DNA from: Planctomycetota bacterium
GTDB lineage: Bacteria > Planctomycetota > MHYJ01 > JACQXL01 > JACQZI01
Direction of reading: 5' to 3'
NCBI GenBank assembly: GCA_016207825.1
Contig: JACQZI010000035.1
Location: forward strand, 1 to 11,190
DNA: 11,190 nt
Part shown: piece by piece, positions 1 to 11,190 of the stretch
How the letters are laid out: each line of letters starts with the position of its first letter
Position numbering within the stretch: the first letter of the stretch is position 1
Notes under the pieces: model-generated
The model's input: only the letters and a program-made list of their open reading frames with translations
Told to the model about the DNA's origin: nothing
The model's database searches: none
Made by a program: the position numbers and the translations under genes

Positions 1-136
1 AGTTAAGGTTTAAGGGTAACATAATGAATCTGTTTAAGTTTGTTAGCAGAGGTTATCGGAAAGAAAAAGCCATAGCGTAGAGGTAAAACAGCTAATAAAC
101 CGAAAGAAGAAACTTATAAAAATTATTCAACAGAGC

Positions 137-286
137 AGGGCTTTCCCGAATCCGGGTTCGGAATATTCGCTCATCGGATGCACCGTTTCGCCGGGATTTG
201 ATTTTGCGGATTTTGAACTTGGCAAAAGAGAGGCACTCGTAAAAAAGTTTCCTCATGCTAAAAATATTATCGAAAAACTCACCTGA
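137..286 (+). pseudogene. 3' remnant of a DUF985-type cupin (Cupin_5) gene
   Basis: Reading + strand in the frame that stops at TGA 284-286 gives a short C-terminal tail with the core SLIGCTVSPGFDFADFELGK and then a charged end reading KREALV...KLT. From memory of the family this is the typical C-terminus of DUF985 cupins, small beta-barrel proteins of unknown activity. Only about 49 codons look cupin-like, against roughly 150 or more residues in a full protein. Upstream in the same frame the codons stop resembling a cupin, there is no ATG, GTG or TTG, and an in-frame TAG lies at 44-46. The other two forward frames show no cupin sequence either. I therefore read it as a truncated, decayed gene. 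The family assignment is from motif recall, not a search. Confidence 0.6.
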
Positions 287-312
287 TATTTCCAGCAATC
301 TGTTTAATTTTA

Positions 313-342
313 TTGATTTAGCTTTCAAAAGAGTGGTAAAAT
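313..342 (+). promoter_or_regulatory. Putative sigma-70-like promoter of purH
   Basis: TTGATT (313-318) and TAAAAT (337-342) are separated by 18 bp. A start site near 349 would leave a leader of about 40 nt that contains the purH ribosome binding site. The match is moderate and the region is AT-rich, so chance occurrence is possible. Confidence 0.45.
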
Positions 343-373
343 CTAAAAATAATAAGTCAATCTAGTCAGAAAA

Positions 374-380
374 AAGGAGA
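374..380 (+). promoter_or_regulatory. Ribosome binding site of purH
   Basis: AAGGAGA ends 7 nt before the ATG at 388. It fixes the start and includes a roughly 20-residue N-terminal tail ahead of the conserved cyclohydrolase domain. Confidence 0.8.
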
Positions 381-387
381 GATAATC

Positions 388-2160
388 ATGCAAAACGACA
401 GCGTTCGCCTGCAGGATAGACAGGAAAGTCCGACTCAAACCGGGTTAAAAGTAAAAACAGCCGTGATGTCTGTAAGCGATAAGAGCGGATTGGTGGAATT
501 TGCCAGATCCCTGAAAAAATGGGGGATTGAAATAATTTCCACCGGCGGCACGGCAAAAGTTCTCAAGGAAAACGGGATAGATATCACGCCCATCTCCAAA
601 ATCACCGGCAACGCTAAAGATGATTATTTTGACGGACGGATGAAAACCATCAGCTTTAACTATGAAAGCGCGCTCCTTTACAGGCGCGATAATCCTGAAC
701 ACGTAAAGCAGGCAAAGGAATTAGGCATCCCGCAAATTGATATGGTCATCTGCAATCTTTATCCATTTGAAAAAGTTACCGCTAAGGAAGGCGTTACCAT
801 AGAAGACGCCATAGAAAATATCGATATCGGCGGTCCGTGCATGGTGCGCGCCGCAGCCAAAAACCACGAAAGTATCGCCATTGTCGTGGAGCCGGAACAA
901 TATAAGGAAATAATGGATGAAATGGCGAAAAACAAAGGCACTCTCGGGAAAGAATTGCTTAAGAAACTCATGGTTCGGGCATACGAGAAAACCGCGGATT
1001 ACGATTCGGCAATCCATACATTCTTTGCGGATAAATTGACTAATGAGAAGGTAAAGCGAGCCAAGTATTTCAAAGGAATCCAACTCGGGCGCTATGCGGA
1101 AAACTGGCACCAAAAAGGGTGGCTCTATAAATCGCCTGTTTCGGCAGCGAGCATCCCCTGGGCAAAACAGGTCCACGGTGGGCCCTTGGGCTACAATAAT
1201 TATTTGGATGCCGAGGCGGCTTTGCAATCCGTGCTTGAGCTTAAAGATTCAATCGCCGTTTCCATTATTAAGCACGCCAACCCCTGCGGCTATGCCACGG
1301 GCGAAACGCTTTTGGAAGCCTTTGAACGCGCCTGGCAGGGAGACCCGGTCAGCGCCTTCGGCAGCGTAATTGCCCTGACCAAGCCGCTGGATATGGACGT
1401 CGCTAAAATATTAGGCGAAAGGTTCGTGGAAGTGCTGGTCGCGCCATCCATAAAACCGGACGCGCTGGAATATATTAAATCATTGGGCAAAAAGAAGGCG
1501 GAGCTCCGCTTACTGGAAGTGGGGGACTTGAATAAAAGCAAGAATAACCTACTGAGGTTCATCACCGGCGGCGTTCTGGAACAGGAACAGGATAATAAAT
1601 TCTTCTTGACTAATACCATAAAAGAATTGTTTAAGCCGCCGTTCCAGGCTAAATGCGCTAACAGCGGCAAGGATTTAACCGTCGGCATAATGACCAAGGT
1701 AAAGCCGCCTGCCGCGCGCGCCGGGTTATACGAATTCGGATTGCATTACGTCAAGCATATCAAATCCAATGCAATAGTTGTCGTCCGCGAATACCGCCCC
1801 GGATATTACCAGACCATCGGCATGGGCTGCGGGCAACCCAACCGCAAGGATTCCGTCATGCTGGCCGGCATGCGCGCGGTGGAAAACCTAAAGCGCGAAT
1901 ATACTGACATGAAGAAAGCCAAGAAAACTAAGATAAAAACCGCCAAGCAATATATCAAACAGCAGTTGCAGGCTGATAATGTGATTCTGGTTTCCGACGC
2001 TTTCTTCCCGTTCAGAGACGGGCTTGATAACGTTGCCGAAACAGGCGTGAAATATGTCATTGAACCGGGCGGTTCGATAAGGGATGAAGAAGTCATCAAG
2101 GCCGCCAACGAGTATAAAATGGGATTACTCTTTACCGGTGTAAGAAAGTTTTACCATTAA
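388..2160 (+). CDS. purH: Bifunctional AICAR formyltransferase / IMP cyclohydrolase PurH, long form
   Basis: It catalyses the last two steps of de novo purine synthesis in the cytoplasm: 10-formyl-THF-dependent formylation of AICAR, then ring closure to IMP. Residues about 22-225 are the MGS-like cyclohydrolase domain, with STGGT (51-55), NLYPF (Tyr125), IDIGG (Asp146) and RAAAKNH (Lys158). These match the Tyr, Asp and Lys catalytic positions known from human ATIC. The transformylase domain follows, with the IIKHANPCG motif (Lys295, His296), Asn461, DAFFPFRDG (537-545) and the usual terminal His. At 590 residues it is longer than typical bacterial PurH (about 510-530), with an N-terminal tail and added segments around 228-265, 365-420 and 505-528. 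The usual VKTLHP motif reads MKTISF here: the Lys is kept and the His-Pro is lost. An AAGGAGA site supports the start. The next gene begins 1 nt after the stop. Function is confident; the reason for the extra length is unknown. Confidence 0.95.
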   Translation: MQNDSVRLQDRQESPTQTGLKVKTAVMSVSDKSGLVEFARSLKKWGIEIISTGGTAKVLKENGIDITPISKITGNAKDDYFDGRMKTISFNYESALLYRRDNPEHVKQAKELGIPQIDMVICNLYPFEKVTAKEGVTIEDAIENIDIGGPCMVRAAAKNHESIAIVVEPEQYKEIMDEMAKNKGTLGKELLKKLMVRAYEKTADYDSAIHTFFADKLTNEKVKRAKYFKGIQLGRYAENWHQKGWLYKSPVSAASIPWAKQVHGGPLGYNNYLDAEAALQSVLELKDSIAVSIIKHANPCGYATGETLLEAFERAWQGDPVSAFGSVIALTKPLDMDVAKILGERFVEVLVAPSIKPDALEYIKSLGKKKAELRLLEVGDLNKSKNNLLRFITGGVLEQEQDNKFFLTNTIKELFKPPFQAKCANSGKDLTVGIMTKVKPPAARAGLYEFGLHYVKHIKSNAIVVVREYRPGYYQTIGMGCGQPNRKDSVMLAGMRAVENLKREYTDMKKAKKTKIKTAKQYIKQQLQADNVILVSDAFFPFRDGLDNVAETGVKYVIEPGGSIRDEEVIKAANEYKMGLLFTGVRKFYH

Positions 2161-2161
2161 A

Positions 2162-2872
2162 ATGAAATTCGTTTATCCTGTTTTACTACTTCTCGCGGCT
2201 GTTTCATACGCATCCGCAGAACCTGCGGCAGAGGCAGAAAAGTCAATTTCCCTGTTCGGCGGGGGCTTCTACGCAAAAGGCGCCGAATCCATGATTGATG
2301 ATGATGCTACCAGTGTCGAAGATGTCGGCACCAAAGATTGGAACGGCAACTCACTTTGGGGATTGCGCTACGAAAAGCACTACCTTCGGCAAGACCGCCT
2401 GTTAAATGGTGGACTCGGATTCGAGCTCCTATCGTTTACTATCGTTAACCAAGAGGTATCCGATTCCCGCTCGTTTCTGGGCATTCCTTATACCGTCCAG
2501 TTAGATAAAATCGAATCTAAAACAGTCGGGTTAAGCGTGGATGGATTCCTTGATTTTAATTTCCAGAAACCCATAAGGCCATATCTCGGCTTGGGCATGG
2601 GACTATTCTTTGCTAATGTAAAGGATAAAAAAGCATCCCAGCAGGGAACGAACCCTTACATATTGGAAGCTGACGAAGCTTTCGGATGGGGATTGGGTTT
2701 TGATTTTCTGGTCGGCACTCGCTGGTATTTCAATGACAAGTTTTTCCTGATGCTTGAGATCCAGGAAAGGCAGCTCTTTTTAAGCACCTTGAGGTTCTTT
2801 GGCAATGACCTCAGCATCAGCCCATTATATTCCTGGCGTAATATCTGCATTGGGATTGGGATGAAGTTTTAA
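2162..2872 (+). CDS. Small outer-membrane beta-barrel protein
   Basis: This is a 236-residue secreted protein. Residues 1-19 form a signal peptide: a Lys, a hydrophobic core (VYPVLLLLAAV), and an ASA site before Glu20. The mature part has short alternating strands rich in Gly and aromatics, for example LFGGGFYAKG (31-40), GLSVDGFLDFNF, IRPYLGLGMGLFFANV and GFDFLVGTRWYF. It ends in IGIGMKF, with the terminal Phe that is typical of proteins inserted by the BAM complex. Strand number suggests an eight-stranded barrel of the OmpA/OmpW-like beta-barrel superfamily; I cannot name a closer family or a function. The ATG lies 1 nt after the purH stop and has no good Shine-Dalgarno, so translation probably depends on ribosomes finishing purH. 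A shared transcript does not prove shared function, because purine synthesis and an outer-membrane barrel have no evident link. Confidence 0.8.
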   Translation: MKFVYPVLLLLAAVSYASAEPAAEAEKSISLFGGGFYAKGAESMIDDDATSVEDVGTKDWNGNSLWGLRYEKHYLRQDRLLNGGLGFELLSFTIVNQEVSDSRSFLGIPYTVQLDKIESKTVGLSVDGFLDFNFQKPIRPYLGLGMGLFFANVKDKKASQQGTNPYILEADEAFGWGLGFDFLVGTRWYFNDKFFLMLEIQERQLFLSTLRFFGNDLSISPLYSWRNICIGIGMKF

Positions 2873-2892
2873 CCTCCGTTTAGCGTTATCCC

Positions 2893-2909
2893 GGTAAAAA
2901 TCCTTTACC
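2893..2909. terminator. Small hairpin between convergent genes, possible terminator
   Basis: GGTAAA (2893-2898) and TTTACC (2904-2909) form a 6-bp stem with a 5-nt loop, 20 nt after the barrel gene's stop and between two convergent genes. There is no strong T-tract on either side, so intrinsic termination is uncertain. A second weak hairpin at 2933-2955 (ATCC/GGAT outside, ACGC/GCGT inside) lies between this and the rhomboid stop. Confidence 0.3.
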
Positions 2910-3002
2910 AGTATATTCAATTAAGATATCTAATCCATACGCTTGCGTTCAGGATACAAGTCGTAAGCCAAACCGCCAATCAGATTACAAAGCATGAATG
3001 AT

Positions 3003-4895
3003 TTACCCATATTTCTTTAGGTTTAAAATCCATAGGACATACTCATCAAAGTCTTTTCTGGCAGGAAAAGTCTGTTCTTTCCAATGGGCTTCATTAAAGT
3101 CCTTATTTGCCAGCAGCTTTAAACTCAAATTTGAATATTTACATTCAAGAACACGGCTCAATTTATCCGCCAAAAGGCTTAATCCGATTTCCTTAGTTTG
3201 ATAGCCGCCCGCATCGGGTTGCATGATAATTGTGGTTTGTTCAGTGTTAAAATCGAACCTGCCGGTAAAATCATTAGTAATCAAATCAATCCTGAAAGTG
3301 ATTCTGGTTTCTGTCTTTTCAATCATCTCGTATTTTTTCGGCATGGCAACCCCATAGCCGCTTACACCGGCGAATTTCTGGGTCTTAGCCGGGCCTTGTA
3401 TTATGCGATGCTCATCAAGCTGAAACCTTCCCGCTATCGCAAGATAAATATCATCCCACCCAAGAAGAATACTCGTCGCCATAGTTGACAGATGAATGCC
3501 CTTGTCACCAATTTCCGCCTTGACCACCCTTTGCTCCGGCGGCAAAGGAATCGCCTGGCTTTGGTCAAGAATAAGCACCGGAACGCCCTTGGCTTTCAGA
3601 TAATCAGCCATTTCCACGGCTTTCGATGGGGGAATGCCTTTCGCGATAACCCCGCCGGAATTGCGCAAATAGCGTAAGACATCAAACTTTTGTTGCCCTG
3701 TCATTTGAGCGATGACCGGGGCGATTTCGTAATAATTTATCCTCTCAAGAGTCTGACGGATAACAATACAATCGCCATCTAATTCTTCCGGTTTTTTATC
3801 TGCCGTAATCCGGTTAAAGGCGGCTTCTAATTTCCGGAGTTCCTCCCGTGCCTCTTCAAGCGAATACCCCTCGCCCGGTTCTTTCACCGTTTGACTCAGG
3901 TATTTTAACCCTTTATCCGGGCGGTTCAATGGATGTGTATAAACCAACCCTAAAAAATACCGTAATTTTTGCGTTATGGGATGGAACGGATAAGCAAGTA
4001 TAAACCTCTCATAAATTTCAGCCGCTTTCTGAAGATTCCCCTTGTTCTGGAAGATCTCGCCTGCTCTCAGGTGGTATTCAGGACGGATACGCATTTCACC
4101 GAAAACCCTTACGGCATGATTAAATTCATATAAATATTCTGCTTCATTATTATATATTTCGCTTTTCCCAAGCAGGATATTGGGATCTTCATGCGATATT
4201 CTTTTTGCTCCCGTAATGACCGCCTCGCTTCCGATTGTCTGTCGAATTTCCTTTTTACGCTGTTGCGAAAACCATGTTTTCCACGCTATGGCAAACGCAA
4301 CTCCAAATAAAAAGCCCCCAATATGCGCCCAATAAGCCACCCCGCCCATTCCGGGCATTCCGGTGCTCAGAAATCCGTAGAGCAATTGGAGGAAAAACCA
4401 AAAGCCAAGCATTATCAAGGCGTTTAGGTAAGTAAAATTAATAAAACGGCCGAGAATATATAACACCTTTATTTTATGCAGCGGGAAAAAGATTATATAG
4501 AAACCCATAACACCAGATATGGCGCCTGATGCCCCAATACATGGAATCGTCGAAGACGGATCAATCAAGGTATGAAGCAAATCCGCGGATATTCCGGCCA
4601 GCAAATAAAATCCGATATAATAGTATGGCCCTATTTGGTCCTCAACGTTATCCCCAAAAATCCAGAGATACCACATATTAAAAAGGATATGAAAAAAACC
4701 TGCGTGCATGAACATTGATGTGAATAAGGTAATAAACTCGCCGTTTGCAGGAGTCCAGCCATATGTTTTAACAACATCTCCGAACCATGGACGATAATTA
4801 ATCAGCGAAAACACGAGGATATTCACCCCGATAATAACATAATTAACGTACGGGGCCCGTTGGGTTGGATTTTCGTCACCAATAGGAAAAAACAT
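3003..4895 (-). CDS. Rhomboid-family intramembrane serine protease with TPR-like and unnamed C-terminal domains
   Basis: Residues 1-210 form a six-helix rhomboid protease, which cuts substrates within the membrane. The HILFNMWYLWIFG segment (69-81) supplies the oxyanion His/Asn region. GASGA (121-125) carries nucleophile Ser123 in helix 4, and AHIGGFLFG (190-198) carries His191 in helix 6, so the catalytic dyad is intact. Residues about 275-340 are helical and TPR-like (LRAGEIFQNKGNLQKAAEIYERF). Residues about 375-450 look like a small alpha/beta domain ending in a helix-strand unit (ADYLKAKGVPVLIL), followed by a beta-rich part to residue 630 that I cannot name. At 630 residues the protein is about three times a minimal rhomboid. 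The soluble part should face the cytoplasm if helix 6 exits there. AAGAGG lies 13 nt before the ATG, and a good promoter lies upstream. The gene is convergent with the barrel gene and divergent from the phosphofructokinase. Substrates are unknown. Confidence 0.9.
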   Translation of the reverse strand: MFFPIGDENPTQRAPYVNYVIIGVNILVFSLINYRPWFGDVVKTYGWTPANGEFITLFTSMFMHAGFFHILFNMWYLWIFGDNVEDQIGPYYYIGFYLLAGISADLLHTLIDPSSTIPCIGASGAISGVMGFYIIFFPLHKIKVLYILGRFINFTYLNALIMLGFWFFLQLLYGFLSTGMPGMGGVAYWAHIGGFLFGVAFAIAWKTWFSQQRKKEIRQTIGSEAVITGAKRISHEDPNILLGKSEIYNNEAEYLYEFNHAVRVFGEMRIRPEYHLRAGEIFQNKGNLQKAAEIYERFILAYPFHPITQKLRYFLGLVYTHPLNRPDKGLKYLSQTVKEPGEGYSLEEAREELRKLEAAFNRITADKKPEELDGDCIVIRQTLERINYYEIAPVIAQMTGQQKFDVLRYLRNSGGVIAKGIPPSKAVEMADYLKAKGVPVLILDQSQAIPLPPEQRVVKAEIGDKGIHLSTMATSILLGWDDIYLAIAGRFQLDEHRIIQGPAKTQKFAGVSGYGVAMPKKYEMIEKTETRITFRIDLITNDFTGRFDFNTEQTTIIMQPDAGGYQTKEIGLSLLADKLSRVLECKYSNLSLKLLANKDFNEAHWKEQTFPARKDFDEYVLWILNLKKYG

Positions 4896-4953
4896 ATATT
4901 ATTTTGCGCCTCTTATTAAACATGGCTATTTCATAACATTATTCTTTAAGCAT

Positions 4954-4981
4954 ATTATATCTCTAACTTGAGCGCCGTCAA
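4954..4981 (-). promoter_or_regulatory. Promoter of the rhomboid gene
   Basis: On the minus strand TTGACG (4981-4976) and TATAAT (4959-4954) are separated by 16 bp. That gives 5/6 and 6/6 consensus matches. The predicted start near 4947 gives a leader of about 52 nt that contains the AAGAGG ribosome binding site (4914-4909). Confidence 0.65.
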
Positions 4982-5015
4982 TAAATAAGCTTGGTATACG
5001 AGATTCTAATTATCC

Positions 5016-5044
5016 TTGCCAAAATCTTAAAAGGGGAGTAAAAT
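5016..5044 (+). promoter_or_regulatory. Putative promoter of the ATP-type phosphofructokinase gene, very close to the ATG
   Basis: TTGCCA (5016-5021) and TAAAAT (5039-5044) are separated by exactly 17 bp. The predicted start site, near 5051, leaves only about 5 nt before the ATG at 5056. An AGGGGAG sequence (5032-5038) lies inside the spacer, 17 nt before the ATG, which is too far for a good Shine-Dalgarno. If this promoter is used, that sequence is not in the mRNA. Confidence 0.5.
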
Positions 5045-5055
5045 TTAATCTTAAT

Positions 5056-6018
5056 ATGACAAAAAGAATAGCCATAATTACACCGGGCGGCGATGCACCG
5101 GGAGTTAATGCCTGCATCCGAGCACTTGTCCGCCAGGGAATCAGCCATGATTTTACCATGATAGGCGTTTACCGCGGATACGAAGGATTAATCAACGGAG
5201 AAATCGCCTCTCTTGACAGGCGTTCGGTCAGCGGTATTATTCACCACGGCGGAACAATCCTTAAAAGCACCCGGTGCAGTGAAATCCAAACACCGATGGG
5301 GCTGCGAAAAGCGATTGCTTCCATAAGAAGACATCGCTTGGATTATCTTATTGTCATCGGCGGCGACGGCTCTTTTACCGCCGGCCTTAAGATTGCCAAA
5401 AGTGGGATACCGGTCATCGGCATACCGGCCAGCATAGATAACGATATCTACGGCACGGATGAAACCATCGGCTTTGATACCGCCGTCAATACCGCCGTCG
5501 AAGCGATTGATAAAATAAGGGATACCGCGACAAGCTTCGACCGCATTTTCCTCGTGGAGGTGATGGGCAGGGAACACGGCTTTCTGGCATTATCCGTAGG
5601 CGTGGCAAGCGGAGCCGATTTTATCATTATCCCGGAAGTAAAATACGATATCAACCGGATATGCACCGAACTCGTAAAAGACAAAGCCGGCAAGAAGACA
5701 TCGGAAATAATAATCTTTGCCGAAGGCGCCGGCAGGATAATGGATGTAGCTAAAAAGATTGAAACTAAAACGAAAGTTCCGGTGCGCGTTTCTGTCCTAG
5801 GATATATCCAACGGGGCGGCGCACCTTCTGCGCGCTCACGTATTTTAGGCAGTATGTTCGGCGCTTATGCCATCGGATTAATAAAACAGGGACTCAAAAA
5901 CAGGGCGGTGGTCATGCAAAACAATTGCATTACACACATACCTCTTGAAAAGGCAGTCCGCGGTCGAAAACGCATAAATCGGAAATTTCACACCCTCGCA
6001 AAAAATTTATCCACATAA
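5056..6018 (+). CDS. pfkA: 6-phosphofructokinase, ATP-type (PFK family A)
   Basis: It phosphorylates fructose 6-phosphate to fructose 1,6-bisphosphate in the cytoplasm, the committed step of glycolysis. The 320-residue length equals that of E. coli PfkA. Motifs in order are TPGGDAPGVNA (9-19), IGGDGSF (101-107), the catalytic SIDND (Asp128), MGREHG (170-175, substrate binding) and LGYIQRGGAPSARSR (248-262). The residue after GGD is Gly, as in ATP-dependent enzymes; PPi-dependent enzymes have Asp there. The second donor-specificity position reads PASIDND, with Ala where ATP enzymes usually have Gly and PPi enzymes have Lys. Tyr250 replaces the His usual in GHIQRGG, a variation I believe occurs in other family members. 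ATP is therefore the likely phosphate donor, though the Ala leaves some doubt. The gene is divergent from the rhomboid gene and 108 bp ahead of a PPi-type phosphofructokinase. The start is the only plausible one, since GGDAPG normally lies near residue 11. Confidence 0.92.
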   Translation: MTKRIAIITPGGDAPGVNACIRALVRQGISHDFTMIGVYRGYEGLINGEIASLDRRSVSGIIHHGGTILKSTRCSEIQTPMGLRKAIASIRRHRLDYLIVIGGDGSFTAGLKIAKSGIPVIGIPASIDNDIYGTDETIGFDTAVNTAVEAIDKIRDTATSFDRIFLVEVMGREHGFLALSVGVASGADFIIIPEVKYDINRICTELVKDKAGKKTSEIIIFAEGAGRIMDVAKKIETKTKVPVRVSVLGYIQRGGAPSARSRILGSMFGAYAIGLIKQGLKNRAVVMQNNCITHIPLEKAVRGRKRINRKFHTLAKNLST

Positions 6019-6081
6019 AAACTGCTTATTTCATTCAGCCATTCATGCGCTAAATATCCGGAACGACCTCTTTTATTTTAT

Positions 6082-6109
6082 TTGACCTTGGCGGAATATT
6101 TGCTATAGT
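6082..6109 (+). promoter_or_regulatory. Extended -10 promoter of the PPi-phosphofructokinase / aldolase operon
   Basis: TTGACC (6082-6087) and TATAGT (6104-6109) are 16 bp apart, and a TG at 6101-6102 makes an extended -10. The predicted start near 6116 gives a leader of about 10-11 nt with no Shine-Dalgarno. An imperfect inverted repeat, AAATATCCG (6052-6060) against CGGAATATTT (6092-6101), places its right arm in the spacer and could be an operator. Confidence 0.6.
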
Positions 6110-6126
6110 TAATAGAAAATATTATT

Positions 6127-7368
6127 ATGAGCAACCATAAATTGGGAATCTTAGTCGGCGGGGGCCCGGCGCCCGGCATAAACGGCGTCATCAGCGCGGC
6201 AACCATCGAAGCCATTAATCTCGGCTGGGAAGTAATCGGAATCATGGACGGATTCAAGCACCTTGCCAGGGGAACCGATATCCAGACCATGCCGCTGACC
6301 ATAGACGAAGTCTCCCGCATCCATTTCCGGGGCGGCTCAATATTGCGCACCTCCCGGGAAAACCCGACCAAAGACCCAGGGAAGATGCAGAATGTAATAA
6401 ACAGCCTTTCGATATTGGGAATAAACCGCTTAATAACCATCGGCGGCGAGGATACGATTTTTTCCTCCAGTATGGTGGAAAAGGAAATGCAAGGGAAAAT
6501 ACACGTTGCCCACGTCCCCAAAACCATTGATAATGACCTTCCTCTGCCGAATAATCTTTCAACCTTCGGGTACCAGACCGCGCGCCACTTTGGGGTGGAA
6601 ATCGTCATGAACCTGATGGAAGACGCCTTTACCACCAACCGCTGGTATTTCGTGATTGCCATGGGTCGTAAAGCCGGGCACCTGGCGCTGGGCATCGGCA
6701 AGGCCGCCGGAGCGACACTTACCATTATCGGAGAGGAATTCACCTCAAAAAATATCAGCATCGGTCAGATAAGCGATATACTGGAAGGCGCCATTATAAA
6801 GAGGCGTGCCATGGGCAAAGACCAGGGCGTTGCCATACTGGCAGAAGGCCTTGTGGAAAGATTCGACCCCAAGGAACTCGAGGGGCTGGAAGACGCGGAA
6901 AGAGACGAATACGGCCATATCAGGCTTTCGGAAGTAGACCTTGGGAAAATCATCAAGGATGAAGTCAAAAAACGCCTGGAAAAACGAGGGATTAAAATAA
7001 CCATCGTTGATAAAAATATCGGTTACGAATTGCGCTGCGCCTCTCCCATTCCTTTCGATGCCGAATATACCAGGAACCTCGGCCATGGAGCAATCAAGTT
7101 CCTGACAGAAGGAAAAACGGGCGCGGTTATCAGTATGCCGGGAGGCGTTCTTATCCCGATTTATTTCAAAGACCTGATGGATCCGAAAACCGGGCGGACC
7201 GCCGTGCGCTATGTCGATATTAAAACCGAGGCTTACGAAGTCGCCCGCGCTTATATGATTCGGTTAAATAAACAGGATTTCTCTAATCCGGAACAGCTGA
7301 AGCTTCTGGCCAAAACAGCCAAGACGACTCCGGAAGAGTTTAAGAAACAATTTGAATCTGCAATTTAA
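6127..7368 (+). CDS. pfp: PPi-type 6-phosphofructokinase (PFK family A)
   Basis: It interconverts fructose 6-phosphate and fructose 1,6-bisphosphate in the cytoplasm, probably with pyrophosphate as donor. That makes the step reversible and saves ATP. The two residues that set donor choice both have the PPi form: GGEDT (106-110, Asp109 in place of Gly) and PKTIDND (131-137, Lys132 in place of Gly). Asp135 is the catalytic base. Other motifs are GGGPAPGING (11-20), the F6P-binding MGRKAGH (179-185), and an AEG (239-241) found in the family. At 413 residues it is longer than ATP-type PfkA, as is usual for this subgroup, with an inserted charged helix region at about 243-290. The stop codon overlaps the ribosome binding site of the aldolase gene 12 bp downstream, so the two are surely co-transcribed. 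No Shine-Dalgarno precedes its own ATG. Donor specificity is inferred from residues and not proven. Confidence 0.92.
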   Translation: MSNHKLGILVGGGPAPGINGVISAATIEAINLGWEVIGIMDGFKHLARGTDIQTMPLTIDEVSRIHFRGGSILRTSRENPTKDPGKMQNVINSLSILGINRLITIGGEDTIFSSSMVEKEMQGKIHVAHVPKTIDNDLPLPNNLSTFGYQTARHFGVEIVMNLMEDAFTTNRWYFVIAMGRKAGHLALGIGKAAGATLTIIGEEFTSKNISIGQISDILEGAIIKRRAMGKDQGVAILAEGLVERFDPKELEGLEDAERDEYGHIRLSEVDLGKIIKDEVKKRLEKRGIKITIVDKNIGYELRCASPIPFDAEYTRNLGHGAIKFLTEGKTGAVISMPGGVLIPIYFKDLMDPKTGRTAVRYVDIKTEAYEVARAYMIRLNKQDFSNPEQLKLLAKTAKTTPEEFKKQFESAI

Positions 7369-7374
7369 GGAGGA
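7367..7374 (+). promoter_or_regulatory. Ribosome binding site of the aldolase gene
   Basis: AAGGAGGA overlaps the stop codon of the preceding gene and ends 6 nt before the ATG at 7381. This is a near-perfect anti-Shine-Dalgarno match and implies coupled translation in an operon. Confidence 0.85.
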
Positions 7375-7380
7375 ATTAAT

Positions 7381-8727
7381 ATGGATATTTACAGGAATAT
7401 TGACGAGGCAAAATCATCCTCCAAAGGAGCGGTGGAGTGGTCAGGCACAGGGATAAAAGTATTGGACCAGAAAAAACTGCGTGACGGCCTTATTGACCAA
7501 TGGGTCTACAGCGCGGTTTTCAGCCAGGATGCCGCTCTAAAACAATTCCTTTATAAGACAATCAGGGAAACAGCCGAAGCATTGGGTGCCGCGCCTTCAA
7601 GCATACAGTCGCTTTACGAGGCATCGGCAAAAGGCGTCTATAAAAACAAGACTGTCCCGGCGATGAATATCCGCGGCATAACTTACGAAGTCGCCCGTGC
7701 GGCTTTCAGGGCGGCTCTGAAAAATAAGGTCGGCGCATTCATATTTGAAATCGCTAAAAGCGAGATGAAGTATACTATGCAAGACCCGTCTGAATACGCC
7801 GCGGTCATACTGGCCGCCGCCATCAAAGAAGGCTATAAAGGGCCGGTATTCATACAGGGAGACCATTTCCAGTTCGCCTCCAAGAAATTCATGGAAGACC
7901 CCAAAGCCGAAGAAGAAAGCCTAAAGAAACTGATAAAATCAGCTCTCCTGGCGGGCTTTTATAATATTGATATCGACGCCTCAACGCTCGTTAAGCTTTC
8001 ACACGGCACCCTTGAAGAACAACAGGCGAATAACTCCAAGATGACCGCTGAACTGACCAAATTCATCAGGGAAAACCAGCCTAAAGGCGTAACTGTGGCA
8101 ATCGGCGGCGAAATAGGGGAAGTCGGCAAGGAAAACAGCCGCCCCGAAGAACTGCGCGCCTTTATGGGAGGTTATAAAAACCTGCTCCCTAAAGGGATGG
8201 CGGGCATTGCCAAGGTAAGCGTCCAGACCGGCACGCGCCACGGCGGGGTAGTCCTGCCTGACGGCTCGATTGCCAAGGTCAATCTGGACTTTGAAACCTT
8301 AAAAACATTATCCGAACTTGCCAGGCAGGAATTCGGAATGGGCGGGGCAGTCCAGCACGGCGCGTCCACGCTTCCGGATGACGCCTTCAGAAAATTCCCG
8401 GAAATGGGAACGGTCGAGGTACATTTAGCCACCGGATTCCAGAACCTTATTTACGAGCATCCCAAATTCCCGAAAGGACTCTTAACGGAAATAGACGAAT
8501 ACTTGAGGAAAAACGCGGCTGATGAGCGAAAACCCAAGCAGACTGAAGAACAGTTTATTTACACCGTAAGGAAAAAGGGATTCGGCCCGTTTAAGAAACA
8601 AACCTGGGATATCCCTAGGGAAAACCTGGACGCGATAATGGCAACCATGGAAGAGAAATTCACGTTCCTCTTTAAGCAGTTGAATGTAAACGATACGGCG
8701 GATTTGGTTAAGAAAACCATTAAGTAA
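7381..8727 (+). CDS. fba: Class II fructose-bisphosphate aldolase, long divergent form
   Basis: Its probable role is the cleavage or synthesis of fructose 1,6-bisphosphate from dihydroxyacetone phosphate and glyceraldehyde 3-phosphate, using a divalent metal. Class II features appear in order: VPAMNIRG (92-99, like the usual VPAFNV), FIQGDHFQF (157-165, catalytic Asp161 and metal ligand His162), IDIDAST (196-202), GGEIGE (242-247), VQTGTRHGG (281-289, metal ligand His287) and AVQHGAST (323-330, metal ligand His326). These correspond to DH, GEIG, the NVHG or AHG position, and HGGSG of standard enzymes, but the last is altered to HGAST. At 448 residues it is about 100 longer than common class II enzymes, mainly through an N-terminal helical extension (1-90) and a C-terminal tail (375-448). 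Being in an operon with PPi-phosphofructokinase supports the FBP substrate. A related sugar-bisphosphate (tagatose type) is possible. Confidence is high for class II aldolase fold, moderate for exact substrate. Confidence 0.85.
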   Translation: MDIYRNIDEAKSSSKGAVEWSGTGIKVLDQKKLRDGLIDQWVYSAVFSQDAALKQFLYKTIRETAEALGAAPSSIQSLYEASAKGVYKNKTVPAMNIRGITYEVARAAFRAALKNKVGAFIFEIAKSEMKYTMQDPSEYAAVILAAAIKEGYKGPVFIQGDHFQFASKKFMEDPKAEEESLKKLIKSALLAGFYNIDIDASTLVKLSHGTLEEQQANNSKMTAELTKFIRENQPKGVTVAIGGEIGEVGKENSRPEELRAFMGGYKNLLPKGMAGIAKVSVQTGTRHGGVVLPDGSIAKVNLDFETLKTLSELARQEFGMGGAVQHGASTLPDDAFRKFPEMGTVEVHLATGFQNLIYEHPKFPKGLLTEIDEYLRKNAADERKPKQTEEQFIYTVRKKGFGPFKKQTWDIPRENLDAIMATMEEKFTFLFKQLNVNDTADLVKKTIK

Positions 8728-8729
8728 TC

Positions 8730-8862
8730 TAATAGTTGTTTTATTGAACTATTGTTAAGGGGTGTGACAATGGTTCTCCGGAACCGCGGTGTGCCATTGC
8801 CGATAGATAGCCGCTTCGTAATTAACCGATGAACTATTGCACTACTCTCTTCCCTTACCCCT
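8730..8862. other. Structured intergenic region with alternative hairpins
   Basis: This 140-bp gap has no gene. AATAGTT (8731-8737) can pair with AACTATT at 8747-8753 (9-nt loop) or with a second copy at 8832-8838. Those two copies lie in a 9-bp direct repeat, GAACTATTG (8746-8754 and 8831-8839). Further pairs are CAATGG (8768-8773) with CCATTG (8794-8799), the overlapping GGTTC/GAACC (8772-8776 and 8781-8785), and AGGGGT (8758-8763) with ACCCCT (8857-8862). GGTGTG also occurs twice (8761-8766, 8789-8794). It could be an unusual terminator of the aldolase operon, a structured RNA, or a dispersed repeat. No known RNA family is recognised. Confidence 0.4.
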
Positions 8863-8867
8863 AATTA

Positions 8868-8896
8868 TTGACAATATTGTCTCTTGGTTTTATAAT
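8868..8896 (+). promoter_or_regulatory. Perfect consensus sigma-70 promoter of the kinase gene
   Basis: TTGACA (8868-8873), a 17-bp spacer and TATAAT (8891-8896) match the housekeeping sigma consensus at all twelve positions with optimal spacing. The predicted transcription start, about 7 nt after the -10, falls at 8903-8904, which is the ATG of the kinase gene. The mRNA should therefore be leaderless or nearly so. Confidence 0.8.
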
Positions 8897-8903
8897 CATT
8901 TCT

Positions 8904-11063
8904 ATGGCAGATACCAAACTAAAAATCCGTGAATTCAAGTCTCTGGATGAGTTCCGTTTATGGTGGGAAGGGGAGGAAGTGACCGGATTCTGCCAGCGCC
9001 ATCCGGAAAAAGTCGCCCGCTTAAAATCCCACCGCTGGGTTGCTCCATGGATAACCAAGCATACCCAGTCCGAAGGCGAAGAGGTAAAACAACCCGCCGG
9101 CAAGTCGTTCGGCAAATACATCATAGAAAAGAAACTCGGGCAGGGCGGTATGGGCGCGGTTTACCTGGCACACGATACTGTCTTAAAAAGAAAAGTGGCA
9201 CTAAAAGTGATGCTCTTGAAAGGCGCTCAGGCAATCGAGCGCTTTAACCGCGAGGCGCGTGCCTCTGCCAAGCTAAAGCACCCCAATATCATTTCGCTCT
9301 ACGAAGTCGGCACAATTGATAAGTATAACTACTTTACCATGGAGTATATTGACGGAAGTTCTCTGGATAAAATGATAAAAGACAAGGAATTAACCCCTAA
9401 ACGGACTGCCGAGATTATAAAGGATATCGCCAATGCGCTTCATTATGCGCACACTCAGGAAATTGTCCACCGTGATATTAAGCCCGCCAATATCCTGGTA
9501 GATAAACAGGGGAAAGTATATTTAACCGATTTTGGGCTGGCAAAAGAACTTAGCGGAACCGAGCATTCGCTAACCATGACCGGGACGATTATGGGGACAG
9601 CCGATTATATGTCCCCGGAGCAGGCAGAAGGGATTAAGAGGAAGATAGATGCCAGAAGCGATGTCTTTTCGCTTGGCGCAACGCTTTACCACGCCTTAAC
9701 CGGACATACGCCGTTTAAAGGAAAGGAACTCTACCAGATACTGGAAAGCGTAGTGCGCAAAGACCCAATTCCGCCCTGCCGTTATATAAAGAATCTGTCC
9801 AAAGATATCGAGACCATATGCCTTAAATCCATGGAAAAGGAACAGAAAGCCAGATACCAGTCATCCAAGGAATTAGCCGATGATTTAACGCATTATATAA
9901 ACGGAGAAGCAATATCCGCCAGACCAATCGGTTTTATAGGCAGGATATTCCGTAAAGCCAAACAGAATAAGGTTGCCAGCCTATCGATTGCCGGAGTAAT
10001 AGTGATTCTTATTGTTTTGGGTATTATGGCATCGGTCTCATCCTCAAATACCCGTCAAGAAGCTTTAGGTTATTTTAATAAGGCGCAAGGTTTTTATGAT
10101 AAGAAGGACTATAACGAGGCGAAGGTATGGGCAAACAAAGCGCTTACTCTTTTGCCTGATGACGGAGCGATTAAGGATTTAATCAATGAGTGTAATGATG
10201 CCTTGGAAAAGATATCCGAATCCGATAAAGAAACGAAGGTAAACAGGGAAAAGGCTAAATCTATACTTGATAGAATAAATGTGGGCGATCCTTCGACTGA
10301 TGACAAAATAAAGGCCGCCGAGGATGCCCTTGATATTGACCCGTCCTATGGCGATGCCTGGCAGGTTATGGGCTATGCCTATGTGGGAAAAGCCAATGAG
10401 AATGCACAGAATCCGGATAAGTATCGGAAACTAATAGACAAGGCGTTTGAATGTTTTAGCAAGGCAATTGAAAAAAACCTCTCCCTGACCTATTCATATT
10501 ATGAGCGGGCGTTTATTATTGCTTTTATTTATGATAAAACCGAAGAAGCAGTGGCTGATTTTAATAAAGTAATCGAACTTGATCCTGAAAGCCCTCTCGG
10601 ATATTTTGCTCGGGGGACGATTGAGTATTACCATAAGAATTATGATAAAGCCATTGATTACCTTGCCAAGGCAATAAATCTTAAACGTGATTATGCCGAT
10701 GCGCATTTTAATCTTGGTAATGCATATAATAATTTAGGGAATTATAAGAATGCAATAGAGTTTTATAAAGAAACCATCCGCCTTAAGCCTGATTTTGCCA
10801 AGGCGCATTATAATCTTGGGAATGCCTATAGGAGTTTAGGGAATAACGTAAAAGCAATCGAATCATACAAAGAAGCCATTCGCTTCAAGCCTGATTTTGC
10901 CGAGGTGCATTATAATCTTGGGAATGCCTATAGGAATTCAGGAAATAACGTAAAAGCAATAGAATCATACAAAGAAGCTATCCATCTCAAGCCTGCTTAT
11001 GCCGAGGCGCATAGTAATATTGGGGTGGCCTATACCGAGTTGTGGGATGATCTGCTTTGTTGA
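8904..11063 (+). CDS. Membrane Ser/Thr protein kinase (Hanks type) with extracellular TPR array
   Basis: Numbering from the ATG at 8904, the protein has 719 residues. Residues 1-66 form an unnamed N-terminal segment with CQRH (30-33). The kinase domain covers about 69-335: glycine loop GQGGMGAVY (79-87), Lys101 in VALKVM, HRDIKPANIL (189-198, catalytic Asp191), DFG (209-211) and SPE in place of APE (237-239). All catalytic residues are present, so it should be active. One membrane helix lies at about 357-377, which puts the kinase inside and the C-terminus outside. The outer part carries TPR units at about 384-435, 470-560 and 563-719, the last ones being 34-residue repeats with LGNAY cores. 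A TTG at 8868 in the same frame is rejected as the start because it is the -35 box. The final repeat breaks off as TELWDDLLC. TPRs suggest protein binding; the ligand and target are unknown. Confidence 0.93.
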   Translation: MADTKLKIREFKSLDEFRLWWEGEEVTGFCQRHPEKVARLKSHRWVAPWITKHTQSEGEEVKQPAGKSFGKYIIEKKLGQGGMGAVYLAHDTVLKRKVALKVMLLKGAQAIERFNREARASAKLKHPNIISLYEVGTIDKYNYFTMEYIDGSSLDKMIKDKELTPKRTAEIIKDIANALHYAHTQEIVHRDIKPANILVDKQGKVYLTDFGLAKELSGTEHSLTMTGTIMGTADYMSPEQAEGIKRKIDARSDVFSLGATLYHALTGHTPFKGKELYQILESVVRKDPIPPCRYIKNLSKDIETICLKSMEKEQKARYQSSKELADDLTHYINGEAISARPIGFIGRIFRKAKQNKVASLSIAGVIVILIVLGIMASVSSSNTRQEALGYFNKAQGFYDKKDYNEAKVWANKALTLLPDDGAIKDLINECNDALEKISESDKETKVNREKAKSILDRINVGDPSTDDKIKAAEDALDIDPSYGDAWQVMGYAYVGKANENAQNPDKYRKLIDKAFECFSKAIEKNLSLTYSYYERAFIIAFIYDKTEEAVADFNKVIELDPESPLGYFARGTIEYYHKNYDKAIDYLAKAINLKRDYADAHFNLGNAYNNLGNYKNAIEFYKETIRLKPDFAKAHYNLGNAYRSLGNNVKAIESYKEAIRFKPDFAEVHYNLGNAYRNSGNNVKAIESYKEAIHLKPAYAEAHSNIGVAYTELWDDLLC
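10779..11040 (+). repeat. 102-bp tandem repeats encoding TPR units
   Basis: Within the kinase gene, units at 10779-10880 and 10881-10982 are each exactly 102 bp (34 codons) and differ at only about ten positions. A third, more diverged and incomplete unit starts at 10983, and older relatives lie upstream (for example 10677-10778). The DNA-level identity points to recent tandem duplication. Confidence 0.85.
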
Positions 11064-11104
11064 ATAATTATTTTGAGGAGTGATATAAAAGTTAAAGTAA
11101 AACA

Positions 11105-11167
11105 GGGTCATAGACGAAAATACTTGTAGACAACAGTATTTTTATAAGGAGAACCCGTCTATGGCCC
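11105..11167. promoter_or_regulatory. Nested inverted repeat covering the next gene's ribosome binding site and start
   Basis: Left arm 11105-11116 (ends CATAGACG) pairs with right arm 11156-11167 (starts CGTCTATG) over 12 positions, eleven Watson-Crick and one G-U. Inside it AAAATAC (11117-11123) pairs perfectly with GTATTTT (11136-11142) around a 12-nt loop. The right arm contains the ATG at 11161. It could control translation of the next gene, or be a mobile-element end. Confidence 0.45.
11146..11152 (+). promoter_or_regulatory. Ribosome binding site of the truncated downstream gene
   Basis: AAGGAGA ends 8 nt before an ATG at 11161. It lies in the single-stranded gap between the inner and outer stems of the inverted repeat. 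Confidence 0.5.
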
Positions 11168-11190
11168 CTGATTTATTATGTGAATCGGCA
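11161..11190 (+). CDS. Start of an unidentified gene cut by the window end
   Basis: Ten codons are open from the ATG, reading MAPDLLCESA, behind a good ribosome binding site. This is too short to identify a family. The only support is the AAGGAGA site and the placement just after the kinase gene, so the start could still be spurious. Confidence 0.35.
   Translation, partial: MAPDLLCESA

Follow-up and report, generated by a model that had tools for sequence, protein, structure and literature searches.

Leaderless genes form a minority class in several bacterial groups. In the TA-led genes described by Zheng et al. 2011 (PMC3160421), a -10 box precedes the start codon by about 12 bp and no Shine-Dalgarno (SD) sequence is present; Deinococcus-Thermus and Actinobacteria are among the groups that have such genes, and Planctomycetes are not named among the leaderless-gene groups of that study. 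In Deinococcus-Thermus, a -10 region adjoining the ORF drives the production of leaderless mRNA, and the motif is found on about 30% of ORFs (PMC12340547). For Planctomycetes, Nakagawa et al. 2017 (PMC5397173), in a survey of non-SD initiation, took base bias in one genome as a sign of leaderless and/or S1-based initiation; unlike the present analysis, that study covers neither promoter anatomy nor a gene-level case. The phylum is almost absent from the leaderless surveys we found, and our literature search returned no transcript map for it, although one may still exist. The sequence analysis presented here gives evidence for a class of leaderless genes, with promoters close to consensus, in one order of planctomycetes. 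The predicted class belongs to a kind already known in bacteria.

The gene under study lies in a window of 11,190 nt, the whole stretch of DNA analysed, from a planctomycete genome of 2.89 Mb in 42 contigs (hereafter G000). It encodes a Ser/Thr protein kinase of 719 aa (8904..11063, + strand) with matches to PF00069 (1e-53) and to TPR families. The protein consists of an N-terminal domain of about 50 aa (8904..9056, + strand; EFKSxDEFRxWW...HxxVxPWL) common to the kinase's relatives, a kinase domain (9117..9866, + strand), one transmembrane helix recognized by eye, and TPR repeats. The kinase domain scores 182.9 bits against a curated cut-off of 31.7 for PF00069, and the motifs HRDIKPANILV and DFGLA agree with the HRDxKPxN and DFG signatures of Hanks-type Ser/Thr kinases. 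At least 13 kinases from two genomes carry this N-terminal domain (EFKSxDEFRxWWxSPEV...HPxVxPWL); it corresponds to no Pfam family.

Directly before the kinase gene, on the same strand, we read a -35 hexamer TTGACA (8868..8873), a 17-nt spacer (8874..8890), a -10 hexamer TATAAT (8891..8896) and a 7-nt gap, CATTTCT (8897..8903), that leads to the ATG start codon (8904..8906), which is also the predicted transcription start. Both hexamers were recovered by a promoter scan of the window, and the site matches the sigma-70 consensus at 12/12 positions, as a preliminary description of this DNA had reported. No other 12/12 site occurs in the window, which as a whole is rich in promoter-like sites (42 vs 19.7 in shuffles). 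The same description had noted the lack of a Shine-Dalgarno sequence, and the 20 nt before ATG 8904 indeed contain no SD-like run. As in TA-led genes, the -10 box is centred about 10-12 bp before a start codon that has no Shine-Dalgarno before it and is supported by homology. Bases 8903 and 8904 are T and A, a pyrimidine-purine initiator. Since sigma-70 start-site choice favours such a step, transcription is expected to start on the A of the ATG or on the base preceding it. The earlier characterization of the promoter as one of maximal strength would be an extrapolation from the consensus match; a full-consensus promoter is not in every case the strongest.

We consider it highly likely, from the sequence comparisons described below, that the kinase mRNA is leaderless, counting within this reading a start one to three bases early. 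The site at 8868-8896 would act as a housekeeping promoter of the sigma-70 type, transcription would begin at, or about one base from, the A of ATG 8904, and the resulting mRNA would carry a 5' AUG essentially without a leader. A ribosome, by analogy an undissociated 70S particle, would then initiate on the terminal AUG without Shine-Dalgarno contact and produce the 719-residue kinase MADTK..., the TTG at 8868 being part of the -35 box and not a start codon. The kinase gene would be one member of a genome-wide leaderless-type class in this planctomycete order, and its family uses the promoter-at-ATG arrangement repeatedly.

The position of that TTG creates an annotation trap: a 17-nt spacer and a 7-nt gap always place the TTG of the -35 box in frame, 36 nt before the true ATG. 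Here the 36 nt contain no stop, the frame from TTG 8868 reads LTILSLGFIIIS-MADTK, and a mechanical ORF list puts the gene start at this codon, 12 codons upstream of the ATG. Translation from TTG 8868, with 12 extra residues, a promoter further upstream and hexamers present by coincidence, is nevertheless very improbable. The frame is likewise open in paralogue C8:257326 (63% identity; TTGACA-17-TATACT-7-ATG), but an in-frame TAA lies inside the promoter of paralogue C8:253015 (46% identity; TTGACA-17-TATAAT-7-ATG), the 6-nt gap of the broken paralogue C8:266-268k (TTGATA-17-TATTAT-6-ATG) puts the ATG out of frame with the TTG, the other relatives lack the 12-residue extension, and no Shine-Dalgarno precedes TTG 8868. 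Homology with the paralogues and with kinases of order-mates starts at residue 1-6 of MADTK. The TTGACA hexamer, the spacer length and the 7-nt gap are kept in C8:257326 and C8:253015, and three relatives in the order-mate (G003) show TTGACG-16-TATAAT-6, TTGACA-17-TATAGT-9 and TTGACA-16-TATAAT-6. Upstream DNA is shared with C8:257326 only around the -35 box, in a 19-nt block (8859..8877, + strand) with 100% identity to C8:257281-257299 (E 0.01), and nothing else in the genome matches the upstream DNA notably; this restriction and the TAA in C8:253015 indicate that a DNA element was kept and not a peptide. The preliminary view that the 12 residues would be false is supported by the relatives, which fail to conserve them. 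A leader of one to three bases, from a start at 8901-8903 and with SD-independent translation, is a tentative sub-case that falls largely within the confidence given above to a leaderless start: start-site choice can shift by 1-3 nt and gaps in the genome range over 5-11, but no pyrimidine-purine initiator in range is better than T8903-A8904. In known systems, mRNAs with leaders of this size act much like leaderless ones.

The kinase could also be, in the main, the last gene of a glycolytic row transcribed into a leadered read-through mRNA, with its own promoter secondary. Two different phosphofructokinase-family genes and a class II aldolase-like gene occupy positions 5056-8727 in a row; the aldolase gene is on the same strand as the kinase and ends 176 nt before ATG 8904, and a search of the intergenic region up to the promoter (8728..8867, + strand) found no terminator-like site, so that some leadered read-through mRNA may be made beside the leaderless one. 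On such an mRNA, however, the SD-less kinase would lack the usual entry site, and the 12/12 promoter at the leaderless position is kept in paralogues with different surroundings; we regard this reading as quite unlikely. The intergenic region folds better than its shuffles (-37.8 kcal/mol, z -2.84). An Rfam search matched no RNA element, this region included, and no full copy of 8728-8867 was found elsewhere in the genome.

A leaderless start of the kinase mRNA is further consistent with the promoter landscape of the genome. Exact TTGACA-N15..19-TATAAT sites number 64 in G000 vs 2 for the reversed pattern, and TTGACA-N16..18-TATAAT has an ATG 4-9 nt beyond its -10 box in 18 cases vs 0 in the control. 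The promoter at 8868-8896 is therefore not a product of chance; the first of these counts also implies that the organism uses classical sigma-70 promoters and that a perfect one is not rare. A comparison of 149 genomes of the phylum found the combination of a perfect promoter and an ATG at gap 5-9 most often in the order of G000. Counts at gap 5-9 and at the control gap of 20-24 were 17 and 4 in G000, 15 and 3 in G004, and 6 and 5 in G003, so that G003 is not set apart by this crude count alone, but is by the gene-based count that follows.

For gene-based statistics, long ORFs were called with the first ATG taken as start, a guess that is sometimes wrong, and genes were split by the presence of an SD sequence. 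Hits were promoters with at least 9/12 matches and 5-11 nt between the end of the -10 box and the first ATG. The statistics cover about 0.9 Mb of G000 and 0.4 Mb of G003; as a first sample of 520 kb was biased, having been partly picked for perfect promoters, rates were taken from 400 kb per genome chosen regardless of promoters. A promoter at the leaderless position was found for 16/194 SD-less vs 0/142 SD genes in G000 (p = 1.3e-4) and for 15/172 vs 0/119 in G003 (p = 5e-4), which pool to 31/366 vs 0/261 (p = 4e-8); a few of these hits are due to chance, the background per 194 SD-less genes being about 6 at threshold 9 and 2 at threshold 10. Promoters of SD genes sit further upstream. As in TA-led genes, the -10 box is in excess over controls at this distance genome-wide. 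Around strong promoters, ORFs of at least 100 aa peak at gaps 6-10 when they begin with ATG; those beginning with GTG or TTG peak weakly if at all. Raw ATG counts at gap 5-11, taken without an ORF requirement (unbiased set, threshold 10), were 29 vs 27 expected from gaps 15-39; the excess emerges once ORFs of at least 100 aa are required, weakly when the threshold is raised to 11, or when genes are split by class. In four further genomes of the phylum, sampled on a small scale, such a peak was slight or absent (0-5 SD-less genes each). A T at position -1 was considered as an initiator signal and rejected as not specific, being about equally strong in SD genes.

By this strict count, leaderless-type genes make up about 5% of genes (31/627), probably a low estimate because both boxes had to be present and in some genes the first ATG is not the true start. 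They resemble the TA-led genes of Zheng et al. 2011 (PMC3160421) in being an SD-less minority, and differ in that the -35 box is also near consensus; the share is below that of the Deinococcus-Thermus motif (PMC12340547), both boxes being required here. The class includes LpxB, a MiaA-type IPP transferase, ThiG, Dus, a pterin-binding (FolP-type) enzyme, AccA, a Clp ATPase, PSP1, QueC, a RarA/MgsA-type ATPase, a transporter and HEAT-repeat proteins. Since housekeeping enzymes are among them, the arrangement is general and not restricted to regulators. The leaderless mRNA predicted by the preliminary description thus gains support from both paralogue geometry and the comparison of SD-less with SD genes; its view that the arrangement is unusual does not hold, consensus promoters and leaderless-type starts being common in the genome and the order, for housekeeping genes too.

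What remains of interest is the repeated use of the leaderless-type arrangement by one kinase family. Among intact kinase genes of G000 and G003, 11/38 (29%) are leaderless-type on the first ATG vs 31/627 of genes (p = 6e-6), a p-value that, like others for this enrichment, overstates the case because kinase relatives are not mutually independent. The proportion reaches 8/13 for kinases sharing the N-terminal domain, against about 5% of genes, and is 3/25, with no significant enrichment (p = 0.14), for those without it. The other five same-domain kinases have no recognizable promoter at leaderless distance, which counts against the leaderless reading, but no strong SD either. It appears unlikely that selection has kept leaderless initiation as a conserved trait in this one kinase family of planctomycetes, marked by an N-terminal domain of its own; were it so, these kinases would be translated under stress or with altered initiation factors, where SD-led genes are not.

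Several minor observations concern the kinase paralogues and the phylum. The paralogue at L040:2930-3292 and G000:C8:266727-268103 has lost its frame and acquired a stop, with the leaderless-type promoter still present. Directly after a kinase pair, L039:14849-16927 (G000:C8:259848-261926) encodes a 693-aa protein with a Cas12f1/TnpB-like TNB domain (PF07282), and this gene has its own 12/12 promoter with a 10-nt gap to the ATG. At L041:10235-10330 (minus strand), a tRNA-Arg(CCT) gene has its 3' end about 21 nt before the start of a kinase paralogue, and the stretch separating them holds no more than a weak -10-like site; the paralogue may be co-transcribed with the tRNA and released by tRNA 3' processing. 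Finally, the phylum is placed as Planctomycetota by hydrazine synthase, to our knowledge known only from anammox planctomycetes, which is present in two of its genomes (G107 and G139).
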